In this document: in pieces, positions 1 to 64,000 of the stretch
How positions within the stretch are numbered: the first letter of the stretch is position 1
Layout: each line of letters starts with the position of its first letter
Origin: Rhodanobacter sp.
GTDB lineage: Bacteria; Pseudomonadota; Gammaproteobacteria; Xanthomonadales; Rhodanobacteraceae
Assembly (NCBI GenBank): GCA_024711345.1
Contig: JANJTA010000041.1
Span: 62,001 to 126,000, forward strand
Direction of reading: 5' to 3'
Length of the DNA: 64,000 bases
Translations under genes and position numbers: made by a program
The notes under the pieces: generated by a model
What the model saw: the letters and a program-made list of their open reading frames with translations, nothing else
Told to the model about the DNA's origin: nothing
Database searches by the model: none

Positions 1-942
1 CCCGGCCGCCCCTTCTCCGACCGCCGCTTCCAGCCGCGCGGCCAAATCGTGACCAAGCATGCGCGCGGCCGGCGTCAAGGTTTCGACAATCTCCGCCGCG
101 CTCTCGACCAGTCGGGCGCCGTCGCGGATCAGCCGATGGCAGCCGCGGGCCAGCGGATGATGGATGGAACCGGGCAGCGCGAACACCTCGCGGCCCTGCT
201 CGGCGGCCAGCCTGGCGGTGATCAGCGAGCCGGAACGCAGGCCCGCCTCGACCACCAGCGTGCCCAGCGCCAGCCCGGCGATGATCCGGTTGCGCCGCGG
301 GAAGTGGTCCGGCCGTGCCGGCGTGCCGGGCGGAAACTCGCTGACCAGCGCGCCCTGCGCGGCCAGCCGCCGGGCCAGCGCATGGTGCTTGCGCGGATAC
401 ACCCGGTCCAGCCCGGTGCCGACCACCGCGAGCGTCTTGGCGCCGGCATCCAGCGCGGCCAGGTGGGCGGCGCCGTCGATGCCGTCGGCCATGCCGCTGG
501 TGATCGCGAAACCGGCCTGCGCCAGCGCCAGCGCGAACGCGCGGGCATGCGTCAGGCCCACCGCACTGGCGCCACGCGCGCCCACGATCGCCACCTGCGG
601 ATACAACAGCAAGCCGGCGTCGCCGACCACGAACAGCACCGCCGGCGGCTGCGCGATGTGCTCCAGTTGCGGCGGGAAATCCGCCTCGGTACAGCGCAGC
701 AGCCGATGGCCGGGTTCGGCCAACCAGGCCAGGTCGGCGTCCAGCTGCGCCGGGTCGGGCCGCTCCAGCCAGCTCCGGGCCGGCGTAGCGCGTTGCGCCG
801 CATCGCGGCGCAATTGCGCCAGCGCCGCGCGGATATCGCCCCCGGCCGCATCCAGCCGCTCGCGCAGTCCGCCCGGGCCGAGGCCGGGGGTGCGCAGGGC
901 GGTCAACCACGCGCGCAATTCATCGGGATCATCCATGCCCAT
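1..942 (-). CDS. dprA: DNA processing protein DprA (3' end cut by window edge)
   Basis: Loads RecA onto incoming single-stranded DNA during natural transformation; acts in the cytoplasm. The minus frame is open from the edge to an ATG at 942 (a second ATG at 936) and covers about 314 residues without a stop. An N-terminal helical region is followed by the Rossmann-like DprA core. It shows the family signatures VGARGAS, SGMADGID, the YPRKHHAL stretch, SEFPPG, FPRRNRIIAGL and SGSLITA, then REVFALPG. The C-terminal winged-helix part lies at or beyond the edge. The LysM gene upstream on the same strand is the usual neighbour of dprA, but a strong hairpin at 970-998 lies between them, so dprA may depend on readthrough or its own promoter. 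Family assignment is very secure; the choice between the two ATGs is not. Confidence 0.94.
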   Translation of the reverse strand, partial: MGMDDPDELRAWLTALRTPGLGPGGLRERLDAAGGDIRAALAQLRRDAAQRATPARSWLERPDPAQLDADLAWLAEPGHRLLRCTEADFPPQLEHIAQPPAVLFVVGDAGLLLYPQVAIVGARGASAVGLTHARAFALALAQAGFAITSGMADGIDGAAHLAALDAGAKTLAVVGTGLDRVYPRKHHALARRLAAQGALVSEFPPGTPARPDHFPRRNRIIAGLALGTLVVEAGLRSGSLITARLAAEQGREVFALPGSIHHPLARGCHRLIRDGARLVESAAEIVETLTPAARMLGHDLAARLEAAVGEGAAG

Positions 943-969
943 GCCGGCAGTTTACGCAGCGCCCGGCAA

Positions 970-998
970 GAAAAACGGCGCGGTGGGAGCCGCGCCGT
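970..998 (-). terminator. Intrinsic terminator after the LysM gene
   Basis: Two 9-bp perfect arms (975-983 and 990-998) enclose a 6-nt loop and are followed, in the minus direction, by a run of five T. It sits 37 bp after the LysM stop codon and before dprA. Confidence 0.7.
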
Positions 999-1034
999 CC
1001 TGTAGGCAGATGCCGCGGTGGTGCTGGCCGGCGC

Positions 1035-2156
1035 TTACTCCGGCATGGTCAGGCGGGCGCCGACGTGCACCGGCCGCAGGCCGTCCATCACCAGGCCGTA
1101 GCTGACCCGATCGAAGGTGCGGAACACCATCACGTGGCCGATGTACTCGTCGGGCAACTTGACCTTCTCGCCCACGCCGCGCCGCCAGCTGTTGCTGGCC
1201 ACGTCGTCGTGGATCGTCTCGCCGGGCTGCATCATCGTGTAGGTCTGGCCGTTCTCGACGCCGTCCTTCGCGCCGATCGACAGCAGCACCACCTGGCGCG
1301 GACCGGCCGCATCCATCGCGTCGGCGAAGCCGATCACCTTGGCGTTGGCCGGCACCGATTTCGGCGCGTGCGGGTAGTAGTAGGCATCGTACGGCTTGTC
1401 GTCGATCGGCATGATGCGATCGCCGCTGCGGATCTCCTGGGTGGCGCCGAGCAGCAGCAGGGTGGCCGGGTCGCCCGTGCGCAGCGTCTCGGCGGTGCCG
1501 ATCACGCTGACCTCGACGCCGAGATCGTCGCCCTTGCCGTAGTGGCCGTCGTTGCGCGAATCCTCGCGCCACGGCGCGTTGACCATCGCCGCATTGCTGT
1601 CCAGGTCATGCGCGACCAGGTCGGCGCTGGCCGCGTCGTTCTGGTCGAAGCCGCGGAACACGTGGCTCGGCCGCACGATCGCCCAGCGCTGGCCCGGCTC
1701 GCCCTGCAGGCCGCGCACGTAGATGTTCTGGCCGACCGCGCCGCGCAGACGCGCTTCCTCCAGACCGACCACGTACGGTGCGGAGCTGACCGCATTGGAG
1801 TCCATCACCCGCATGTCCTTCAGGAACATCTTCAGCTCGGACAGCGGGATCGCCGGCACCGCCTCGCCCTCGCGACGCACGCTCGGCTGCAGGCCCAGCC
1901 GCGGCCCGTTGATGAAGGACAGGTTGAGCACGTCGCCGGGGTAGATCAGGTGCGGGTTGCGCACCTGCGGATTGGCCTGCCAGATTTCCGGCCACAGCCA
2001 CGGCTTGGAGAGGAACTTGGCGGAGATGTCCCAGAGGGTATCGCCCCGGCGCACGGTGTAGCTGTCCGGATGATCGCTGCGCAGTTGCGCACCGGCCGCA
2101 TAGACGGCCACCGTAACCAGCATGCCGGCCAGCAAGACGATAATTTTCTTGATCAT
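1035..2156 (-). CDS. LysM-domain envelope protein upstream of dprA
   Basis: 373-aa secreted protein, probably binding peptidoglycan. The frame stays open further upstream, but the ATG at 2156 is chosen because it starts a clear Sec signal (MIKKIIVLLAGMLVTVAVYA) and lies downstream of a plausible promoter. A LysM domain follows at about residues 33-80 (YTVRRGDTLWDISAKFL, then WPEIWQANPQ and YPGDVL). The remaining ~290 residues match the long C-terminal part of the LysM proteins that sit before dprA in Xanthomonadales and beta-proteobacteria; its function is unknown. Divergent from def. Confidence 0.9.
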   Translation of the reverse strand: MIKKIIVLLAGMLVTVAVYAAGAQLRSDHPDSYTVRRGDTLWDISAKFLSKPWLWPEIWQANPQVRNPHLIYPGDVLNLSFINGPRLGLQPSVRREGEAVPAIPLSELKMFLKDMRVMDSNAVSSAPYVVGLEEARLRGAVGQNIYVRGLQGEPGQRWAIVRPSHVFRGFDQNDAASADLVAHDLDSNAAMVNAPWREDSRNDGHYGKGDDLGVEVSVIGTAETLRTGDPATLLLLGATQEIRSGDRIMPIDDKPYDAYYYPHAPKSVPANAKVIGFADAMDAAGPRQVVLLSIGAKDGVENGQTYTMMQPGETIHDDVASNSWRRGVGEKVKLPDEYIGHVMVFRTFDRVSYGLVMDGLRPVHVGARLTMPE

Positions 2157-2190
2157 TGGCGGGAATCCCCCTTCCCCAGATGCTCGGTCG

Positions 2191-2218
2191 AGTGTAACCG
2201 AATGGTTAACGTGCGCAA
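2191..2218 (-). promoter_or_regulatory. Putative sigma70 promoter for the LysM gene
   Basis: On the minus strand TTGCGC (2218-2213) is followed after 16 nt by TACACT (2196-2191), 35 bp before the LysM start. On the other strand TACAAT at 2266-2271 is a candidate -10 for def, without a good -35. Confidence 0.4.
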
Positions 2219-2346
2219 CAGGCGCGAGTTGGCAAAAATCGTCTGTACTCGGGCGCTTGCCGACGTACAATGAGGCCCATTCTAGATGGCGCCGCGGGTG
2301 GCTTTTTACCAATTCGCCCGCACTTTCGGCGCCGAGGTGAGAATCC

Positions 2347-2856
2347 ATGTCCGTGCTGTCCATTCTTGAGTTCCCCGACCCCCGGCTGCGCACCCGCGCC
2401 GCGCCGGTGAGCGCGTTCGACGCGAAGCTGAAGCAGTTCGTCGCCGACATGTTCGAAACCATGTACGCCGCCAACGGCGTCGGCCTCGCCGCCACCCAGG
2501 TCAACGTGCACCAGCGCGTGCTGGTGATCGACATGAGCGAGGAGCGCAACCAGCCGCTGGTGCTGATCAACGCCGAGATCCTGGAAAAGGATGGCGCCCA
2601 GGTGTACCAGGAGGGCTGCCTGTCCTTCCCCGGCCTGTACGCCGACGTCACCCGCGCGCTGAAGGTGAAGGTGAAGGCGCAGGACACCGACGGCAAGGCA
2701 TTCGACTACGAAGCCGAAGGCCCGCTGGCGGTGGCCGTGCAGCACGAGATGGACCACCTGGACGGCAAGGTGTTCGTCGATTATCTGTCGCCGCTGAAGC
2801 GCAGCTTGCTGTTGAAACGGCTGGAGAAGCACCGCAAGCAGGCGGCCAGCGCTTGA
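2347..2856 (+). CDS. def: Peptide deformylase
   Basis: Removes the N-formyl group from nascent proteins; a metal-dependent cytoplasmic enzyme acting at the ribosome exit. The 169-aa length is typical. All three family motifs are present: GVGLAATQ (about residues 44-51), EGCLSFPG (about 88-95, with the metal-binding Cys) and HEMDHLDGK (about 133-141, with the two metal-binding His and the catalytic Glu). The start has a good ribosome site, GAGGTGA about 7 nt upstream. First gene of a tight def-fmt-rsmB operon, the common proteobacterial order. Confidence 0.98.
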
Positions 2857-3794
2857 GCTCCCGGCCCCTGCGGCTGGTGTTCGCCGGCACCCCCGAATTC
2901 TCCGTGCCCTGTCTCGAAGCCTGCCGCGCCAGCGGCGCCGAGGTGGTGGCCGTCTATACCCAGCCCGACCGCCCCGCCGGCCGCGGCCGCAAGCTCGCGC
3001 CCAGCCCGGTGAAGCAGGCCGCGCGGGCCGCCGGCATCGCGGTGGAGCAGCCGCCAACCCTGAAGACCACCGAGGCCCAGGTCACGCTCGCCGCCTACCG
3101 CCCCGACCTGCTGGTGGTGGTGGCCTACGGCCTGATCCTGCCGCGCAAGGTGCTGGCGATCCCGCGCCTGGGCTGCTGGAACGTGCACGCCAGCTTGCTG
3201 CCGCGCTGGCGTGGCGCCGCGCCGATCCAGCGCGCGCTCCTCGCCGGCGACGCCGAGACCGGCGTGGACCTGATGCAGATGGAAGCCGGCCTCGACACCG
3301 GCCCGGTGCTGCTGGAAAAGCGCACGCCGATCACCCGCGAGGACACCGGCGGCTCGCTGCACGACCGCCTCGCCGCGCTGGGCGCCCAGGTACTGGCCGA
3401 CGGCCTGGCGCACGTGCTGGCTGGCGAAACGCTGGCCAGCACGCCGCAGACCGCCGAAGGCGTCACCTACGCGCACAAGCTGGACAAGGCCGAAGCCCGC
3501 CTCGACTTCACCCGCCCTGCCATCGAACTGGAACGCCAGGTACGTGCGTTCGACCCCTGGCCCGGAAGCGACGCCGAGATCGCCGGCGAGGCGCTGCGCA
3601 TCTGGGCGGCCCGCGCGCTCGAGCTCGCTCATGAGGCGGCACCGGGCAGCGTGCTCGGTGCCGGGCGCGAAGGCATCGACATCGCCTGCGGCAACGGCGC
3701 GCTGCGCATCACCGCCGTGCAGCGCGCGGGCGGCAAGCGCATTGGCGCGGCCGACTACCTCAACGCACGACCCGAACTGCGCCGCCGCGCATGA
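2853..3794 (+). CDS. fmt: Methionyl-tRNA formyltransferase
   Basis: Formylates initiator Met-tRNA with 10-formyl-tetrahydrofolate, the counterpart of deformylase. 313 aa, normal for the family. The N-terminal domain has [10 protein letters not shown] near the start, the PAGRGRK loop, and the catalytic region [17 protein letters not shown] (Asn and His of the active site lie in WNVHASLLP, about residues 108-116). A C-terminal OB-fold domain follows. The start is a TTG at 2853 that overlaps the def stop (TTGA), which implies translational coupling. Its own stop overlaps the rsmB start. Confidence 0.97.
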
Positions 3795-5092
3795 AGGCGG
3801 ACACCCGCGCCCTCGCCGCCAAGGCGCTGGCCGACATCGCCCTGCGCGGCGCCTCGCTGCGCGAGGCGATGGAGCGCCATGCGTCCAAACTTGGCGACCC
3901 GCGCGACCGCGCCCTGCTGATGGCCTTGCTGAGCGATGGCGCGCGCTGGTGGCCGCGTTTCGACGCCGCGCTGGACCGCCTGCTGGAGCGCCCATTGCGC
4001 CGGAAGGAACCGGCCGTGCATGCGCTGCTGGTGCTGGGCCTGGTGCAGCTGGAAGTGCTGGAGCTGGCCGACTACGCCGCGGTGGCGGCCACGGTGGAGG
4101 CGACCCGTGCGTTGCAGCGGCCGCAGCTGGCCGGGCTGGTCAACGCGGTGCTGCGCCGCTGGCAGCGCGAGCGCGTCACGCATCTGGCCGTGCTGGACAC
4201 GCAGCCGGAGACCCGCCACGCGCATCCGCGCTGGCTGGCGGAGGCCATCACCCGCGACTGGCCCGCGCAGGCCGAGGCGGTGCTGGCGGCGAACAACCGC
4301 GAACCGCCGCTGATGCTGCGCGCCAACCGCCGCCGCACCACGCGCGAGGCGCTGATCGAGCGGCTGCATGCGGACGGCCAGACGGCTGAAGCCCACGCCT
4401 GGCTCGCCGACGCCATCGTGCTGCCGCACAGCACCGACGTGACCCGCCTGCCCGGTTTCGCGGAAGGGCTGTTTGCGGTGCAGGACGGCGCGGCGCAGGT
4501 CGCCGCCGATCTCGCCGAGGTGCATGACGGCCAGCGCGTACTGGACGCCTGTGCCGCGCCCGGCGGCAAGGCTTGCCATCTGCTGGAGCGTGCCGACCTC
4601 GCACTCACTGCGCTGGAGTTCGACGCACCGCGCGCCGAACGCATCCGCCAGAACCTGATGCGCCTGCGCCTGGACGCGAAAATCGTGGTCGGTGACGCCG
4701 GCGCGCCGGAGGGCTGGTGGAAGGGTCAGCCGTTCGAGCGCATCCTGATCGACGCGCCCTGCTCGGCCAGCGGCGTGCTGCGCCGCCGCCCCGACGTGCG
4801 CCTGCACCGCCGCGCCGACGACATTCCCGCGCTGGTGGCCCAGCAGCGGCGCATCCTCGCCGCCCTGTGGCCGCTGCTGGCGCCGGGCGGACGGCTGCTC
4901 TACGTCACCTGCTCGCTGCTGCGCGCGGAGAACGAGGGCGTGGTGGCGCCCTTCCTCGCCACGCACGCGGAGGCGCAAGCCGTGCCGTTCACGCTGCCCG
5001 CGGGGCAGCCTGCCGCCGTGGGCTGGCAGATCCTGCCCGGCGAGGGCGATCTCGACGGCATGTACTACGCGCTGCTGCAGAAGCGCGGCTGA
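3791..5092 (+). CDS. rsmB: 16S rRNA (cytosine-967-C5)-methyltransferase RsmB
   Basis: Methylates C967 of 16S rRNA with S-adenosylmethionine. 433 aa. An N-terminal NusB-like RNA-binding domain (about 1-140) precedes the Rossmann methyltransferase domain. The SAM-binding motif reads [15 protein letters not shown] (about 253-267), the active-site motif [17 protein letters not shown] contains one catalytic Cys, and VTCSLL near residue 378 supplies the second. The ATG overlaps the fmt stop (ATGA). Convergent with the next gene, only 16 bp apart. Confidence 0.96.
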
Positions 5093-5108
5093 GCGGCCGC
5101 CGCGCGCC

Positions 5109-6026
5109 TCAGTAGATCTCGCCCACGCAGCAGCGCAGGCTGCCGCCGGCCTTCTCGATCTCGGACAGCTCGACCGCCCCGAGGCGGAAGCCCCAGCGCG
5201 CCAGCGTGTCGCACTGCCCCGCGTCCAACGCGGCCGCGGCCGCTGCGCTCATCCACACGCGGTCCTCGGCGAGGGTGATGGCATTGCCGGCGTAGGCCTG
5301 CTTCTGCGCCGGCGTGAGCCACAGCGCGCGCCCGCCATAAACCTGCGCGATCGCCTGCGGCACCGCCGGATCGGCGAAGCCGTCGGCGGCGAGGATCGCC
5401 GCGCGGCCGGCGAGCAGCGCGAATACCACGTTGGTGTGGTATTCGCCGGCGGCCAGCTCGAAGCAGAAGGTGAGGCGCAGCCCGAACGCGCGATGCATCG
5501 CCTCGGCGCCGGCGCGATCGCAGCGCTCGCTCAGGCCGCAGTAGCCGATGCCGCGAGCACGGTCGATCACCAGCGAGCCGGTGAGTTCGGCGACCAGCTC
5601 GTCGCGGCCGGACAGGTCGATCGCGGCATAGCCCAGCAGCTCGCGGAAGAAAGCCCGGATGTCCGATCGCTGCGCCTCGCGCCGGCGCACGCCGTGGCGC
5701 ATGCGGCCCACCACCAGCGTGCCGGGCGCGGTGCCGAACACGTTGTTGGGAAATACCGCGTCGGGCGTGGCCGGGTCGCCGGGGAACACCACCACCGGCA
5801 GGTCCGCGCGCAGCGCCTGCGCCAGCGCCTGGTGCTGGGCCAGCGCGCGCAACGGGTCGACCGCCTGTTCCATCGCCATGTAGCGGTTGTCGCGTGCCGA
5901 TTCGGCAGCCAGCGCGAACTCCGCCGGCGCCACCAGGAACGCGCCGCGCGCGGTGGCCGCCGCGCCGGGCCGAGGCACCAGCGCGGCGCAGGCGTCGAGG
6001 AAGGCGGCGGGCGAGTCGACGAGCAT
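5109..6026 (-). CDS. Arginine deiminase-related hydrolase, CtlX-like
   Basis: 305-aa member of the amidinotransferase/dimethylargininase superfamily that acts on guanidino or ureido groups. Visible family features are the acidic loop FPNNVFGT (about residues 101-108), a Glu/Asp-rich central region with GSLVIDR, the catalytic His in YHTNVVF (about 210-216), and the C-terminal Cys in GGSLRCCVGEIY at the very end. The arrangement fits the CtlX (citrulline utilisation hydrolase) branch better than classical arginine deiminase, which is about 410 aa long. No signal peptide. No other arginine or citrulline gene is next to it, so the substrate is inferred from family only. Confidence 0.8.
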   Translation of the reverse strand: MLVDSPAAFLDACAALVPRPGAAATARGAFLVAPAEFALAAESARDNRYMAMEQAVDPLRALAQHQALAQALRADLPVVVFPGDPATPDAVFPNNVFGTAPGTLVVGRMRHGVRRREAQRSDIRAFFRELLGYAAIDLSGRDELVAELTGSLVIDRARGIGYCGLSERCDRAGAEAMHRAFGLRLTFCFELAAGEYHTNVVFALLAGRAAILAADGFADPAVPQAIAQVYGGRALWLTPAQKQAYAGNAITLAEDRVWMSAAAAAALDAGQCDTLARWGFRLGAVELSEIEKAGGSLRCCVGEIY

Positions 6027-6160
6027 GGGCGGCCATCGCGGCAGGAAAGGGAAAGTCTACGGCACGCCCGCCGGTTTTCACGCCGCGAGGCAAGCCGCGG
6101 AGCACGCCACCGTGCCATGCTAGTCGTGTCCCCGCTGCCCAGCCGACGGAACCTCCGCCC

Positions 6161-7882
6161 GTGAAGTCCTGCGTTCCCCTGTCCCATGCGCGCCCGCTGT
6201 GGCTGCGCAGCGCCCGCACCGAACTGCTGCTGCTTGGCGCCTTTGCGCTGCTGCTGCTCGGCCTCGGCCTCGGCCTGCGCGATCCGTGGCCGTCCGACGA
6301 ACCGCGCTTCGCGCTGGTGGCGCAGTGGATGGTCGAGCACGGCCAGTGGCTGTTTCCGCATCGCGGCCACGAGCTGTACCCGGACAAGCCGCCGGTGTTC
6401 ATGTGGCTGCAGGCGCTCAGCTACTACCTCACCGGCCACTGGCGGATCGCCTTCCTGCTGCCCTCGCTGCTTGCCGCGCTGGGCGCGCTGGCGCTGGTCT
6501 ACGACCTGGCCCGCCGGCTGTGGAACCACCGCAGCGCCCTGCTGGCCGCGGCCACGCTGCTGGTCACCATCCACTTCACCTACCAGATGCGCAACGCGCA
6601 GATCGACCCCGTGCTGCTGGGCTGGATGACCCTGGCCAACTACGGATTGCTGCGCCACCTGCTGCTGGGGCCGTCGTGGCGCTGGTTCGCCGCGGGCTGC
6701 TTCTTCGCCGGGCTGGGCGTGGCGACCAAGGGCGTCGGCGTGCTGGCGCTCTTGATGCTGGTGCCGTACCTGGTGGCGCGCCGCGGCCACTGGCGCCAGC
6801 TGGCACTGCCCGCCGGCGGCTGGCGCTGGACCGGCGGCCTGGCGATGTTCTTCGTGCCGATCCTCGGCTGGCTGCTGCCGATGCTGTTGGTCGCCCACGC
6901 CGATGGCGATCCGCAGCACGCCGAGTATGTGCAGAACATCCTGTTCGGGCAGACCGTGCACCGCTACGCCACGCCGACCGGGCACTTCCACTCACCGTTC
7001 TACTTCCTCGGCATCATCGTGGTCGACTGGCTGCCGCTGTCGCTGCTGCTGCCGTGGGCGATCCCGGCGTGGTGGCGTCGGCTGCGGCGGCGCGACGCGC
7101 GCTTGCTGCTGCCGCTGGGCTGGATCGTGCTGGTGCTGCTGTTCTTCTCGCTGAGCCCGGGCAAGCGCGACGTCTACATCCTGCCGGCGCTGCCGATGAC
7201 CGCGCTGGCGCTGGCGCCGCTGCTGCCCGGCCTGCTGCGCCGGCGCGGCGTGCGCATCGCAGTATGCGCGCTGACCACGTTGCTGGCCGGTGCACTGAGT
7301 GTCGCCGCAGCACTGGCGATCCATCGCCATCCGGCCTGGGCGATGAAAATCGAGCAGAGCCTCGACGCGCGGATCTGGTGGATGCTGCTCACCATCGGCG
7401 TGGCCGGCCTGGTCATCGTGGCGCTGACCCGGGTGAGCCGCGCGCCGCTGGGCTGGCTGCTGTTCGCCGGCGTGCTGTGGAGCGTGTACGGCCTGTGGGG
7501 CTACCCGATGCTCAACGGCGATCGCTCGGCGCACGACGTGATGGTGCAGGCGCGCGCCATCGCCGGGCCGGACGCCACGATCGGCCTGCTTGCCTGGAAG
7601 GAACAGAACCTGCTGATGGCGCAGGGACCGGTCGCCGAGTTCGGCTTCCTGAAGCCGTGGCCGCAGCAGTACGCCGACGCCGTCGCCTGGTTGCGGGCCG
7701 ATCCGGCGCGGCGCTGGGTCTTCAGCCTCGACGAGGCGATGGGCCACTGCGTGGACCGCCAGCGCGCCACCTACGTCGGCCATGCCAACCGCCGCGAATG
7801 GTGGCTGTTCCGCGCCGATGCGGTCGTGCCGGGCTGCGTGCCCGGCGCCAGCGCGGACCAGCAGGCCGACGATACGCCCTGA
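6161..7882 (+). CDS. ArnT-like lipid-linked sugar transferase (GT83/PMT superfamily)
   Basis: 573-aa polytopic inner-membrane protein with roughly 11-12 hydrophobic segments. After the first segment comes DPWPSDEPRFALVAQWM, the acidic loop motif of the ArnT/PMT family, and then YPDKPPVFMWL. These proteins move a sugar from undecaprenyl phosphate to lipid A, core or another acceptor on the periplasmic face. The C-terminal third is a hydrophilic-plus-membrane region ending in a soluble tail. The frame is open far upstream, but that part is antisense to the CtlX-like gene. The GTG at 6161 is chosen because it precedes the first membrane segment; its ribosome site is weak. First gene of the glycan cluster. 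Confidence 0.82.
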   Translation: MKSCVPLSHARPLWLRSARTELLLLGAFALLLLGLGLGLRDPWPSDEPRFALVAQWMVEHGQWLFPHRGHELYPDKPPVFMWLQALSYYLTGHWRIAFLLPSLLAALGALALVYDLARRLWNHRSALLAAATLLVTIHFTYQMRNAQIDPVLLGWMTLANYGLLRHLLLGPSWRWFAAGCFFAGLGVATKGVGVLALLMLVPYLVARRGHWRQLALPAGGWRWTGGLAMFFVPILGWLLPMLLVAHADGDPQHAEYVQNILFGQTVHRYATPTGHFHSPFYFLGIIVVDWLPLSLLLPWAIPAWWRRLRRRDARLLLPLGWIVLVLLFFSLSPGKRDVYILPALPMTALALAPLLPGLLRRRGVRIAVCALTTLLAGALSVAAALAIHRHPAWAMKIEQSLDARIWWMLLTIGVAGLVIVALTRVSRAPLGWLLFAGVLWSVYGLWGYPMLNGDRSAHDVMVQARAIAGPDATIGLLAWKEQNLLMAQGPVAEFGFLKPWPQQYADAVAWLRADPARRWVFSLDEAMGHCVDRQRATYVGHANRREWWLFRADAVVPGCVPGASADQQADDTP

Positions 7883-7918
7883 GCAACGTACCCGTCACCG
7901 CTCCAAGGAATGGCGCAC

Positions 7919-9283
7919 ATGGAAGATGAACCCTCGCGTTACAATGCGCCGCGCGCATGCCATGCCGAGGACGCTGGCCCGCTAGCATGGCCAGACAGGG
8001 ATTACACGTTGGTTCGACAGGTTTCTCGCGTGCGCGCTCATCCCGCTTCATGGCAGCTCTGGACCGTTTCGCTGCTGCTGGCAGGCATGCCGCTGTGTTT
8101 CGCGGTATCCGGGCGCTTCAAGATCGTGCCGATGGCCTTGCTGTTCGTGGTCGGGGCGGTGTTGCTGGCCACCCGGGCGGCGAGCCGGCAGGCTTGGTGG
8201 CTGGCCTGGCCGGTCATCGCCGCCTGCGTGCTGCGCCTGCTGTACGACATCGGCAACTTCCTCGGCCACCGGCTCGACTGGTCCACCCTCGACCTGCCGG
8301 CGCAGACCGTGCTGTTCATCGGCATCGCGGCGGTATTCACGCTGCCGCTGAAGCAGCGGGTGATCGCGCTCGGCTTCAGCCTGACCGCCGTGCTGCTCGG
8401 CGCAGCGAGCCTGTACCAGCGCTACGTACTGGGCGTCGACCGCCCCTACGGATTGAACGGCGGTGACTGGGCCGCGGTCGAGTTTGCGATGTACCTGCTG
8501 GTGCTGGTGCTGCTGGCGATGCTGCAGGCGCTGCGGCCAGGCGTCCCACGCGGCGAGCGCTGGCTGCATGTCGCGGCGGTGGTGGTCGGCCTGTACGGCG
8601 CGGTGCTGACCCAGAGCCGCGGCCCGCTGCTGTCGTTCGCCCCGGTCTACCTCGGGCTGATGCTGTGGCATGCCCTGCGTTCGCGGCATTGGCGCCGGGT
8701 CTCGGTGTTGCTGGCGGCGACCGTGCTCGGCATGCTGGCGGTCACCGCCACGCTGCACCGGGAGATGGTCGAGCGGCTGACCGACGTCCCGGCCCAGATC
8801 GCCAGTTTCGGCAACGGTGGCGGCGATGGCGACGCCACCGCGGTCGGCGAACGGCTGGAGATGTGGCGTACGGCATGGCAGGCCTTCCGCGAGCACCCGC
8901 TGGCCGGCATCGGCCTGGACCAGTTCGGCACCTATGTGCGCGGGCAGGTGGCCATGGGCCAGGCCAGTCCGCTGATCGCCAAGTACGTGCACCCGCACAG
9001 CGAGTACCTCGAGTCGATGGTGGCCGGCGGTGTGCCCGCGCTGCTGGTGTTGCTGCTGTTCCTCGCCGTGCCGCTGGGCTTTTTCGCCCGCCATCTCAAT
9101 CATCCGCAGGAGCCGGTCGCCGCGGCGGCCGCCGCCGGCGTGATGGTGATCGGCATGTACGCCCTGTGCGCGTTCGGCGACAACGTGTTCTACCGGGCCA
9201 TGCCGCAATCGCTGTACCTGTTCCTGGTGTCGGGTCTGGCCGTCGGTATCGGCCGCCTGCGCTGCGCCGCCCCGTCCCGCTGA
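7919..9283 (+). CDS. O-antigen ligase-like membrane protein (Wzy/WaaL superfamily)
   Basis: 454-aa membrane protein with about 11-12 transmembrane segments and one large periplasmic loop. The loop carries the Wzy_C-type signature WQAFREHPLAGIGLDQFGTY and the family His in HPHSEYLESMVAGG. A conserved Arg lies in TQSRGPLLSF. Such proteins join O-antigen or another polymer to lipid A-core, or polymerise glycan, in the periplasm. ATG 7919 is preferred over ATG 7910 because AAGGA (7905-7909) is correctly spaced for it. The first ~40 residues are hydrophilic and may be cytosolic. Ligase versus polymerase cannot be decided from sequence. Confidence 0.8.
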   Translation: MEDEPSRYNAPRACHAEDAGPLAWPDRDYTLVRQVSRVRAHPASWQLWTVSLLLAGMPLCFAVSGRFKIVPMALLFVVGAVLLATRAASRQAWWLAWPVIAACVLRLLYDIGNFLGHRLDWSTLDLPAQTVLFIGIAAVFTLPLKQRVIALGFSLTAVLLGAASLYQRYVLGVDRPYGLNGGDWAAVEFAMYLLVLVLLAMLQALRPGVPRGERWLHVAAVVVGLYGAVLTQSRGPLLSFAPVYLGLMLWHALRSRHWRRVSVLLAATVLGMLAVTATLHREMVERLTDVPAQIASFGNGGGDGDATAVGERLEMWRTAWQAFREHPLAGIGLDQFGTYVRGQVAMGQASPLIAKYVHPHSEYLESMVAGGVPALLVLLLFLAVPLGFFARHLNHPQEPVAAAAAAGVMVIGMYALCAFGDNVFYRAMPQSLYLFLVSGLAVGIGRLRCAAPSR

Positions 9284-9289
9284 CCCGCC

Positions 9290-10291
9290 ATGGCCCGCAT
9301 CAATCTGCTTGCTTGGGACAACCAGCGCGGCCTCAGCCACGACATCCGGCTGCTGTCGTCGGCCCTGGTCGCGCTCGGCCACCAGGTCCAGGTGACCCGG
9401 CTCGGCCCGCATCGGCATGACGGCCGCCGCAAGGCATGGCTGGCTCACGCGCGGATGTGGTGGCAACGGCTACGCCACGCCGACCCGCATGCCACGCCCT
9501 ACGACATCAACATCGCGCTGGAGCATGTGCGCCCGGACTGGTTCGGGCTGGCCCGGCTGAACCTGCTGGTGCCGAATCCGGAATGGCTGTCGCCGCGCAG
9601 CCAGCGCTACCTGACCCGCCACGACGCGATCCTGTGCAAGACGCGCCACGCCGTCGAGCTGTTCTCTGCCCGCGGTTGCCGCGCGCTGCACATCGGCTTC
9701 CGCAGCACCGATTGCCTGCAGCCGGATGTTCCCCGCCAGCCGACCTTCCTGCACCTGGCCGGCGCCAGCCGGATGAAGGGCACGCGGCGGCTGCTGGCGC
9801 TGTGGCAGCGGCATCCGGAATGGCCGCGGCTGCTGGTACTGCAGTCGCCGCATACCGCCACCCCACCGGTCGGCCCGCTCCCGCCCAACATCGAGCACCG
9901 CATCGGCTACCCGGGCGACGTGCGCGAGGTCCGCCGGCTGCAGAACGCGCACCTGTTCCACCTGTGCCTGTCGGAGACCGAGGGCTGGGGCCATTACCTG
10001 GTCGAGGCGATGAGCTGCGGCGCGGTGGTGCTCACCTGCAACGCGCCGCCGATGAACGAACTGGTCACCGCGGAGCGCGGCATCCTGATCGACGCCGGCG
10101 CAGCCGGCCCGTTCAACCTGAGCACCCTGCACCGCTTCGACGAGGCCGCGCTGGAGGTTGCCATCGCACGCCTGCTGGCGATGAGCGAACCCGAACGCGC
10201 GGCGCTGGGCGCCCAGGCGCGGGCCTGGTTCGAGTCGAACGAGGCGGGCTTCACCGCGCGGCTGGACGCCGCCCTGCGTCAGCTCGGCTGA
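9290..10291 (+). CDS. GT4-type glycosyltransferase
   Basis: 333-aa cytoplasmic glycosyltransferase of GT-B fold. The second domain shows HLAGASRMKGTRRLL (the donor-domain opening) and the family's hallmark LCLSETEGWGHYLVEAMSCGAVVLTCNAPPMNEL, the E-x7-E nucleotide-sugar site (about residues 225-260). The first domain is short. It starts 7 bp after the ligase-like gene, so co-transcription is likely. Donor and acceptor sugars are not predictable. Its 3' end overlaps the convergent GT2 gene by 13 bp. Confidence 0.85.
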   Translation: MARINLLAWDNQRGLSHDIRLLSSALVALGHQVQVTRLGPHRHDGRRKAWLAHARMWWQRLRHADPHATPYDINIALEHVRPDWFGLARLNLLVPNPEWLSPRSQRYLTRHDAILCKTRHAVELFSARGCRALHIGFRSTDCLQPDVPRQPTFLHLAGASRMKGTRRLLALWQRHPEWPRLLVLQSPHTATPPVGPLPPNIEHRIGYPGDVREVRRLQNAHLFHLCLSETEGWGHYLVEAMSCGAVVLTCNAPPMNELVTAERGILIDAGAAGPFNLSTLHRFDEAALEVAIARLLAMSEPERAALGAQARAWFESNEAGFTARLDAALRQLG

Positions 10292-11118
10292 GCGGCGAGC
10301 GCGCGCAGGTCGGGCGGCGCCTCGGCGAACTCGGCCAGGTGCTGCTCGACGCCGCGCTCGCAACGGACCAGCCGGCGCGCACGGGTGTCGTCCACGATGC
10401 GGTCGTTCGGGTTGCCGACGACGTGCTTGCGGGTGGGATGGTAGAGGTGCGTCGCCAGCGCGCTGAAGCGCAGCTCGCGGCGGAGCAGGCCGGCGTGGAA
10501 CGCGCGCAGCGCCAGCTCGGTATCCTCGCGGCCCCAGCCGGTCATCGCCTCGTTGAAGCCGTTCAGGCGCAGCAGGTCGTCGCGCCAGAACGCCATGTTG
10601 CAGCTCTTGATGCCGCGCTGCTTGGTGCCGGGCCGGGCATACCAGCGCGCCAGCCACGGCAGGCGCAGGGTGTGCCGGCGCCGCTCGATGCCGCGGCTGA
10701 AGAAGCCCGGCAGGGCGGCGCCGTGCTCCAGCAGCCGCGCGGTCAGCGCGGCGTCGGTCAGCACGCGCGAGCCCTGCACGAAGCAGCCGCGCCGCGCGAA
10801 CGCGTGATGGTCGGCGACGAAGTGCCGCTCGGCGACCATGTCGCCGTCGAGCAGGATCACGTAGTCGCCCTGCGCGGCGGCGATCGCGCGGTTGCGCGCG
10901 CGGCTCATGCGCGCGCCGTCGTCGCGCTGCCACAGGTGCACCAGGCGCACCGGGTAGTCGGCAGCCAGCCGCTGGAGCAGCTGGCGGGTTTCCTCGCGCG
11001 AGCCGTCGTCGGTGACGATCACTTCGTGCGGCAGTTCGCTCTGCGCGGCCAGCGCGCGCAGCACCCGCTCCAGCGCGGCGGGCCAGTTGTAGGTGATCAC
11101 GGCGACGCTGATGCGCAT
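10279..11118 (-). CDS. GT2 family glycosyltransferase
   Basis: 279-aa GT-A fold enzyme. It begins with the nucleotide-binding strand MRISVAVITYNWPAALERVL, then VTDDGSREET, and the DXD-type metal site LLDGDM (about residues 90-95). The acceptor-side motif GFNEAMTGWGREDTEL (about 193-208) is the GWGxED signature shared with galactosyl/N-acetylgalactosaminyl transferases. Soluble, acting at the inner face of the membrane. Last gene of the minus-strand uxs-GT2-GT2 set, 10 bp after its neighbour. Confidence 0.87.
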   Translation of the reverse strand: MRISVAVITYNWPAALERVLRALAAQSELPHEVIVTDDGSREETRQLLQRLAADYPVRLVHLWQRDDGARMSRARNRAIAAAQGDYVILLDGDMVAERHFVADHHAFARRGCFVQGSRVLTDAALTARLLEHGAALPGFFSRGIERRRHTLRLPWLARWYARPGTKQRGIKSCNMAFWRDDLLRLNGFNEAMTGWGREDTELALRAFHAGLLRRELRFSALATHLYHPTRKHVVGNPNDRIVDDTRARRLVRCERGVEQHLAEFAEAPPDLRALAAQPS

Positions 11119-11128
11119 GGCGATCGGC

Positions 11129-12067
11129 TCAGTCCGTCGCCGGCCGCGGCGCCGCCCCGGGCCGGCGCCGCTTGAGCCTCGACCACAGGATCGACACGGC
11201 GTGCTGCTGGTTGCGCAGCCACGAGCCGTGGCGCAGGCGCGCCAGCTTGGCGTAGTGGCGGGCCTCGCGCCAGGACGGGTCCGGCTTGGTGCGGAACTCG
11301 TGCTTGACGCTTTCCAGGCAGCGTTCGTCCAGGCCGATGCTGCGCGCGTAGATTTCGATCAGGCAGCGCGAGCGGAAACGGTTGAGGTAGGTGGCGGCCG
11401 GCGTCTGCCGGCCCCACCAGCCATTGTTGCCGTGGATGCGGTAGTGCACCGCGCCGGTGCGCAGGTAATACTTGCGCGCGCCCAGCACGCTGGCGCCGAA
11501 CACCAGACAGTTGTCGGCGGACAGCCGCCAAGTCTGACCCAGCTCCGCCGGCAATGCCAGCGTGCGGCGCGCCCACAGCGCACGCATCGACAGCGCCGAG
11601 GTCGGCGCGCCGTACCAGTGCATCAGCGCATAGGTGCTGATCGCGGTGTAGCCGAGGTCGCGCGAGTGCTCGGCATAACCCATCCAGCGCTGCTCGTCGC
11701 CGAACAGCTGCAGGTCGGAGAACACGAAATCGACGTCGCGGCGGCTGTCGTAGAGCTCGCCCAGGCGCGCCAGGTAATCCGGCTCCCAGCGGTCGTCGGC
11801 GTCGAGGAAGCAGACCACCTCCGCACGGGCATGCGCCACGCCGCGCTGGAACGCCACCAGCTGGCCGCCGTTCTCGCCGCAGACCAGGGTGACCCGCGGA
11901 TCGTGGCCGTAGCGTTCGCGCAGATGGGCCGGCGTGCCGTCGGTGGAGCCGTCGTCGACCACGATCACCTGCATCGGCGCGCGGCGCTGCGCCAGCGCGC
12001 TGTCGACCGCGGTGCCGACGAACGCGCGGTAGTTGTAGCTGGTGACGACGACCGCGAAGCTGGTCAT
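11129..12067 (-). CDS. GT2 family glycosyltransferase
   Basis: 312-aa GT-A enzyme opening with [20 protein letters not shown], then [11 protein letters not shown] and the metal site [13 protein letters not shown] (about residues 86-98). [11 protein letters not shown] in the C-terminal half is the usual HRxHxxN-type motif of this subgroup. The frame is open upstream through the whole uxs gene, but the ATG at 12067 overlaps the uxs stop (ATGA) and starts exactly at the nucleotide-binding strand, so it is the real start. Translational coupling to uxs is likely. Confidence 0.88.
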
Positions 12068-13014
12068 GCCGCCGCACCGTCCTGCAGCAGGCGGCGGAAG
12101 TAGCCGATGGTTTCCTTCAGGCCGTCCTCCAGCGCCACCGTCGGCTGCCAGCCGAGCTGGTCGCGCGCCACGCCGATGTCCGGCTGGCGCTGACGCGGGT
12201 CGTCGGACGGCAGCGGCCGGTACACCAGTTTCGAGCGGCCGCCGACCAGGGCCAGCACCTTCTCGGCCAGCTCCAGCATGGTGTGCTCCACCGGATTGCC
12301 GATGTTCACCGGGCCGGTGAAGCCGGGTTCGGAATCCATCATGCGCACGATCGCCTCGATCAGGTCGTCGACGTAGCAGAAGCTGCGCGTCTGGCTGCCG
12401 TCGCCGTAGATGGTGATGTCCTCGCCACGCAGCGCCTGCATGATGAAGTTGCTCACCACGCGGCCGTCGTTGGGGTGCATGCGCGGGCCGTAGGTATTGA
12501 AGATGCGCACCACCTTGATGTCCAGCGCGTGCTGGCGCCAGTAGTCGAAGAACAGCGTCTCGGCGCAGCGCTTGCCCTCGTCGTAGCAGCTGCGCACGCC
12601 GATCGGATTGACCCGGCCCCAGTACCCCTCGGTCTGCGGGTGCACTTCCGGGTCGCCGTAGACCTCGCTGGTGGAGGCCTGCAGGATGCGTGCCTTCACC
12701 CTTTTCGCCAGGCCGAGCATGTTGATCGCGCCGTGCACGCTGGTCTTGGTGGTCTGCACCGGGTCGTGCTGGTAGTGCACCGGCGAGGCCGGGCAGGCCA
12801 GGTTGAAGATACGCTCCACCTCCACGTACAGCGGGAAGGTGACGTCGTGGCGCATCAGCTCGAAGTACGGGTGGGTGAGCAGGTGCGCGACGTTGCGCTT
12901 GCTGCCGGTGAAGAAGTTGTCCACGCACAGCACGTCGTGGCCGTCGTGGAGCAGGCGATCGCACAGGTGCGAACCGAGGAAGCCGGCGCCGCCGGTAACG
13001 AGGATCCGTTTCAT
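12064..13014 (-). CDS. uxs: UDP-glucuronate decarboxylase (UDP-xylose synthase)
   Basis: 316-aa short-chain dehydrogenase-fold enzyme that converts UDP-glucuronate to UDP-xylose with bound [22 protein letters not shown] gives the GxxGxxG motif. [11 protein letters not shown], then [27 protein letters not shown] and [11 protein letters not shown] are the specific signatures of the UXS branch. The active-site YxxxK is YDEGK (about residues 144-148), and [21 protein letters not shown] follows. The two downstream GT2 genes are coupled to it, which suggests that one of them uses UDP-xylose or a derivative. Confidence 0.93.
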
Positions 13015-13185
13015 GCGCTGCCGTTGGCTACCGTTGCAAGAGGGAAGGTGACGTGCAGACCCGCGGTCGATCGGCGCATAGTGTCACGGATTTTTGCGCC
13101 AGGATGCGACCGGCTTCGCCCGCTGCACCACCCGTTCATGCCGCCGGCGCGCAGGCGGCTCCCGGGCTTCGGCTAGAATCCGCCC

Positions 13186-14001
13186 ATGCCCACGTTCCCG
13201 CTGACCCTCGCCGTGATCACCCGCAACGAGGCGGGCAGCATCGCGCGCTGCCTGGACAGCGTGCCGTTCGCGGCCGAGAAGCTGGTGGTCGACTCCGGCA
13301 GCGACGACGACACGGTAGCGATCGCGCAGGCGCATGGCGCGCGCGTGGTGCACCAGGATTGGCTGGGCTTCGGCGCGCAACGCAACTTCGCCACCACGCA
13401 GTGCGCGTATGACTGGATCCTGGTGCTGGACGCCGACGAGTACCTCAGCCCGGAACTGGCGGCCGAGCTGACGCGCCGGCTGCCCGCACTGCTCGCCGGC
13501 GATGCGCCGGCGGCCTACCTGCGCCGGCGCACGATCTACATGGGCCGGCCGATGCGCTGGTATCGGCCGAACGTGGGCGAGAAGCTGGCGCGGCTGTACC
13601 ACCGCGGCCGCGCGCGCTGGAGCGACGCGCGGGTGCACGAATCGCTGCGCTTCGAGGGCGCCGCGCCCACCTTCGAGGCGCCGTTCGACCACGCCAACAA
13701 CCCCACCCTGGCGCACAAGCAGCTCAAGGTGCTGCGCTACGCCGAGCTGAAATGCCGCGACTGGCTGGACCGGGGCAAGCCGGTGCGGATGTGGCAGGCG
13801 CCGTTCGTCTACGCGCTGGCCTTCCTCAAGGACTACGTGTTCCGACTGGCCATGCTGGACGGCTGGCGCGGCTTCCTGATCGCGCAGACTGCCGCCAGCT
13901 ACGCGCTGTACAAGCGCATGCGCTATTACGAGATGGTCAACCACCCCAAATCGGTCGCGGAGGCGGCCGATTTATTGAACAAGCATCACCTGGATCGCTG
14001 A
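13186..14001 (+). CDS. GT2 glycosyltransferase, WaaE/KdtX-like
   Basis: 271-aa enzyme of the LPS core beta-glucosyltransferase type. It shows LAVITRNEAGSIARCLDS at the start, VVDSGSDDDT, GFGAQRNFA, and the metal site LVLDADEYLS (about residues 82-91), all characteristic of the WaaE branch of GT2. KDYVFRLAMLDGWRGF with the following tail is the family's C-terminal region. A TAGAAT hexamer at 13174-13179 ends only 6 nt before the ATG, so the mRNA could be nearly leaderless. Divergent from uxs. Confidence 0.87.
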   Translation: MPTFPLTLAVITRNEAGSIARCLDSVPFAAEKLVVDSGSDDDTVAIAQAHGARVVHQDWLGFGAQRNFATTQCAYDWILVLDADEYLSPELAAELTRRLPALLAGDAPAAYLRRRTIYMGRPMRWYRPNVGEKLARLYHRGRARWSDARVHESLRFEGAAPTFEAPFDHANNPTLAHKQLKVLRYAELKCRDWLDRGKPVRMWQAPFVYALAFLKDYVFRLAMLDGWRGFLIAQTAASYALYKRMRYYEMVNHPKSVAEAADLLNKHHLDR

Positions 14002-14053
14002 AGCACAGGTTCGCCAGTGGCACGATCAAGCGAACCCGCACGGCACCTTTGCT

Positions 14054-14120
14054 TCCTCTCCCCTTGGGAGAGGATTGTGACCGCAGGGAATCCCCCTGCG
14101 GGAAGGTGAGGGTACGGGAC
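14054..14120. repeat. Intergenic palindromic repeat, same family as the one inside hrpB
   Basis: Two nested inverted repeats: CCTCTCCC/GGGAGAGG (14055-14073) and CCGCAGGG/CCCTGCGG (about 14081-14101), followed by GGTGAGGGTACGG. The order of GTACCCTCA, GGGGA-TTCC and GGGAGAGG blocks matches the element at 39321-39470. It fills most of the gap between the WaaE-like gene and the next coding region. Confidence 0.6.
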
Positions 14121-14174
14121 CTGCCGTGACCTTCATTTTTGCAACTCCTGCATTCACATCACGCCCGACTTGCC

Positions 14175-15206
14175 ATGCCTCCCAAAAAGCACTACCTGCT
14201 CTACGGCTCCGAGCGCTACGCGCTGGCCATCCTGCGGCCGATCCAGACGGCGATCCGCGCCCACGGCGACGAGGCGGCCTGGTTCTTCGACGGCCCCGGT
14301 GCGGAGGACCTGGTCGCCGGCGAGCGCCTGCTGACGGTCGAGGAAGTGCGCGCGTGGCAGCCGCTGGCGGTGATCACCTCGTCCAATGCGGTGCCGCACT
14401 TCTTCCCCGGGGTGAAGGTGGAGACCTTTCACGGTTTCGACGCCGGCAAGCCGCGCCACATCTACGTGCGCGGCTTCTTCGACCTGTACTGCACCACCGG
14501 CCCGCGCGATACCGCGCAGTTCCAGGCGATCGCCGACAAGGTGGGCCACTTCAGCGTGATCGAGACCGGCTTCCCCAAGCTCGACCCGTTCATGCGGGAG
14601 ATCGGTGAGGCACTACCGCCGGTACGCACGCCGCCGGTGATCCTGTACCACTCCACCTTCTCGCCCTCGTGGAGCGCGGCCGAGACGCTGTACGAGGAGG
14701 TGAAGCGGCTGTCGCGCGACGGCCGCTGGCGCTGGATCGTCACCTTCCACCCGAAGATGAACCCGGCGACCACGGCGAAGTTCAAGGCGCTGCAGAACGA
14801 GTACCTGCGCTTCGCCGAAAACGACAACATCCTGGAGCTGTTCGGCCAGGTCGACATGATGTGCTCGGACACCTCCTCCGCGCTCAACGAATTCCTGCTC
14901 ACCGGCAAGCCGGTGGTCACCTTCGACAACCGCCGGCCCGGCCCGCAGCTGATCGACATCCATGAGGCGAAGGACTTCGAGCCGGCGATCGAGCGCGCGC
15001 TGAGCCGCCCGCCGGAGCTGATGGCGGCGATCCGCGCCTATGCCGACGCGATCCACCCCTACCGCGACGGCCGTTCCAGCGAGCGCGTGCTGCAGGCGAT
15101 CGACACCTTCGTCGCCCGCGGCGCGAAGAACCGCCAGCGCAAGCCGCTGAACCTGTGGCGCAAGCTGAAGATCCGCCGGCGCATCGGCTACTGGGGGCCG
15201 GCCTGA
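14175..15206 (+). CDS. CDP-glycerol glycerophosphotransferase-like protein
   Basis: 343-aa soluble GT-B-type protein. The C-terminal half has the motifs of the Glyphos_transf family: ILYHSTFSPSWSAAET, TFHPKMNP (about residues 195-202) and MMCSDTSSALNEFLLTGKPVV (about 235-255). In the family these His, Ser and Glu residues bind the CDP-polyol donor. In LPS clusters of this order related proteins may phosphorylate or cap the core; that role is inferred. The frame could begin at a TTG at 14139, but the ATG at 14175 begins the conserved part (MPPKKHYLLYGSERYA). Confidence 0.75.
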   Translation: MPPKKHYLLYGSERYALAILRPIQTAIRAHGDEAAWFFDGPGAEDLVAGERLLTVEEVRAWQPLAVITSSNAVPHFFPGVKVETFHGFDAGKPRHIYVRGFFDLYCTTGPRDTAQFQAIADKVGHFSVIETGFPKLDPFMREIGEALPPVRTPPVILYHSTFSPSWSAAETLYEEVKRLSRDGRWRWIVTFHPKMNPATTAKFKALQNEYLRFAENDNILELFGQVDMMCSDTSSALNEFLLTGKPVVTFDNRRPGPQLIDIHEAKDFEPAIERALSRPPELMAAIRAYADAIHPYRDGRSSERVLQAIDTFVARGAKNRQRKPLNLWRKLKIRRRIGYWGPA

Positions 15207-15278
15207 GCGTGCGGCCGGTCGCCTTGCGCGCCCATCGTGCAGGCTAGAATCCCTCCCTGAACTCCCAAGAGCCTGGCC

Positions 15279-17021
15279 GTGCCATCAAGCCCCTACAGCC
15301 GTACCGAACATCTGCGCGCCGTGTGGCCCTGGCTGCCGCTGTGGGCGGTGGTGGCGCTGCTGGCGATCTTCTCGCACGGACCGATGCCGCTGTATTCCAC
15401 CCGCACCCTGGCGGTGGCGTGGGAGATGTGGAACCAGGGCCACTGGCTGGTGCCGTACATCAACGGCCAGCCATACAGCGAGAAGGCGCCGCTGCTGTTC
15501 TGGCTGATCCACGCCGGCTGGTTCGCGTTCGGCGTCAGCGACGTCTGGCCGCGCGTGCTGGAGGTACTGGTCGGCGGCACGCAGCTGGTGCTGGTTTCGC
15601 TGCTGGCGCGACGGCTGTTCCCGCAGCGGCCGTGGATGGCCAAGGCGGCGCCGTGGATGCTGCTGGCGTTCGGCTACGCGTTCCTGTTCGGCCTGCAGAT
15701 CATGTACGACGTGCTGCTGGCGGTGTGGACGCTGGCCGCGCTGCTGTGCCTGACGCCGAAGGCGCAACGCCGCGAGCCGCGCTGGCTGCTGTTCGGCCTC
15801 TGCGTGGGTTTCGGGCTGCTGACCAAGGGTCCGGTGATGCTGCTGCACGTGGTCTTCCCCTGGCTGCTCGGCCCGCTGTGGAACGACTGGGCCGGCCAGC
15901 ACCGCGCGCGCTGGTACGGCCGCGGCGTGCTGGCGCTGCTGCTCGGCGGCGCGATGCTGCTGGCGTGGGCGCTGCCGGCCGGGTTCTCCGGCGGCGAGGC
16001 TTACCGCCAGCGGCTGTTCTTCACCCAGACCGCCGGCCGCGTGGTCGACAAGCTGGCGCAGGGCAAGGACCTGCAGAACCACGCCGAGCCGATCTGGTTC
16101 TACCTGCTGTGGCTGCCGGTGATGCTGTTTCCGTTCAGCGGCTGGCCACGCGCCTGGCTGGCGGTGGCCGCGCTGCGCCGGCCGCTGGAAACGGGCCTGC
16201 GCTTCGCGCTGTGCTGGCTGCTGCCGACCTTCCTCACCTTCTCGCTGATCAGCGGCAAGCAGTTGTACTACCCGTTGCCGGAGCTGGGCGGCATCAGCCT
16301 GCTGCTGGCCGGTGCGATCGCCCTGCTGCGCGAGCGCCGACCCGACCTGGCCTACAACGGCTGGCTCGGCACCTGGCCGCTGGGCGTGGGCGGCATCGCG
16401 TTCGCCGTGGCGCTGTTCCTGCTGCCGCTGCTGGTGGCCGGCAACCACCTGCATGGCGAGTGGGCCGACGCCGCGGCGCCGTACAGCCGCTACTTCAGCG
16501 TGGTGTTCCTGCTGCTGGGCGCCCTGCTGCTGCTGCGCGGCCGCGGCGAGCTGCGCCGGCTGGCGGTGGCCGGGCTGGTCGGCGTGCTGGCGCTCAACAC
16601 GCTGTTCACGCTGACCCTGTGGCCGCGCTACGACCTGCGCCCCGCCGCGCACCTGCTCGGCGCCGCCGAGCAGGCCAACCGGGCGATTGCCTTCCTCGGC
16701 AACTACGAAGGGCAGTTCCATTTCGAAGGGCGACTGACCCGGCCGGTCGCGGAGCTGCTCGGCAACCCGGTGGTGCAGGGCCAGGCCGTGCAGGATTTCG
16801 CGCGCGCCCACCCGGACGGCCTGGTGGTGGTGCGGGTGGAACAGCCGGACGCGAATGACCTGCGCTATGCGCTGCTGGTGCAGCCGTTCCGCTCGTCGTG
16901 GCTGGTGGTCTGGCCGGCCACCTCGCTGGCCGACCTGCGCGCCGGGCTGATTCCGCCGGAACCGGCCCAGCCGACCCGGATCTATCCGGCCGACGACTGG
17001 CGCTACCGCGTCCAGCCATGA
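15279..17021 (+). CDS. Second ArnT-like lipid-linked sugar transferase
   Basis: 580-aa polytopic membrane protein, about 11-12 hydrophobic segments. Instead of the DExR of its neighbour it has MPLYSTRTLAVAWEMW followed by NGQPYSEKAPLLFWL, the conserved ArnT/PMT loop where a Lys contacts the lipid carrier. It probably transfers a sugar from a polyprenyl-phosphate donor to core or lipid A in the periplasm. GTG start at 15279; a TAGAAT at 15245-15250 is a possible -10. It overlaps the following TPR gene by 4 bp. Confidence 0.8.
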   Translation: MPSSPYSRTEHLRAVWPWLPLWAVVALLAIFSHGPMPLYSTRTLAVAWEMWNQGHWLVPYINGQPYSEKAPLLFWLIHAGWFAFGVSDVWPRVLEVLVGGTQLVLVSLLARRLFPQRPWMAKAAPWMLLAFGYAFLFGLQIMYDVLLAVWTLAALLCLTPKAQRREPRWLLFGLCVGFGLLTKGPVMLLHVVFPWLLGPLWNDWAGQHRARWYGRGVLALLLGGAMLLAWALPAGFSGGEAYRQRLFFTQTAGRVVDKLAQGKDLQNHAEPIWFYLLWLPVMLFPFSGWPRAWLAVAALRRPLETGLRFALCWLLPTFLTFSLISGKQLYYPLPELGGISLLLAGAIALLRERRPDLAYNGWLGTWPLGVGGIAFAVALFLLPLLVAGNHLHGEWADAAAPYSRYFSVVFLLLGALLLLRGRGELRRLAVAGLVGVLALNTLFTLTLWPRYDLRPAAHLLGAAEQANRAIAFLGNYEGQFHFEGRLTRPVAELLGNPVVQGQAVQDFARAHPDGLVVVRVEQPDANDLRYALLVQPFRSSWLVVWPATSLADLRAGLIPPEPAQPTRIYPADDWRYRVQP

Positions 17022-17338
17022 GCGCGCAGCTGATCGCCAGCCTGCGCCAGCAATGCGGCGGCCCGCGCGACGGCGCACTGCTGCGCTTCTCGCTGGGCAG
17101 CGCGCTGCTGGCCGAAGGCGATGCCGGCGCGGCGGCCGACGAGCTGCGCCGCGCACTCGCCTTCGACCCGGCCTATTCGGCGGCGTGGAAACTGCTTGGC
17201 AAGGCCTGCCTGGCCCACGGCGACGCCGCGGCGGCCGCCGACGCCTGGCGCCGCGGCATCGCCACGGCGGCTGCACGCGGCGACAAGCAGGCCGAGAAGG
17301 AAATGGGCGTGTTCCTGCGCCGGCTGGAAAAGCCGTAG
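17018..17338 (+). CDS. Small tetratricopeptide-repeat protein
   Basis: 106-aa soluble helical protein. Two TPR units can be recognised: LLRFSLGSALLAEGDAGAAA with ELRRALAFDPAYSAAW, and KLLGKACLAHGDAAAAADAW with RRGI. The ATG overlaps the stop of the ArnT-like gene (ATGA), so the two are translationally coupled. Partner unknown; it may scaffold the glycan machinery. The upstream open part of the frame lies inside the ArnT-like gene and is not real. Confidence 0.75.
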   Translation: MSAQLIASLRQQCGGPRDGALLRFSLGSALLAEGDAGAAADELRRALAFDPAYSAAWKLLGKACLAHGDAAAAADAWRRGIATAAARGDKQAEKEMGVFLRRLEKP

Positions 17339-17396
17339 CCATCCGCAGCGGATGGCACGCCGACGACCCGCGCCCATGCCGGCGCCGATGCTGGCG

Positions 17397-18107
17397 TCAT
17401 GGCGGCGTGGTCAGGTCGGCAATGCGATACCCCGCCGCGTGGATGGTGTGCAGCAAGGGCGGGTCGAACGGCTTGTCGATGACCTGGCGAAGATTGTAGA
17501 GATGCGAGCGCAGCGTATCCGACCCCGGCAGCTCCGCACCCCAGACTTCGCGCTCCAGATCCGCCCTTTTCACCACGTGCGGCGATTCACGCATGAGTAT
17601 CGTCAGCAGCTTGAGGCAGATGGGCGAGAGGGCGAGTTCGCATCCGGCGCGCGTCGCGCGCAAGGTCCGCGTCTCCAGCTTCAGGTCGTTGACGACCAGC
17701 ACCTCGGTGGAAACCGGGCGCCGGTCGCGGCGGATCAGCGCCGACAGGCGGGCCAGCAGCTCCTTCGCCGCGAAGGGTTTGGCCAGGTAGTCGTCGGCGC
17801 CGATCCACAGGCCATCGATCTTGTCGTCGGTCGAGCCGCGCACGCTCAGCATCAGCACGGGCGTGGCTTTCCTGGCGTCCTTGCGCAGCTTGCGGCACAG
17901 CTCCATGCCGTCCAGGCCGGGCAGCAACACGTCGAGCACGATGGCGTCGTAGTCACCGACAATGGCCAGGTGCAGCCCGCGCAGGCCCTCGCCGGCCCGA
18001 TCCACGCGGTAGCCGCTGCTTTCCAGCATGGCGCCGATCGTCGTCGCCACCTGGTCATCGTCTTCCACCAGCAGGATGCGGGGCGGCAGCTCGCTTGTCT
18101 CCCCCAT
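17397..18107 (-). CDS. OmpR/PhoB-type response regulator
   Basis: 236-aa two-component regulator. Receiver domain with the acidic pair in VEDDDQVA, the phospho-acceptor Asp in IVLDVLLPGLDGM (about residue 54), Ser in MLSVRG and Lys in YLAKPF. C-terminal winged helix with SPICLKLLTILMR, the recognition part, and TIHAAGYRI. A TTG at 18146 could extend it by 13 residues; the ATG at 18107 is preferred. No sensor kinase gene is adjacent, so its partner is elsewhere. Convergent with the TPR gene. Confidence 0.92.
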   Translation of the reverse strand: MGETSELPPRILLVEDDDQVATTIGAMLESSGYRVDRAGEGLRGLHLAIVGDYDAIVLDVLLPGLDGMELCRKLRKDARKATPVLMLSVRGSTDDKIDGLWIGADDYLAKPFAAKELLARLSALIRRDRRPVSTEVLVVNDLKLETRTLRATRAGCELALSPICLKLLTILMRESPHVVKRADLEREVWGAELPGSDTLRSHLYNLRQVIDKPFDPPLLHTIHAAGYRIADLTTPP

Positions 18108-18235
18108 CCTCGTGTTCTCCGCAAACGGCGACGGCGCGACGCGCAACGCCCGGGTGATATCCGCACCGATGCTCGCATTGCCGCGGTCAAATCACCGTCG
18201 ATGGCGCCCGGCGGGACAACGACGCTCGATTAACA

Positions 18236-18255
18236 CCGAAGCGGGCCCGCTTCGG
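18236..18255. repeat. Perfect 20-bp palindrome
   Basis: CCGAAGCGGG is followed directly by its reverse complement, in the gap between the response regulator and the small stress protein gene. It has no T tract and may be an operator or a secondary hairpin. Confidence 0.6.
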
Positions 18256-18318
18256 AAGCGAACCCGCCGCCGGTCGCAGGCTGCTCGACTCCCGCTGCGG
18301 AGCCGACCCGAGGCGCGC

Positions 18319-18344
18319 AAAACGAAAGGCGCGGTCACCGCGCC
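18319..18344 (-). terminator. Intrinsic terminator of the small stress protein gene
   Basis: Arms GGCGCGG (18328-18334) and CCGCGCC (18338-18344) with a 3-nt loop, followed on the minus strand by a T-rich tract (TTTCGTTTT). It lies about 30 bp after the stop codon. Confidence 0.7.
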
Positions 18345-18375
18345 TGTCGTCAGGCCTGCCGAGCCCGCTGCTCCG

Positions 18376-18564
18376 TCAGCGGTCATTCTTGTGGTTTTGC
18401 CGGCCGGCCTTCACGTGCTGCTCGTGGCTGCCGCCACGCGAGCCACTGGCGTTTCTCGTGCCCGAATCCTGCTCGTTGTTCTTGGGGCTCTGCTGACTGG
18501 CCTTGACGTGCTGCTCGTGGCTGCCGCCACGCGGGTGGTCCTGGTTGGATGGGGTGTTTGGCAT
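18376..18564 (-). CDS. Small hydrophilic stress-type protein with duplicated RGGSHEQHVKA motif
   Basis: 62-aa, very hydrophilic, Gly/Gln/His/Asn-rich protein without cysteine or membrane segment. RGGSHEQHVKA occurs twice (about residues 12-22 and 42-52), joined by a Q/S/N-rich linker. The composition and GG-S/K pattern resemble KGG-type general stress proteins (GsiB/YciG/Con-10), which are induced by starvation or desiccation; that link is inferred. The ATG at 18564 has a good GGAG ribosome site 8-9 nt upstream, so the longer frame starting at 18666 is rejected. A terminator follows. Confidence 0.72.
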   Translation of the reverse strand: MPNTPSNQDHPRGGSHEQHVKASQQSPKNNEQDSGTRNASGSRGGSHEQHVKAGRQNHKNDR

Positions 18565-18777
18565 GCTGGATCTCCGGAAAAAAAGCGCAAAGGTTGCCCG
18601 ACGAGGTTGCGCAAGATCATCGCCGGACGCGCAGTCTTCCCGAGCGGCCATCAAGCGGGCATACATCGCCCGTGAGATCGCCTTCGATGTTCATGAAGCC
18701 ATGGCTGGCGCCGATCGCACGACCGTTGCGGCGGCAAGCGATTGCGCGCATGGCGAAAGCGCCAGGCGCCTTCCGGT

Positions 18778-19269
18778 TCAATCCGCCAGCGGCTCGACCT
18801 GCAGCGGTTCGCTGGCGGCCGGAAACGCCGCCCACAGCTCGGCCATGCTCAAGCCGCTGACCGGATGCCGCAACGCCGGCGCGATGTCCGCGATCGGGCG
18901 CAGCACGAACGCGTGGCGCAACTCCTTGCGCGGCACCTGCAGGTGGCCGGGACTGTCGAGCACCAGCGCGTCGTAGAACACGATGTCGACGTCCAGCGTG
19001 CGGTCCGCATAGCGCGGCACATCGCGGCGGCGGCCGTGGCGGTCTTCCAGCGCGTGCAGCCAGTCGTTCAACGCTTCGGGCGGAAGATCGGTGTCCAGCC
19101 CCACCGCCAGGTTGACGAAATCCGCCCCGTCGAAACCCACCGACTTGCTGCGATACGCCGGCGAAACGCTGAGCTCGCCGAAGCGCGCGCGCAACTCGGC
19201 GATCGCCGCGGGCAGATAGCGGTGCGGTTCGAGGTTGGAGCCCAGGCTGAGGTAGACCCGCGCCATCAT
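18778..19269 (-). CDS. folK: 2-amino-4-hydroxy-6-hydroxymethyldihydropteridine pyrophosphokinase
   Basis: 163-aa folate-pathway kinase that transfers pyrophosphate from ATP to 6-hydroxymethyl-7,8-dihydropterin. Diagnostic strings are VYLSLGSNLEPH at the start and RYADRTLDVDIVFYD (about residues 86-100) with the two metal-binding Asp; VPRKELRHAFVLRPIADIAP follows. ATG 19269 overlaps the folB stop (ATGA), giving coupled folB-folK translation, a common arrangement. Confidence 0.96.
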   Translation of the reverse strand: MMARVYLSLGSNLEPHRYLPAAIAELRARFGELSVSPAYRSKSVGFDGADFVNLAVGLDTDLPPEALNDWLHALEDRHGRRRDVPRYADRTLDVDIVFYDALVLDSPGHLQVPRKELRHAFVLRPIADIAPALRHPVSGLSMAELWAAFPAASEPLQVEPLAD

Positions 19270-19619
19270 TTGGAGCCGCGCTCGATGCACACCCCCACCG
19301 CCTTCGCGCCGCGCACCGCGCCGGGCTTGGACAGTTTCAGGCGCACCCAGGCCACGCCGAACTCCTCGCGGATGATCGCCGCGCAGTGCTCGGCCAGCGT
19401 CTCGACCAGGCCGAAGCTGGAGGCCTCCACGTAGCCGATCAGGCGCTTGGACACGTCCTTGTAGTTCAGCGTCTGCGCGATGTCGTCGCTGGCCGCTGGC
19501 ACGGTGTTGTCGAACGCCATCTCGATGTCGAACGCCAGCGTCTGCCGCACCCGGCGTTCCCAGTCGTAGATGCCGATGACGGCGTCGATGCGCAGGTCTT
19601 CGATGAAAACGGTATCCAT
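19266..19619 (-). CDS. folB: Dihydroneopterin aldolase
   Basis: 117-aa enzyme converting 7,8-dihydroneopterin to 6-hydroxymethyl-dihydropterin, the step before FolK. IEDLRIDAVIGIYDWERRVRQ at the N-terminus is the family opening, with the catalytic-site Glu of WERR. NYKDVSK and LVETLAEHCA (about residues 72-82) are also conserved. ATG 19619 gives the normal length; a longer frame to 19700 lacks support. First gene of the folB-folK pair, divergent from dbpA with about 95 bp between. Confidence 0.95.
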   Translation of the reverse strand: MDTVFIEDLRIDAVIGIYDWERRVRQTLAFDIEMAFDNTVPAASDDIAQTLNYKDVSKRLIGYVEASSFGLVETLAEHCAAIIREEFGVAWVRLKLSKPGAVRGAKAVGVCIERGSK

Positions 19620-19714
19620 GGCGGCGATCACAAAAGGCGATAGCCGTACAGGGTCCGCGAGCCGGCCGCCGGATGCAAGCCTGCCCGCGGCGGCGCGCAT
19701 GCGATCATGGGCGC

Positions 19715-21094
19715 ATGACCGCCTTCGCCTCGCTCCCGCTCAAGCCCGCCCTGCTCGCCAGTGTCGAGGCCCTCGGCTACGCCGACATGACCCCCGTGCA
19801 GGCGCAGAGCCTGCCGCCGATGCTGGAAGGGCGCGACGTGATCGCGCAGGCGCAGACCGGCAGCGGCAAGACCGCGGCGTTCGGCCTCGGCCTGCTGCAG
19901 GGGCTGGACGTGGAGACGATCCGCCTGCAGGCGCTGGTGCTGTGCCCCACCCGCGAACTGGCCGACCAGGTCAGCAAGGCGCTCCGCAAGCTGGCGGCGA
20001 ACATCCCGAACGTGAAGCTCTTGACCCTGTGCGGCGGCATGCCGCTGGGGCCGCAGCTGGCCTCGCTGACACACGACCCGCACATCGTGGTGGGCACGCC
20101 CGGCCGCGTGCAGGAGCACCTAAAGCGCGGCAGCCTGCACGGCGGCGGCATCAAGGTGCTGGTGCTGGACGAGGCCGACCGCATGCTCGACATGGGCTTC
20201 AGCGAGGCGATTGACGACATCGTCGGGCGCATCGCCAAACACCATCAGACGCTGCTGTTCTCGGCGACGTACCCGGAGGAGATCCGCGCGGTGAGCCGAC
20301 GCGTGCAGAAGGACCCGGTCGAGATCACGGTGGAAGCGCCGGCTGAGCAGAAACCGGCGATCGAGCAGCAGTTCATCGAGGTGGAGCCGGCGCACAAGCT
20401 CGACGCGCTGGCGCAATTGCTGGCCGGCGAGCGCGGCCAGCACGCCCTGGTGTTCTGCAACATGCGCCGCGACGTCGATGCGGTGGCGCAGGAACTGGAC
20501 CGTCGCGGTTTTTCCGCATTGGCCCTGCACGGCGACATGGAGCAGCGCGACCGCGACGAGGTGCTGCTGCGCTTCGCCAACAAGAGCTGCAACGTGCTGG
20601 TGGCCACCGACGTGGCCGCGCGCGGGCTGGACATCGCCGCGTTGCCGCTGGTGCTCTGCTACGACGTGGCGCACGATCCGGACACCCACACCCACCGCAT
20701 CGGCCGCACCGGCCGCGCCGGCGAGACGGGCCTGGCGATCACCCTGTGCACGCCGCGCGAGCGGCCGAAGGCGGCGAACATCGAGCAGATCCACGGCGCG
20801 CCGCTGCCCTGGCGCACGCTGAAAGTGGCGCCGCCGCGCGGCAAGACCCTGCAGCTGGCGCCGATGAAGACGCTGGTGATCGACGCCGGCCGGCAAGACA
20901 AGCTGCGCCCCGGCGACATCCTCGGCGCGCTCACCGGCGACGCCGGGCTGGAAGCACAGGACATCGGCAAGATCGACGTGTTCGCCACCCGCGCCTATGT
21001 GGCGATCCGCCGCGCGCTGGCGGCCAAGGCGCTGGAGCGGCTGCGCGCCGGGCGCATCAAGGGCCGCAATTTCCGGGTGCGTCCGCTAGGCTAG
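19715..21094 (+). CDS. dbpA: ATP-dependent RNA helicase DbpA
   Basis: 459-aa DEAD-box helicase that helps assemble the large ribosomal subunit and is targeted to 23S rRNA hairpin 92. Q motif TPVQAQSLPPML, Walker A AQTGSGKT (about residues 46-53), PTRELA, VLDEADRM, FSATYPEE, then the second RecA domain with VFCNMRRD, VATDVAARGLDI and HRIGRTGRAG. The last ~75 residues (LRPGDILGALTGDAGL and DVFATRAYVAI) are the DbpA-specific RNA-binding domain, which separates it from other DEAD-box proteins. ATG 19715 gives the family length. Confidence 0.96.
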   Translation: MTAFASLPLKPALLASVEALGYADMTPVQAQSLPPMLEGRDVIAQAQTGSGKTAAFGLGLLQGLDVETIRLQALVLCPTRELADQVSKALRKLAANIPNVKLLTLCGGMPLGPQLASLTHDPHIVVGTPGRVQEHLKRGSLHGGGIKVLVLDEADRMLDMGFSEAIDDIVGRIAKHHQTLLFSATYPEEIRAVSRRVQKDPVEITVEAPAEQKPAIEQQFIEVEPAHKLDALAQLLAGERGQHALVFCNMRRDVDAVAQELDRRGFSALALHGDMEQRDRDEVLLRFANKSCNVLVATDVAARGLDIAALPLVLCYDVAHDPDTHTHRIGRTGRAGETGLAITLCTPRERPKAANIEQIHGAPLPWRTLKVAPPRGKTLQLAPMKTLVIDAGRQDKLRPGDILGALTGDAGLEAQDIGKIDVFATRAYVAIRRALAAKALERLRAGRIKGRNFRVRPLG

Positions 21095-21121
21095 GCGCCC
21101 CGCCTTCCGGAAGCCGAGCCG

Positions 21122-21901
21122 ATGCCGCGCCGCTCCATCCGTCTCCTCGCCCTCGCCCTGCTCTCGTGCACGGCGGCCGCGCACGCCGCCGACATCCCGG
21201 TGTACGGCTACCGCGTCGTGCACGCCTACCCGCACGACACCGGCGCTTATACCGAAGGGCTGTTCTACAAGGACGGCTACCTCTACGAGAGCACCGGCCA
21301 ACTCGGCCAGTCCAGCGTGCGCAAGGTGGCGCTGGCGACCGGCGAAGTGCTGCAGCGCCACCGCCTGCCCAAGCAGTACTTCGGCGAGGGCATCGTCGAC
21401 TGGAAGGACCGCCTGGTGCAGCTCACCTGGCAAAGCGGCACCGGCTTCGTCTACGACCTGGCCAGCTTGGCGCCGCAGCGCAACTTCCATTACGAAGGCG
21501 AGGGCTGGGCGCTGACCCGCGACGCCACCCATCTGTACATGAGCGATGGCACGCCGGTGCTGCGCGTGCTGGACCCGGAAACGCTGCAGGTGGTGCGCCG
21601 CATCCACGTCACCGCCGACGGCGCGCCGGTCGAGAACCTCAACGAGCTGGAGTGGGTCGACGGCGAGATCTACGCCAACGTGTGGCTGACCGACCGCATC
21701 GCGCGGATCGACCCGGCCAGCGGCCACGTGGTCGGCTGGATCGACCTCGCCGGCCTGTTCGACATCAGCACGCTGCCGAATCCCGACGACGACGTGCTCA
21801 ACGGCATCGCCTGGGATGCGCAGCGCAAGCGCCTGTTCGTCACCGGCAAGTGCTGGCCGCAGCTGTTCCAGATCGAACTGGTGAAGCAGCCCGGGCGCTG
21901 A
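21122..21901 (+). CDS. Secreted glutaminyl-peptide cyclotransferase (beta-propeller type)
   Basis: 259-aa periplasmic enzyme that cyclises N-terminal Gln to pyroglutamate. A signal peptide (RLLALALLSCTAAAHA) is followed by a five-bladed propeller of the plant/bacterial QC type. Typical strings are DTGAYTEGLFYKDGYLYESTG near the start, YFGEGI, NELEWVDGEIYANVWLTDRIARIDP (about residues 177-201) and LNGIAWDAQRKRLFVTGKCWP near the end. It starts 27 bp after dbpA and may be co-transcribed. Confidence 0.92.
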   Translation: MPRRSIRLLALALLSCTAAAHAADIPVYGYRVVHAYPHDTGAYTEGLFYKDGYLYESTGQLGQSSVRKVALATGEVLQRHRLPKQYFGEGIVDWKDRLVQLTWQSGTGFVYDLASLAPQRNFHYEGEGWALTRDATHLYMSDGTPVLRVLDPETLQVVRRIHVTADGAPVENLNELEWVDGEIYANVWLTDRIARIDPASGHVVGWIDLAGLFDISTLPNPDDDVLNGIAWDAQRKRLFVTGKCWPQLFQIELVKQPGR

Positions 21902-21913
21902 GCCCGCGCAACA

Positions 21914-22627
21914 TCAAAGCGCGTCGAGATACGCCGACAGCGCCTGCACGTCGGCTTCGTCGAGCGTGGCGGCCACGCCCTGCATCACCTTGGCGTTGCT
22001 GGTGGCGGCGCGCATGCCGCTCCTGAAATCGTGCAGTTCGTGAGCCAGGTACTGGCCGGACTGGCCGCGCAGGCGCGGGAAGCTCGCCCATGGCGGCTGC
22101 GGCGCGCTGCTGGGGTGTGGCCGCGGTCCCATGCCGTCCGGACCGTGGCAGCCCTGGCAGGGCGGAATGCCCCTGGCGGGGTCGCCGGCGTGATACAGCT
22201 GCGCGCCGCGCGAGGCGACATCGGCGCGGCCGGGGAGCTTCGCTGCCTGCGCGGCGTAGTAGCTGGCCAGGTCGCGCATGTCGGCGTCGCTCAGCGCGGC
22301 GGCCTGGCCGCTCATCACCGCGTCGCTGCGCTGGCCGCCCTTGAAGGACTTCAGCTGCACGTACAGGTAGGTGGCCGACTGCCCGGCCAGGTTCGGGAAG
22401 TTCGGCGCCACCGCCACGCCGTGCGCGCCATGACAGGCGGCGCACACCGCCGCCTTGCCGGCGCCGGCCTGGGCGTCGCCGCTGACTGCCGGCTGGCGAC
22501 GCAGATCGAGCATCGCGGCAGGCTTCGTCGCGGCGCCGGCATCCTCCGCCGCCTGCTGCGCGGCGGCACCGCTGGCGAGGCCCGCGCCAAGCAGGCACAT
22601 CCACAGGAGGCTGGTGCGACAGGTCAT
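21914..22627 (-). CDS. Periplasmic dihaem cytochrome c (c4-like)
   Basis: 237-aa exported electron carrier with a signal peptide ending at GAAAQQ. It has two class I haem domains: CAACH at about residues 62-66 and CQGCH at about 157-161. Each is followed by a likely axial Met (MSGQAA and MQGVAA), as in cytochrome c4. It lies 9 bp after mtrB, at the end of the mtrA-mtrB set. The likely role is to carry electrons between the inner-membrane chain and MtrA; direction is not known. The frame is open far upstream inside mtrB; only the ATG at 22627 has a signal sequence. Confidence 0.88.
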   Translation of the reverse strand: MTCRTSLLWMCLLGAGLASGAAAQQAAEDAGAATKPAAMLDLRRQPAVSGDAQAGAGKAAVCAACHGAHGVAVAPNFPNLAGQSATYLYVQLKSFKGGQRSDAVMSGQAAALSDADMRDLASYYAAQAAKLPGRADVASRGAQLYHAGDPARGIPPCQGCHGPDGMGPRPHPSSAPQPPWASFPRLRGQSGQYLAHELHDFRSGMRAATSNAKVMQGVAATLDEADVQALSAYLDAL

Positions 22628-22638
22628 CACGGCGCTCC

Positions 22639-25254
22639 TCACAGTTTCAGGTTCAGCATCACGCCGACCAGGCTGACGTTGTAGTGCAGCTGGCCGCCCT
22701 TGTCGGTGTACAGCCGATGGTCGTAGCTGAGCGTGTTGTCGAGGCCGGCGTAGTGCCAGTCGCTGAAGGCGCCGCTCTGGTAGCGGCCGAACAGGCGCAC
22801 GCCGACGCTGCGGCTGACGGTGAAGCTGAGGCCCAGGTCGAGCGTATTGGTGCGGTACTTGTTGTCGGGGAAGCCGGCCGCCGCCGCGGCCACCGAAGCG
22901 GGGTCGCGGGTGGCCAGTGCGCCGATGGTGGCGTAGCTGTAGCCGACGTGGCCGAGCGAGCCGGTGTAGTCGTAGCGCAGGTCCGCGCGCACGCGGCCGA
23001 AGTCGTGGCTGAGGCTGAAGCCGCCGTTGCGGTTGCGCTCGCGGTCGAGCTCCCACCACTGGTTGGCGAACGGGTACAGCGGGCCGCCGAGATTCGGGTT
23101 GACCTGCTCGGGCGTGCCGAAGACGGCGCCGTTGTCCGGGCCGTCGGCATCGTTGACGTTGGAGATGCCCAGGCGCGAGGTTTCCGCGCCGAGGTAGGCG
23201 TTCACCGTGGTGGCCGGGGTCGGCTGCCAATCCCACTGCACGGTGGCGCCGGTGGTGCGCGTGTGCTGCCGGCCGATCAGCGCGTCGTACTGGTCGCGGT
23301 TGCCGTAGAAGGTGGCCGACAGCGTGGCCGACTCGCCCCACGGGTAAGTGATGATCGCGCGCGCCTTGCTCTCGGTGCGGTCGGACAGGTCGTACTTGCG
23401 CATGTCGGCGACGGTGTGCGCCGGCAGGCCGTTGGCCGGGTCGACGAAACCGGGCAGCGACCTGGAGAAGAACGGCACGTACGGGTCGTAGTTGTACCTG
23501 TCGCCGGTGCGCTTCGCGTACTCCCAGCTCAGCCGCACGGTGGCGCCGATCACGTCGCGGCTGACCCAGTCGAACTTGATGCGCTGCTCGTCCACGCGCT
23601 TGCGCTCGCGGTACTTCGGCCGGTTGTGGTCGTAGGTGTAGGTGACGCCGAGCGAGCTCTTGCGCCCGGGCTGCCAGTCCGCGCCCAGCTCGAGGACCGT
23701 GTCGGTATAACCGAACGGCACGTTGCGCACGGTGACGTTGCGCGACCAGTACAGCGGGTTGGTCGGGTCGAAGATGCCGGTCTCGCCCGGCACCACACTG
23801 CCCTGCGAGCCGTTCTCGGAGATGTAGCCATACTGGCCGGTGAGCGGGTTGTAGGCGAGGTAGCGGGTCTTGTTGTCCTCGCGATACCAGCGCAGGCCGG
23901 CGTGCCAGCCGAACGCGGGCGTGGGACGGAAGGTGACCCGCGCATCGAACAGGCCGGTGTCGATGCGCGCGTTCGCGCTCTTCTGCGACAGCGCCGCGGT
24001 GGTGTTCCAGTTCGCGCACTGGAAGGTGTAGTCGGCCGGCGGCGCGATGTAGATGCCACCGACGCCGGTGCAGGTGGTCGGCGGCAGCAGCGCGTCGTTC
24101 TGGCGCATCGTGCCCCACGCGCCGGCCACGCTGAACTGGCCGTTCCACTTCAGCTCGCGCGTCAGGTCCAGCCGCAGGTTGTGGTAGTCGTTGTCCGGCT
24201 CCAGCGAGAACTGGCCGTCCTTGATGTCGGCCATCTGCGGCGTGCCCGCCACGTTGTACAGCGCGAACGGACTTTCGAAGTTCAGATGATCCTTGTGGTT
24301 GCGGAAGAACGAGCCGTTGTAGGTGGCCAGGAAGCGCCACAGCTTGCCGACGTTGCGCACGCTCAGGTTGATGTCGGTGGTGCGGAAGTCGATCGGCCGC
24401 ACCGTCTCCAGGATGCCGCCGTCGTCCGGGAACGGGAAGTTGAAGAACATCGAGCCGCCCCACAGGCGGGTGCCGCTGCGCTTCTCGTTGGTGATCGCGG
24501 CCGAGCCGATCCAGTCGCGGTACAGCACGCCTTCGTAGCCCAGCCCCGCGCGCGTGCGGGTAAGGCCGAGGCTGCGCCGCGGCGCGGCGGCCGAGACTGC
24601 GGCCACCTGCGCCGGCGTGCTGGCGCCGGCCACCAGCGGCGCGGGCAGGGTCAGGTCGGTGCCGCCGACGCCGTTCCAGATCGGGTAGGCGCGGGTCGAC
24701 ACGGTGTGCGGCATGTCGCGGTAGAAGCCCTCGAGGCGGTAGCTGCCGTAGCGGCCGGCGCGCAGGCGGTAGTACTGGTCGTCGCCGCTGAGGCGGCTGC
24801 CGCGCAACTCGACGTAGCTGCCGGTCTTGCGGTTGTCGAAATTCAATGCGAACAGACCCAGCACGGCGCCGCTTTTCCAGTCGGCGTACTGGCGGAAATA
24901 TTCCGCGTTGCGGTCGCCGCCGACGTGCAGGTAACCGAGTTCGATCAGCCCGGCGTAGGTCCAGTCGCCCTGGCCCAGCGGCTTGCCCGCATCGGCCAGC
25001 GGCGGATACGGATACAGCGCGCCGGTCGGCGTGCGCCGCATGCCGGCGTGCAGGTACGACACGCCGTCGGGGTCGGCCGGCTGCAGCATCGGCGTCCAGC
25101 CGCGCAGGTCGAGTGCGTTGCCGAACTGCATGTCGCCTACCCGAATGGTGCCGCTGGTATCACCGGCGCGCACGTCCGGCGTGCCGGACAGCCCGCACAG
25201 CAGGGCCAGCGCCAGGGCTGTCGGCGTCGTGCGATTTCCTTTCAGCGCAAGCAT
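22639..25254 (-). CDS. mtrB: MtrB/PioB-family outer-membrane beta-barrel (decahaem-associated)
   Basis: 871-aa outer-membrane protein, signal peptide near residues 10-30 (LALALLCGLSGTPDVRA). The rest alternates aromatic and polar residues in strands about 10-20 residues long and ends in LVGVMLNLKL with a terminal hydrophobic residue pattern, as in barrels. Strings such as GDWTYAGLIELGYL, LNFDNRKTGSYVELRG and RAGRYGSYRLEGFY are typical of the MtrB/PioB family, in which the barrel encloses the decahaem MtrA and carries its haem chain through the membrane. Length fits (MtrB about 700, PioB about 800). No cysteine motif of the Shewanella MtrB type was noted near the N-terminus. It is 12 bp downstream of the mtrA homologue. 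Confidence 0.88.
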   Translation of the reverse strand: MLALKGNRTTPTALALALLCGLSGTPDVRAGDTSGTIRVGDMQFGNALDLRGWTPMLQPADPDGVSYLHAGMRRTPTGALYPYPPLADAGKPLGQGDWTYAGLIELGYLHVGGDRNAEYFRQYADWKSGAVLGLFALNFDNRKTGSYVELRGSRLSGDDQYYRLRAGRYGSYRLEGFYRDMPHTVSTRAYPIWNGVGGTDLTLPAPLVAGASTPAQVAAVSAAAPRRSLGLTRTRAGLGYEGVLYRDWIGSAAITNEKRSGTRLWGGSMFFNFPFPDDGGILETVRPIDFRTTDINLSVRNVGKLWRFLATYNGSFFRNHKDHLNFESPFALYNVAGTPQMADIKDGQFSLEPDNDYHNLRLDLTRELKWNGQFSVAGAWGTMRQNDALLPPTTCTGVGGIYIAPPADYTFQCANWNTTAALSQKSANARIDTGLFDARVTFRPTPAFGWHAGLRWYREDNKTRYLAYNPLTGQYGYISENGSQGSVVPGETGIFDPTNPLYWSRNVTVRNVPFGYTDTVLELGADWQPGRKSSLGVTYTYDHNRPKYRERKRVDEQRIKFDWVSRDVIGATVRLSWEYAKRTGDRYNYDPYVPFFSRSLPGFVDPANGLPAHTVADMRKYDLSDRTESKARAIITYPWGESATLSATFYGNRDQYDALIGRQHTRTTGATVQWDWQPTPATTVNAYLGAETSRLGISNVNDADGPDNGAVFGTPEQVNPNLGGPLYPFANQWWELDRERNRNGGFSLSHDFGRVRADLRYDYTGSLGHVGYSYATIGALATRDPASVAAAAAGFPDNKYRTNTLDLGLSFTVSRSVGVRLFGRYQSGAFSDWHYAGLDNTLSYDHRLYTDKGGQLHYNVSLVGVMLNLKL

Positions 25255-25266
25255 CGTCGGCCTCCG

Positions 25267-26403
25267 TCACTTGTGGAACTTCGGTCCGGAAGGATTGTTG
25301 GAGCCGTGGATATTGCTGTGGCAGGTCAGGCAACCGCGCCCGATCAGCCGCTCGTCCGGATGCGGGCCGGTGCCGAGGCCGGCCGCGCTCTGCAGATCGT
25401 TCGGATGCAGCGTCATGGTGTGGCACTGCTGGCACAGCATCGGGACCGGCGCGACCAGCAGAGTCTGCTGGTTGGAGCCGTGCACGTCGTGGCAATTGAG
25501 GCAGTTCTGCCGCACCGGCGCGTGCTCGAACAGGAACGGCCCGCGCTTCTCGGCGTGGCAGGTGTAGCAGGTCTCGTTGACCGTATCGGTCTTCAGCAGC
25601 GGCCTGGTGATCGAGCCGTGCGGGTTGTGGCAGTCGGTGCAGGCCATCTGCCCTTCCGGCAGCGGCATGTGCGAACGGCGGTTGAACTTGGCGCGGATGT
25701 CCTGGTGACAGGTGGCGCAGACCTCGTTGATCGAGGATTTCGCCAGCACGCCTTCGGGCGACAGCCGCGCCATCGGGTTGTGGCAGTCGGTGCAGGACAG
25801 CCCGCGGTTCTGGTGCACCGAGCCGATCCAGTGCTGGCGCGCGCCGCCGGCATGACAGGCGAGGCAGACTCCGGCCTGGGTCGGCGGCGGGGTCTGGCTG
25901 TCGTGGGTGAAGCCGATGATCAGGCCGGGTGCGGCCGGATCCTTGGCGTGCGCGGACCCCGGGCCGTGGCAGCTTTCGCAGGCCGCCTGCGGGCCGGTAT
26001 TGGCCGCGCCGGCACGGAACGAGGCCACGTGCAGCGTGTGCGAGGCCTGGACGTTCTCCTGCGCGTGGCAGGCCACGCAGCTTTTCGCGCCGATCGGGTC
26101 GGCCTGCGGCGCCAGCGGATTGGGCGGGATCGAAGCGGCATCGAACGGCGTGGCCGGGCTGTCGCCCATGTCCGCCGGGTGCGGGTTGCCGGCTCGTGCC
26201 GCGCCCGCGCCCATGTCGGTAGCCGGCAGCATGCGGGCGATGTCGCTCTGGCTGAGGCCGCCGGCGGGGGTGGCATGCGGCTCCGGCGCGGCGCTGCCAG
26301 CCGCCGTCTGCTGCGCCTGCACCTCGCGTGCCCCCAGCAGCATGGCGCCGGCAGTCGACGCGGCGCCCAGCACGACGGCAAGCAACAGCGAAATCGCACG
26401 CAT
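25267..26403 (-). CDS. mtrA: DmsE/MtrA/PioA-family decahaem cytochrome c
   Basis: 378-aa periplasmic multihaem protein. A signal peptide (to about residue 30) and a 75-residue Pro/Ala-rich linker precede ten CXXCH sites, at about 109, 142, 180, 204, 229, 255, 279, 301, 324 and 358. Additional His residues spaced between them give bis-His ligation. MtrA of Shewanella is about 333 aa, so the linker makes this one longer, as in PioA. In the family it inserts into the MtrB barrel and passes electrons between periplasm and the outside. First gene of the minus-strand mtrA-mtrB-cytochrome operon, divergent from a LysR gene. No MtrC/OmcA-type surface cytochrome is present in the window. Confidence 0.94.
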   Translation of the reverse strand: MRAISLLLAVVLGAASTAGAMLLGAREVQAQQTAAGSAAPEPHATPAGGLSQSDIARMLPATDMGAGAARAGNPHPADMGDSPATPFDAASIPPNPLAPQADPIGAKSCVACHAQENVQASHTLHVASFRAGAANTGPQAACESCHGPGSAHAKDPAAPGLIIGFTHDSQTPPPTQAGVCLACHAGGARQHWIGSVHQNRGLSCTDCHNPMARLSPEGVLAKSSINEVCATCHQDIRAKFNRRSHMPLPEGQMACTDCHNPHGSITRPLLKTDTVNETCYTCHAEKRGPFLFEHAPVRQNCLNCHDVHGSNQQTLLVAPVPMLCQQCHTMTLHPNDLQSAAGLGTGPHPDERLIGRGCLTCHSNIHGSNNPSGPKFHK

Positions 26404-26570
26404 GGCTGGAACTCCTTGGCTAGCGTCAACACTCGAAGCGACCGGCCGGCGTCATCCTGCGCGGCCTGCGCCTCGACGCCTGCAGCCCTGTCCCGACGCC
26501 GTAGTATTTCCCCGGGCCAATGAGATTGATAAGCCCTTTCATGTTGCGTTTAATATCCATGATGCGAGAA

Positions 26571-26586
26571 CAATCTTTCGAGATTG
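26571..26586. promoter_or_regulatory. Inverted repeat in the mtrA-lysR intergenic region
   Basis: CAATCT and AGATTG flank TTCG. It lies 56 bp before the LysR start and 168 bp before mtrA, a position that fits a LysR-type operator; as RNA it would form a UUCG-tetraloop hairpin in the lysR leader. Further copies of AGATTG occur nearby (about 26523). Confidence 0.4.
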
Positions 26587-26641
26587 CGCGACGCAACAAG
26601 ACAGTTGCCCCGCTCCGCCACCCCGACTTCAGGGACCCGCC

Positions 26642-27604
26642 GTGCAGGATCTGACCGACATCTACTATTTCGTGCAGGTGGTGGAACTGGGCTCGTTCAC
26701 CGCCGCCAGCAAGGCGCTGGGCGTGGCCAAGTCGCAGCTGAGCTTCCGCGTGGCACGGCTGGAGACCAGCCTCGGCGTGCGGCTGATCCAGCGCACCACG
26801 CGGCGCTCGCACGTCAGCGAAATCGGCCAGCGCTACTACGAACAGTGCCGGCAGCTGCTGGCCGCCGCCGAACAGACCCAGCGCGTGATCGACGAGGCGC
26901 AGGCCGCGCCGCGCGGACGCATCCACGTGGCCTGTCCGGTGCTGTTCGCACAGCTGCTGCTGGCGCCGATCCTGGTCGAATTCCTGCGGCGGCACCCCGA
27001 AGTGCAGGTGGACCTGGACATCTGCCACCACGAGGTCGACGTGATCGCCGGCGGCTACGACATCGCCTTCCGCGTGCACGATTCGCTCAAGGATTCCAGC
27101 CTGGTCATGCGCAGCTACGGCATGGATCCCCAGGTACTGGTGGCCAGCCCCGAGCTGTTGCGGCGCCAAGGCCAGCCCACCCGGCCGACGGATCTCAAGC
27201 GCCTGTCCAGCGTGGGCGTGATCAATGCGGAAGGCCGGCATTTCTGGCACCTGCAGGCGGCCGACGGGCGCACCCAGCAGGTGGAGCACCGTCCCAGCCT
27301 GACCAGCGACGACCCGCAGGTGCTGTACCAGGCGGTGGTCGGCGGCATCGGCGCGGCGCAGCTGCCGCAGTTCATCTGCCGCGAGGCGATCGCCGACGGC
27401 CGGCTGGTGCCGCTGCTGCCGGCGTGGTCGCTGCCCGCCGGCAACGTGCATGCGGTGTATCCCTCGCGCCACGGCCACACCCCGGCGCTGCGCAGCTTCA
27501 TCGACTTCCTGGCGCAGTCCATGCCGCAGGCGCTGCGCCGCACCCAGCAGGGCGCGCCGGCCGAGCCCGCGAAAGTCGCCGCGGAAAACCCGGTTGCCGG
27601 TTGA
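26642..27604 (+). CDS. LysR-family regulator divergent from mtrA
   Basis: 320-aa DNA-binding regulator of the subgroup typified by DsdC/AaeR-like proteins. Helix-turn-helix at about residues 17-60 (VVELGSFTAASKALGVAKSQ, then RVARLETSLGVRLIQRTTR) and a periplasmic-binding-like effector domain after about residue 90 (GRIHVACPVLFAQLLLAP, DVIAGGYDIAFRV). GTG 26642 is preceded by AGGGA at normal spacing; the frame upstream is antisense to mtrA. Divergence suggests it controls the mtrA operon and itself; the effector is unknown. Confidence 0.88.
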   Translation: MQDLTDIYYFVQVVELGSFTAASKALGVAKSQLSFRVARLETSLGVRLIQRTTRRSHVSEIGQRYYEQCRQLLAAAEQTQRVIDEAQAAPRGRIHVACPVLFAQLLLAPILVEFLRRHPEVQVDLDICHHEVDVIAGGYDIAFRVHDSLKDSSLVMRSYGMDPQVLVASPELLRRQGQPTRPTDLKRLSSVGVINAEGRHFWHLQAADGRTQQVEHRPSLTSDDPQVLYQAVVGGIGAAQLPQFICREAIADGRLVPLLPAWSLPAGNVHAVYPSRHGHTPALRSFIDFLAQSMPQALRRTQQGAPAEPAKVAAENPVAG

Positions 27605-27615
27605 AACCGCGCCGG

Positions 27616-28851
27616 CTACGCGCCCCGCAGCCTGCCGGCCGCCGCGCGGCCGGCGAGCAGGCCGCTGGCGAAGCAGGCGGTGAGCAGGTAGCCGCCGGTG
27701 GGCGCCTCCCAGTCGAGCATTTCGCCCGCGCAGTACACGCCGGGGCGCTCGCGCAGCATCAGGTTCTCGTCCAGTGCCTCCAGCCGCACGCCGCCGGCGG
27801 TGCTGATCGCCTCGGCAACCGGTCGCGGCGCGCGCAGGCGCAGCGGGAGAGCCTTGAGCTGCGCGGCCAGCGCCGCCGGATCGGCCAGGGTGGCCTTGTC
27901 GGTGAGCTCGAACAGCAGCGCGCACTTCGCCGCGTCCAGCCCCGCGCGGCGGCGCAGCCAGTCGCCGAGGCTGTGCTTGCCGCGCGGCGCGGCGAGGCGA
28001 CCGGCCAGCACGCTTTCGGCGTAGCCGGGCACCAGGTCCAGCCGCAGCACGGCTTCGCCGCGTGCGGCCAGCTGTTCGCGCAGCTCGGCGCCGATCGCGT
28101 AGATCAGGCTGCCCTCGATGCCGTACTCGCTGAGCACGCATTCGCCCTGGCGCGCATGGGCCACGCCATGGCGATCGACCCAGTGCGCCACCACCGGCTT
28201 CAGCGGGGCGCCGGCGAAACGGGTGGCCAGATGCGCGCTCCACGCCAGCTCGAAGCCGCAGTTGGCCGGTTGCAGCGGTGCAACGTCGATACCGGCTTGC
28301 TCGAGCGGTGCCACCCAGGCCCCATCGGAACCCAGCTGCGGCCAGCTGGCGCCGCCGAGCGCGAGAATCGTCCCCGCGGCCTCCACCGTGCGTTCGCCCT
28401 GCGCCGTGGCGAAGCGCAGCGCTGCGCCGTCCCAGCCGAGCCAGCGGTGGTGCATGTGGAAGGCCACGCCCGACTCGCGCAGGCGGCGCAACCAGCCGCG
28501 CAGCAGCGGCGCCGCCTTCAGGTCGAGCGGAAATACCCGGCCCGAGCTGCCGACGAAGGTTTCCACGCCGAGGTCGCGGGCCCAGCGGCGCAGCGCCTGC
28601 GCGTCGAACGCGTCCAGCCAGCGCGCCACCACCTCGCGGCGCGCGCCGTAGCGCTCGACGAAACGCGCGTGCGGCTCGCCATGGGTCAGGTTGAGGCCAC
28701 CCTTGCCGGCCAGCAGGAATTTCCGCCCCACCGAACCCTTCGCGTCGTACAGGTCGACCGCCACGCCGGCCGCGCACGCGGCCTCTGCCGCCATCAGCCC
28801 GGCCGGACCGCCGCCGATGATCGCCAGTCGGGGAAAAGCTTGCCGGGTCAT
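27616..28851 (-). CDS. HI0933/BaiN-family flavoprotein (TIGR03862-type)
   Basis: 411-aa FAD-dependent oxidoreductase-like protein of unknown substrate. FAD site LAIIGGGPAGLMAAEAACA (about residues 9-27) with VDLYDAKGSVGRKFLLAGKGGLNLTHGEP, which is the signature of the HI0933 family. ALGGASWPQLGSDGAW in the middle and the C-terminal FAD contact GEMLDWEAPTGGYLLTACFASG match as well. Cytoplasmic. Convergent with the LysR gene, 11 bp apart. ATG 28851 chosen; a GTG at 28857 is an alternative. Confidence 0.9.
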   Translation of the reverse strand: MTRQAFPRLAIIGGGPAGLMAAEAACAAGVAVDLYDAKGSVGRKFLLAGKGGLNLTHGEPHARFVERYGARREVVARWLDAFDAQALRRWARDLGVETFVGSSGRVFPLDLKAAPLLRGWLRRLRESGVAFHMHHRWLGWDGAALRFATAQGERTVEAAGTILALGGASWPQLGSDGAWVAPLEQAGIDVAPLQPANCGFELAWSAHLATRFAGAPLKPVVAHWVDRHGVAHARQGECVLSEYGIEGSLIYAIGAELREQLAARGEAVLRLDLVPGYAESVLAGRLAAPRGKHSLGDWLRRRAGLDAAKCALLFELTDKATLADPAALAAQLKALPLRLRAPRPVAEAISTAGGVRLEALDENLMLRERPGVYCAGEMLDWEAPTGGYLLTACFASGLLAGRAAAGRLRGA

Positions 28852-29538
28852 CCGCACATGGTCGCACGCCGTTTGTGCACGATGCACGGCCAGATGGCGC
28901 CACCTGCCGCCACCCACCGAACCGCTACCGGCTGGCCAACTGAATCACGAATAAACCGGACCAGCCGGTGCCACGGGATTTAGGAATGACCGGCCCGGTG
29001 GACCCTCGGAAAATCCACGCGATATATTACGTGCCGTTCCAGATAAAATCGCTCAAGACGCAAACAATTACGCAGAAATCGACATATTAAGCGCCCGCAT
29101 CACGATGCTTCCTCCCACTCTGATCAATGAGTAACGCAGGCGTCCTCGTTCTGCGTCCGCTCGAGGCGGATGAAGGAGTCGCGCCTTGGCAACGACGATT
29201 GCCGAAAATAATTGCGCTACCGCCACCCCAACGTAATTCCATGATTATGTGACGGCAATCACCAGTCATTTCAAAAAGTCCTATTGACTGGTTTCCTGCG
29301 CAACTCCTACCGTCGCCGCGTTCGCCAATGGGGAGCTTGGCGAATGATCCTGCCGCGCTTCTGCAAGACCATTTCGATTATTCGGCCCTCGGGGAAAGCT
29401 GAGGGGGCCACGCGCGAAACACGGGATCGCAGGGCAATCCTAGAAAACTCCGTGCCGTGTCTGTCCACGGTACTCCATGACATGAGGTCCTCACGACCCC
29501 ATCGGGTTCGTTCGCCTCAAAAACTTCGGGAGCTCCAT
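28852..29538. other. 687-bp non-coding region with promoter and long leader
   Basis: No credible gene. The stretch about 28990-29290 is clearly richer in A and T than the surroundings. It contains ACCGGCTGG/CCAGCCGGT arms around 28928-28970. A promoter-like and leader element for the following secreted protein starts near 29265. The part 29350-29530 is unexplained leader with several hairpin-forming stretches (for example GGCCCTC/GAGGGGGCC near 29381-29415). Confidence 0.6.
29265..29349 (+). promoter_or_regulatory. Promoter and leader hairpin, copy A
   Basis: TTGACT (29284-29289) and, after 17 nt, CTACCG (29307-29312) form a possible promoter, preceded by an A-rich block. Just downstream TTCGCCA (29321-29327) pairs with TGGCGAA (29338-29344). 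The blocks CATTT-AAAAA-TCCTATTGAC and GGGGAG-TTGGCGAATG-TCC recur at the second paralogue (33140-33220) with the same spacing. Confidence 0.55.
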
Positions 29539-31428
29539 ATGCTAGGCAATATTCGAATGAAGTCGTGGGCCATCGCGGCGGGGGTCGCCATCATGGCGGC
29601 ATCCAGCGCGGCGGCCACCTCGGCGGGACCCGGCGCTGCCGCGCCGGCGGCGGCAAGCCACCCGACCACCAACCCCTACTCGCCGGCCTACGGGCATGCT
29701 TACCGCCACGGCGTGTTTCCCACCAGGGAAGCGCATGCCCGGATGAAGCAGTACCAGGCGCTGCAGGCAACCACCGCAGCCGCCACCGGTACGGAAACGC
29801 TCAGCTACGGCGGCGGCGTGGACGGCATCGGCGTCACCAGCGGCACGCCGAAGGTCTACCTCGTGGTCTACGGCAGCCAGTGGGGCACGGCCAGCACCAA
29901 CGGCAGCGGCAACATGACCCTCTCGGGCGACGCCTATGGCGCCGTGCCTTACCTGGAAAACCTGTTCAAGGGCCTGGGTACCGGCGGCGAGCTGTGGTCG
30001 GGCGTGATGACGCAGTACTGCGATGGCTCCTCGGTAACCACCGGCGCCACCTTCTGCCCCAGTGGCGCCCCGACCATCGGCTATCCGACCGGCGGCGCCT
30101 TCGCCGGCATCTGGTACGACAATTCGGTGGCTTCGCCGTCCAATGCCACCGGCGCCCAGCTCGCGCAGGAAGCGATCAAGGCCGCGCAGCATTTCGGCAA
30201 CACCACGGCGGCTTCCAACCGCTACGCGCAGTACGTGATCCTGTCGCCGACCGGCACGCACCCGGACGGCTTCAACACCAGCTCCGGGCAATTCTGCGCC
30301 TGGCACGACTGGAACGGCGACCAGAGCGTGAGCTCGCCGGTTGGCGACGTGGCGTTCACCAACATGCCCTACGTGCATGACATGGGCACGAGCTGCGGCA
30401 TGAACTCGGTCAACGGCAGCGCCGGTGCGCTGGACGGTTTCTCGATCGTGGAAGGTCATGAGTATGCCGAGACCGTCACCGACCAGAACCCGGCCGGCGG
30501 CTGGACCAACCACACCGGCGACGCGACCTACAACGGCCAGGAAAACGGTGACGAGTGCGCCTGGATCAGCTCCGGTCAGGGCGCCACGGCGAACGTGACC
30601 ATGGGCAACGGCACCTATCCAATGCAGAGCACCTGGTCGAACGACACCAACGAGTGCGACCTCTCCCACCCGATCGTGGGCGGCGGCACCTCGACGGGCG
30701 GCACGCCGGTGGCGAACTTCAGCTACACCACCAGCGGCCTCACCGCCAACTTCACCGACAGCTCCACCGACAACGGCGGCACGCTTTCCGCGCACGCGTG
30801 GACCTTCGGCGACAGCAGCACTTCGACCGCCACCAACCCGAGCCATACCTATGCGGCGGCCGGCACCTACAGCGTCACCGAGACGGTGACCGACAGCGTG
30901 AACGGCCAGACCAGCTCGAAGACGGCCTCGGTGACGGTCTCCAGCTCCAGCCCGTCCCAGCTGCTCGGCAACACCGGCTTCGAGAGCGGCGCGTCCTCGC
31001 CGTGGTCGATGAGTTCCGGCACGCTGTGCAGCAACAGCGGCTGCTCGGGCGAGGTGGCCCACAACGGCGCCTGGTTCGCCTGGCTGGACGGCTACGGCAC
31101 CACCCACACCGACACCTTGTCGCAGTCGGTGGCCATCCCGAGCGGCAAGACCTCGGCCACCCTGTCGTACTACCTGCACATCGACACCTCGGAAAGCGGC
31201 TCGACCGCGTATGACAAGCTGAAGGTGCAGGTGCTCAACAGCTCGGGCACGGTGCTCGCCACGCTGGCCACCTTCTCGAACGTGAATGCCGCCAGCGGCT
31301 ACACCGTGCACACGGCCAACCTCTCCGCGTACATCGGGCAGACGGTGACGATCAAGTTCACCGGCAGCGAGGACTCGTCGCTGCAGACCTCGTTCGTGCT
31401 CGACGACATCACGCTGACCGTGCAGTAA
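29539..31428 (+). CDS. Secreted protein with HEYAE motif, PKD domain and C-terminal beta domain
   Basis: 629-aa exported protein. A signal peptide lies at about 8-30; a conserved leader region ([15 protein letters not shown]) follows. The main domain (about 90-380) contains [54 protein letters not shown] and [14 protein letters not shown] recalls a zinc-protease HExxH with the second His missing; catalysis is unproven. The overall motif order faintly resembles the EXORDIUM/phosphate-induced protein group, which I cannot confirm. A PKD domain follows (about 395-475; [26 protein letters not shown]) and a C-terminal jelly-roll-like domain (about 480-629). Its own promoter and terminator are visible. 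ATG 29539 has GGGAG just upstream. A candidate T2SS substrate. Confidence 0.75.
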
Positions 31429-31457
31429 AGCCTTCGCACGCGTAGCGGCAACACCCG

Positions 31458-31486
31458 GGGCCCGGTCGGCGACGACCGGGCCCTTT
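31458..31486 (+). terminator. Intrinsic terminator
   Basis: Perfect 11-bp arms (31458-31468 and 31473-31483) with a GCGA loop, followed by TTT. It lies 30 bp after the stop of the PKD protein. The loop side resembles the terminator at 34623-34655. Confidence 0.7.
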
Positions 31487-31560
31487 CCATGGGAGCCCCG
31501 GCCCGCGCGCCGCGCGCGCGTTGTATCGTGATGGCTGGCCCATCGCCCGCGGACTCCGTC

Positions 31561-32949
31561 ATGCCCCGTTTCCTGCCCTGCCTGTTCCTCGCCATGCTGC
31601 CTGCGGCAGCCGCCGCCCAGGCGGGCGCGCCGCCTACGGCCATGCCGCACGAGCAAGCCTCGCTGCACGCACTGGCCAGCGCGCCCAGCGAGGCCGAACT
31701 GCGGGCCACGATCACCGCCCTGGTCGGCTTCGGCACCCGCCACACGCTGTCCGACACGAAGTCCGATACCCGCGGCATCGGCGCCGCGCGGCGCTGGGTG
31801 AAAGCACGCTTCGAGGCGATCTCGCGCGATTGCGGCGGCTGCCTGGAGGTGGTCACACCCGCGCAGACCTTCAGCGGCAAACGCATCCCCACGCCCACCG
31901 AAGTGATGGACGTGGTGGCGATCAAGCGCGGCAAGGGCGACCCGAACCGGGTGATCGTGATGAGCGGCCACCTCGACTCGCGCGTCAGCGACGTGATGGA
32001 CGCCAGCAGCGACGCGCCCGGCGCGAATGACGACGCTTCCGGCGTCGCCGCCCTGATCGAAGCCGCGCGGCTGCTGTCGAAGCAGACCAACGACGCCACC
32101 CTGGTATTCGCCGCGCTGTCCGGCGAGGAGCAGGGCCTGTACGGCGGCAAGGTGCTGGCCGACTACGCGGTCGCGCATGGCTGGCGGGTCGAGGCCCAGC
32201 TCAACAATGACATCGTCGGCAACAGCCAGGGCCAGAACGGGGCGACCGACAACACCACGGTGCGGGTGTTCTCCGAGGGCACCAAGAGCAACGAGACGCC
32301 GGCCCAGGCAAACTACCGCCGTTATCACGGCGGCGAAGTGGATTCGCCCTCGCGCAACCTCGCCCGCTACCTCGACCGCCTCGCCGGCAACTATCTGCCC
32401 GACTTCCAGGTGCGCATGGTCTACCGCACCGACCGCTACGGCCGCGGCGGCGACCAGGTGCCGTTGCTGGAAGCAGGCTACCCCGCCGTGCGCGTCACCG
32501 AGGCGCACGAGAACTACACCCGGCAGCACCAGGACCTGCGCACCGAGGGCGGCGTCCGTTACGGCGACACCATCGACGGCATCGACTTCCGCTACCTCGC
32601 CCGCGTCACCGCGCTGAATACCATCGCCATGGCCGCACTGAGCCGCGCGCCGGCGCCGCCAAGCGGCGTCGACAGCGAGGGCGCGGTAGCCACCGACACC
32701 ACGCTGAAGTGGCGCAAGGTGCCCGGCGCCGCCGGCTACCGGGTGCACTGGCGCGACACCACCGCGGCGCAATGGCAGCACGCGCGCGCGGTGGGCGACG
32801 TCGACCAGGCGGTGCTCAAGGACGTGGTGATCGACGACTGGTTCTTCGGCGTGTCGGCAGTCTCGGCCGACGGCTACGAGAGCCCGGTGGTGTTTCCCGG
32901 CGACGCCGGCAGCTTCGCGCGCTCGCCGGCGCCCGCCAGCCGGCCCTGA
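31561..32949 (+). CDS. Secreted M28-family zinc aminopeptidase with fibronectin-III-like tail
   Basis: 462-aa exported peptidase. A signal peptide (MPRFLPCLFLAMLPAAAAAQ) starts at the ATG 31561; the in-frame part upstream lacks a leader and is rejected. Metal and catalytic motifs are in order: MSGHLDSR (about residues 138-145), GANDDASGVAAL (Asp bridging the two zincs), SGEEQGLYG (catalytic Glu pair, about 188-196), and the final His in VTEAHENY (about 316-323). The last ~85 residues (TTLKWRKVPGAAGYRVHWRD) look like a fibronectin type III domain. It probably trims peptides outside the cell or in the periplasm. It sits between the two paralogous secreted proteins. Confidence 0.9.
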   Translation: MPRFLPCLFLAMLPAAAAAQAGAPPTAMPHEQASLHALASAPSEAELRATITALVGFGTRHTLSDTKSDTRGIGAARRWVKARFEAISRDCGGCLEVVTPAQTFSGKRIPTPTEVMDVVAIKRGKGDPNRVIVMSGHLDSRVSDVMDASSDAPGANDDASGVAALIEAARLLSKQTNDATLVFAALSGEEQGLYGGKVLADYAVAHGWRVEAQLNNDIVGNSQGQNGATDNTTVRVFSEGTKSNETPAQANYRRYHGGEVDSPSRNLARYLDRLAGNYLPDFQVRMVYRTDRYGRGGDQVPLLEAGYPAVRVTEAHENYTRQHQDLRTEGGVRYGDTIDGIDFRYLARVTALNTIAMAALSRAPAPPSGVDSEGAVATDTTLKWRKVPGAAGYRVHWRDTTAAQWQHARAVGDVDQAVLKDVVIDDWFFGVSAVSADGYESPVVFPGDAGSFARSPAPASRP

Positions 32950-33425
32950 GCCGGCAGCCACTGCGCCATTTCGACGCCGAGGGTGCCGTCGAATTCGCCC
33001 TCGAAGATTATCCGGAACAGCAAAAAGCACCCTCGCCCGCAACAACTTTCGCATTAATCGCAATTAATTGATGCCGATTAATAATGCAGTGGAATGGAAG
33101 GCATTTTTCGCCGCGAACATCCGCGCCTTGATTCGACATTTGAAAAAATCCTATTGACGATTTTTACCCGCCTGACCTAGCTTGGCGGGATTCGCTGATC
33201 GGGGAGGTTGGCGAATGGTCCCCGAGGGAGGCCCGGCAATACCGGGATCCCGGAAAAGCGGCGGCGGTCTTGTCCCAAGGATGCAATCAAGGACGACCGC
33301 TGGTATTCACGGGATCCCAGTCAGGCCCACCACGACACCAGTCGCCGCCAACGATGCGGCCATTCCTGCATGGGGCCATTCGGCCGCATCGGATCCGTTT
33401 GTCCAGAAAATCCACGGGGAGTCCT
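32950..33425. other. 476-bp non-coding region upstream of the second paralogue
   Basis: No gene seen. An AT-rich block (about 33040-33170) precedes the promoter and leader element. The remaining leader (33221-33415) is GC-rich with hairpin potential, including a CCGGGATCCCGG palindrome near 33243-33254. Confidence 0.6.
33140..33220 (+). promoter_or_regulatory. Promoter and leader hairpin, copy B
   Basis: TTGACG (33154-33159) and, after 17 nt, CTAGCT (33177-33182). Downstream ATTCGC (33190-33195) pairs with GCGAAT (33211-33216) around a GGGGAG loop. Sequence and spacing match copy A at 29265-29349 while the flanks differ, so the element appears to be conserved. Confidence 0.55.
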
Positions 33426-34562
33426 ATGTCGACGTCATTGAAGCGCCATCTGCTCATCGCATTCGCCAGCACCGCCCTGCTCGCCGCCACCCTCGGCTCG
33501 GCGGTCGCCGGCAACACGGATGAATTCGCACCGAACCCGTATGCGCCCTCGTACGGGCACCCCTATCGCCACGGCGCGGTGCCCACCCAGGAAGCGCTGG
33601 CCCGCATGCGCCAGTACGACAACCTGCACGCCGCCAAACCCGGCAGCGGCACGTCCACCAGCTCGAAAACGCTGAGCTACGGCGGTGGCGTGGATGGCAT
33701 CGGCGTCACCAGCGGCACGCCGAAGGTCTACATCGTGGTCTACGGCAGCCAGTGGGGCACCGCCGGCACCGACGCCAACGGCAACATGACCCTCAGCAAC
33801 GACCCGGTGAACGCCGTGCCGTACCTGCAGAACCTGTTCAAGGGCCTGGGCACCGGCGGCGAACTGTGGTCGGGCGTGATGACCCAGTACTGCGACGGCA
33901 GCGGCGTCTCCACCGGCGCCACCTTCTGCGCGACGAGCGCCAGCCACATCGGCTATCCCTCGAACGGCGCGCTGGTCTCCGTCTGGTACGACAACTCGGT
34001 GGCCTCGCCGTCCAACGCCACCGGCGCGCAGCTGGCGCAGGAGGCGATCAAGGCCGCGCAGCATTTCGGCAACACCACCGCCGCCGCCAACCGCTACGCG
34101 CAGTACATCATCCTGTCGCCGACCGGCACGCACCCGGACGGCTTCAACACCTCCACCGGCAACTTCTGCGCCTGGCACGACTGGCAGGGCGACAACTACG
34201 GCATCACCTCGCCGGTCGGCGATGTGGCCTTCACCAACATGCCGTACGTCTACGACATGGGCACCAGCTGCGGCGAGAACTTCGTCAACAGCGGCGCCCA
34301 GGGCCTGGTGGACGGCTTCTCGATCGTCAACGGCCACGAGTACGCCGAGACGGTGACCGACCAGAACCCGGCCGGCGGCTGGACCAACCACGTCAAGGGC
34401 TCCCGCAGCAAGGGCCAGGAGAACGGCGACGAGTGCGCCTGGATCAGCTCGGGTCAGGGCAAGTCGCAGAACGTGGTGATGGGCAACGGCAGCTACGCGA
34501 TGCAGAGCACCTGGTCGAACGACACCAACGAGTGCGACATCACGCACCCGATCGTGCTGTAA
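33426..34562 (+). CDS. Secreted protein, short paralogue of the PKD protein
   Basis: 378-aa exported protein, signal peptide about 1-29 (LLIAFASTALLAATLGSAVAG). It matches the first ~370 residues of the protein at 29539-31428 nearly throughout: [76 protein letters not shown]. It ends at CDITHPIVL, exactly where the PKD linker begins in the paralogue. Function unknown, as for its partner. The frame opens further upstream at 33270, but ATG 33426 has a GGGGAG ribosome site and a signal peptide. Its own promoter (copy B) and terminator enclose it as a single-gene unit. Confidence 0.78.
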   Translation: MSTSLKRHLLIAFASTALLAATLGSAVAGNTDEFAPNPYAPSYGHPYRHGAVPTQEALARMRQYDNLHAAKPGSGTSTSSKTLSYGGGVDGIGVTSGTPKVYIVVYGSQWGTAGTDANGNMTLSNDPVNAVPYLQNLFKGLGTGGELWSGVMTQYCDGSGVSTGATFCATSASHIGYPSNGALVSVWYDNSVASPSNATGAQLAQEAIKAAQHFGNTTAAANRYAQYIILSPTGTHPDGFNTSTGNFCAWHDWQGDNYGITSPVGDVAFTNMPYVYDMGTSCGENFVNSGAQGLVDGFSIVNGHEYAETVTDQNPAGGWTNHVKGSRSKGQENGDECAWISSGQGKSQNVVMGNGSYAMQSTWSNDTNECDITHPIVL

Positions 34563-34622
34563 GAGGCGGCATCCGCCGCCCGCCTGCGGGCGGCGCGGCG
34601 GGTACGTACAGCGGCAAGGACC

Positions 34623-34655
34623 ATGGCCCGCTCGGCGACGATCGGGCCATTTTTT
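34623..34655 (+). terminator. Intrinsic terminator of the short paralogue
   Basis: Arms ATGGCCCG (34623-34630) and CGGGCCAT (34643-34650), a 12-nt loop and a run of six T. It lies about 60 bp after the stop codon. Confidence 0.8.
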
Positions 34656-34770
34656 CCTGGCAAGGCGGCGCTTCGCGCGCGGCCAGTGGCGGGAGAAGCG
34701 GCGCCGGCCAGCCCTGCGGCCGCGCCGCGCCGGTCGAGTCCACCCGGCGGGCGAGCCCGCACCCGCCGCC

Positions 34771-37425
34771 TCAATCGCGCTGGAACAGCGCCGGCTCGGG
34801 CCGGTGCAGGCTGAAGCCCTGCACCCGGTTCACGCCCAGCGCGGCCAGCGCGCGCACGGTTTCCGCGTCGGCCACCCATTCGGCAACCACCTCCAGGCCG
34901 AGCCGGTGGCCGATGTCGGTGACCGCCCTGACCATCAGGTGGCTGACCGGATCGGTGAGCATGTCGCGCACGAAGCTGCCGTCGATCTTGATGATGTCCA
35001 GCGGCAGGTTTTTCAGATAGGTGAACGAGGACATCCCGGCGCCGAAGTCGTCCAGCGCGATCCGGCAGCCCACCGCGCGCAGCTGCTCCATGAAGCGCAC
35101 CACCGGCGACAGGTTGCGCACCGCCACCGTCTCGGTGATCTCGAAGCACACCCGCGACGGCTCCACCCGGTAACGCCGCAGCAACTCGATGATGCGGCCG
35201 GCCAGTTCCTCGTCCTCGACGCTGGCGCCGGACAGGTTGATCGCGACCATGCGCAGCGCGCCGCCGGCCGGGTGCAGCCGGTCGAAGTTCGCTAGCACGG
35301 TCTCGATCACCCAGCGGTCGACCACCGGCATCAGGCCGTAGCGCTCGGCCGCCGGCATGAACACGCCGGGCACCACCAGCTGGCCGGACTCCTCGCGGAA
35401 GCGCAGCAGCACCTCGATGTCCGGCTCGCCGCCGGCGGTCAGCGGCAACGGCCAGATCTCCTGGTAGGTGAGCACCAGGCGATGCTCGTCGATGGCCCAG
35501 CGCAGGCGGTTCGCCCACTCCATCTCGCTGTGCCGGCGCGCCGTCTGGTCGTCGCGTTCGGAATAGAAGTGCACGCGGTTGCGGCCGAGCTCCTTGGCCA
35601 TGTAGCAGGCGGTGTCGGCCTGGGCCAGCAGGTCCTTCACCAGGATGCCGGGGCGGTCGATCATGACCCCGCCGATGCTGGCGCTGATCATGTAGCTGCG
35701 CTGTTCCCAGATGAACACGTAGCCGTCGATGCAGCGGCGCATGCGCTCGGCGAGCCGTTCGGCGTCCGCGCGATCGGCCACGCCGGACACCAGCACGCCG
35801 AACTCGTCGCCGCCGAGCCGCGCCAGCATGTCGGTGCCGCCCAGCTGCTTGCGCATCACGATCGCCAGCTGCGCCAGCAGCTGGTCGCCGGCGAGATGGC
35901 CGGAGGTGTCGTTGATCAGCTTGAACTGGTCCAGGTCGATGTACAGCAGCACCGCCAGCGGCGCGCCGGCCAGGGTCACGTCCAGCGCGCGGTGCAGGCG
36001 GTGTTCGAATTCGCGCCGGTTGTACAGCTCGGTCAGCGCGTCATGGCTGGCCTGGTGGCTCAACAGCTCGGTCAGCTGGCGCTGTTCGCTGATGTCGCTG
36101 GCCACCATCAGCAGCTTGCTGCGCCCGCTCAGCGCCACCCGCGAGATCGCCACGCTGGCCCAGAAACCGCCGCCGACGTCGCTGCGCAGGAGCGCGTCGA
36201 TGCGCCCGCAGCCGCGGGTGTCGTCGCGCTGCAGCTGCGTGCGCAGCTCCGGGTCGCCGAACAGCTCGGGCAGCCTGCGCTCGGTCACGTCGAAGCCGAG
36301 GCGGTCGCGCGCCGCCTGGTTGGCGTAGGTGATCGTGCCGTCGGCGGCCTCGGCCAGCAGCACCAGCGCCGGCAGCAGGTCGTTGAGGGCGCGGAAGCGC
36401 TTCTCGCTCTCGCGGTAGCGGCGGCTCATGCGCCAGCCCTGCGCCAGGGCGCGCTGGCGGGTGCTGGCGACCGAGTACACCAGCAACGCCAGCAGCACGC
36501 TGGCCAGCACACCGGCCAGCAGGATGCCGCCGCCGCTGCCGATCAGCCGAGGGCCACGCTGCGGCAGCGAGCGCACCTCGACGCTCCACGTGCGTCCGCC
36601 ATACGCGAACCTGTTTTCGTAGCGGTAACCGTCGCCCGCCCGCCAGGGGCCGCTATCCGAGTCGAACAGCAGCACCGCCTGCGGCGCACTGACGTCGCTG
36701 ACCCGCAGGCGCAGATTGCGTGCCAGCCGCTCGGGCAGCGCCTCGCCGATCAGGCCATCCAGCCGGAACGAGGCCGCGACCGAGCCGCGCATGCGGCTGC
36801 GCCGCTCCGCGGTGGTTTGCGGCGGCGGCCCGGAGCTGTAGATCGGCAGCCGCAGGGTGATCCCCTCGCCGGTCGTGTCGGAGCCGGCCAGCTGCACCAG
36901 GCGGAACGGTGCCGACAGGGTCGCCCGGTCGCTGTCGCGCGACGCCAGCAGGCTGGCGAAGTTGTTCGGCTGGGTGGCCACGTCGAGCCCGATGACGCCT
37001 TCGTTGCCGGCCAATGGCCGGACCCAGCGGCTGATGTAGTGCTCGCCGTCCGGCCGCAGCTCGCGCTGCGCATAGGCCAGCGCGAGCAGGCTGGGGAACT
37101 GTTCGCGCGGGTGCATGTTGGCGTAGAAGCCGGCGTACTCGCCCTCGTCCACCTCTTCGGAGGAGAGGAACAGCGATTGCGCGGCACGCAGCAGCGATTC
37201 GGCGGCCTGCAGCCGGCCTTGCAGCGAGGCCAGCGCCTTGTTGGCCAGCTCGTCGCGGATCAGCGTGCGCTCGACCTGCAGCCGCTGCTGCTGCTGATGA
37301 TGGATGAACACGGTCAGCGCCAGCCCCGACAGCAGCGCCAGCAGGCTCCACAGCCAGCTGGTCAGGCGCCGCCGCGAAGGCAACGGCAGCGCGACATCGG
37401 ACTCGCCACGGCCGTCGGCCGCCAT
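34771..37425 (-). CDS. Membrane CHASE-PAS-GGDEF-EAL cyclic-di-GMP protein
   Basis: 884-aa inner-membrane signalling protein. TM1 (about 20-40), a periplasmic CHASE-like sensor (about 60-290; EYAGFYANMHPREQFPSL), TM2 (about 300-325), PAS (about 340-445), GGDEF (about 460-620, intact RLGGDEFGVL) and EAL (about 645-884). The EAL site reads EVLLR; INLSG, FEITE, DDFGAG, IKIDG, VVAE and VQGF keep the metal and catalytic residues. The inhibitory RxxD motif before GGDEF is lost (GxxD). Both synthesis and hydrolysis of c-di-GMP are therefore possible. The frame also offers a GTG at 37500; the start is not settled. Confidence 0.9.
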   Translation of the reverse strand: MAADGRGESDVALPLPSRRRLTSWLWSLLALLSGLALTVFIHHQQQQRLQVERTLIRDELANKALASLQGRLQAAESLLRAAQSLFLSSEEVDEGEYAGFYANMHPREQFPSLLALAYAQRELRPDGEHYISRWVRPLAGNEGVIGLDVATQPNNFASLLASRDSDRATLSAPFRLVQLAGSDTTGEGITLRLPIYSSGPPPQTTAERRSRMRGSVAASFRLDGLIGEALPERLARNLRLRVSDVSAPQAVLLFDSDSGPWRAGDGYRYENRFAYGGRTWSVEVRSLPQRGPRLIGSGGGILLAGVLASVLLALLVYSVASTRQRALAQGWRMSRRYRESEKRFRALNDLLPALVLLAEAADGTITYANQAARDRLGFDVTERRLPELFGDPELRTQLQRDDTRGCGRIDALLRSDVGGGFWASVAISRVALSGRSKLLMVASDISEQRQLTELLSHQASHDALTELYNRREFEHRLHRALDVTLAGAPLAVLLYIDLDQFKLINDTSGHLAGDQLLAQLAIVMRKQLGGTDMLARLGGDEFGVLVSGVADRADAERLAERMRRCIDGYVFIWEQRSYMISASIGGVMIDRPGILVKDLLAQADTACYMAKELGRNRVHFYSERDDQTARRHSEMEWANRLRWAIDEHRLVLTYQEIWPLPLTAGGEPDIEVLLRFREESGQLVVPGVFMPAAERYGLMPVVDRWVIETVLANFDRLHPAGGALRMVAINLSGASVEDEELAGRIIELLRRYRVEPSRVCFEITETVAVRNLSPVVRFMEQLRAVGCRIALDDFGAGMSSFTYLKNLPLDIIKIDGSFVRDMLTDPVSHLMVRAVTDIGHRLGLEVVAEWVADAETVRALAALGVNRVQGFSLHRPEPALFQRD

Positions 37426-37533
37426 CGGATGGAGTTCGTCGTAGTCCTTGTTTCGGGGCAAGGGATTCACCACGCGATGCCGTGACCGGCGATGGTACAC
37501 AACTGTGCCGCGGGCGCCATGCCCGGCGACGGC

Positions 37534-40206
37534 TCAGCGCTGCCCGCGCGGCTTGGCACGATGCGTGGGGGTGGCAGTCCACGGGTCGTCCGGCCACGGG
37601 TGGCGCGGGTAGCGGCCCTTCAGTTCCTTTTTCACCTCCGGGTAGGTGCGCTCCCAGAAGCCCTTCAGGTCCTGGGTCACCTGGATCGGCCGCCCGGCCG
37701 GCGACAGCAGGTGCAAGGTGACCGGGATGCGCCCGCCGCCCACGCGCGGCGTATCGGCCAGGCCGAACAGTTCCTGCAGCTTCACCGCGAGCACGGGCGG
37801 CTGGTCTGCGCTGTACTCCAGCCGGCGGTGCTGCCCGCTCGGCACGAGCAGGCTTTCGGGCGCCTGCGCGTCGAGCGCGTGGCGCTGCGCGTGGTCCAGC
37901 CGCGCGAGCATCGCCTGCGTCAATGCCTCCGCGCCGAGCGCGTCGAGCCGGTGCCTGCCGTCGAGATGCGGCGCCAGCCATTCCTCCAGCGAGGCCAGCA
38001 GCGCCGGCTCGGAAACATCCGGCAAACCCAGCTCGGGCATCCACGCGCGCAGCGCCTGCATGCGGGCACGCAGCCGCCGCGCATGCTCGCTCCACGGCAG
38101 CGCGTCGAGACCCTGCGCGCGCACGGCGGCCAGCAGCGCCGGCAGCGCGTCGGCGGGTTGCACCGGCACGCTGCGCCGCTCCAGCACGATCGCGCCGAAG
38201 CGCCGCTCGTCGAACGCCTCCGCGGCGCGGCGTTCGTCGTTCCAGCGCAGCGTGCGTTCGCGGTTGAAGCGCAGCGGGTAGTCGCGCTCCAGCACGCGCG
38301 GGTCGAACGGCGCGGCGGTGAACACCAGGCTGTCGCGCGCCTCCAGGCGCAGGTCCAGCACCACCAGCCACGGCTCGCCGAGCAGCGCGGTGTGCTCGTG
38401 CAGGCGCGCGCCGCGACCGTTGGCCAGCGTGTAGCGCAGCGGGTTGGCCTCGTCGCGGCGCGCGATGCGGTCAGGGAACGCATGCAGCAGCAGATCGCCG
38501 ACCGCGTGGCTGTCCGGCGTGCCGCTGGCGGCGCTGCGCACATCCAGGCGCCGACGCCAACCCTTGCTGGCCTGCTCGATTGCCGCCAGCGCGCCGCTGT
38601 CCGCTTCGCCGCGCGGCAGGCCGCCGCGGCGGTCGCGCCACGCATGCAGGGCGGCCACCCGCGCCCGGAAATCGTCGCTGCGCGCCTGCGTGCCGCGCAG
38701 CGGCGATCGCGCTTCCATCAAGGCCAGCAGATCGGCGACCAGTGCACGCAGCTCCGTCGGCGCGCGCACGGCGGCGGCACCGAGCCGCGGCGTGGCGCCC
38801 AGTTCCAGCATGCGCCGGCCCAGCGCAGTGATGCGGCCATCGGCGTCCACCGCGGCAAGGTTCGCCAGCAGCTCGCGCGCCTGCGCCAACGCGCCGGGCG
38901 GTGGCGGGTCCAGCCAGCGCAGCTCGTCGCTGCCCCAGGCGGCCAGTTCCAGCGCCAGGGCGGAGAGTTCCGCCTGCGCGATCTCCGCGCTGCGCGCGAG
39001 GTCGAGCCGCCGGCTTTGCGGCCACAGCCGGTACGCCGTACCCGCGGCCACGCGACCGGCGCGGCCGGCGCGCTGGTCGGCCGAGGCCTGCGCGATGACC
39101 ACGGTCTCCAGCCGGGTGAAGCCGGAGTTCGGATCGAAGCGCGGCTCGCGCGCCAACCCGCTGTCGATCACCGCGCGAATGCCAGGCAGGGTGACGCTGG
39201 ACTCGGCCACGTTGGTAGCCAGCACGATGCGCCGCGTGCCCGCTTCGGCCGGCGCCAGCGCGGCCTGCTGCTCGGCCAGCGACAGTTCGCCGTGCAGCGG
39301 CACCACGTCGATACGCACATCACCCCTTCTCCCGTCGGCGACCGTCAGGAAGTCCCCTTGTGGGTGAGAAGGTGCCCCGACAGGGGCGGATGAGGGTACG
39401 GTCGAAGCGCGGCCTCCCGCTCCGCCCGAACCCTCTCCCCCAACCCCTCTCCCGAAGGGAGAGGGGAGCGAAAGCGCAGCGTCGCGTACCACGGTTTCTT
39501 CAAGGATCGCCTGCGCCCGCGCGATCTCGCGCCGTCCCGGCAGGAACGCCAGCACGTCGCCCTCGTTCTCCGCCAGCGCCAGTCGCGCCACGCGGGCGAG
39601 CTGCTGTTCCGGCGTCTCCTGCGCGCGCGCCGGCGGATACTCGATGCGCACCGGGAAGCTGCGGCCGGCACTGCTGAGCCGCGGCGCGTCCAGCCAGGCC
39701 GCGATGCGCTCGCCGTCCAGCGTGGCCGACATCACGAGCAGGCGCAGATCCGGCCGCAGCGTGGCCTGCACCTCAAGCGCCAGCGCGGCGCCGAGATCGC
39801 CGGCGAGGTGGCGTTCGTGGAACTCGTCGAACACGATCGCGCCGATCCCGGCCAGCTCCGGATCGTGCTGGATCAGCCGGGTGAGGATGCCTTCGGTGAC
39901 CACCTCGATGCGCGTGGCCGCGCTGACCTTCGACTCGAAGCGGATGCGGTAGCCGACGGTCTGCCCGACCGCTTCGCCCAGCTGTTGCGCCATGAACTGC
40001 GCGGCGGCGCGCGCGGCGATCCGGCGCGGCTCCAGCATCACGATCCTGCCGCCCGCCAGCCACGGCGCGTCGAGCAGGGCCAACGGCACCTGGGTGGTCT
40101 TGCCCGCACCCGGTGGCGCCTCCAGCACCAGCCGCGGCGTCGCGGCCAGCGACGCGCGGATCTCGGGCAGCAGCGGGGTGATCGGAAACGACGACGGCGC
40201 ACTCAT
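37534..40206 (-). CDS. hrpB: ATP-dependent helicase HrpB with internal repeat insertion
   Basis: 890-aa DExH-box RNA helicase of unclear cellular role. Walker A APPGAGKTTQVPLA (about residues 29-42), MLEPRRIAARAAA, FDEFHERHLAGDLG with DEFH, VMSATLDGERIA, then LATNVAESSVTLPGI and QRAGRAGRV in the second domain, and the long HrpB C-terminus ending in WPDDPWTATPTHRAKPRG. About residues 246-295 are not HrpB: they are translated from a GC-rich palindromic repeat that keeps the frame (39321-39470). Other HrpB proteins are 800-850 aa. ATG 40206 starts right before the conserved part. Confidence 0.93.
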   Translation of the reverse strand: MSAPSSFPITPLLPEIRASLAATPRLVLEAPPGAGKTTQVPLALLDAPWLAGGRIVMLEPRRIAARAAAQFMAQQLGEAVGQTVGYRIRFESKVSAATRIEVVTEGILTRLIQHDPELAGIGAIVFDEFHERHLAGDLGAALALEVQATLRPDLRLLVMSATLDGERIAAWLDAPRLSSAGRSFPVRIEYPPARAQETPEQQLARVARLALAENEGDVLAFLPGRREIARAQAILEETVVRDAALSLPSPFGRGVGGEGSGGAGGRASTVPSSAPVGAPSHPQGDFLTVADGRRGDVRIDVVPLHGELSLAEQQAALAPAEAGTRRIVLATNVAESSVTLPGIRAVIDSGLAREPRFDPNSGFTRLETVVIAQASADQRAGRAGRVAAGTAYRLWPQSRRLDLARSAEIAQAELSALALELAAWGSDELRWLDPPPPGALAQARELLANLAAVDADGRITALGRRMLELGATPRLGAAAVRAPTELRALVADLLALMEARSPLRGTQARSDDFRARVAALHAWRDRRGGLPRGEADSGALAAIEQASKGWRRRLDVRSAASGTPDSHAVGDLLLHAFPDRIARRDEANPLRYTLANGRGARLHEHTALLGEPWLVVLDLRLEARDSLVFTAAPFDPRVLERDYPLRFNRERTLRWNDERRAAEAFDERRFGAIVLERRSVPVQPADALPALLAAVRAQGLDALPWSEHARRLRARMQALRAWMPELGLPDVSEPALLASLEEWLAPHLDGRHRLDALGAEALTQAMLARLDHAQRHALDAQAPESLLVPSGQHRRLEYSADQPPVLAVKLQELFGLADTPRVGGGRIPVTLHLLSPAGRPIQVTQDLKGFWERTYPEVKKELKGRYPRHPWPDDPWTATPTHRAKPRGQR
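39321..39470. repeat. Palindromic repeat inserted in frame within hrpB
   Basis: 150 bp, divisible by three, without stops in the hrpB frame. The ends carry CCCTCTCCC/GGGAGAGGG arms and a second GAGGGTACGG block as in the intergenic element at 14054-14120. It lies between ILEETVVRDA and VRIDVVPLHGELS, a surface loop between the two RecA domains of the helicase. Confidence 0.75.
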
Positions 40207-40239
40207 CGCGCCGATGATAGCGGGCGCCATTGCGCGCCG

Positions 40240-40259
40240 GCCCCGGCGCACGCCGGGGC
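40240..40259 (-). terminator. Hairpin after gspD
   Basis: GCCCCGGCG pairs with CGCCGGGGC just after the last T2SS gene. No T tract, so it may only slow or protect the transcript. Confidence 0.3.
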
Positions 40260-40268
40260 GGCCTCGCG

Positions 40269-42599
40269 CTACGGCTTGGCGGGGGCGTGGGCCGGCGCGC
40301 GCAGCGGCGCCAGCGACTCGAACTTGCTCTGGTAGTCGTCGGTCATCTGCTTGGCGTCGGCGCCGCCGCGGATCACCCGCGGCGTGATCAGCACGATCAG
40401 CTCGGTGCGGTTGCGGCTGCGGCTGGTGGTGCCGAACAGCCGCCCCAGCAGCGGCACGCGGTTGAGCCCGGGGACGCCGGTGTCGGTGTTGCCCTCGGCC
40501 TGCTGGATCAGGCCGCCGAGCAGCACGGTCTGGCCGCTCTGCACGGCGACCTGGGTGGCCAGCTTGCGCTGCGAGATGGCCGGGTTGCCGTTGACCAGCG
40601 GCACCGACTTGTCGGCCTGGCTGACTTCCTGGCTGATGTTCATGTAGACCAGGCCGCCGGGATTGATCCGCGGCTGCACGTTGAGGATCACGCCGGTGCT
40701 CAGGTAGCTGACCTGACTGTAGCTGGTGGGATTGCCCAGGCCGGTGTTCACGCTGGTCTGGTTGATCGGAATCTGGTTGCCGACCGCGATGCTGGCCACC
40801 TGGTTGTTCATCACCACCATCGACGGCGCCGACAGCGTCTTGGTGTTGCCGCTGGTCTCCATCGCGCGCACGGCGACCTGCAGGTCGCTGTTGAGGAAGG
40901 AGTAGAAGAACGGCTCGCCGCGGAACGCGTTGCCGCCCTGGCCCAGGCCGAGCTGGCGATGACGGTACGGCTGGCCGGGGATGATGTTGCCGCTGCTGTC
41001 GGTGGTGCTGCCGGTGAGCCCCTCCAGGTACCACTGCACGCCGAACTGGAACTCGCCGGTGAGGGCGACCTCGAGGATGCGCGTCTCGATCTGCACCTGC
41101 AGCGGCACGTTGTCGAGCTTGCTGATCGCCGCCTTGATCTCCTCCCACTGCGATGGGCGCGCACGCACCAGCAGCTGGTTGCTGCCGTCGACCGAGCTGA
41201 TCCGCACGCTGCCGTCGCTGGAGCTGTACTGCTGCTCGCTGGCCGCGCCGTTGCCGCCGCCGGCTGCGTTGCCGCCGAACGCGGCGGCGCTGCTGCCGAA
41301 GCCGCCGGCCGCGCCGGTGCTGTCACGGCCACCGCCGGTGGCACCGAAGCCGCTGCCGCCCATGCCGGCGTTGACCTGCCCGCCACCGCGCGAGGCGTCG
41401 GCCGGGTTGCCGAAACCGCCGGCGGTGCTGCCCATGCTGGTCGCGCCGGCGTTGTCGGCGCTGCCCAGGGTGGCGCCGGTCAGCCCCGGCCCGACCTGGC
41501 CGCCGTTGTCACCGCCGCCGCTGCCGGCGCCGGTGGCGTAGATCTGCGCCAGGTACCGCGCCATGTCCGACGCCTTGATGTTGCGCACGTCGTAGACGAA
41601 CAGCTGCGGCTCGTTGCCGCCGCCGCGGTCGATGCGGGCGATCCAGTCGCCGACTTCCTGCAGGTAGTCGCTCTGCGTGCTGATCACCACCAGCGCGTTG
41701 GTGCGCTCGATCGGGATGAAGCGCAGCATGCCGGCCAGCGGGGTGTTGCCGTGTTCGCCGAACATCGCGTCCAGCTTCGGCATCAGCTCGCCGACCTTGG
41801 CGTACTGCAGGTTGAACACGCCCACCGACATGCCGCGCAGCCAGTCGACGTCGAAGGTGCGCACCATGCTCTGGTAGTTGGCCAGTTCCTGCGGCGTGCC
41901 GGCCATCACCAGCAGGTTGCGCGCCGGATCGACCAGCAAGGTGGCGTCGGGCCGCGCGAACGGCTTGATCAGCTTCTGCATCTCGCTGGCGGAGATGTAA
42001 TGCAGCGGGAACAGCCGCGCCTGCAGGCCGCCCTGGGGGGCGGCGGCGCCCAGGCTGGGCACCAGGTTGCCGGCCACCGCGTCCTTCTGCGGCATCACCA
42101 CGTAGCCGCCCGCGCGGTGCACCAGCGCGTTGCCGGTCCACGACAGCAGGGTTTCCAGGATCGGCAACGCCTGGCTGGCATCCACCGGCTCGGCGGTGGC
42201 GAACGAGATGTTGCCCTGCACGCCGGGCACGATGGTGTAGTTCTGCTTGAGCAGGTCGCCGAGGATCGCCTTGACCACCGCCTGCACCGGCTGGTTCTCG
42301 AAGTTGAAGGTGACCGCGCCGTTGCCGCTGGCGGCCGGCCGCGGCGTAGCCAGCGCGCCGGGCCGCACGAACCGGCCGCTGCCGTGGCTGACCTCGGCGG
42401 TCGCCGCCGCGGCGGGGCGGTTGCCGCCGTCGCCGTTCAACGGCAGCGGCGCCGGTACCGGGTTCTGCGTGCCGGCCATCGCCTCGCGCTGCAGCGCGCC
42501 GTCGTCGTGCGGCGGCGGCAGGCTGGCGCAGGCGGCCAGGGCCACCGCGAGGGCAAGCGCGGCAGCGCGCAGGATGGGCTGGAAGGGCATGCGGGACAT
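40269..42599 (-). CDS. gspD: Type II secretion secretin GspD (XpsD)
   Basis: 776-aa outer-membrane secretin, the gate of the T2SS. Lipoprotein-type leader with LAACASLPPP (Cys about 24). N0-N3 ring domains are followed by the secretin core with VPLLGRLF and TELIVLITPRVI near the end. N3 holds a long Gly/Ser/Ala-rich insertion (about residues 350-460), as in other secretins. Last gene of the operon, as in Xanthomonas, where gspD is at the 3' end; in most other bacteria it precedes gspE. Confidence 0.95.
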   Translation of the reverse strand: MSRMPFQPILRAAALALAVALAACASLPPPHDDGALQREAMAGTQNPVPAPLPLNGDGGNRPAAAATAEVSHGSGRFVRPGALATPRPAASGNGAVTFNFENQPVQAVVKAILGDLLKQNYTIVPGVQGNISFATAEPVDASQALPILETLLSWTGNALVHRAGGYVVMPQKDAVAGNLVPSLGAAAPQGGLQARLFPLHYISASEMQKLIKPFARPDATLLVDPARNLLVMAGTPQELANYQSMVRTFDVDWLRGMSVGVFNLQYAKVGELMPKLDAMFGEHGNTPLAGMLRFIPIERTNALVVISTQSDYLQEVGDWIARIDRGGGNEPQLFVYDVRNIKASDMARYLAQIYATGAGSGGGDNGGQVGPGLTGATLGSADNAGATSMGSTAGGFGNPADASRGGGQVNAGMGGSGFGATGGGRDSTGAAGGFGSSAAAFGGNAAGGGNGAASEQQYSSSDGSVRISSVDGSNQLLVRARPSQWEEIKAAISKLDNVPLQVQIETRILEVALTGEFQFGVQWYLEGLTGSTTDSSGNIIPGQPYRHRQLGLGQGGNAFRGEPFFYSFLNSDLQVAVRAMETSGNTKTLSAPSMVVMNNQVASIAVGNQIPINQTSVNTGLGNPTSYSQVSYLSTGVILNVQPRINPGGLVYMNISQEVSQADKSVPLVNGNPAISQRKLATQVAVQSGQTVLLGGLIQQAEGNTDTGVPGLNRVPLLGRLFGTTSRSRNRTELIVLITPRVIRGGADAKQMTDDYQSKFESLAPLRAPAHAPAKP

Positions 42600-42602
42600 G
42601 GA

Positions 42603-43328
42603 TCAGTGTTCTCCTTCGTGGGCCGCGGCAGCACGCGCGGCCCGACGTTGCTGGATGTTCCTGCGCAGCCGCTCGGCGGCCGATGCCGGTGCGGACGAGG
42701 GCATGGCCGGTGCGGCGGTGCGCGGCGGCGCGAGCATGCGCTGGCCGGAGCCGACGCGTTCGGCCGCCGCCTTGCCTTCGCCCGGCGCCAGCTGCATCGC
42801 CGCCATGCCGGCCGGCTGGCCGCGCGCGTCGGCCGCGCCGCGCGGCGGATCGATCGGCGCGCCGGCCGGCAGCTTCAGTTCGGTGCGCCCGGCCGGGGAG
42901 TCGAACAGCGCCGAGCGCGGGCGCAGTTCGACCAGCTTCACGCTGCCATCGGGCAGCGTCTCGCCTTCGCGCAGGCGTACCTGGCGGTCGCCGTTGCGGT
43001 CGTGCAGCAGGGCCATGCGCAGGCCCGGGGTGAGGATGATGCCGGTCAGGTCGAGGTCGCCGAGGCTGCTGCCGCCGTCGGCCCGTGCGGTCGGCTTGCG
43101 GTCGGGGCTGAACAGCGGTTTCTGCCAGACCAGCGCGTACTGCGCCAGCGGCACCGGCGACGGCAGATCGGCCGGCCGACCGGCCGGCGGCAACGGTGCC
43201 GACGGGCGCGGCGCATCCCAGCGCACGCCGCGGCCGAGGCCGGCCAGCAGCGCCAGCAGCACGGCGCCCAGCAACAGCACGAGTGCGACCAGCCATGGGG
43301 TCAGCTGGCGCTGGCTGGCGGCGTTCAT
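42603..43328 (-). CDS. gspN: T2SS protein GspN/XpsN (GspC-like)
   Basis: 241-aa inner-membrane protein with one N-terminal TM (LVALVLLLGAVLLALLAGL) and a periplasmic domain resembling the homology region of GspC (PLFSPDRKP, then LTGIILTPGLRMALLHD, and VRLREGETLPDGSVKLVEL). No gspC gene exists in this cluster; in Xanthomonas XpsN links the inner-membrane platform to the XpsD secretin. The tail is Ala/Pro/Arg-rich. ATG overlaps the gspM stop (ATGA). Confidence 0.85.
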   Translation of the reverse strand: MNAASQRQLTPWLVALVLLLGAVLLALLAGLGRGVRWDAPRPSAPLPPAGRPADLPSPVPLAQYALVWQKPLFSPDRKPTARADGGSSLGDLDLTGIILTPGLRMALLHDRNGDRQVRLREGETLPDGSVKLVELRPRSALFDSPAGRTELKLPAGAPIDPPRGAADARGQPAGMAAMQLAPGEGKAAAERVGSGQRMLAPPRTAAPAMPSSAPASAAERLRRNIQQRRAARAAAAHEGEH

Positions 43329-43972
43329 GGCTCCCCTCCCGCATCGTCGGGCGCGCGCGGCGCCGCTGCCGGCGCGGCACGCGCCGGACGCACGTAGCCG
43401 GACAGGCTGAACTGCACTTCCAGCCCCGCCGAGTTGTTCTGCTGCGCCACCACCGGGTTGCGGTAGATGCTGAGATCGTCGATGAACAGGTACGGCGTGC
43501 CCTGCTCCAGCGCCTGCAGCACGGCCGCCAGCGGTTCCATGTCGCAGTTCAGGCTGATGCTCACCGCCGCCTTGCGGTACGGCTCGCCGGCCGAGGCGGG
43601 CGGACTCGGCAGCGGCATCTTCTGGGTCACCGTGCAACGGTTGCCGCCGGCGTTGGCGGCGACCACGTCGATCACCCGCTGCATCAGGTCGCCCGCGGCG
43701 GTGTTGGGGTCGTCGGCGGCGAGGAACGCGCTGCTGGCGGCCTGGCCGGCACCAAGCGCGGCGAGGCGCTGCTGCAGCGCCGGCTTCTCGGCGATCGCGG
43801 CGGCGTAGCGGCTGTGCGTGTCGCGCAGGTCGGCCATCTCGGCGCCGATCTGCCGCAGCGGCGCCACCAGCCACCAGTGCAGCAGCACGAGGTAGGCCAG
43901 CGCCAGCGCCAGCACCAGCAGCAGCAGCGCCGCGATGCGGCTGTCGCGCGGACTCAGGGCGGCCGGCTTCAT
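43325..43972 (-). CDS. gspM: T2SS protein GspM
   Basis: 215-aa bitopic inner-membrane protein: short cytoplasmic N-terminus, TM at about 14-34 (ALLLLVLALALAYLVLLHWW), coiled-coil-like stretch (about 40-75) and a ferredoxin-like periplasmic domain (LEQGTPYLFIDDLSIYRN). Works with GspL to hold the ATPase platform. Overlaps both neighbours by 4 bp. Confidence 0.88.
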   Translation of the reverse strand: MKPAALSPRDSRIAALLLLVLALALAYLVLLHWWLVAPLRQIGAEMADLRDTHSRYAAAIAEKPALQQRLAALGAGQAASSAFLAADDPNTAAGDLMQRVIDVVAANAGGNRCTVTQKMPLPSPPASAGEPYRKAAVSISLNCDMEPLAAVLQALEQGTPYLFIDDLSIYRNPVVAQQNNSAGLEVQFSLSGYVRPARAAPAAAPRAPDDAGGEP

Positions 43973-45141
43973 GGCGCGCTCCCGCCGGCCGCCGGTGGGG
44001 CCGCCGGCCGCTTCGGCTGGTTCACCCGCGCGGTGAGGTAAAAGCGTTCCTTGCCGGTGGTCGGGTCGGGCTGGATGCTGCCCTGGAAACTGGCGTCGGT
44101 GATCAGCTTCGAATCCTTCAGCACGTCGAGCAGCTTGGCGGCCTGCGGGCTCTGCCCCTGGAAGCCGACCTGACCGGTGTTGTCGACGCTGAGGCGCTCC
44201 AGCCAGGTGCTGTCGGGCAGGCGTGCGGTGACCTCCTGCAACAAGCCGAGCATGGCCACCGTGTCGTGCTTGCGCCGGACCAGGAAGCCGGCGGCGCCGG
44301 CGTTGTCCTGCAGCTGCTGGCGCAGTGCGGCCACCTGCTGCGCCTCGCCGCGCATCGCGGCGACCTCGGCCTGCATCTGCGCCAGCGCCAGCTGCCGGTT
44401 GCGCAGCCACTCGCCCAGCACCAGCAGCGCCAGCAGCACGCTGGCCGCGGCCAGGATCAGGTTCAACCGGCGGCGCGGGCGCGCGTGGCGCGGCACCTGC
44501 GGCGGCGGCAGCAGGTTGACGCCGAGACGGCCGTCGCCCACGGCCAGATCCACCGCGTCGACCGCGACGCCCTGCGCACGCAGGCGCGCCAGCAGCGGAT
44601 CCAGCGTGTCGCGGGTGGCCACCACCAGTTCCGCGCTGAAACGGCCCGGCGCGGCGGGCGCGGCCAGTTCGCGCACGGCGTAGTACACCTGCGCCGGCTG
44701 GAACGGGGTCTGCCGGTCCATCTCGAAGCCGGCCACCTGCAGCAGGTTGTCGCGCGCGGCCAACGGCAACGCCAGCGGGCGCCGCAGCACCAGCGCCGGC
44801 GGCAGCAGCAACGCCAGGCGCAGGTCCTCGCGGTCCACCCGGGCGAGCGCAGCGCCCAGCGCGGCCGGCGCCCCGCGCACGCCGTCGGCGGCCATCACGG
44901 CGCCGTCGTCCCAGCTGGCCAGCACCTCGGCATGGCCGCTGCGGCGCAGGGTCCATTGCCCGTCCGCGTGCTGCAGCAGGTGCCAGTCGGCGCCGCTGCC
45001 GAACCAGCCGCGCCAGCGCGGCGGCAGCAGCCCTCGCAGCTCGCCGCCCCACCAGCCGAGAAAGCCCGGCAACGGCGAGGCGCGCCAGGCGCGGCGTACC
45101 TGCTCCAGCCATGGCCGCAGCGACGGCGTTGCCGTATTCAT
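43969..45141 (-). CDS. gspL: T2SS protein GspL
   Basis: 390-aa inner-membrane protein whose cytoplasmic actin-like domain (about 1-230) recruits the ATPase GspE. It contains LPLAARDNLLQVAGFEMDRQTPFQPAQVYY, a PilM/GspL-type signature. A single TM (about 240-260; LNLILAAASVLLALLVL) and a periplasmic domain follow. Overlaps gspK and gspM by 4 bp each (ATGA). Confidence 0.9.
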   Translation of the reverse strand: MNTATPSLRPWLEQVRRAWRASPLPGFLGWWGGELRGLLPPRWRGWFGSGADWHLLQHADGQWTLRRSGHAEVLASWDDGAVMAADGVRGAPAALGAALARVDREDLRLALLLPPALVLRRPLALPLAARDNLLQVAGFEMDRQTPFQPAQVYYAVRELAAPAAPGRFSAELVVATRDTLDPLLARLRAQGVAVDAVDLAVGDGRLGVNLLPPPQVPRHARPRRRLNLILAAASVLLALLVLGEWLRNRQLALAQMQAEVAAMRGEAQQVAALRQQLQDNAGAAGFLVRRKHDTVAMLGLLQEVTARLPDSTWLERLSVDNTGQVGFQGQSPQAAKLLDVLKDSKLITDASFQGSIQPDPTTGKERFYLTARVNQPKRPAAPPAAGGSAP

Positions 45142-46007
45142 TCCGCCTCCCCCTCCTGCCAGCGCAGCACCAGGTACGGTTGCGCCTGCCCCGCCTGCAG
45201 GCGAATCGTGGCGCGCAGGATTGCACGCGTGCCGTCGGCCAGCGTGGCCTCCGAACGAATACTATGCGTGGTTCCGTTGTTCAGGACCAGCCGCGGGTCG
45301 GCTGCGTTGCGCTGCCGTGCGGCGCGGATCTGCTCCAGCTGCGCCGGCGTCATCCCGGGGATCGCGGCCAGCGCCAGCGGCGGCGCGGTGTTCGGGTCCG
45401 GGCTGGCGGTGCCGGCCCAGATCGTCACCGCCGGCGCCACCTGCCGGTACAGCGCCGGCGTCATGCCCAGCACCATCTGCAGCTCCTCGATGCTGGCGAA
45501 CGGGCCGCCGCGCGGGCCGTAATCGCGGCCGGCCGCCTGGTAGGCCGCGCGCTGGATGGCGGCGTCGCCCTCGAGGACGATCGGGCTGCGCCAGTCCACC
45601 ACGTGCCCGGCCAGCGCCTGCGCCTCGGCCGCCTTCAGCCCGGCCGCCTGGAACAGGCCGCGCAGCACCTCGGGCGAGGCGGCGTTGAGATCGACCTTGC
45701 CGCCTTCGTCGATGGCGCGCACGCTGACCGTGGCGCCGTCGTAGCGCAGCGTGTAGGGCCGGCCGTCGCCGACCCAGCGCTGCGCCGGCTGTGGATCCTG
45801 CAAGCCGTAGACGGCGCGCATCAAGCCGGCCTCGGCGGCGTAGTGCGCCTGGGTCTGGGCGAACTGGTAGCGCGCCTGCAGGCCTTCGGTGCGCGCCAGC
45901 GCGGCGTAGCCGCCGAGCAGGATCGCCAGCAAGGTGCACGCCCACAGCACCAGCAGCAGGGCAACCCCGCGCTGGCCGGCTGGCGACTGCCATGCTCCAC
46001 GTTTCAT
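45138..46007 (-). CDS. gspK: T2SS minor pseudopilin GspK
   Basis: 289-aa tip pseudopilin. Leader with GQRGVALLLVLWACTLLAIL: a Gly before the hydrophobic stretch marks prepilin cleavage, but the usual Glu at +5 is not present, as is typical for GspK. SAM-like helical domains appear in VDLNAASPEVLRGLF and LAAIPGMTPAQLEQI. ATG 46007 overlaps the gspJ stop; upstream frame lies inside gspJ. Confidence 0.9.
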   Translation of the reverse strand: MKRGAWQSPAGQRGVALLLVLWACTLLAILLGGYAALARTEGLQARYQFAQTQAHYAAEAGLMRAVYGLQDPQPAQRWVGDGRPYTLRYDGATVSVRAIDEGGKVDLNAASPEVLRGLFQAAGLKAAEAQALAGHVVDWRSPIVLEGDAAIQRAAYQAAGRDYGPRGGPFASIEELQMVLGMTPALYRQVAPAVTIWAGTASPDPNTAPPLALAAIPGMTPAQLEQIRAARQRNAADPRLVLNNGTTHSIRSEATLADGTRAILRATIRLQAGQAQPYLVLRWQEGEAE

Positions 46008-46660
46008 CGCATGTTCCCGCCGCGCATGCCGATCGGCGAAAGGCCAGTCTGCGCCGGATTCGTCCGCAGCGGCACGTCCAGCCGCGGCCAGCCCGGCGTG
46101 CCCGGCAGCTGCAGTTCGATGCGCACCAGCTGCGGCAGCAGGCGGCCGTCGGCCCACGCCGGCGCCCACGGCACCACGGCGCCCTGCGGGTCGATGCCGC
46201 GATAGCTGAAGCCGCCGGTGCCGATCCCGTCGAGCAGCACCTGCGGCTCGCCCAGCGGCTGCGGCGAGCCGCCGTCCGGCGGCAGCACGGCCAGGCTCAG
46301 CTCCAGCCGCAGGCCGCCGTGACCGTCGTCGACCAGCTGCAGTCGCTGCAGCTGCGGGCCCAGCTTGCCGAGGTAGCCGGGCAGCGGCGCCACGTAGCGC
46401 ATCTCGCGCGCGCTGCCCTCGAAATAGATCGGCTCGCCGTGCTCGCTGCGGCCGATCGGCTGGGCCATGCTCTGCGCCAGTTCACGGCGCAGGAACTGCT
46501 GGGCCGAGCGCACCTGGTCGATCCGCTCGATCGCCGCGGTGCCCGAGCGCACGCTGTGGCTGGCGGTGCGGATGCCCGAGTACACCCCGACCAGCAGCAG
46601 GGCCAGCAGCACCAGCGCGGCCAGCACTTCCAGCAAGGTGAAGCCGGCGGCGCGTTTCAT
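46004..46660 (-). CDS. gspJ: T2SS minor pseudopilin GspJ
   Basis: 218-aa pseudopilin. The type IV prepilin signature MKRAAGFTLLEVLAALVLLA has the G-F cleavage site and Glu at +5. A beta-rich head follows, with PQPLGEPQVLLDGIG and LPQLVRIELQLP typical of GspJ. Part of the GspI-J-K tip complex. Overlaps both neighbours by 4 bp. Confidence 0.9.
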   Translation of the reverse strand: MKRAAGFTLLEVLAALVLLALLLVGVYSGIRTASHSVRSGTAAIERIDQVRSAQQFLRRELAQSMAQPIGRSEHGEPIYFEGSAREMRYVAPLPGYLGKLGPQLQRLQLVDDGHGGLRLELSLAVLPPDGGSPQPLGEPQVLLDGIGTGGFSYRGIDPQGAVVPWAPAWADGRLLPQLVRIELQLPGTPGWPRLDVPLRTNPAQTGLSPIGMRGGNMR

Positions 46661-47079
46661 CGGGCTGCCTGCGCAGTGCCGGCAGGCGCCGGCGTGCCCA
46701 GCCGCAGCGTGCGGAAGTGCGCCGTGCGCGGATGCGCGGACGAGCCCCACGCCACGGTCAGGTCCAGCTGGTACAGCTGCAGCGGCGCGTCGGGCCGCGC
46801 GGGCCCGCCCGGGTTCCACGGGGTCACCTCGAGTTGCCAGCGGTACTGCGGATTGAACTGGCCGGAGCGGCTGCCCGGGCGGATCGGCTCGCCCACGAAG
46901 GCGCTGTCGAGCAGGCTGCGCGCCCACATCGCCGCCTCGCTGTGCGCGGCCGCATTGTGGCTGAGGCTGATCGAGGCGCCAGCCACCTTCATCAGCGCGG
47001 TGAACGCGATCGCCAGCAGCATGATCGCGGCGATCACCTCGAGCAGGCTGAAGCCTTGCTGCGGGCGCGCGCCGTTCAT
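46657..47079 (-). CDS. gspI: T2SS minor pseudopilin GspI
   Basis: 140-aa pseudopilin with GARPQQGFSLLEVIAAIMLL (cleavage before F, Glu at +5). RWQLEVTPWNP and LYQLDLTVAWG are strands of the small head. Its N-terminal helix nucleates the tip complex in known systems. ATG overlaps the gspH stop (ATGA). Confidence 0.9.
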   Translation of the reverse strand: MNGARPQQGFSLLEVIAAIMLLAIAFTALMKVAGASISLSHNAAAHSEAAMWARSLLDSAFVGEPIRPGSRSGQFNPQYRWQLEVTPWNPGGPARPDAPLQLYQLDLTVAWGSSAHPRTAHFRTLRLGTPAPAGTAQAAR

Positions 47080-47534
47080 CGCGCCGCCACCGTATCGACC
47101 ACGCGCACTTCGCCGGTCAGCCACGCCACGTTGACGTGCCATTCGCGCCGGCCGCTCTTGAGGGTGATGCGCCCGCCGGTGGAACTGCCGTCGGGGAAGA
47201 AGCGGATACGCCCGGTGTGGTCGTTCGGCTGGTCTTCCTTCGCGCTGGTGATGCTCACGCGCAGGCCTTTCGGCAGGCGCACGTTCTGCCGCTTCGCGCC
47301 GTCGTAGCTGTTGGCACGGGTGTCCACGTCGAAATGCTGCTCCTCGCCGCGCACGATCGCCTGCGCGCGCGTGGCCCGCAGCGCGCCGGCCAGTTCGCTG
47401 CCGGCCGCGCGCACGCGCGCACTGGCCAGGCCCTGGCTCACCGAGACCGACACCGCGGCCGCGGCGATGCCGACCAGCAGGATCACCGCCAGCATCTCCA
47501 GCAGGGTGAAGCCGTGGGCGCGCGGAGTTCTCAC
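47076..47534 (-). CDS. gspH: T2SS minor pseudopilin GspH
   Basis: 152-aa pseudopilin with HGFTLLEMLAVILLVGIAAA (cleavage after G, Glu at +5) and the head motif ALRATRAQAIVRGEEQHFDVD. It starts with GTG at 47534, 4 bp after the gspG stop; an ATG nearby (47536) is out of frame. Confidence 0.9.
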   Translation of the reverse strand: MRTPRAHGFTLLEMLAVILLVGIAAAAVSVSVSQGLASARVRAAGSELAGALRATRAQAIVRGEEQHFDVDTRANSYDGAKRQNVRLPKGLRVSITSAKEDQPNDHTGRIRFFPDGSSTGGRITLKSGRREWHVNVAWLTGEVRVVDTVAAR

Positions 47535-47538
47535 ATGC

Positions 47539-47964
47539 CTACTGCCAGTTGCCCACGTCCTTGCTGTAGCCGTCGCCGCCCGGCTGGCCGTCCTGGCCGT
47601 AGAAGACCAGGTCGAAGCTGCCGTGCTGGCCCGGGTACTGGTAGCCGAAGTCGTGGCCCCACGGATCCTTCAGGTCGGACGCCTTCGCGTACGGACCCTG
47701 CCAGTTCGGCGCGTTGGCCGGCTTGGCCACCAGCCCTTCCAGCTGCGGCGGCGGCGCGCCGTTGTCCAGCGCGTAGTTCTCGATCTTCTGGCTCAAGGTC
47801 ATCAGCTGCGCCTTGCCGGCGCCGTACTTGCCCTTGTCGACGTTCTTGCCGACCTGGGTCACCACCACCGCGCCGATGATGCCGATCAGCACGATCACCG
47901 CGAGCATTTCGAGCAGGGTGAAGCCGGCGTTCGAAGCGGGTCGTCGTGGCTGGCTGTGCTGCAT
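47539..47964 (-). CDS. gspG: T2SS major pseudopilin GspG
   Basis: 141-aa main pseudopilin. Prepilin signature NAGFTLLEMLAVIVLIGIIG with Glu at +5, then the conserved LEGLVAKPANAPNWQGPY and KDPWGHDFGYQYPGQHG, with a C-terminal calcium-binding-type loop (GQDGQPGGDG). ATG 47964 is chosen because GAGGTGA lies 8-9 nt before it; a GTG at 47973 is less likely. Confidence 0.95.
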   Translation of the reverse strand: MQHSQPRRPASNAGFTLLEMLAVIVLIGIIGAVVVTQVGKNVDKGKYGAGKAQLMTLSQKIENYALDNGAPPPQLEGLVAKPANAPNWQGPYAKASDLKDPWGHDFGYQYPGQHGSFDLVFYGQDGQPGGDGYSKDVGNWQ

Positions 47965-47995
47965 GGGAATCACCTCGGGTATGCGGATGGAATGG

Positions 47996-49213
47996 CTACT
48001 GGATATTGCTGGTCAGGCTGAGCAGCGGCAGCAGGATCGCGGCCATGATGATCGCCACCAGCACGGTCATCACGATGGTCAGCGCCGGCACCAGCGCCGC
48101 CAGCAGGCGGTCGATCGCGCGCCGGGACTCGAGCTCGAAGGTGTCGGCGACCTTCAGCAGCATGCTGTCGAGCTGGCCGGCTTCCTCGCCCACCTGCACC
48201 ATCTGCAGCGCCAGCCGCGGGAACAGTTTCGACTGGCCCAGCGCCAGGCCCAGGCCCGCGCCGCCCTTGACCTGTTCGTGCGCCGCCTCCAGCGCCGCGT
48301 CCAGCGCGCGGTTGCCGGTGACCTGGCGCGCGATGGCCAGCGCGCTCAGCAACGGTACGCCGTTCTTCAGCAAGGTGCCGAGCGTGCGCGCGATGCGCGC
48401 GGTCTCCACCTTCAGCAGCAGCGGGCCGACCACGCGCAGGCGCAGCAGGCGGGCATGCCAGGCCAGCCGCTGCGCCGGATCGCGCAGCCGCGCGCGCCAG
48501 GCGAACAGCCCGCCGCCGAGCAGCAGCGCGATCAGCCACCACCACGCCTGCAGCGCGTTGCCCAGCGCCAGCACCGCGGCGGTGATCCATGGCACCGGCA
48601 CCTGCATGTCCTCGAAGATCGGCACGAACTGCGGCACCACGTAGGCCAAGAGCAGCACCAGCGAGCCGAGCACGCCGACCAGCAGGAACGCCGGATAGAT
48701 CAGCGCATTGACGATGCTGCCGCGCAGCTGCTGCGCGCGTTCCAGGTAGTCGGCCAGCCGGCGCAGCGTCTCCTCCAGCGAACCGCCGGCCTCGCCGGCG
48801 CGCACCAGGCTGACGTACAGCTTGGGGAACACGCCGTGCTCCTCGTCCAGCGCCGAGGACAGGCTGTTGCCGCCGCGCACGCGGTCGCGCACGCGTTCGA
48901 TGAGCTTCTTCGCGTGTTCGCCCTCGGGCAGTTCGAGCAGGATGCCGAGCGCGCGGTCCAGCGGCTGGCCGGCGCCGAGCAAAGTCGCCAGCTGGTGGGT
49001 GAACTGGGCCAGCTGGTCGCCCGTGAACGGGCCGCGCCGGAACAGCGCGGCGAAGCCGCTGCCGCCGCCGCTGCCATCGGCCGGCTGGGCTTCCAGCGGT
49101 GTGTGCCCCTGGTCCTGCAGGCGGCCGATCACTTCCTCCACGCTGGCGGCCTCCATCTGCCCCTGCAGCGTCTCGCCGGCGTCGTTGACGGCCTTGTAGC
49201 GGAACTGCGCCAC
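47996..49213 (-). CDS. gspF: T2SS inner-membrane platform protein GspF
   Basis: 405-aa polytopic protein with two repeated cytoplasmic GspF domains (about 65-190 and 270-390) and three TMs. Diagnostic strings are QLATLLGAGQPLDRAL, VRAGEAGGSLEETLRRLADY and, in the second half, MVQVGEEAGQLDSMLLKVAD. GTG start at 49213, one base after the gspE stop. Confidence 0.94.
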   Translation of the reverse strand: MAQFRYKAVNDAGETLQGQMEAASVEEVIGRLQDQGHTPLEAQPADGSGGGSGFAALFRRGPFTGDQLAQFTHQLATLLGAGQPLDRALGILLELPEGEHAKKLIERVRDRVRGGNSLSSALDEEHGVFPKLYVSLVRAGEAGGSLEETLRRLADYLERAQQLRGSIVNALIYPAFLLVGVLGSLVLLLAYVVPQFVPIFEDMQVPVPWITAAVLALGNALQAWWWLIALLLGGGLFAWRARLRDPAQRLAWHARLLRLRVVGPLLLKVETARIARTLGTLLKNGVPLLSALAIARQVTGNRALDAALEAAHEQVKGGAGLGLALGQSKLFPRLALQMVQVGEEAGQLDSMLLKVADTFELESRRAIDRLLAALVPALTIVMTVLVAIIMAAILLPLLSLTSNIQ

Positions 49214-49214
49214 G

Positions 49215-50948
49215 TCAGCCTTCCTGCGTCACGCGCAGTACTTCTTCCAGCGTGGTGATGCCGGCCACCGCCTTGGCGATGCCGTCCTCGTACATGGTGC
49301 GCATGCCCTCGCTGCGTGCCTGCTTCTCGATGTCGCCCTCGCTGGCGCGCTGCATCACCAGCCGGCGCAGCGGATCGCTCATGGTGAGGAATTCCATGAT
49401 CGCGCGACGGCCGCGGTAGCCGCTGGGGTTGGCGGCGCTGGAGCCCGGCTTCCACAGGCGGATCGGCCGCTCGTCGGTGTACTTGTGCAGCTCGAACTGC
49501 TCGACCACTTCGGGCAGCGCCTCGTACGGTATCGCGGTTTCCGGGTCGAGCCTGCGCACCAGCCGCTGCGCCAGGATGCCGTTGATGGTGGAGCCGAGCA
49601 GGTAATCCTCCACGCCCATGTCGAGCAGGCGCGTGATGCCGCCGGCGGCGGAGTTGGTGTGCAGCGTGGACAGCACCAGGTGGCCGGTGAGCGCGGACTG
49701 GATCGCGATGCGGCAGGTTTCCAGATCACGCATCTCGCCGATCATGATCACGTCCGGGTCCTGACGCATGATCGAACGCAGCGCGCCGGAGAAATCCAGC
49801 CCGATCTGCGGCTTCACCTGGATCTGGTTGATGCCTTCGAGCTGGTATTCGACCGGGTCCTCGACGGTGATGATCTTCACGTCGTTGGTGTTGATCCGGC
49901 TGAGCGCGGTGTACAGCGTGGTGGTCTTGCCCGAGCCGGTGGGGCCGGTGACCAGCAGAATGCCGTGCGGCTTTTCCAGCACGTCGACGAAGCGCTGCTC
50001 GAAGCTGTCGGTGAAGCCGAGCGAGGCAAAGTCGAACACCACCGACTCGCGGTCGAGGATGCGCATCACCACCGACTCGCCGAAGCTGGTCGGCACGGTC
50101 GACACGCGCAGGTCGAGCTCCTTGCCCTGCACGCGCAGCTGGATGCGGCCGTCCTGCGGCAGCCGGCGCTCGGCGATGTTCAGCCGCGCCATGATCTTCA
50201 CGCGCGAGATCACCGCGGCGGTGGACGACGATGGCGGCGCCTCGACTTCGTGCAGCACGCCGTCGATACGGTAGCGCACCTTCAGCCGGTTCTCGAACGG
50301 CTCGATGTGCACGTCCGAAGCGCGCTGCTCCACCGCGCGCTGCAGGATCAGGTTGACCAGCCGGATCACCGGCGCCTCGGAGGCCAGATCACGCAGGTGC
50401 TCGACGTCGTCCTCTTCCGCGGCGCTGCCGTCGAGGTTTTCCACGATGGTGCCCATCGCCGAGCGGCCGGAACCGTAATAACGTTCGATCAGCCCGTCGA
50501 TTTCCGAGCGCAGTCCGATGCGCAGCGCCACCGGCCGGCCGGCGGCCAGCGCCACCGCCTGCAGCGGATAGGGGTCGGCCGGATCGGCCACCAGCAGGGC
50601 CAGCCCGTTCGCGTCGTCCTGCACCGGCACCACGTGCTGCTGCTTGAGAAAGCGCAGCGACAGCTCCAGGTCGGCCGGCGGCAGTTCCGGCGCGTCGCGC
50701 GCGGCCAGCAGCGGCACCTGCAACAGCTCGGCCCAGGCCTCGGCCAGGTCGCGCTCGGACACCAGCCCGAGCCGCGCCATCAGGGTGGTCAGCGTGCCCT
50801 CGGCCGATTCCTCGTGCAGGCGGCGGGCGCGACCCAGGTCGCCCTCCTTCAGGCGGCCGCGCGCGACCAGCCAGGCGCAGACTTCCGCCTCGCGGTCCGC
50901 CACGGCCCGACCCGACCCGCCAACCGCCGGCTCGATCACTGCCGACAT
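49215..50948 (-). CDS. gspE: T2SS assembly ATPase GspE
   Basis: 577-aa hexameric ATPase that drives pseudopilus growth. N1/N2 domains, then the ATPase core with Walker A GPTGSGKTTTLYTAL (about residues 333-347), Asp box VEDPVEYQLEGINQIQV, Walker B DPDVIMIGEMRDLET and His box TGHLVLSTLHTNSA. The C-terminal segment between LVRRLDPETAIPYEAL and GYRGRRAIMEFL has no cysteines, so the CxxC...CxxC zinc site of most GspE proteins is absent. First gene of the operon. ATG 50948 starts the conserved part. Confidence 0.95.
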   Translation of the reverse strand: MSAVIEPAVGGSGRAVADREAEVCAWLVARGRLKEGDLGRARRLHEESAEGTLTTLMARLGLVSERDLAEAWAELLQVPLLAARDAPELPPADLELSLRFLKQQHVVPVQDDANGLALLVADPADPYPLQAVALAAGRPVALRIGLRSEIDGLIERYYGSGRSAMGTIVENLDGSAAEEDDVEHLRDLASEAPVIRLVNLILQRAVEQRASDVHIEPFENRLKVRYRIDGVLHEVEAPPSSSTAAVISRVKIMARLNIAERRLPQDGRIQLRVQGKELDLRVSTVPTSFGESVVMRILDRESVVFDFASLGFTDSFEQRFVDVLEKPHGILLVTGPTGSGKTTTLYTALSRINTNDVKIITVEDPVEYQLEGINQIQVKPQIGLDFSGALRSIMRQDPDVIMIGEMRDLETCRIAIQSALTGHLVLSTLHTNSAAGGITRLLDMGVEDYLLGSTINGILAQRLVRRLDPETAIPYEALPEVVEQFELHKYTDERPIRLWKPGSSAANPSGYRGRRAIMEFLTMSDPLRRLVMQRASEGDIEKQARSEGMRTMYEDGIAKAVAGITTLEEVLRVTQEG

Positions 50949-51250
50949 CCTCCACCCCGCTCGATAGCTGCGAACAACCGTCACCGCCCCCCACGACGAA
51001 ACGGCACGCAGCATAGTTAGCACATCCGGTCGGCGGCGGGTGTATGCATCCCGCTGACGGCCGTCGCGACGGCACAAACGTCCATTGTGAGGCCTTTGCC
51101 CGTCGCGTTCGACCTCCGCGGCCTAGGAAAATTTCCGGTGCCACGCCCGGCGTGAGCCGGATCGCCGGTCGCGCCGCGCCCGTCGCCGGCGCGCGTTTTG
51201 CACCACTGGCGGGCTCTGGGACAATGCCGCTTTCGACCACCGGCCACACC
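50949..51250. other. Divergent regulatory region between gspE and tatD
   Basis: 302 bp without a gene. It must hold the T2SS operon promoter and that of tatD. Candidate -10s are weak (for example TAACTA near 51015 on the minus strand); no operator was recognised. Confidence 0.4.
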
Positions 51251-52048
51251 ATGCAACTGCTCGACATCGGCGCCAACCTCAGCCACGAATCGTTCCAGCA
51301 CGATCTGGACGCCGTGCTGCAGCGCGCCCGCGCGCACGGCGTGACGCGGATGATCGTCACCGGGGCCTCACGCGACGGCAGCGAGCACGCGCTGGCGCTG
51401 ACGCACGCCCATCCCGGCGTGCTGTGGGCCACCACCGGCGTGCACCCGCACCACGCGATCGACTACGACGACGCCACCGATGCGCGGCTGCGCGAACTGG
51501 CGCAGGACCCGGCCGTGCGCGCGGTGGGCGAGACGGGGCTCGATTTCAACCGCAACTATTCGCCGCGCGAGGTACAGCTGCAGGTGTTCGAGCGGCAACT
51601 GCAGATCGCGGCGGACCTGCAGCTGCCGCTGTTCCTGCACCAGCGCGACGCCCATGCGGATTTCGTCGCGCTGCTCAAGCGCTGGCGTGACAAGGTGCCG
51701 GGCGCGGTGGTGCACTGTTTCACCGACAGCGGCGAGGCGCTGCGCGACTATCTCGACCTGGACTGCCACATCGGCATCACCGGCTGGATCTGCGACGAGC
51801 GCCGCGGCACCCACCTGCGCGAGCTGGTGCGCACGATTCCCGCCAACCGGCTGATGATCGAGACCGACGCGCCCTACCTGCTGCCGCGCACGGTGCGCCC
51901 GCCGCCCTCGCACCGGCGCAACGAGCCGATGTACCTGAAGCACATCTGCGAGGAGATCGCGCGCGACCGCGGCGAGAGCGCGGACGTCACCGCGGCGAAC
52001 AGCACGGCGACGGCGGAGGCGTTCTTCGGGTTGCCTGCCTCACCGTAG
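51251..52048 (+). CDS. tatD: TatD-family metal-dependent DNase
   Basis: 265-aa TIM-barrel hydrolase, the size of E. coli TatD (3'-5' DNA/RNA exonuclease in oxidative damage repair). LLDIGANLSHESFQHDLDAVL, TTGVHPHHA with the metal His, VGETGLDFNRNYSPREVQ (bridging Glu), LFLHQRDA, VVHCFTDS and IETDAPYLLPR are all present. The frame opens upstream to 51044, but ATG 51251 begins the conserved domain. Confidence 0.93.
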   Translation: MQLLDIGANLSHESFQHDLDAVLQRARAHGVTRMIVTGASRDGSEHALALTHAHPGVLWATTGVHPHHAIDYDDATDARLRELAQDPAVRAVGETGLDFNRNYSPREVQLQVFERQLQIAADLQLPLFLHQRDAHADFVALLKRWRDKVPGAVVHCFTDSGEALRDYLDLDCHIGITGWICDERRGTHLRELVRTIPANRLMIETDAPYLLPRTVRPPPSHRRNEPMYLKHICEEIARDRGESADVTAANSTATAEAFFGLPASP

Positions 52049-52160
52049 GAGCCCGCTGGCGGGCGATGCTCCTGCTCTCGCCGAATCCCGAACCGGCTTT
52101 CAACAGACGAAGGTCTGGTCATCCCGGCTTCAAGAGCATCGCCCGCCAGCGGGCTCCTAC
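52045..52160. repeat. REP-like pair: perfect 27-bp inverted repeat
   Basis: Left arm 52045-52071 and right arm 52134-52160 are exact reverse complements, both opening with GTAGGAGCCCGC. Each arm is itself a hairpin (AGCCCGCtGGCGGGCGA). The 62-bp centre is unrelated. It occupies the gap between the convergent tatD and rluE-like genes, overlaps the last 4 bp of tatD and ends 3 bp inside rluE; a likely two-way stop for transcription. Confidence 0.85.
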
Positions 52161-52690
52161 GACAGATGGCGGATCTGGCCGGGCGCCAGGCCATCCAGCG
52201 CGTAGTCGCCGATGCGCACGCGGATCAGGCGCAGGGTGGGGAGGCCCACCGCGGCGGTCATCCGGCGCACCTGGCGGTTGCGGCCTTCGCGCAGGGTGAG
52301 CGTGAGCCAGCTGGTGGGGATGGACTGGCGGAAGCGCACCGGGGGGTCGCGCGGCCACAGCCAGTCCGGTTCGGCGGCGAAGGCGGCTTCGGCCGGCAGG
52401 GTCGGGCCGTCGTTGAGCGCCACACCGCGGCGCAGGGCCTGCAGCGCGGCTTCGTCGATGACGCCCTCGACCTGCGCCAGGTAGGTCTTGGCCTGCTTGT
52501 GGCGCGGGTCGGTGAGCCGGTGCGCCAGGCGGCCATCGTCGGTCAGCAGCAGCAGGCCCTCGCTGTCGCGGTCCAGCCGTCCAGCCGCATAGACGTCTTT
52601 TTGCGTGACGAAATCGGCCAGCGTGGGGCGGCCGAGTTCGTCGGTGAACTGGCACAGCACGCCGTACGGCTTGTTCAGCGCGAGCAGCAT
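52157..52690 (-). CDS. rluE: Pseudouridine synthase, RluE-like
   Basis: 177-aa RsuA-family synthase without the N-terminal S4 domain, as in E. coli RluE, which modifies U2457 of 23S r[38 protein letters not shown] with the catalytic Asp (about residue 40), YLAQVEG, and [27 protein letters not shown]. Its 3' end overlaps the REP pair by a few bases. Confidence 0.9.
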
Positions 52691-52703
52691 GCTGCGCTTC
52701 GGC

Positions 52704-53639
52704 TCAGCGCGATGCCGCCGCCGGTGCCACCGGCTTGACGAAGCGCAGGGTCATCCGATCGGACTCGCCGATCGCCTGGTACTTTGCCTTGTCCTTGTCG
52801 CCCAGCGCGAGCGTGGGCGGCAGCGTCCACACGCCCTTCGGATAGTCCCTGGTGTCCTTCGGGTTGGCGTTGATCTCGCTGCTCTCCTCCAGCCGGAAGC
52901 CGGCGTCGGTGGCCAGCTTCACCACGTAGTCGGTGGGCAGATAGCCGCTCGACTTCACCGCCGCCAGCGAGGCGCCGTCGGCGGCGCGGTGGTCGACCAC
53001 GCCGAGCACGCCGCCAGGCTTGAGCACGGCGAAGAACGCCTTGAACATCGCCGGCGCGGTGCCGGCCTCAGCCCAGTTGTGCACGTTGCGGAAGGTCAGC
53101 ACCAGGTCGGCCGAACCCGGCGCGCCGAACACCGGCGAGCGCGGATCGAACGTCACGATGCGGGCGTTGCCGTAGTGCGCCGGATCGGCGGCGAATTTCT
53201 TGCGCAGGGCGCTGTCGTCGCTGCGCGCCTCGCTGTCGGCGGCCGGAAGTTTTTCCGCCGCGATGTAGTGGCCGTTGTCGTGCAGCAGTGGCGCCAGGAT
53301 CTCGGCGTACCAGCCGCCGCCGGGGGTGATCTCGATCACCGTGCGGTCCGGCCGCACGCCGAAGAACTGCAAGGTGGCCTTGGGGTGACGGTACGCGTCG
53401 CGGGCGCGGTTCGCCGCCGAGCGCCAGCTGCCGGCCAGCACCTCGTCCAGCTGCGCGGCGGTGAAGTCGCTGGCACTGGTGGGCGGCACCAGCGCGTCCG
53501 CCGGCTGGTCCGACTCCGCCGACACCGCCTGCGCCGCCTGCGCGCCGGCCGGCGCCGGCAGGCAGAGCCAGGCCGCCAACAGTGCCGCCGCGGCCAGCCG
53601 CACCATTCCCGTCCTTGCCACTCGTGTTGCGCGGTTCAT
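52704..53639 (-). CDS. Exported class I SAM-dependent methyltransferase (COG4798-type)
   Basis: 311-aa protein. A signal peptide is clear ([24 protein letters not shown], starting from Met 12 or from Met 1). The methyltransferase fold follows: [19 protein letters not shown] (SAM motif I, about residues 100-118), [20 protein letters not shown] and [18 protein letters not shown] enzyme outside the cytoplasm would lack its cofactor, so either the leader is a membrane anchor or the role differs. ATG 53639 has AAGGAGT at good spacing. Substrate unknown. Confidence 0.8.
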
Positions 53640-53715
53640 CAATGACTCCTTGGCGCGTCGGCCGTCCGAATTTGCTGCAATGTCGCGAAAAGCATGTGCA
53701 ATCCTGGTAAACGGC

Positions 53716-54378
53716 TCAGAACGGCCGCGGACAGACCGACTGCAGGCCGTCGATGTGCTCGTGCAGGTCCGGCGCGATGCCCTGCCACATCGGGTCGAGG
53801 ACGAAGTCGATGCCTTCGTAGCGGGCCAGCTTCGCGGCCGGGATGAAATCCGCATCGCCGGCAACCAGGATGATCTGGTCGACCAGCTTCTTGTAGGTCA
53901 GCGCGGCGATGTCGATGCCGATCTTCATGTCGACCTGGGTCTGGCGCATGTCCGGCTCGAAGTGCTCGTCGCGCAGGTCGTCCCAGCGCAGGCTGCCCTC
54001 GCGCAGCTGCTGGTAGGCGCTGCGCTTGAGCTGCCACTCGCCGCGCTCGGCCAGCCGGCCCAGCCGCAGCGCCATCTTGCGCTGGCGGCGCAGCTGGTCA
54101 TGCAGGTCGCGGCGGAACGCGGCGGCGCCGGTGCGACCGAAGTCGATGCTGTCGCCGCTGATCGGCTTGACGAAGCTCTTTTCCAGCGGCGGGCAGTCGT
54201 AGAAGTAGATGCGGTAGAGCTGCTCACGCGGGCGGTCGACCGCCTTGAGATGTTCCAGCGCCATGCCGAACAGGGTCTTGGCCACCGCGCGCGCATCGCC
54301 GGCGTCGCGCTCGCCGTAGACCTTGCGGTAGCGGGCAAGAAAAAAGGCGCCGTCGACGAGGATGGCGGTGCGATTCAT
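53716..54378 (-). CDS. NYN-domain (PIN-like) protein, LabA-type
   Basis: 220-aa cytoplasmic protein, possible RNase. Acidic residues of the NYN fold are in TAILVDGAFFLARYRK (Asp about 7), VDMKIGIDIAALTYKKLVDQ (about 138-157) and ILVAGDADFIPAAKLAR (about 160-176). A basic, helical middle part (about 80-125) may bind RNA. Related to LabA/DUF88. ATG 54378 matches the family start; the longer frame to 54450 lacks support. Confidence 0.85.
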   Translation of the reverse strand: MNRTAILVDGAFFLARYRKVYGERDAGDARAVAKTLFGMALEHLKAVDRPREQLYRIYFYDCPPLEKSFVKPISGDSIDFGRTGAAAFRRDLHDQLRRQRKMALRLGRLAERGEWQLKRSAYQQLREGSLRWDDLRDEHFEPDMRQTQVDMKIGIDIAALTYKKLVDQIILVAGDADFIPAAKLARYEGIDFVLDPMWQGIAPDLHEHIDGLQSVCPRPF

Positions 54379-54464
54379 GGAACGGCCTTGTGCTTGGCGT
54401 GTGCGGGCATGGAAGCGATGGACGCCGCCGGCAGCAGGGGCCGGCGGCATGCGCGCATTCTACG

Positions 54465-55643
<1,179 letters not shown>

Positions 55644-56564
55644 TCAGCCGATCGGCTTGTCGTCGGGGCGGAACGCCGACATCTGCCGACGGTAGTCCTC
55701 CGCCTCGGCCAGCAACCATTCGCGGAACAGCTGCAGGCCGCGGTGCTCCAGCGAACGCGGCGGATACACCAGCCAGTAGGCCTCCTCCACCGCCAGGTAG
55801 TTGTCGCCCAGCACTTCCAGCCGGCCGGCGTCGATCAACGACTTCGAGGTGACCATCCGCCCCAGCGCCACGCCCAGGCCTTCCAGCGCGGCGTGGCGCA
55901 AGGCGTCGAGGCTGTCGAACTGCGCCACGTAGCGCGCGGGCGGCGTGCCGCCGGTGCGGCCGAACCAGTCGCTCCAGCGCCGGGACGGACTCGGCTCGCC
56001 GAGCAGCGGCCAGCGCGACAGTTCGCGCGGGTCGGCGCCGCCCATCCGCGCGATCAACGCCGGCGCCGCCACCGGCGCAATCCACTCGCCGAACAGCCAT
56101 TCGCTGTGCAGGCCGGCCCACTCGCCGCGGCCGTAGCGCAGGGCGACGTCCACCGGCTCGCGCTCGAAATCCACCAGGGTCGAACCCGATTGCAGGCTGA
56201 GCTCCAGCTCGGGATGCGCGGCCACCAGCCGCGGCAACCGCGGCACCAGCCAGCTCGACATGATGCCCGGGCTGGCGCTGAGCGTGAGCGCGTCATGGTG
56301 GCGCGTGCGATACCCCGCCAACGCATGCTCGATGCCGTCGAAGTGCGTGCCCACCGCTTCCAGCAACACGCAACCCTCGGCGGTCAGCTTCACCCCGCGC
56401 GGGCCGCGCTCGAACAGGCGCCGCTCCAGGCGCTCTTCCAGCTGGCGCATCTGGTGGCTGAGCGCGCTGACGGTGAGGTTGGCCTGCGCCGCGGCGCGCG
56501 ACAGATTGCCCAGCCGGGCGACCAGCACGAACTGCTGCAGGAGCCCCAGCGGCACTCTTCCCAT
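55644..56564 (-). CDS. LysR-family regulator, GcvA-like
   Basis: 306-aa regulator. Helix-turn-helix in LGLLQQFVLVARLGNLSRAA with SHQMRQLEERLERRLFERG (about residues 5-55), then an effector domain with STLVDFEREPVDVALRYG, which is typical of the GcvA/AmpR group. The ATG 56564 directly abuts the inverted repeat 56565-56581, which contains its AGGAG ribosome site, so binding there should repress its own translation or transcription. Divergent from the 66-aa protein. Confidence 0.92.
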   Translation of the reverse strand: MGRVPLGLLQQFVLVARLGNLSRAAAQANLTVSALSHQMRQLEERLERRLFERGPRGVKLTAEGCVLLEAVGTHFDGIEHALAGYRTRHHDALTLSASPGIMSSWLVPRLPRLVAAHPELELSLQSGSTLVDFEREPVDVALRYGRGEWAGLHSEWLFGEWIAPVAAPALIARMGGADPRELSRWPLLGEPSPSRRWSDWFGRTGGTPPARYVAQFDSLDALRHAALEGLGVALGRMVTSKSLIDAGRLEVLGDNYLAVEEAYWLVYPPRSLEHRGLQLFREWLLAEAEDYRRQMSAFRPDDKPIG

Positions 56565-56581
56565 CTTGAATGCTCCTCAAG
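56565..56581. promoter_or_regulatory. LysR-type operator, copy 1
   Basis: CTTGA-N7-TCAAG, a 17-bp inverted repeat, directly before the LysR start codon. Confidence 0.6.
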
Positions 56582-56628
56582 TCTGGCTTGCGAATATATC
56601 GCTTTTTGGCGGCCCTTCGCTCGCGTAC

Positions 56629-56645
56629 CTTGAGCACTCCCCAAG
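56629..56645. promoter_or_regulatory. LysR-type operator, copy 2
   Basis: CTTGA-N7-CCAAG, the same pattern as copy 1 at a distance of 64 bp (about six helical turns), 30 bp before the start of the 66-aa gene. Confidence 0.55.
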
Positions 56646-56674
56646 CCCAAGACCCCCCTTCAGGAGGCTTCCCC

Positions 56675-56875
56675 ATGCACTCGCTGTGGAAAGATCTGCT
56701 GTTCCTGCACGGCCACCTGCTGCACAAGGACGACCTGGACTGGCGCCCGGAACCGGAGCCCGCGCCCGGCCCGGCCGATGGCGCCGCCGGCAACGACGCC
56801 AGCCCGACGGCCAGGACCAAGCGCGTGCTGGCCTGCTGCGCCAGCGTGTGGCCGCGGATCATGGCCCCGCGTTGA
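56675..56875 (+). CDS. Small hypothetical protein divergent from the LysR gene
   Basis: 66-aa protein opening with MHSLWKDLLFLHGHLLHKDD, then an acidic Pro/Ala-rich middle and a Cys pair near the end (LACCASVW). No known family. It has an excellent AGGAGG 7 nt before the ATG and lies right after the operator pair, so it is probably real. It may be regulated with the aldo/keto reductase 100 bp downstream. Confidence 0.6.
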   Translation: MHSLWKDLLFLHGHLLHKDDLDWRPEPEPAPGPADGAAGNDASPTARTKRVLACCASVWPRIMAPR

Positions 56876-56974
56876 GCATCGCGCGGGCTTGAATGCCGCC
56901 GATCTGCAGCCACTTGGGGGTTGGCGCGCGACCGCTCGCGCGCCCATCCCCAAGTTCGCCTCCGGAGGCATGCC

Positions 56975-57919
56975 ATGCAACCCCGCCCGCTCGGCCGTTC
57001 GCCGCTTTCCATCGCCCCGCTCGCTTTCGGCGGCAACGTGTTCGGCTGGAGCGTGGGTGAGCAGCGCGCGTTCGAGCTGCTCGACGCCTTCGTCGACGCC
57101 GGCGGCAACCTGATCGACACCGCCGACGTCTACCCCGCCTGGGTGCCCGGCAACCGCGGCGGCGAGTCCGAGACGATCATCGGCAAATGGCTCAAGCGCA
57201 GCGGCAAGCGCGAGCGGGTGGTGCTCGCCACCAAGGTGGGCAAGTGGGCGACGCAGCCGGGCCTGTCGCCGGTGAACATCCGCCAGGCGGTGGACGGCTC
57301 GCTCAGGCGCCTGCAGGTGGACTGCATCGACCTGTACCTGGCGCACCAGGACGACGCCAGCGTGCCGCTGGCCGACACCCTGGGCGCGTTCGCCCGGCTG
57401 ATCGAGGCCGGCAAGGTGCGCGCGATCGGCGCCTCCAACTTCGGCGCGGCGCGCTTCGCCGATGCGCTGGAAGCATCGCAGCGCCATGGCCTGCCGCGCT
57501 ACGAGTGCCTGCAGCCGGAATACAACCTGCTGCGCCGCGGCGGCTACGAAAAGGAGCTGGAACCGCTGGTGCGCCGCGAGAACATCGGCGTGATCAGCTA
57601 CTACGCGCTGGCCAGCGGCTTCCTCAGCGGCAAGTACCGCAGCGGTGCCGACCTGGCCAAGAGCAGCGCCCGCGGCGGCGCGGTGAAGCGGTTCCTGAAC
57701 CCGCGCGGCCTGCAGGTGCTGGCCGCGCTGGACGCGGTGGCCGCCGCGCATCACGCCACGCCGGCGCAGGTCGCGCTGGCCTGGCTGATCGCGCGTCCCG
57801 GCCTCACCGCGCCGATCGTCAGCGCCACCAGCGTGGAGCAGCTGCACGAACTGTTTGGCGCCACCTCCCTGCAGCTGAGCGACAACGAGATCGCGCAGCT
57901 CGACCTCGCCAGCGCCTGA
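56975..57919 (+). CDS. Aldo/keto reductase
   Basis: 314-aa NADPH-dependent TIM-barrel oxidoreductase. Active-site tetrad: Asp in NLIDTADVYPAW (with Tyr), Lys in VVLATKVGKW and His in DLYLAHQDD. The NADP region includes IGASNF and the ISYYALASGFLSGKYR loop. The subgroup is YajO/Tas-like. Start ATG 56975 has GGAGG 6 nt upstream; the frame is open a little farther (56921). Probable target of the nearby LysR regulator; substrate unknown. Confidence 0.93.
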   Translation: MQPRPLGRSPLSIAPLAFGGNVFGWSVGEQRAFELLDAFVDAGGNLIDTADVYPAWVPGNRGGESETIIGKWLKRSGKRERVVLATKVGKWATQPGLSPVNIRQAVDGSLRRLQVDCIDLYLAHQDDASVPLADTLGAFARLIEAGKVRAIGASNFGAARFADALEASQRHGLPRYECLQPEYNLLRRGGYEKELEPLVRRENIGVISYYALASGFLSGKYRSGADLAKSSARGGAVKRFLNPRGLQVLAALDAVAAAHHATPAQVALAWLIARPGLTAPIVSATSVEQLHELFGATSLQLSDNEIAQLDLASA

Positions 57920-57922
57920 TCC

Positions 57923-58238
57923 GTGCCCGCCCTGCAAAGCGGTTCACTCCGGCGCGCCGGCCTGGCAGCCCGCGGCCCGCAGCGCGCAGGGTGGGCACTG
58001 CCCGCCGCCCTCCATGGCCGCGCCACTAAAGCAAAGAGCCGGCGGGCGGTGCCCGCCCTACAAAGCGGCTCACTCCGGCGCGCCGACCTGGCAGCCCTCG
58101 GCCCGCAGCGCGTAGGGCGGGCACCGCCCGCCGCTCTCCATGGCCGCGCCACGTAAAGCAAGAGCCGGCGGGCCGTGCCCGCCCTACAAGGCGGTTCACT
58201 CCGGCGCGTCGACCTGGTAGCCCTCGGCCTGCAGCGCG
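57923..58238. repeat. 126-bp tandem repeat carrying REP hairpins and copies of the traB-like gene end
   Basis: Two full units (from 57923 and 58049) and a part of a third (from 58175) at an exact 126-bp period. Each unit holds the GTAGGGCGGGC-type REP arm and its reverse complement, plus 30-60 bp matching the 3' end of the downstream TraB/GumN-like gene including its stop. The third copy runs into the live gene end (58196-58238). The array fills the gap after the aldo/keto reductase. Confidence 0.85.
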
Positions 58239-59197
58239 GCGAGGTAGCCGTCCGGTTTCAGCAGTTCGTCCATCGGCAGCAGTGCGAAGGTCTGCGCGTT
58301 GGCGGCCAGCGCCTTGCGCGCGGCGGCCAGCCAGGTGGCGCGCTGCTGCGCCGGCACGTCGGCCAGGCCCAGCGCCTGCGCAAAGCCGGCGCCGGCGATC
58401 GCCGCCACGCAGGCGTCGCGGCGATCGCTGTCGGGCAGTTCGCGCAGCGCCTGCAGGTCGCCGGTGGCCCAGGCGTTGGCACGCGCGGTCATCGCCGGCA
58501 GCTCGTGCTCGACACTGTCCAGCGTGCGGATGAAGCAGGTGACGTCGCGCGGCGCCGCCTGCCGGAACGCCTTGATCGCTGCGCGCGGGTGCTCGATCAG
58601 CACGTGGTAGTCGGTCGCCAGCTCCGGCACGCCGTGGCGCTTGGCCAGCGCGTCGACGTTCGCCCGCACGCCGCCGGAGCGGCTCAGTCCGTTCGCCTTC
58701 AGCGCCCTCTTGTACAGCTCCTGCGAGGCGAACAGCGGTCGCCAGCGCTCAATGGCGCGATCGTCGCCCAGGTACTTCTGCTTCAGCGTTTGCCAGCGCG
58801 CGTACACCGGCGGCGGCAGCACCTGCTGCAAGGTGGCGCCATCGTCGTTCTTGCGCGCGCCGTAGGCCGACGGCAGCAGAAAGAGTTTTCCAAGGAAACC
58901 GACGTCGGCCTTCAGCTGCACCGAGGGCTCCAGCAGCACCTGCTGCGAGGCGGCGATGGCCTCTTCCACCTCGCGCGATTGCCACTGCATCGCACGCGGC
59001 AGCGGCGACAGCGTGCCCAGCACCCACATCACGTGGTCGCCGCGGCTCACCTTCCACAGGCCGGGCCCGGGTTGCACGCCGCTGACCACCACCGCGGGCA
59101 GTTCGGCCACCTGCGGCGGCGGCGCGACGGACGATTGCGCGAACACCGGCGACGACCCGCCCAACGCGAACAGGACAGCGAGGTGACGCAGGCGCAT
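58196..59197 (-). CDS. TraB/GumN-family exported protein
   Basis: 333-aa protein, signal peptide about 1-20 (LRHLAVLFALGGSSPVFAQ). The TraB/GumN fold shows GPGLWKVSRGDHVMWVLGTLSPLP near the start (GxxLW and LGT) and a second copy-like motif near the end. In plasmids and Xanthomonas gum clusters this family has no proven catalytic role; a metalloprotease-like activity is proposed. ATG 59197 is chosen for its signal peptide; the ORF to 59302 includes antisense sequence of a terminator. Its last codons belong to the 126-bp repeat. Confidence 0.85.
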   Translation of the reverse strand: MRLRHLAVLFALGGSSPVFAQSSVAPPPQVAELPAVVVSGVQPGPGLWKVSRGDHVMWVLGTLSPLPRAMQWQSREVEEAIAASQQVLLEPSVQLKADVGFLGKLFLLPSAYGARKNDDGATLQQVLPPPVYARWQTLKQKYLGDDRAIERWRPLFASQELYKRALKANGLSRSGGVRANVDALAKRHGVPELATDYHVLIEHPRAAIKAFRQAAPRDVTCFIRTLDSVEHELPAMTARANAWATGDLQALRELPDSDRRDACVAAIAGAGFAQALGLADVPAQQRATWLAAARKALAANAQTFALLPMDELLKPDGYLAALQAEGYQVDAPE

Positions 59198-59269
59198 GGC
59201 GGACGGCTCCGGTTTCGAAGGCCGCCATTGTCGCAGGACGAGGCTGAGCGGCAGGTGGCCGGCCGCGGC

Positions 59270-59299
59270 AAAAAAACGGGGCGCCGCGCGGCGCCCCGT
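59270..59299 (-). terminator. Intrinsic terminator of icd
   Basis: 10-bp perfect arms (59276-59285 and 59290-59299) with a GCGC loop and seven T on the minus strand, 22 bp after the icd stop. Confidence 0.85.
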
Positions 59300-59321
59300 C
59301 ACGCGGCAGCTGCCCGACGCC

Positions 59322-61760
<2,439 letters not shown>

Positions 61761-61766
61761 TCAGGT

Positions 61767-62291
61767 CTACTTCACCGTGAAATCCTTGCTGGCGACCTGC
61801 TTGCCGTCCAGCGAGATGTCCACCTTGTAGTTGCCGGCCGGGAAACCGTCGGGCTTGCTGATCATGAAGGCCGTGGTCTCCGGACCCATCGCATTGAGCG
61901 TCTTGCTGTCCTCGTGCACCACCTGGCCGTCCTGGGTGGTCCATTTCGCCGCCAGCGTGGCATTGCCGCTGCCGGTGGTGTCGACCGAGGCGTAGATGGT
62001 GTCCTTCGGCGCGAAGCTGGTGCCGCTGGCGAGGATCTTGTGGTTCGCGTCGACGGTGGAGCCCAGCTCTACCGCACCGACCGTGACGGCCGACGGCGCA
62101 CCGTTGTTCATCGCCATCGGCGCGGTGGCCGCCGGTGCAGGCGCAGGTGTCGAGGCCGGCGCGGTCGCGGCCGGCGGTGGTGCCTCGGACGGCGCCGGCG
62201 CCGCTTCGTCGTTCTTCTTGCCGCAGGCGCCCAGCACCAGCGTCGCGGCCAGCAACGCGGCAAGGATCAAGGGTTGGCGAGTCATCTTCAT
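61767..62291 (-). CDS. Lipoprotein with beta-sandwich C-terminal domain
   Basis: 174-aa probable lipoprotein: lipobox LVLGACGKK (Cys about 23), then a Pro/Ala-rich linker (about 30-60), then a beta-rich domain (about 70-174) that resembles an Ig-like fold ending in YKVDISLDGKQVASKDFTVK. Function unknown. The +2 residue is Gly, which favours the outer membrane. It follows the small LysM gene by 16 bp, so the two are probably one operon. Confidence 0.78.
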   Translation of the reverse strand: MKMTRQPLILAALLAATLVLGACGKKNDEAAPAPSEAPPPAATAPASTPAPAPAATAPMAMNNGAPSAVTVGAVELGSTVDANHKILASGTSFAPKDTIYASVDTTGSGNATLAAKWTTQDGQVVHEDSKTLNAMGPETTAFMISKPDGFPAGNYKVDISLDGKQVASKDFTVK

Positions 62292-62307
62292 GGAGGTACC
62301 TCCTGTT

Positions 62308-62604
62308 TCAGGATTTGGCGGGAATCTTCAGGACCTGGCCGACCCTGATCCGGTCCGGATCGGAAAGCTGGTCGCGGTTGGCGTCGAAGACCGCCTTCCA
62401 TGCATTCGCGTCGCCGTAGAAGTGTTTCGCGATCTTCGTCAGGTTGTCGCCCGCCACCACGGTATAGGTGGCAGGCCGGTCGGCGGTGGAACCGACCTCG
62501 GCCCGCACGTTGCTGAAATCCGCCTTGGATGGCGCATCCGGCGCAGTGGATTTCACCCCGCCCTGCACATTGGAAAAGTCCGCCTTGCGGGTCTCGTTGC
62601 CCAT
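62308..62604 (-). CDS. Small LysM-domain protein with repeated KADFSNV motif
   Basis: 98 aa. KADFSNVQGGVKST and KADFSNVRAEVGST are two copies of a 14-residue motif (about 7-20 and 27-40), followed by one LysM domain (about 46-96; YTVVAGDNLTKIAKHFYGD, then VGQVLKIP). No signal peptide, unlike most LysM proteins; the fold resembles the C-terminal part of YgaU/Kbp. Upstream of the lipoprotein gene. Confidence 0.8.
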   Translation of the reverse strand: MGNETRKADFSNVQGGVKSTAPDAPSKADFSNVRAEVGSTADRPATYTVVAGDNLTKIAKHFYGDANAWKAVFDANRDQLSDPDRIRVGQVLKIPAKS

Positions 62605-62805
62605 CGCACGCAGCTCCGTCCGGAACAGGAGTCCGTGATAACCGCCTCGCGGTTAACGGGTTGTGAGTTCGTTGGCGGGTCGTTCAGGCAATTCGGTAAC
62701 CTTGCAAACCGACATTCATCGGCCAGGCAAATTGTGTGCATCATGTGCAGAAAAAGCCGACCAGGGGCTAGCCCAGCCTAAGGTCCGGCGCGACTTCGGC
62801 GCTGA

Positions 62806-64000
62806 TTACCTTGTGGCAGTCAGGTCAGCCAGAAATTCCGATACGGGTTCCACCCCCGAAACCATGAGCTGGTCGCGGGCGCGGGTGCAGGCGACGTAGA
62901 GCAGGTGGCGTTCCGTGTTGTAGACCTCTTCGAGGTCGGCATCGTCGGTGACCGACTCGATGCGCTGCTGCAGCGGAACCACTTCGTCGTCGCAGGCCAT
63001 CACGGCCACGGCGCGGAATTCCAGGCCCTTGGCCAGGTGCATCGTGCAGAGGGAAACGTGGCCGGGCGTGGTCTGGGTATGGTCGTCCAGCACCTTGAAC
63101 GGCAGCCCCGCACTCGCCAAGGCCGCGCGGGCGCGGTCCAGTTCGGCGGGCGAGCGCACGAACACGCCCAGTTCCTGCGGCGCGATCCCGTCCTCGATGC
63201 GCTGGCGTAGCCAATCGGCGACGGCGGCGGACTCAAAATCCGCCGAAGGGAACGAGCCGACCGTGGGCGCAGGGCCGTTGAATACCGAGACCGTGCCGCG
63301 GCGCTCCTCGACGTTGCCGTCCACGTCGGACACTTCCGGTGCCAGCAGGCGGTCGGCCTGCATGCGGATCTGGTGCGAGGTGCGGTAGTTGATGTGCAGC
63401 GTGCGCGAGCGACCGCGGATGTCCACGCCCAGCGACTTCCACGAAAACGGCTGCTGGAAGATGCGCTGGCCCAGGTCGCCAGCGAAGAACAGTGCATTCG
63501 GTCGACCAGCACCTAGCGCCGCCAGGAACTTTAGCTGTGCCACGTTGATGTCCTGCGCCTCGTCGATCACCGCGAAATCGAACGGCGGATGGCGGCGACC
63601 GGGCAACTCGTCCGCCAGCCGTCCGAACATGCCGGCATGGGTCGTCCAGCCACGCCGCTGCAGTTCGGCGCGAACGGTTTGATATATCGACCAGAGCAGC
63701 GCGCGACGCGCCTCCGGCAGCCGCGTCTTGCGACCCAGTCGCTGCACGTCGCGGTAGCTTTCCCAACTGTCCAGTTGCCAGCCGTCGACCACATCCTGCC
63801 ATTCCGACAGCAGGAACGAGGCGCTGAACCGGTGCTCGGGGTGCGCCGCAGACGCCGCGTCCAGCAGGCCGCGGATTTCTTCAGTGCTGGCAAGGCGGGG
63901 CCGACCGAACTGCAGTTCGTACAGCCGTTCGCCGATGGCATTCATGGCGTGGACTTCGATGCGTTCGCCCAGCATCGGCGTGTTGCTGATCAGGCGGCGC
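62806..64000 (-). CDS. UvrD/Rep-type superfamily I helicase (5' end beyond the window)
   Basis: At least 398 residues of the C-terminal part. The frame is still open at the right edge (an internal ATG at 63975 is not a credible start). DEAQDINVAQLKFLAALG (motif II), GDLGQRIFQQPFSW, HINYRTSHQIR (motif IV), LCTMHLAKGLEFRAVAVMAC (motif V) and ERHLLYVACTRARDQLMVSG (motif VI) are the UvrD series. Subgroup is the stand-alone helicases of ~600-700 aa found in bacterial accessory regions; it is neither UvrD nor RecB in neighbourhood. Role unknown. Confidence 0.85.
   Translation of the reverse strand, partial: RRLISNTPMLGERIEVHAMNAIGERLYELQFGRPRLASTEEIRGLLDAASAAHPEHRFSASFLLSEWQDVVDGWQLDSWESYRDVQRLGRKTRLPEARRALLWSIYQTVRAELQRRGWTTHAGMFGRLADELPGRRHPPFDFAVIDEAQDINVAQLKFLAALGAGRPNALFFAGDLGQRIFQQPFSWKSLGVDIRGRSRTLHINYRTSHQIRMQADRLLAPEVSDVDGNVEERRGTVSVFNGPAPTVGSFPSADFESAAVADWLRQRIEDGIAPQELGVFVRSPAELDRARAALASAGLPFKVLDDHTQTTPGHVSLCTMHLAKGLEFRAVAVMACDDEVVPLQQRIESVTDDADLEEVYNTERHLLYVACTRARDQLMVSGVEPVSEFLADLTATR

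Follow-up and report, generated by a model that had tools for sequence, protein, structure and literature searches.

A decahaem cytochrome, barrel and cytochrome c4 module beside a LysR gene in Rhodanobacter: a candidate conduit for electron uptake

The locus considered here raises the question of which way electrons would cross the outer membrane of a Rhodanobacter sp. that encodes a decahaem cytochrome and its barrel next to a small cytochrome, and not to a surface cytochrome. It lies in a window of 64 kb, the whole stretch of DNA analysed, which comes from contig C27 in a 3.80 Mb assembly (41 contigs, 99.8% complete). Three genes on the minus strand form the module: a decahaem c-type cytochrome of the MtrA/PioA/DmsE family (25267-26403, 378 aa), an outer-membrane beta-barrel of the MtrB/PioB family (22639-25254, 871 aa), and a dihaem cytochrome c4, the probable periplasmic carrier (21914-22627, 237 aa), separated by gaps of 12 bp (25255-25266) and 11 bp (22628-22638), respectively. 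The decahaem protein has ten CXXCH motifs, with 108 residues ahead of the first one at residue 109; it exceeds the cut-off of TIGR03508, "DmsE family" (259.6 bits against 192.2), and matches Shewanella baltica MtrA (6r2q_A) with an E-value of 4.5e-64. As for the barrel, it scores 323.1 bits with PF11854 (cut-off 23) and 243.1 with TIGR03509 (cut-off 240.05), and the MtrB fold fits it in a comparison of single-chain models, where the VIA-align step is a mere re-ranking of Foldseek's list. By family, fold and gene order the pair is a conduit of the MtrAB/PioAB type, and the two proteins would assemble into a transmembrane complex.

The gene diverging from the module (26642-27604, plus strand, GTG start) encodes a LysR-type regulator (PF03466, 137 bits; PF00126, 62.7 bits); it is followed by a gene for an HI0933-like flavoprotein (27616-28917, minus strand), and a glutamine cyclotransferase gene (21122-21901, plus strand) flanks the other side. 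The promoter scan gave no promoter-like site, and the terminator scan gave one terminator-like site, not above shuffles. The original prediction had proposed a ten-haem MtrA/PioA-type protein, an 871-aa MtrB/PioB-type barrel and a dihaem c4-like cytochrome as tight minus-strand genes with a LysR gene diverging; all of these held when the profiles were run, with the LysR gene just outside the interval 21914-26641 that it had delimited.

Regarding conservation, among named organisms the barrel is closest to proteins encoded on genome contigs of R. glycinis S10 (90%) and Rhodanobacter sp. Soil772 (89%). A scan with the barrel alignment gathered 55 related loci, a number that is not a frequency, since the loci were chosen on barrel similarity. 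The decahaem gene is ahead of the barrel in all 55, and c4 follows the barrel in 53, being missing only at L023, where the contig stops inside the barrel gene, and at L056, a distant locus from Acidobacteria, while L042 and L053 carry tandem double sets. This recurrence of an identical gene order in relatives confirmed that the module is real, beyond chance, and the decahaem-barrel-c4 order was counted in favour of electron uptake. A plasmid source was unsupported, the single plasmid record matching the decahaem protein doing so at 35%.

The third gene product matches the solved cytochromes c4 6q2u (E 4.4e-41) and 1etp (E 2.2e-37), and both align with it over residues 49-236, so that two class I haem domains can be read along the c4 fold; 1h1o, presumably Cyc1, is also among its solved relatives. 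In the alignment with 1etp and 6q2u, the column of 1etp Met66 holds Met in 58/58 proteins of the window type, window included, and that of Met167 holds Met in 57/58, the window again among them, with one gap; we take these two residues of 1etp to be the axial haem ligands. Cytochrome c4 is a high-potential cytochrome, and the conserved Met columns were counted for uptake. These data support the third gene as a c4 that would stand in the carrier slot of the conduit, as had been expected in place of MtoD or PioC; the window's list of open reading frames has no HiPIP gene of the PioC kind between or directly beyond the module genes. Identification of the dihaem protein as PdsA was rejected, because its score with model NF049874 (54.6 bits) is well below the cut-off of 330 and c4 fits far better. 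The genome has six further places matching the window c4, the best 45% identical, so this copy is not unique; such further c4-like proteins were counted against uptake.

As for the decahaem protein, its placement was studied with two trees. In the first, of 96 rows and without the fragment L031, the 58 window-type proteins are separated from all others by a single branch (SH-aLRT 99); in the second, of 58 rows, 18 representatives of this type form one clade (100/100), which joins six PioA-type proteins from named phototrophs, together with four metagenome proteins and L056, L137 and L141, at 100/99. The window type is a sister side to the PioA-type proteins, not nested inside them, and together they stand apart from the loci whose neighbouring genes are MtrC-like, DmsAB or Mto-like. 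"PioA-type" is our label for proteins recorded as DmsE-family, MtrA or similar; PMC6831781 uses the name PioA for Rhodopseudomonas and two Rhodomicrobium species, and at the Blastochloris locus L119 a rough motif search gave no HiPIP, leaving pioC unconfirmed there. "Mto-like" loci (L118, L132 and L136) are defined by anatomy, the barrel gene being followed by a tetrahaem gene of PF03264 and the decahaem gene preceded by one for a monohaem cytochrome, and include no named MtoA. Forced union of the window type with these loci was rejected (p-AU 9.7e-7), as was union with Shewanella-type MtrA (p-AU 8.0e-5), in a test weakened by groups that were named after the first tree and by long branches among the references. 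On these sequences, kinship with PioA is preferred over MtrA, DmsE and the loci of Mto-like anatomy. PMC8805035 states that MtoA and PioA form no function-specific clade, a point that counts against uptake.

An N-terminal CXXC in the barrel is said, after Wee 2014, to be a signature of metal-reducing Gammaproteobacteria. Past the signal-peptide region, CXXC occurs in 0/59 window-type barrels, window included; within that region it was found at position 22 in L012 and at position 12 in L036. In a comparison set with no DmsF barrels, eight of the 11 barrels labelled as having MtrC next to them carry CXXC between positions 33 and 61 (the three without it are L120, L121 and L127), and so do L130, L131 and L142, none of which has this label; for L120, L121, L123, L125, L126 and L127 the label rests on haem counts, namely nine CXXCH.

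The search for the OmcA/MtrC-family surface cytochrome with TIGR03507 found no match in the genome itself and weak ones in nine of 47 genomes of the clade, with 0/47 above the cut-off. As a positive control, six of seven genomes in which a large gene for a multihaem protein adjoins the pair were above it; the miss was G510, the sole genome tested from the set labelled by haem counts. PF03264 (NapC/NirT, the family of CymA and ImoA; CbcL and the MtoC families are outside this search) likewise had no match in the genome. Among the 47 relatives, 15 matched PF03264, 14 above the cut-off and nine strongly (E < 1e-60), and frame lengths suggest that the weak matches are the decahaem protein itself. 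CymA is, on these results, no constant partner, though present in some relatives: the 38/47 genomes with no strong match were counted for uptake and the nine with one against it. Both surveys covered 47 of the 55 loci, leaving aside L018, L023, L036, L041, L043, L045, L046 and L056. The identity with MtrCAB was ruled out by the empty MtrC profile, the lack of CXXC in the barrel and the tree, and that with DmsEFAB by the tree and by the DmsAB molybdenum reductase being absent beside the pair, whose neighbours are c4, the glutamine cyclotransferase, LysR and the HI0933-like flavoprotein. Finally, the genome has six COX1-family genes, one of which is beside ccoO and ccoP, and no RuBisCO large subunit was found in it.

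The best explanation, to which we give roughly an even chance, is that the module is a LysR-controlled conduit for electron uptake, most likely with Fe(II) as the donor and with c4 leading to an oxidase. Complex, partner contacts, direction of electron flow and substrate would be as follows: the decahaem protein would be enclosed by the barrel and span the outer membrane; with no MtrC as a cap, its outermost haem may take electrons directly from a donor outside the cell, for which Fe(II) is the likeliest candidate; these would move inward along the haems to the periplasmic c4, as the conserved gene order suggests, and from there possibly to a cytochrome oxidase, for instance of the cbb3 type encoded in the genome. 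Such a chain would give a heterotroph extra energy and not sustain autotrophy, because no RuBisCO was found. The kinship with PioA, the rejected unions, the empty TIGR03507 and PF03264 searches and the ccoO/ccoP genes beside a COX1-family gene all counted for this proposal. The nearest published argument is that of PMC13390432, in which MtoD, a high-potential cytochrome unable to reduce ImoA, is proposed to supply a terminal oxidase; the same paper reports that MtoA does not interact with MtoD, which counts against uptake, because a neighbouring high-potential cytochrome need not then be a partner. Two further points against it come from PMC11366258: the CymA- and MtrB-like proteins of Rhodanobacter, and the Rhodanobacter isolate of culture KS, cited as unable to oxidise Fe(II) alone, a result that slightly lowered our confidence and that would bear on the module if the isolate carries it. 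A bolder version is tentative and given well below an even chance, namely that Lysobacterales have a separate uptake pathway, distinct from Mtr, Mto and Pio, which delivers electrons from outside the cell directly to the aerobic oxidase in soil heterotrophs; metal or mineral oxidation, under a LysR or ECF-sigma switch, would then supplement organic growth in a large and common group.

The same genes might work outwards, as an outlet for respiration or for redox balance, with electrons moving from quinol through the bc1 complex and c4 to the decahaem protein and then to a soluble or high-potential acceptor outside, such as Mn(IV), chelated Fe(III) or humics. We consider this export rather unlikely: the CymA-family protein and MtrC are absent from the genome by profile, the decahaem protein is kin to PioA, and a c4 with His/Met ligands would limit the acceptors to high-potential ones. 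Speaking for it are the statements that MtrAB alone is able to reduce outside substrates (PMC7198977) and that haem conduits of this family conduct in either direction (PMC10734462).

As for regulation, 22/55 related loci have a LysR gene divergent to the decahaem gene, and the aligned intergenic regions of the LysR loci, L016 being too short for this alignment, have in common a TTGTTC block with a half-site facing it. In its strict form, TTGTTC-N7-10-G(A/G)A, the site is upstream of the decahaem gene in 19/23 LysR loci, window included, and in 0/27 loci without LysR, counts that are not independent, as this alignment also supplied the motif and its rows are related to one another; the scan omitted L023, L031, L036, L041, L046 and L056. 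The site occurs once in the 64 kb, mononucleotide shuffles give it at 0.5% per locus, and TTGTTC-N9-GGA at 26556-26573 (minus strand), between the LysR and decahaem genes, is a likely, predicted LysR site. Fifteen other loci have an ECF sigma cluster gene and a zf-HC2 cluster gene within 6 kb of the module, and 14 of these 15 also have an S8 protease cluster, each cluster being typed via Pfam on one member. This variation of regulators, together with the patchy presence of the barrel (strong PF11854 matches in 14 and weak ones in two among the 29 same-genus genomes listed, own genome included), would fit a function outside respiration, either in protection or in the sensing of redox state, switched by LysR or, elsewhere, by the ECF sigma system, such as the oxidation or reduction of a toxic metal, a phenolic or a peroxide at the surface; we find it improbable, since none of the 16 most widespread neighbour clusters is a conserved detoxification gene beside the module. 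Least probable is that the missing cap is only apparent, the conduit working with some surface cytochrome that differs from MtrC and is encoded at another place in the genome: the 200 CXXCH places of the genome, with multihaem genes elsewhere surveyed in part, and the nine-haem type missed by TIGR03507 in one of seven controls leave some room for it, against which stand the empty search of this genome with six controls detected and the locus flanks, where no other frame has at least three CXXCH except in L018 (one, with three motifs) and L056.

The conduit family was already known in the genus, because PMC11366258, citing Huang 2021, reports MtoAB-, Cyc2-, CymA- and MtrB-like proteins in Rhodanobacter and PMC5566968 notes a Cyc2. 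These published proteins, with PF11854 above the cut-off in 110/397 genomes of the order (and in 37/397 drawn from the phylum, other barrel types being included in both counts), weaken the claim that the set is noteworthy for a heterotroph of this order. What is new here is the conserved c4 module, the PioA kinship of the decahaem protein and the predicted LysR site; among the matches listed in a literature search, outside which most subscription papers lie, no title or abstract was on a decahaem-barrel-c4 module in Lysobacterales. If uptake is true, common soil heterotrophs would oxidise iron or minerals by a route bypassing CymA, and the conserved c4 would be the next carrier to examine; the LysR gene and its likely site offer a handle on the inducer, and the gene order could mark, in genome surveys, a branch apart from the reductive MtrCAB.

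Compared with known systems, MtrCAB of Shewanella has the fold and haem number of the window module, which differs in having no MtrC by profile and no N-terminal CXXC in its barrel, and in being on another branch. The PdsA of mtrCAB clusters is a dihaem c-type carrier encoded beside mtrAB (PMC8805035), as in the window; in five dihaem neighbours compared, in an uncertain alignment, the c4 stretch before the second haem is missing, and three of the five have His at the Met66 column. In the Cyc2-Rus-Cyc1-aa3 chain of Acidithiobacillus ferrooxidans a c4 leads to the terminal oxidase (PMC10654088), and the outer-membrane part is a fused monohaem porin instead of a decahaem-barrel pair. MtoABD with CymA/ImoA of Sideroxydans, for which uptake is proposed, shares with the window a pair that lacks MtrC, as well as the gene for a small c-type carrier; it has a NapC/NirT gene that the window genome lacks by PF03264, its MtoD is monohaem (PMC13390432) whereas the window carrier is a dihaem c4, and the loci of Mto-like anatomy, with no named MtoA, are elsewhere in the tree. 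Finally, PioABC of Rhodopseudomonas and other phototrophs likewise has a decahaem protein and a PF11854 barrel without MtrC, and PioA-type proteins are the nearest named decahaem relatives; PioA has an extension of about 200 residues after its signal peptide (PMC6831781), compared with 108 residues before the first haem in the window, the third gene encodes the HiPIP PioC and not c4, and phototrophy is not expected for the window host. Judged from these comparisons, the three-gene set appears to resemble the iron-oxidation wire of some photosynthetic bacteria, fitted with a different internal carrier and with a use that is predicted.

Regarding its regulatory surroundings, the decahaem-barrel-c4 module occurs in a second conserved setting beside that with LysR: in 15 of the related loci (L010, L011, L017, L021, L022, L029, L030, L032, L039, L040, L047, L049, L050, L051 and L052), the genes near the module encode, in place of LysR, a sigma factor of the ECF type together with an anti-sigma-like zf-HC2 protein, accompanied in all but one of these loci (14/15) by an S8 protease gene. 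At two loci the module is followed directly by a second, diverged decahaem-barrel-c4 set (L042, 12529-17026; L053, 10210-14566).

As for the barrel of the window (22639-25254, minus strand), an alignment of 16 barrel sequences revealed that Cys413 is invariant and Cys395 near-invariant; the two residues could perhaps form a disulphide in a loop. Elsewhere in the window, a gene whose PKD-domain product looks secreted adjoins an M28-family peptidase gene (29284-31428 and 31489-32949, both on the plus strand).

Beyond the window-type clade, the closest decahaem-barrel pairs are L141 (genome G004) and L137 (G105); neither has a recognisable c4 gene beside it, and upstream of the L141 pair lies an ORF of 1137 aa with two CXXCH motifs.

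Within the family of the window genome, L132 (G375) and L136 (G211) have an Mto-like arrangement, with a monohaem cytochrome gene, the decahaem-barrel pair and then a NapC/NirT tetrahaem gene. Within the order of the window genome, L133 (G028) groups an MtrC-like ten-haem gene with decahaem, barrel and dihaem genes, and it is an MtrCAB-type cluster, scoring above the cut-off of the OmcA/MtrC-family profile TIGR03507 in the profile search.
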